A DNA stretch of 9,533 bases from an uncultured Roseateles sp. (GTDB taxonomy: Bacteria > Pseudomonadota > Gammaproteobacteria > Burkholderiales > Burkholderiaceae), in contig CAMPJJ010000158.1 in NCBI GenBank assembly GCA_946886855.1, positions 1 through 9,533 on the forward strand. The letters are read 5' to 3'. This document shows, one piece after another, positions 1 through 9,533 of this stretch (position 1 is its first letter; each line of letters starts with the position of its first letter). A program made the translations under genes and the position numbers. The notes beneath the pieces were generated by a model. That model had not been told where the DNA came from. It worked only from the letters and a program-made list of their open reading frames with translations, and did not search any database.

Positions 1-1835
1 ACGCGCCCGCATCGGGCCGCATGGCCGTGGCCGAGGCCATCACCAACCTGCTGGCCGCGCCGATCGAGCTGTCGCGCGTGAAGCTGTCGGCCAACTGGAT
101 GGCCGCCTGCGGCGAGCCCGGTGAGGACGCCGCGCTGTACGACACCGTCAAGGCCGTCGGCATGGACCTGTGCCCGGCGCTGGGCATCTCGATCCCGGTC
201 GGCAAGGATTCGCTGTCGATGCGCACGCGCTGGTCGGAAGGCGGCGACACGAAGCAAGTCACCGCCCCGGTCTCGCTGATCATCACCGCCTTCGCCTCGC
301 TGGCCGACGTGCGGGGCACGCTGACGCCGCAGCTGCGGGACGGCGACACGACGCTCGTGCTGGTCGACCTCGGCCAGGGCCGCATGCGCATGGGCGGCTC
401 GATCCTGGCGCAGACGCTGAACCAGTTCGGCCCCGAGGTCCCCGACCTCGACGATCCCGCGCTGCTGAAGGCGCTGGTTGCCGCGGTCAACGACCTGCGC
501 GGCCAGGGCAAGCTGCTGGCGTACCACGACCGCAGCGACGGCGGCCTGTTCGCCGCGGCGCTGGAGATGGCCTTCGCCGGCCAGCGCGGCGTCAGCCTCA
601 ACGTCGACATGCTGGTCACCGAAGGCGACGGCATCAGCGACAGCCGCGCCGAGGTGGGCGACTCCAAGAACTGGGCCTCGCAGGTCAGCGCCCGCCGCGA
701 AGAACTGACGCTGAAGGCGCTGTTCAACGAAGAGCTGGGCGTCGTGCTGCAGGTCGCGACCGGCGACCGTGACGCGGTGCTGCAGACGCTGCGCGCGCAC
801 GGCCTGTCGAAGCTCTCGCACGTCGTCGGCAAGACCAACGACACGAAGCAGGCGGAAGTCTGGCGAGACGCCAAGAAGGTCTTCGCCGCGCCGCTGAACG
901 AGCTCCAGCAGGAGTGGGACCAGGTCTCGTGGCGCATCGCCCGCGAGCGCGACAACCCTGCCTGCGCGGACCAGGAACATGCGCTGGCCGGCGCGCCGGG
1001 CAAGGGCCTGCACTGGGCCCCGAGCTTCGACGTGAAGGACGACGTCGCCGCTGCGCTGATCGCCAGCGGCGTCCGTCCCAAGGTCGCGATCCTGCGCGAG
1101 CAGGGCGTCAACTCGCATGTCGAGATGGCCTACGCGATGGCGCAGGCCGGCTTCGACGCCTACGACGTGCACATGAGCGACCTGCAGGCCGGCGCGGTCG
1201 ACCTGAAGGACTTCAAGGGCTTCGTCGCCTGCGGCGGCTTCAGCTACGGCGACACGCTGGGCGCGGGCGAGGGCTGGGCGCGCTCCATCCTGTTCAACCC
1301 GGTGCTGAAGGCGGCCTTCGAGGCCTTCTTCGCGCGCACCGACAGCTTCGCGCTGGGCGTGTGCAACGGTTGCCAGATGCTGGCCGCGCTGTCGCCGATG
1401 ATCCCCGGCGCGCAGGACTGGCCGAAGTTCGTGCGCAACCGCAGCGAGCAGTTCGAGGCCCGCCTGGCGCAGGTGGAGATCGTCGACTCGCCGAGCATCT
1501 TCTTCACCGGCATGGCCGGCAGCCGCCTGCCGATCGCGGTCGCGCACGGCGAGGGCTTCGCCGACTTCTCGCAGCGCGGCAACCCCGACCAGGTGCTGCG
1601 CGCGATGCGTTACGTCGACGGCGACGGCCAGCCGACCGAGCAGTACCCGCTGAACCCCAACGGCAGCCCGCAGGGCCTGACCGCGGTGACCACCGCCGAC
1701 GGCCGCTTCACCGCGCTGATGCCGCATCCGGAGCGCGTCTTCCGCAACATCCAGATGAGCTGGACCGGCGGCGACGCCGGCGCGTTCAGCCCGTGGATGC
1801 GGATGTTCCGCAACGCGCGGAAGTGGGTGGGGTGA
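1..1835 (+). CDS. purL: Phosphoribosylformylglycinamidine synthase (FGAM synthase), C-terminal part
   Basis: PurL converts FGAR, glutamine and ATP to FGAM in the fourth step of cytoplasmic de novo purine synthesis. The reading frame is open from base 3 and codes in the PurL frame before the first ATG at 21, so the gene is cut by the window edge. About 610 residues are visible of the roughly 1,300 usual for the single-chain proteobacterial form. The first half is the second PurM-like ATP-binding domain, with the motifs [27 protein letters not shown] and LFNEELG. From about base 1077 a class I glutamine amidotransferase domain follows: [12 protein letters not shown], then CGGFSYGD, the nucleophile Cys in GVCNGCQ (codon 1362-1364), and the His and Glu of MPHPERV (codons 1725-1727 and 1731-1733). 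The triad is complete and the protein ends in the usual place, so it looks functional. It is the only plus-strand gene here and converges on the PilV-like gene. Confidence 0.97.
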
Positions 1836-1890
1836 CACCCGGCGGCGCCTGACGCCGCATGGCGCGCCGGTCAGGGCGCATCGATGGACG

Positions 1891-1913
1891 GGGGCCGCGA
1901 GAGCGGCCCTTGT
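1891..1913 (+). terminator. Probable intrinsic terminator of purL
   Basis: A perfect 7-bp all-GC stem (GGGCCGC at 1892-1898 pairing with GCGGCCC at 1903-1909) closes a GAGA loop of the stable GNRA type, with a possible extra G-U pair outside. On the plus strand it is followed by TTGTT, a short imperfect T tract. It lies 56 bases after the purL stop and abuts the stop codon of the convergent PilV-like gene, so it could partly serve both. On the minus strand no T tract follows the stem, so the main direction is probably plus. Confidence 0.6.
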
Positions 1914-3386
1914 TCATCCCGCCTTCGCCTTGACCCATCGCCCCTGGCCGTTGCACGCCATCACGAACACCTCGGGGCTGTTGGCCTGCCGGTAGAGCGC
2001 AATGTTGCCGCCGGACGTGCCCGTGTTGATCTCCTGATCGTTGCATGGCTGGTCGGGATAGCGATGGGGGAGGCGGAGGCCACCCTGGCGCGTATCGAGC
2101 CCCGATCTGCCGCTCAGGTCGACGAAACCGTCCGGGACCGACAGGCGGCCCATCAGCAGCATGCCGCCTTTCTCATTGGGATCGAAGGTGTAGCCGTCGA
2201 CGTCGGCGCCCACGACGAGTTTGCGGCGGACGATGGCATGGCCGTCCACATCGACGACGGCATGCATCTCCGTCACCGTGCTGCCGTCCTGGCGGACCCG
2301 GGTGTGCATGCCCTTGGTGGGATGGCGGACCGTGAGGCCGCCGTTGGCCCGGAGGACCCCGCCCGCCGTCACCGTCCCCGCCAGCGTCGCGTTGCCGGCG
2401 ACGCCCAGATGACCGACATTGTCGAGGTCCTGGCCATTGAAGTCCCAACGCGCCATCGGTTTCGCGGAACCGTTGCGACAGGTCACGCCGCTGGCGTCGG
2501 CGTCCCCGGCGTCCGGGGCGTCGGCACCGGCGGGGACGCGGCAGGCGATGCCTGGGTCCGCGGCGGCGCCGCCCAGGTGCACGAGGCGGGACGAGGCCAG
2601 CACGCCCGGCACGCCGGTGCCGTCCGCCTCGCCCCTCAGCGGATTGGTGACGGGCGTGGCGCCCCTGCCGCGCAACTGGGCCGCGTGCTGCGCGGATTCA
2701 CCGGGCAGGGAGACCATCGCATCCGGCCCCAGCGCCTGCAGCGCCGCTTTCAGTTGTGCCCCGTAACCGAACGGCAGGGCCCCCTGCGCGAAGAAGGGCT
2801 GGGTGTTGTAGAGGGTGACGCGCAGGATGGCGGTTCGCGCGCTGCCGCCCGTCTCGCAGCTGCCGTGACACTGGACGGACACCGCCCAGCGCGGCTCGGC
2901 GGTCCTGCCCGTTCGACCGTCGACGATCGTGTCCCCATGCGGAAAGGGCAGGCGTTCGTCGAGCGCGACGTACCCCAGCGCCTTCAACTCCAGGAAGGTG
3001 GGCTGGAGGGCGTTGACCGCCAGCGGCTTCGGAGGGACCTGTCCGGCCGCCCCGGCCTTCGCCTCCAGCGCACAGGCCTTGGGCGTGGGCCCGCTCGCCA
3101 AGTGCTGGCGCGACAGCACGACCTCGGCGCAGCCCGCGGTGGACTGCGCCGCCACCAGCAGCGCCTGGGCGTGGTCGCGCACATACTGCTCGGCGCCGTC
3201 GCGCAGCGCGGCCAGGCGCAATCCAGCCTGCCGCCCGTTCTCGACGTGCTGCTGGAACTGCTGCACCTGCAACACGCCCAGCGACATGGCACCGAGCAGC
3301 ACCAGCGCCATCGTCATTTCGATCAGGCTGAAGCCCGATTGCCGCGTCGCGGAAGAGAGGGGGAAGGCGAGGGCGCGGACGGACAT
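1914..3386 (-). CDS. PilV/shufflon-type prepilin-like pilus adhesin
   Basis: The 490-residue protein begins with a short basic leader and a type IV prepilin signature: TRQSG|FSLIE, with predicted cleavage after Gly18, Phe19 as the mature N-terminus and the conserved Glu at mature position 5 (Glu23). A hydrophobic helix follows to about residue 42. The next part resembles minor pilins (ALRDGAEQYVRDHAQAL, about 60-76). Residues about 310-440 have the Gly/Asn/Val-rich, beta-repeat-like look of the constant region of PilV from IncI1-type shufflons (DFNGQDLDNVGHLGVAGN and TVTAGGVLRANGG). The C-terminal tail (about 447-490) ends with MACNGQGRWV, like the Cys-containing ends of PilV tips. Eight cysteines (86, 105, 173, 177, 282, 303, 448, 478) could form disulfides outside the cell. 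In conjugative thin pili PilV is the tip adhesin; here the role is inferred. The length fits PilV. The ATG at 3386 is supported by AGGAG 10 bases upstream and by the leader. No invertase, inverted segments or pilus operon are in view. Confidence 0.75.
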   Translation of the reverse strand: MSVRALAFPLSSATRQSGFSLIEMTMALVLLGAMSLGVLQVQQFQQHVENGRQAGLRLAALRDGAEQYVRDHAQALLVAAQSTAGCAEVVLSRQHLASGPTPKACALEAKAGAAGQVPPKPLAVNALQPTFLELKALGYVALDERLPFPHGDTIVDGRTGRTAEPRWAVSVQCHGSCETGGSARTAILRVTLYNTQPFFAQGALPFGYGAQLKAALQALGPDAMVSLPGESAQHAAQLRGRGATPVTNPLRGEADGTGVPGVLASSRLVHLGGAAADPGIACRVPAGADAPDAGDADASGVTCRNGSAKPMARWDFNGQDLDNVGHLGVAGNATLAGTVTAGGVLRANGGLTVRHPTKGMHTRVRQDGSTVTEMHAVVDVDGHAIVRRKLVVGADVDGYTFDPNEKGGMLLMGRLSVPDGFVDLSGRSGLDTRQGGLRLPHRYPDQPCNDQEINTGTSGGNIALYRQANSPEVFVMACNGQGRWVKAKAG

Positions 3387-3396
3387 GCGGCAAGAA

Positions 3397-3401
3397 CTCC
3401 T
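3397..3401 (-). promoter_or_regulatory. Ribosome binding site of the PilV-like gene
   Basis: AGGAG on the minus strand lies 10 bases before the ATG at 3384-3386. It supports this start over any upstream alternative, and it falls inside the short leader predicted from the sigma54 promoter candidate. Confidence 0.6.
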
Positions 3402-3430
3402 GGACGGTGAGGGGCGTCATCCTCGCCATC

Positions 3431-3447
3431 CGCGGCGCTCGTGCCAA
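3431..3447 (-). promoter_or_regulatory. Candidate sigma54 (RpoN) promoter of the PilV-like gene
   Basis: Read on the minus strand the site is TTGGCACGAGCGCCGCG. The -24 half matches the RpoN consensus YTGGCACGR at every base. The invariant GG and GC are separated by exactly 10 bases, as sigma54 requires. The -12 half is CCGC instead of TTGC, its weak point. Transcription would start near 3420, giving a leader of about 34 bases that holds the AGGAG ribosome site. Major pilin genes are RpoN-dependent, through PilS/PilR, in Pseudomonas and several other genera, so the placement makes biological sense. No activator binding site was identified upstream. Confidence 0.55.
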
Positions 3448-3545
3448 TCCGCAAGCTTGAACGCTCAGCGGGCTCCGCCTCGTCGATCCTTGGCAGGCGC
3501 GTCCCCGTCGCCGTCATCGGCATGCGCCAGCCGCACGGGCCGGCG

Positions 3546-4553
3546 TCAGCCCGCGATGTCTGCCTCGGCGGCGATCCCCGCCAGCAGCTCGTACGACCGC
3601 CGCCGGGCGGCCGCGTCGTGCACCGCGCACGCGACGATGAACTCGTCGGCGCCGGTGCGTTCCTGCGTCGCCAGCAGGCCCTCGCGCACGGTGCGCGGCG
3701 AGCCCACGATGGATTCCGACAGCATGCGCTCCACGCCCAGCTTCTCGCCGGCGGTCCACAGCGTGTCCATGCTGTCGATCGGGCGGGGCAGCAGGCCGCG
3801 CTGGCCGCGCTGCATGCCGAGGAAACGCTGCTGGATCGAGGTGAACAGGCGCTGCGCCTGCGCATCCGTGTCGGCCACGACCACGTTCAGGCCGACCGCC
3901 GCATAGGGCTGCGGATGGCGGGCGCTGGGCCGGTACTGGGTGCGGTACATCTCCAACGCCTGCATCAGCATCGCCGGCGCGAAGTGCGACGCGAACGCGA
4001 ACGGCAGGCCGAGGTAGGCCGCCAGCTGCGCGCCGTACAGGCTGGAGCCCAGCAGCCAGACCGGCACCTCGGTGCCCTGGCCGGGCACGGCGCGCACGAC
4101 CTGACCCTCCTGCTCGGGCGCGAGGTAGCTGATGAGCTCCAGCACGTCCTCCGGGAAACGGTCCTCGTGCGCAGTCGCCAGATGGCGGCGCAGCGCGCGC
4201 ATCGTCGGTCCGTCCGTGCCGGGCGCGCGGCCCAGGCCGAGGTCGATGCGGCCCGGGAACAGGGTGGCCAGCGTGCCGAACTGTTCGGCGATCGTCAGCG
4301 GCGCATGGTTGGGCAGCATGATCCCGCCGGAGCCGACGCGGATCGTCGAGGTCGCGCCCGCGATCTGGCCGATCAGCACGGCGGTGGCCGACGAGGCGAC
4401 GCCATCCATGTTGTGGTGTTCGGCCACCCAGTAGCGCGTGTAGCCGAGGCGTTCTGCGTGCTGCGCCAGCGTGACACTGTCGTGGAGCGCCTGGGCGGCG
4501 GAGCCGCCTTCGACGATGAAGGCGAGGTCGAGGATCGAAAGTCGGGCTTGCAT
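3546..4553 (-). CDS. yhbW: LLM-class (luciferase-like) flavin-dependent oxidoreductase, YhbW type
   Basis: This 335-residue protein belongs to the bacterial luciferase-like superfamily, whose members are TIM barrels using FMN supplied by a flavin reductase. From memory it aligns with E. coli YhbW from start to end: [12 protein letters not shown] at 5-16, YWVAEHHNM at 41-49, [13 protein letters not shown] at 74-86, [24 protein letters not shown] spanning 89-112, [16 protein letters not shown] at 164-179 and [11 protein letters not shown] at 183-193. These are the usual conserved barrel-strand and flavin-site segments. The length is normal for the group and nothing is missing. The natural substrate is unknown for this family, so none is claimed. 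The ATG at 4553 fits the family's start, though no clear Shine-Dalgarno sequence precedes it. The 87-base gap to the protease gene upstream is GC-rich and pyrimidine-rich, with no convincing promoter or terminator. The downstream gap of 159 bases holds the sigma54 candidate of the next gene. It may be transcribed with the protease or independently. Confidence 0.92.
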
Positions 4554-4640
4554 GGGCGCCGAGTCTAGGCGCGCCGCCCGGACCGGGGCCGCGGGAGGGT
4601 TATCGCGAAGTGAGGTAGGGAGAGGGTGAGCGGGAGGGGG

Positions 4641-5735
4641 TCAATCGCTGGTGAGGGGCGCCTGGACCTGCCGCGTCTTGCCGCCGTTCCAGACCGTCAG
4701 CGTGACCTTCTCGCCGACCTGACGCTCTTCGAGTTCGGCGAGCAGATCGTCCAGGTCGGCCACCGGCTTGCCGTTGACGGCGGTGATGACGTCGCCGCCC
4801 ACGACCCGGCCGTCGCGCCCGCGCAGGAAGGGCTGCAGCCCCGCGCGCTGGGCGCCGCCGCCCGCTTGCAGGCCGATCAGCACGACGCCCTTGGGCAGGC
4901 GCAGGACCTGGCGCAGCTGTTCGCTGCCGGCGGTCAGGCCCAGCGCCGGCCGGATCACGCGGCCGTGCTGGATCAGTTGCGGCACGACGCGGTTCACCTC
5001 GTCGGCAGGGATCGCGAAGCCGATGCCGTTGCTGCCGCCGCTCGGGCTGAAGATCGAGGTGTTGACGCCGATCAGCCGCCCCGCCGAGTCCAGCAGCGGA
5101 CCGCCCGAGTTCCCCGGATTGATGGCGGCGTCGGTCTGGATGGCGCCGCGGATCGTGCGCTGCGTCATCGACTCGATCTCGCGGTTCAGCGCGGAGACGA
5201 TGCCGCGGGTCAGCGTCTGGTCCAGCCCGAACGGATTGCCGATCGCATAGACGGTCTGCCCGACCAGCAGGTCGCGGCTGCTGCCCATGGGCACGGGGGA
5301 CAGCTTCTCGCGCGGCGCGGCAATGCGCAGCACGGCCAGGTCGCGGTCCGGATCGACGCCGACCAGCTTCGCGTCGTACGCGCTCTGGTCGGACAGCGTG
5401 ACCTTGGCCGCCGAGGCGCCGCGGATCACGTGGAAGTTGGTGACGATGTGGCCCTGGTCGTCCCACAGGAAACCGCTGCCCGTGCCGCTGGGCACCTCGG
5501 TCACGTTGCGGGAGAAGAAGTCGCGCTGCTGCGCCAGCGTGGTGATGTGGACCACCGAGGGCGACAGCCTGCGGAACACGGCGATGTTGTTCTGTTCCTG
5601 CGCGTCGAGCGGACCGCGCGGCGTGACCGGACGCGGTTGCCCGTGGGCGGCGGGCCACAGGCCGACGACGCCGACGACGCCGGCGAGGGCGGCGCAAGCG
5701 AGGGAACGCAAGACCTGACGCGGCCGGACGGGCAT
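4641..5735 (-). CDS. Exported DegP/HtrA-family (S1C) serine protease with one PDZ domain
   Basis: The 364-residue protein starts with a basic N-terminus and a hydrophobic stretch (residues 11-28). PAAHG follows, allowing signal peptidase cleavage near residue 30-32, so it should act in the periplasm; an uncleaved DegS-like anchor is the alternative. The trypsin-like domain has a full triad: His102 (TNFHV), Asp132 (DRDLAVL) and Ser210 (GNSGGP). One PDZ domain spans about 263-358, with the substrate-loop-like LPKGVVLIGL and GGDVITAVNGKPV. The short loop before the GTGSGF motif, IRGAS after the His, SPSGGSNGIGFAIP and the PDZ insert RGRDGRVVGGD recall the Deg1 clade of plant chloroplasts and its bacterial relatives more than two-PDZ DegP/DegQ. 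The open frame runs back to 5978, but that extension lies inside the receiver gene and reads as shadow sequence. The ATG at 5735 starts the signal peptide, although no Shine-Dalgarno sequence is evident. It lies 55 bases after the receiver gene's stop. Confidence 0.92.
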   Translation of the reverse strand: MPVRPRQVLRSLACAALAGVVGVVGLWPAAHGQPRPVTPRGPLDAQEQNNIAVFRRLSPSVVHITTLAQQRDFFSRNVTEVPSGTGSGFLWDDQGHIVTNFHVIRGASAAKVTLSDQSAYDAKLVGVDPDRDLAVLRIAAPREKLSPVPMGSSRDLLVGQTVYAIGNPFGLDQTLTRGIVSALNREIESMTQRTIRGAIQTDAAINPGNSGGPLLDSAGRLIGVNTSIFSPSGGSNGIGFAIPADEVNRVVPQLIQHGRVIRPALGLTAGSEQLRQVLRLPKGVVLIGLQAGGGAQRAGLQPFLRGRDGRVVGGDVITAVNGKPVADLDDLLAELEERQVGEKVTLTVWNGGKTRQVQAPLTSD

Positions 5736-5766
5736 GACGATCGAAGCGGTTGCCGAGGACCGCGCG

Positions 5767-5794
5767 ATTATCCCGGAGCGCCGCGCCGACTCAA
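5767..5794 (-). promoter_or_regulatory. Candidate sigma70-type promoter of the protease gene
   Basis: On the minus strand TTGAGT (5794-5789) and GATAAT (5772-5767) are separated by 16 bases. They match the -35 and -10 consensus at 4 and 5 of 6 positions. The -35 box overlaps the stop codon of the receiver gene. Transcription would start near 5760, about 25 bases before the protease ATG. An AT-rich hexamer such as GATAAT stands out in this GC-rich sequence. No sigmaE-like box was seen. If real, the protease is not wholly dependent on read-through from the kinase/receiver genes. Confidence 0.5.
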
Positions 5795-6267
5795 CCGGTG
5801 GGCGCTTCGCCCCCCGCCCATCGGGCGATCTCGGCTTCCAGATGGGCGGCGCGTTCGCGCAGCAGATCGGCGGTCGCCTTGAGCTGCAGGTGGGTGCGCA
5901 CGCGCGCCAGCAGGATGGGCGGGCTGATCGGCTTGGTGATGTAGTCCACCGCGCCGACCGACAGGCCGTGGCTTTCATCCGCGGGATCCGAGCGCGCCGT
6001 GAGGAAGAGCACCGGGATGTCGCGCGTGGCCGCGTCCGCCTTGAGCCAGCGACACAGTTCGTAGCCGTCCATGTTGGGCATCAGCACGTCCAGCAGGATG
6101 AGGTCGGGCGGCGGGGCCTCGGCCGCGATGCGCAGCGCGCGGTCGCCGGTGGTCGCCACCTTGACGCGATGCCGCTCCTTGAGCAGCTCGTAGAGCTGCG
6201 ACAGGACTTCGGGCGAATCGTCCACGATCAGGATCGTCGGGCGGGGATCTCCGTTCGAGATGCTCAT
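5791..6267 (-). CDS. Stand-alone receiver-domain response regulator
   Basis: The 158-residue protein is one CheY-like receiver domain (about 10-128) plus a short charged C-terminal helix (about 129-150) and no output domain. All catalytic residues are present: the acidic pair Asp16/Asp17 (LIVDDS), phospho-acceptor Asp60 ([11 protein letters not shown]), Thr90 (LTA) and Lys112 (TKP). The segment [19 protein letters not shown] and the helix after it resemble receivers that are usually fused to HD-GYP or GGDEF output domains, but this one stops right after the helix. Its ATG overlaps the kinase's TGA in an ATGA arrangement. GGAGGA lies 9 bases upstream (6277-6282), inside the end of the kinase gene, so translation is probably coupled. 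It most likely exchanges phosphate with the kinase's Hpt or signals by protein contact; the target is unknown. Confidence 0.93.
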
Positions 6268-6282
6268 GACAAGGGGTCCTCC
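6264..6282 (-). promoter_or_regulatory. Kinase/receiver translational coupling junction (SD plus ATGA overlap)
   Basis: On the minus strand GGAGGA (6282-6277) is followed after 9 bases by ATGA (6267-6264), which holds both the receiver's ATG and the hybrid kinase's TGA. This fixes the receiver start and shows that the two proteins are made from one message. Confidence 0.85.
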
Positions 6283-9200
6283 ATCGATCGGGCGCCGGCG
6301 GCCGCGTCGTCGTCCAGACCGCGGCGCGCGACGTCGAAGTCGAAACGCGCGGTGGCTTCCAGCACCTCGCACAGCGCGGCGGCGCGCCGGTCGTCGAGGC
6401 CGTGGCGGCCGCGGGCCATCAGTGCCTTGACCCGCTCGGCGGTGTCCACCGCGGCGGCGTCGTGTTCGGTCAACTGGCGGCGCAGGCGCGCCAGGTGTTC
6501 CTCCAGTCGGGGGCTGTCCGCCGGCTGCGACGGGTCGTCCAGCGGACCTGGCATCGTCGGCGGCGTGTCGTCGGCCAGGGTCTCGCCCAGCGCGTGCAAC
6601 AGGCGGTCCAGCGCGGCGCGCACGGCCCGGGCCAGTTCCCGGCGCTGCGCCGACGGCGCCTGGGCGCGGCAGGCGGTCTCCAGCGCGGCGGCGGCCTCGC
6701 TCACGGGCAGCGCGCCGATGGTCGCGGAGGAGCCGCGCAGCGAATGGGCGAGCTGCTCCAGCGCGGCCGCGTCGTCCGACGCCGCCGCCTGCGCGAGACG
6801 GTCGCCGGTGTCGCGCTGGGAGTGCAGGAAGATCCGCAGCAGGCGCAGGTACAGGCCGGCGTTGTCGGCGGCCGAGGCCAGGCCTGAACGCGACTCCAGC
6901 CCGTCGACGACGGGCAGCGCCGGGGCGATCACCTGCACCGGCCGGGCCCTCCCGGCCCGCGCGCCCGGGATCGATGCGGTGTCGTCGGATGCGATGTCGG
7001 TCGATGCTGCGCCGGTCGTTGCTGCGCCGGTCGAAGCGGCGTCGGCAAAAGCGGAGTTGGCCGAAGCAGAGTCGGCTAAGGCGGAGTCGGGCAATGCGGA
7101 GTCGGGCAATGCGGAGTCGGGCAATGCGGAGTCGGTAAATGCGGAGTCGGGCAACGCGATCCTTGCCGGCGTCATGGCGTCCGGGAATCCCTCGTCCGGC
7201 GCGACCGCCCCGGGCTCGGCCGGGTGCACCCAGCGCGACAGGACCTCGAACAGCGTGTCCACGTTCATCGGCTTGGCGATGTGGTCGTTCATCCCGGTGG
7301 CCAGGATGCGGGCGCGGTCGGCGCCGGTGGTGTTGGCGGTCAGCGCGATGACCGGCAGCTCGCGCCATCGCGGGTCCTGGCGCAGGCTGCGGGTGGCGTC
7401 GTAGCCGTCCATCACCGGCATCTGGCAGTCCATCAGCACGCCGTCGAATCCGTCGGGCGAGCGCTGCAGCAGGTCCAGCGCGATCGCGCCGTTGCCCGCC
7501 AGCGTCACCGCGATGCCGGCCTTGGTCAGCAGCTCCTCGACAAGTTCCTGGTTGACCGGGTTGTCCTCCACGACCAGCAGCCGCGCGCCCGCCAGCGACT
7601 GCATCGTCGCCCGCGTCGCCGCGCGCCGCGCGTGGGGATCGGACGCCGCGCCGGGCGAGGCCGCTCCGCCCAGCGCGTCCCGCAGCAGGGCCGCCGTCAC
7701 CGGCTTGGCCAGGACGGGCAGGGGCTGGCCGTCGGGCAGCGCGCCGGTCGTCGCCATCGCCGTCATCGCCTCGTACAGGCGGTCGTCGTTGCCGAAGGCC
7801 GTGACCATCACGACCCGGGGCTGCGGGGACGCTTCCTCGAACAGGCGGGCCGCGGTGGCCAGCCCGTCCATCTCCGGCATCTTCCAGTCCATCAGCACCC
7901 AGTCGAACGGACGGTGCTCGCGGGACGCCGCCTGCACCGCACGCAGCGCGCGCGGGCCGTCGGCGGCCTGCTCCACCTGCAACCCCTGGCCCTGGCAGAG
8001 CGCGGCCAGCACCTCGCGGGCGACGCGGTTGTCGTCGACCACCAGCGCACGGCCGCGCAGCGCCGTGGGCGCGAGGGACGACGCGGTGGCCGCGTTCCCC
8101 GCATTCCCCGAGTTTCCCGCGTGGCGGCCATCGTGCCCTTCATGCCTGTCGTGCCCATCGATCCCATCGATTCGGTCGATTCGGTCGATTCCGCACACCG
8201 GATCCGCCACTACGCCCAGCCGCGCCGTGAAGTGCAGGGTCAGGCCGGCGCCGGGCATCGACTCGACGCGCAGCGTACCGCCCATCATCTCCACCAGCAT
8301 CCGGCACACCGCCAGCGCCAGATCGCCGCGGTCGGGGGCATCGGCCTCCGCCTGCGCGGGGCGTCGGATCAGCCGCGCCAGCTCGGCCGGCGTCAAGGCC
8401 GGACCGCTGTCGCGGATGCTGAACTGAAGCACGATGCCGCCGCCGGACGGCGCGTCGCCATCGGCCGGCACGACCGAGACCGCGACCACCACCTCGTCCT
8501 GCTCGCTGCGGCGCGCGGCATGCTTGCCGATGTGGGCCAGCACCTGGCCGAGGCGGAAGGGATCGCCGATCAGCGTGCGCGGCAAGCCGGCGGGCACGCT
8601 CAGCAGCAGCTCCACGCCCTTTTCCTCCAGGCCCAGGCCGACGACCTGCACCAGGTGGGCCAGGACCTCGTCGAGCTCGAACGGGATCTGCTCGAGGACC
8701 AGCCGGCCGGCCTCGATGCGGCTGAAGTCGAGGATGTCGTCGATGACCCCGAGCAGCGTCTCCGCCGCGCGGCAGGTCTTGTCGACGTAGTTGCGCTGCC
8801 GCGCGTCGAGCTCGGTCTGCAGCGCCAGCTCGGACATGCCGATGATGGCGTTCATCGGCGTTCGCAGCTCATGGCTCATGTTGGCGAAGAAGTCGGCCTT
8901 GGCGCGCGTGGTGGCCTCGGCGGACTCGCGCGCGACGCGGATCGCCTGCTCGGCGGCCAGGCGCTCGGTCAGGTCCATCAGCCACACCAGCATGCCCGAG
9001 CGGTCGAAGTTCACCGGCAGGAAGGCGGCCACGCAGGCGCGGGGCGCGCCCTCGGGATCGAGGATCTGCAGCTCGATGTCGTTGCCGGAGCCGCGGCGCT
9101 CCAGCAAGGCCTGCGCGCGGTCGCGGCTGCCGTCGTCCGCATAGGCGTCCGGCCACGGCCGGCCGACCTGGACGTCGACCAGGCGCCGCAGCGCCGGATT

Positions 9201-9533
9201 GGCCAGGCTCACCACGCCGTCGGAGATCAGACCGATGCCGATGGGCGTGTGCTCGATCAGGCCCATGAGGCGCTCGCCCTGACGGAGCAGCGCGGTCTCC
9301 TGCGCGTGCCGCGCGCTGCGCACCGCGAGGTTGCGCAGCAGCGCGGCGAGCGCGGCGAAGCACAGCAGCGCGGACAGCAGGCCCACGCCGGCCCGGGCCG
9401 GCACGCCGAGCACGCCCGACCGATCGGCGACGAAGACCATGCGCCACGGTCCGGCGCTGTCGCGCCAGCCCAGGTCGCGGGACACCACGGCATGCGGCCG
9501 GCCGTCGATCGTCACGTCGCGGGCGTCCCGGGC
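6264..9533 (-). CDS. Hybrid sensor histidine kinase with degenerate ATP-binding domain (PAS-HisKA-HATPase-REC-REC-Hpt), N-terminus cut off
   Basis: The frame is open to the window edge, so the GTG at 9515 is not the true start. Numbering below counts that codon as 1; at least 1,089 residues are visible. Order: end of a probable extracytoplasmic sensor domain (1-35), one membrane helix (about 40-62), PAS-like domain (about 83-185), HisKA with His215 in SHELRTP, HATPase_c (about 315-432), a repeat linker (442-475), REC1 (about 488-615; Asp494/495, Asp543, Thr572, Lys604), REC2 (about 643-765; Glu650/Asp651, Asp696, Thr726, Lys748), a pentapeptide-repeat linker (787-846), an Hpt domain with His924 in AHSLRGSS, and a helical tail (about 1000-1083). 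The ATP-binding domain is degenerate. The N-box asparagines are His328 and His332 (LAHIGKHA). The G1 box is DSGPAL rather than D-x-G-x-G. The G2 box reads RGDLALAV where GTGLGLAI is expected. Phosphotransfer residues are otherwise intact. It sits upstream of and overlaps the receiver gene, its likely partner in a BarA-like relay. The signal sensed is unknown. Confidence 0.93.
6978..7157 (-). repeat. 15-bp in-frame tandem repeat (12 units) coding a pentapeptide linker
   Basis: Twelve 15-base units in register encode five-residue units of the pattern Ala-[Leu/Phe/Ser/Thr]-x-[Asp/Asn/Gly]-x (best ALPDS), residues 787-846 of the hybrid kinase between REC2 and Hpt. Three adjacent units (about 7083-7127) are identical at DNA level apart from the array edge, and the units decay toward the Hpt side. 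Codons such as TTG, TTA, TTT and GCA are frequent here and unusual beside the GC-ending codons of the flanking domains. Because the period is a multiple of three, gain or loss of units keeps the frame and only changes tether length. Confidence 0.9.
8091..8192 (-). repeat. 9-bp periodic repeat coding the linker between the ATPase domain and REC1
   Basis: On the minus strand successive 9-base units can be read in frame: GGAATCGAC, CGAATCGAC, CGAATCGAT, GGGATCGAT, GGGCACGAC, AGGCATGAA, GGGCACGAT, then a changed set GCGGGAAAC, TCGGGGAAT, GCGGGGAAC. They encode Gly-Ile-Asp, Arg-Ile-Asp, Gly-His-Asp and then Ala/Ser-Gly-Asn units, residues about 442-475 of the hybrid kinase. The segment is low-complexity and hydrophilic and probably a flexible tether. 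Confidence 0.8.

Follow-up and report, generated by a model that had tools for sequence, protein, structure and literature searches.

The hybrid sensor protein HK3, whose gene lies at one end of the window (the whole 9,533-nucleotide stretch of DNA that was analyzed), was found to combine a degenerate ATP site with conserved phosphotransfer residues. Our preferred reading, to which we assign a probability of about 0.5, is that HK3 has been conserved as a hybrid sensor without kinase activity and would serve as the phosphotransfer partner of an adjacent active kinase, HK2, in a relay to a receiver.

The window and the ATP site of HK3

The genes of the window and the domains of HK3 were arranged as follows.

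9533-6264, minus strand: 3' part of the hybrid sensor gene HK3 (1089 codons, with the 5' end beyond the window, reading frame open throughout), encoding a hydrophobic stretch and an N-terminal region without an assigned domain, then HisKA, a degenerate HATPase_c, two REC domains, Hpt and a tail
8706-8903, minus strand: HisKA (DHp), residues 211-276, with the phosphoacceptor His221 at 8871-8873
8220-8567, minus strand: degenerate HATPase_c (CA), residues 323-438, from Pfam match, alignment and model
8505-8537, minus strand: former N box, with H334 and H338 replacing two Asn (alignment)
8397-8411, minus strand: remnant of the G1 box, D375-S-G-P-A379 (alignment)
8313-8333, minus strand: former G2 box or ATP lid, DRGDLAL, three residues shorter than in GGSGLGL-type paralogues
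7689-8048, minus strand, outer limits approximate: REC1, with the acidic pair, Asp549, Thr578 and Lys610 kept
7239-7577, minus strand: REC2, with Asp702, Thr732 and Lys754 kept
6597-6845, minus strand: Hpt, residues 897-979, with His930 kept (6744-6746)
6264-6267, minus strand: HK3 stop and receiver start, overlapping in ATGA
5791-6267, minus strand: stand-alone receiver gene REC (158 aa, Asp60), directly downstream of HK3
ca. 5735 (ATG) to 4641, minus strand: HtrA-type protease gene
4553-3546, minus strand: luciferase-like monooxygenase, MsnO8 family
3386-1914, minus strand: prepilin-type protein
3-1835, plus strand: purL, 3' part

HK3 residues follow the 1089-residue numbering, six above that of an earlier, sequence-only reading of this DNA (His215, His328, His332 and Asp369 there are His221, His334, His338 and Asp375 here). 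The Pfam scores of HK3 (HisKA, 77 bits; HATPase_c, 44.6 bits, with a cut-off of 26.4 bits; REC, 154.2 bits; Hpt, 50.1 bits) all exceeded the curated cut-offs, and this domain composition indicated that HK3 is a hybrid HisKA histidine kinase by descent. The DHp domain kept HELRT, an HExxT motif of the phosphatase type. The linker between CA and REC1 (ca. 8049-8219) was of low complexity and rich in D, G, H and R, and 9-base units are repeated in tandem within it at 8167-8191. The linker between REC2 and Hpt held a tandem 15-base repeat of 8.2 copies (6998-7158), with overlapping 30- and 45-base rows, which encodes repeated peptide units; the same linker differed in the HK3 relative P0007.

Elsewhere in the window, purL was 97% identical to a Roseateles noduli locus and 96% identical to a Rubrivivax MAG locus, which makes a Roseateles-like betaproteobacterium the probable source. 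A sigma-70-like promoter match (TTGAGT-16-GATAAT, 5767-5794, minus strand; shuffles averaged 0.0) between the receiver gene and htrA suggested that htrA may have a promoter of its own. Antisense open frames lay opposite HK3 (7224-9533, plus strand, 770 aa) and purL (3-1838, minus strand, 612 aa), both leaving the window; they were not counted as genes. Very long antisense frames are expected at about 71-74% G+C.

The ATP site was compared in an alignment of 120 rows of 121, drawn from the best 120 of 4052 matches; P0027, which has an unusual H box, was left out, and its ATP-site residues were intact in a separate residue comparison. Both N-box Asn and the GG[ST]GLG box were present in 103 of the 120 rows, while the other 17 had neither Asn. 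Where the 103 intact homologues have Asn, HK3 has His334 and His338. No F box of the LFQSFSQ type was present, G1 kept Asp375 and Gly377 with Pro-Ala in place of Ile-Gly, and G2 read RGDLAL rather than GGSGLGL, with three residues deleted ahead of it. Measured against the ATP boxes of an active kinase, the window's HK3 failed, with N, F and G2 gone and G1 half gone. Pfam HATPase_c scores were 85-98 bits in intact relatives and 37-50 bits in the HK3 clade members scanned. A structure model from a 46-sequence alignment reached pLDDT 88 with all CA helices and strands present, and a misalignment is unlikely given so confident and complete a model. Residues and model together make it very likely that HK3 is inactive as an autokinase, and we infer the label "pseudokinase" from sequence and fold. 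The idea that such hybrids commonly have degenerate ATP boxes was ruled out by the 103 intact rows and by 29 family loci (L105-L133, drawn from 61 places other than HK3), all of which had both N-box Asn and the G2 box.

The sequence-only reading had located residue loss in a preserved domain at 8190-8600, a span that covers the HATPase_c domain, and its description of the site held. The HisKA His, both receiver Asp and the Hpt His were in place (His221, Asp549, Asp702 and His930), both N-box Asn were His, G1 had kept Asp and one Gly but not the last, which is Ala, and G2 read R-G-D-L-A, to which the three-residue deletion and the F-box loss are now added. Its view that no frameshift was involved agreed with the 17 clade members described below, and the better alignment that it had envisaged as restoring the boxes was opposed by the 120-row alignment and the model.

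Conservation and selection in the HK3 clade

The HK3 clade had 17 members, including P0001 and P0002, which are the window's own protein; members were 53-100% identical to the query over the aligned part. None of the 17 had the N-box Asn or the F box, and all lacked three lid residues; these members rule out a strain-specific lesion or frameshift. The phosphoacceptor His, HExxT and both receiver Asp were kept in 17/17, and the Hpt His in 16/17. The G1 Asp and first Gly were kept throughout, the last G1 Gly was replaced by Ala in 10 of the 17 (retained in P0011-P0017), and GSGLGL was retained in three (P0012-P0014). These graded counts indicated that N-box loss is common to all HK3 and that the G-box changes have gone furthest in the window's branch. 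The clade-wide residue pattern thus supports the earlier view that autophosphorylation was probably lost and phosphotransfer residues kept. The earlier question of whether the N-box and G2 changes are conserved in the clade received a divided answer, as the former was clade-wide and the latter was not universal; no clade orthologue had the N-box Asn that would have pointed to a lesion of one strain.

One member, P0010 (Roseateles chitinivorans, 1139 aa), read as out of frame behind REC2 relative to P0007, which bears the same species name and is full length; the apparent shift removes Hpt and represents either a sequencing error or a real loss. In a tree of 63 rows, from which HK2_L097 and P0027 were absent, a 100/100 branch separated all 21 HK3 rows from the rest. 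A sister relation of HK2 and HK3 can be called possible, given the midpoint root and a flagged meeting of long branches.

CA-domain dN/dS was 0.18-0.40 in HK3, 0.25-0.32 in HK1 and 0.17-0.29 in HK2 (the paralogous kinases described below), and the HK3 values rose to 0.45-0.58 once the distant L003 was included. In all five HK3 domains and all pairs dN/dS was below 1, with a maximum of 0.62 (REC1 with L003). CA identity within each group was 82-89% (HK3), 88-89% (HK1) and 87-91% (HK2). Judged by these ratios, the HK3 CA domain is constrained much like that of its intact paralogues, under purifying selection. DHp dN/dS was 0.03-0.10 in HK3, below that of its CA domain, and 0.00-0.04 in HK1.

The HK3 core was found at 89-93% identity in 3 of the 16 genus genomes, and the HK2 core in the same three; other HK3 matches, at 53-60%, were intact HK1-type places. 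This search used cut-offs, and the G003 copies (L003) fell under both the HK3 and the HK2 cut-off. A literature search that included Roseateles and Mitsuaria brought up no paper recognizable, by the titles listed, as concerning this locus.

The gene array, the proposed relay and its rivals

Related loci carried a tandem array in the order HK1, RR1 (HD-GYP), HK2, HK3 and REC. At L004, L098, L099, L100 and L101, HK1 (an intact hybrid kinase) and RR1 (REC-HD-GYP) were followed by HtrA or monooxygenase, either directly or across one or two pilin-like genes. At L001, L002 and L097, HK2, HK3 and the lone receiver stood behind RR1. At L003 the HK2-HK3-receiver set lay at a contig end, with HK1-RR1 of the same genome (G003) on another contig (L098). 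We infer that the window's genome has HK2 upstream of HK3, as in these relatives. Gene overlaps were ATGA for HK2/HK3 (4/4 loci), TGATG for RR1/HK2 (3/3) and ATGA for HK1/RR1 (both examined); HK3 and the receiver overlapped by ATGA in three of five cases (the window, G001 and G002). Among 15 other HK3 clusters, contigs presumed from their equal lengths to be shared linked five with HK2, four with a lone receiver and four with HK1, and seven had no contig partner in the lists. RR1 had HDIGK and GYP in 8/8 cases, and we take HK1-RR1 to be an RpfC/RpfG-like pair. This pair is the likely source of the duplicates.

HK2 was represented by 13 clusters, the top 13 of 120 matches listed. Its N-box, G1 and G2 residues were intact in all 13, and the Hpt was missing from all 13, with 0-11 residues in the Hpt columns compared with 109-113 in HK1 and HK3, while the tail that follows Hpt was still present. 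A Pfam rescan of eight of these clusters gave no Hpt up to E=1, and P0036 (HK2) had no Pfam Hpt up to E=0.05. Loss of Hpt was not unique to HK2, as 8 of the other 107 listed matches also lacked a precomputed Hpt. The losses in HK2 and HK3 leave one neighbor as a kinase lacking Hpt and the next as an Hpt protein lacking kinase function. The sequence-only reading had offered phosphorylation by a partner kinase, phosphatase action and a scaffold role feeding the coupled receiver as alternatives; the likely partners lie beyond the window, upstream of HK3. HK2 is a candidate phosphate donor that this reading did not have, and the coupled receiver, judged from related loci, is much like the REC of a REC-HD-GYP regulator truncated within the linker.

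The lone receiver is, by its sequence, an RR1-like copy that lacks HD-GYP and ends in the linker to it. Over 131 codons, the copies of the window, G001, G002 and G009 shared 95-100% identity. At L001 and L002 it had hardly changed (identity to the window of 1.00 and 0.99), with HK3 at 82-83% in aligned parts; so little change beside a less conserved HK3 suggests a protein with several partners. Compared with RR1, the helix-1 region was 45-50% identical and the remainder 69-76%, and helix 1 was 91-100% conserved within the lone-receiver group and 91-100% within RR1. The first receiver helix is the seat of partner choice in known systems. We read the lone receiver and RR1 as two receivers, each apparently held to a different partner. 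A lone receiver at no less than 87% identity occurred in 4 of 16 genus genomes, and some match at E<=1e-52 in 11 of 16. Among 299 sampled family genomes, with 12 candidates scored per genome, 36 had a receiver match at E<=1e-52; that of G001 was the lone form at 99%, and the others were at 58-66%, in frames of at least 375 aa. Among the best 120 of 180 matches in the protein database, seven lone-receiver clusters stood at 84-96% identity over at least 93% of the query, and beyond them identity was at most 69%, save one 94-residue piece at 96%.

In the proposed relay, HK2 would autophosphorylate and pass phosphate to a receiver and, lacking an Hpt of its own, would give it to the Hpt of HK3, from which it would reach the single-domain receiver, the product of the gene that follows and overlaps HK3. 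The HK3 DHp domain, with its His and HExxT kept, and the two receivers of HK3 would probably add control, in that HK3 could act as a phosphatase or withdraw phosphate under the command of its own sensor region. We presume both which way phosphate flows and what the receiver does; the receiver may make a contact like that of CheY or DivK, or may store phosphate on behalf of the HD-GYP branch. In favor of this relay, HK2, HK3 and the receiver stood together in G003 though HK1-RR1 lay on a separate contig (L003 and L098), and the divergence of receiver helix 1 from RR1, with conservation in its own group, is as would be expected of a re-aimed partner. The relay also draws on the ATP-site losses of HK3 with its phosphotransfer residues kept, on the intact ATP site and missing Hpt of HK2, on the gene overlaps and dN/dS ranges given above, and on the precedent of RcsC/RcsD.

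Several observations counted against the relay. A second Hpt is at hand in HK1, which is encoded in the same operon and also has an intact ATP site. The DHp His would be dispensable in an RcsD-like role, yet it was kept in 17/17 HK3 members. The receiver gene did not overlap HK3 in G009 and G003, and HK3 CA identity was slightly under that of HK1 and HK2, with the raised dN/dS when L003 was included. The counts of 13/13 for HK2 and 17/17 for HK3 are not independent, as each loss was probably one event, and one strain may manage without Hpt, as P0010 reads as out of frame behind REC2. Across three genomes, DHp identity was 82% for HK3-HK1, 63-66% for HK3-HK2 and 72-76% for HK1-HK2, and CA identity was 42-48%, 46-49% and 62-63%, respectively; the DHp of HK3 is nearer to HK1 than to HK2, which points at HK1 and away from the relay.

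This likeness makes a RetS-like brake the main rival, albeit a somewhat unlikely one. HK3 would pair with HK1 through its HK1-like DHp and would block HK1 autophosphorylation, draw phosphate to its own receivers or dephosphorylate the HK1 receiver, so that less signal would reach the HD-GYP (presumed c-di-GMP) regulator RR1. The closeness of DHp at such low CA identity, the HExxT kept in every HK3 member, and the best solved relatives by sequence and fold, which include GacS (7z8n) and RetS (6dk7, 6dk8 and 7n0e), are consistent with this. However, hybrid-kinase DHp domains are alike in general, so 82% is no proof of pairing, and a brake would leave unexplained why HK3 kept its Hpt, why HK2 lost its own, and why HK2-HK3-receiver stand apart from HK1-RR1 in G003.

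A dimeric phosphotransferase of the Spo0B/ChpT/PhyT type, in which the DHp His221 would itself carry the relay, taking phosphate back from a phosphorylated receiver or receiving it in trans from HK1 or HK2, is improbable. It would account for the DHp His kept throughout the clade and for a DHp under stronger constraint than the HK3 CA domain, and excerpts on PhyT, PhyK and ChpT provide precedents (PMC5898713, PMC5964349, PMC3433190), but a relay step in DHp would be superfluous in a protein that already has an Hpt and two receivers, and the DHp of intact HK1 is at least equally constrained. It is very improbable that the HK3 CA domain still binds ATP weakly through substituted residues, making HK3 a slow or conditional kinase; the CA fold is intact in the model, and the G1 Asp and first Gly (17/17), last G1 Gly (7/17) and GSGLGL (3/17) survive to different extents, but every member lacks the two N-box Asn and the F box, along with three residues of the lid. 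Relaxed decay of HK3 as a redundant duplicate toward a pseudogene, as its tandem origin and the P0010 frame might suggest, is hardly credible with dN/dS below 1 throughout (maximum 0.62), open frames and changes centered on ATP residues.

Comparison with known systems

RetS and GacS were among the solved folds nearest to HK3. RetS carries a 7TM-DISM sensor and, to our knowledge, has two receivers and no Hpt. The sensor of the window's HK3 lies beyond the window; a domain scan of the HK3 members P0003, P0004, P0007 and P0012 found no 7TM-DISM sensor, and P0012 had a dCache_1 stretch scoring below the cut-off. Unlike RetS chain 7n0e_B, HK3 has lost the second N-box Asn, and it has an Hpt and a tandem operon; given its Hpt and different N box, RetS orthology is not supported. 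HK3 resembles RetS as a hybrid with a degenerate HATPase and two receivers, and RetS is reported to belong to a multikinase network and to dephosphorylate or withdraw phosphate (PMC5992135).

PhyT/PhyP, PhyK, ChpT and Spo0B relay through the DHp His, unlike HK3 in the relay proposed here. We know of none among them that is a hybrid with an Hpt. They are like HK3 in having a kinase fold, a relay His that is kept and an ATP site that is degenerate or dispensable, and the PhyT and PhyK systems share with it a single-domain receiver partner: PhyT has a degenerate ATPase domain and phosphate passes from the single-domain SdrG to PhyR, PhyK is described with phosphate passing from MrrA to PhyR, and the ATP pocket of ChpT is closed (PMC5898713, PMC5964349, PMC3433190). 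ChpT was absent among the 50 matches listed in each of two fold lists, and a likeness may exist all the same. DivL of Caulobacter, whose solved core 4q20 matches HK3, is described as a pseudo-histidine kinase with links both to a single-domain receiver and to another kinase (PMC5361649). In DivL, however, Tyr replaces the phosphoacceptor His, whereas HK3 keeps His221 and has lost ATP-site residues, and a DivL-type pseudokinase is ruled out by this His. The same paper puts kinases in which the phosphoacceptor His is replaced at about 1% and notes that few bacterial pseudokinases had been studied.

HK3 shares with the RpfC/RpfG-like pair HK1-RR1 the layout of a hybrid kinase with Hpt beside a receiver, REC-HD-GYP in that pair; HK3 differs in lacking an ATP site and its lone receiver in lacking HD-GYP. 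In RcsC/RcsD, an active kinase stands beside an inactive-kinase-Hpt protein (PMC13317618). HK3 would be like RcsD in joining an inactive kinase core to an Hpt, beside an HK2 in relatives that has no Hpt. It is unlike RcsD in keeping the phosphoacceptor His and having two receivers, and the system is unlike RcsC/RcsD in that the HK2 neighbor has visibly lost an Hpt and the next gene encodes a lone receiver, not a regulator such as RcsB. An RcsD orthologue is ruled out by the two receivers and the lone receiver next door, given the RcsD layout (PMC13317618).

We tentatively suggest, at slightly under even odds, that the RpfC/RpfG-like pair was duplicated in tandem and that complementary loss followed (Hpt in HK2, the ATP site in HK3, HD-GYP in the second regulator), which would have produced an obligate two-protein phosphorelay with a lone-receiver output and would mean that the division of labor seen in RcsC/RcsD arose a second time, independently, with the ancestral HK1-RR1 still in the operon. 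HK3's kind is already known, as RetS, PhyT and ChpT keep the His with a degenerate ATP site and RcsD joins an inactive kinase to an Hpt. A few models (RcsD, RetS, PhyT and DivL) represent the known bacterial relatives of histidine kinases that lack kinase activity, and in one Roseateles/Mitsuaria array the kinase-dead HK3 can be read beside an intact paralogous pair, a reciprocally reduced neighbor and a truncated receiver, making the splitting of a multi-domain kinase into a multi-protein relay directly testable.
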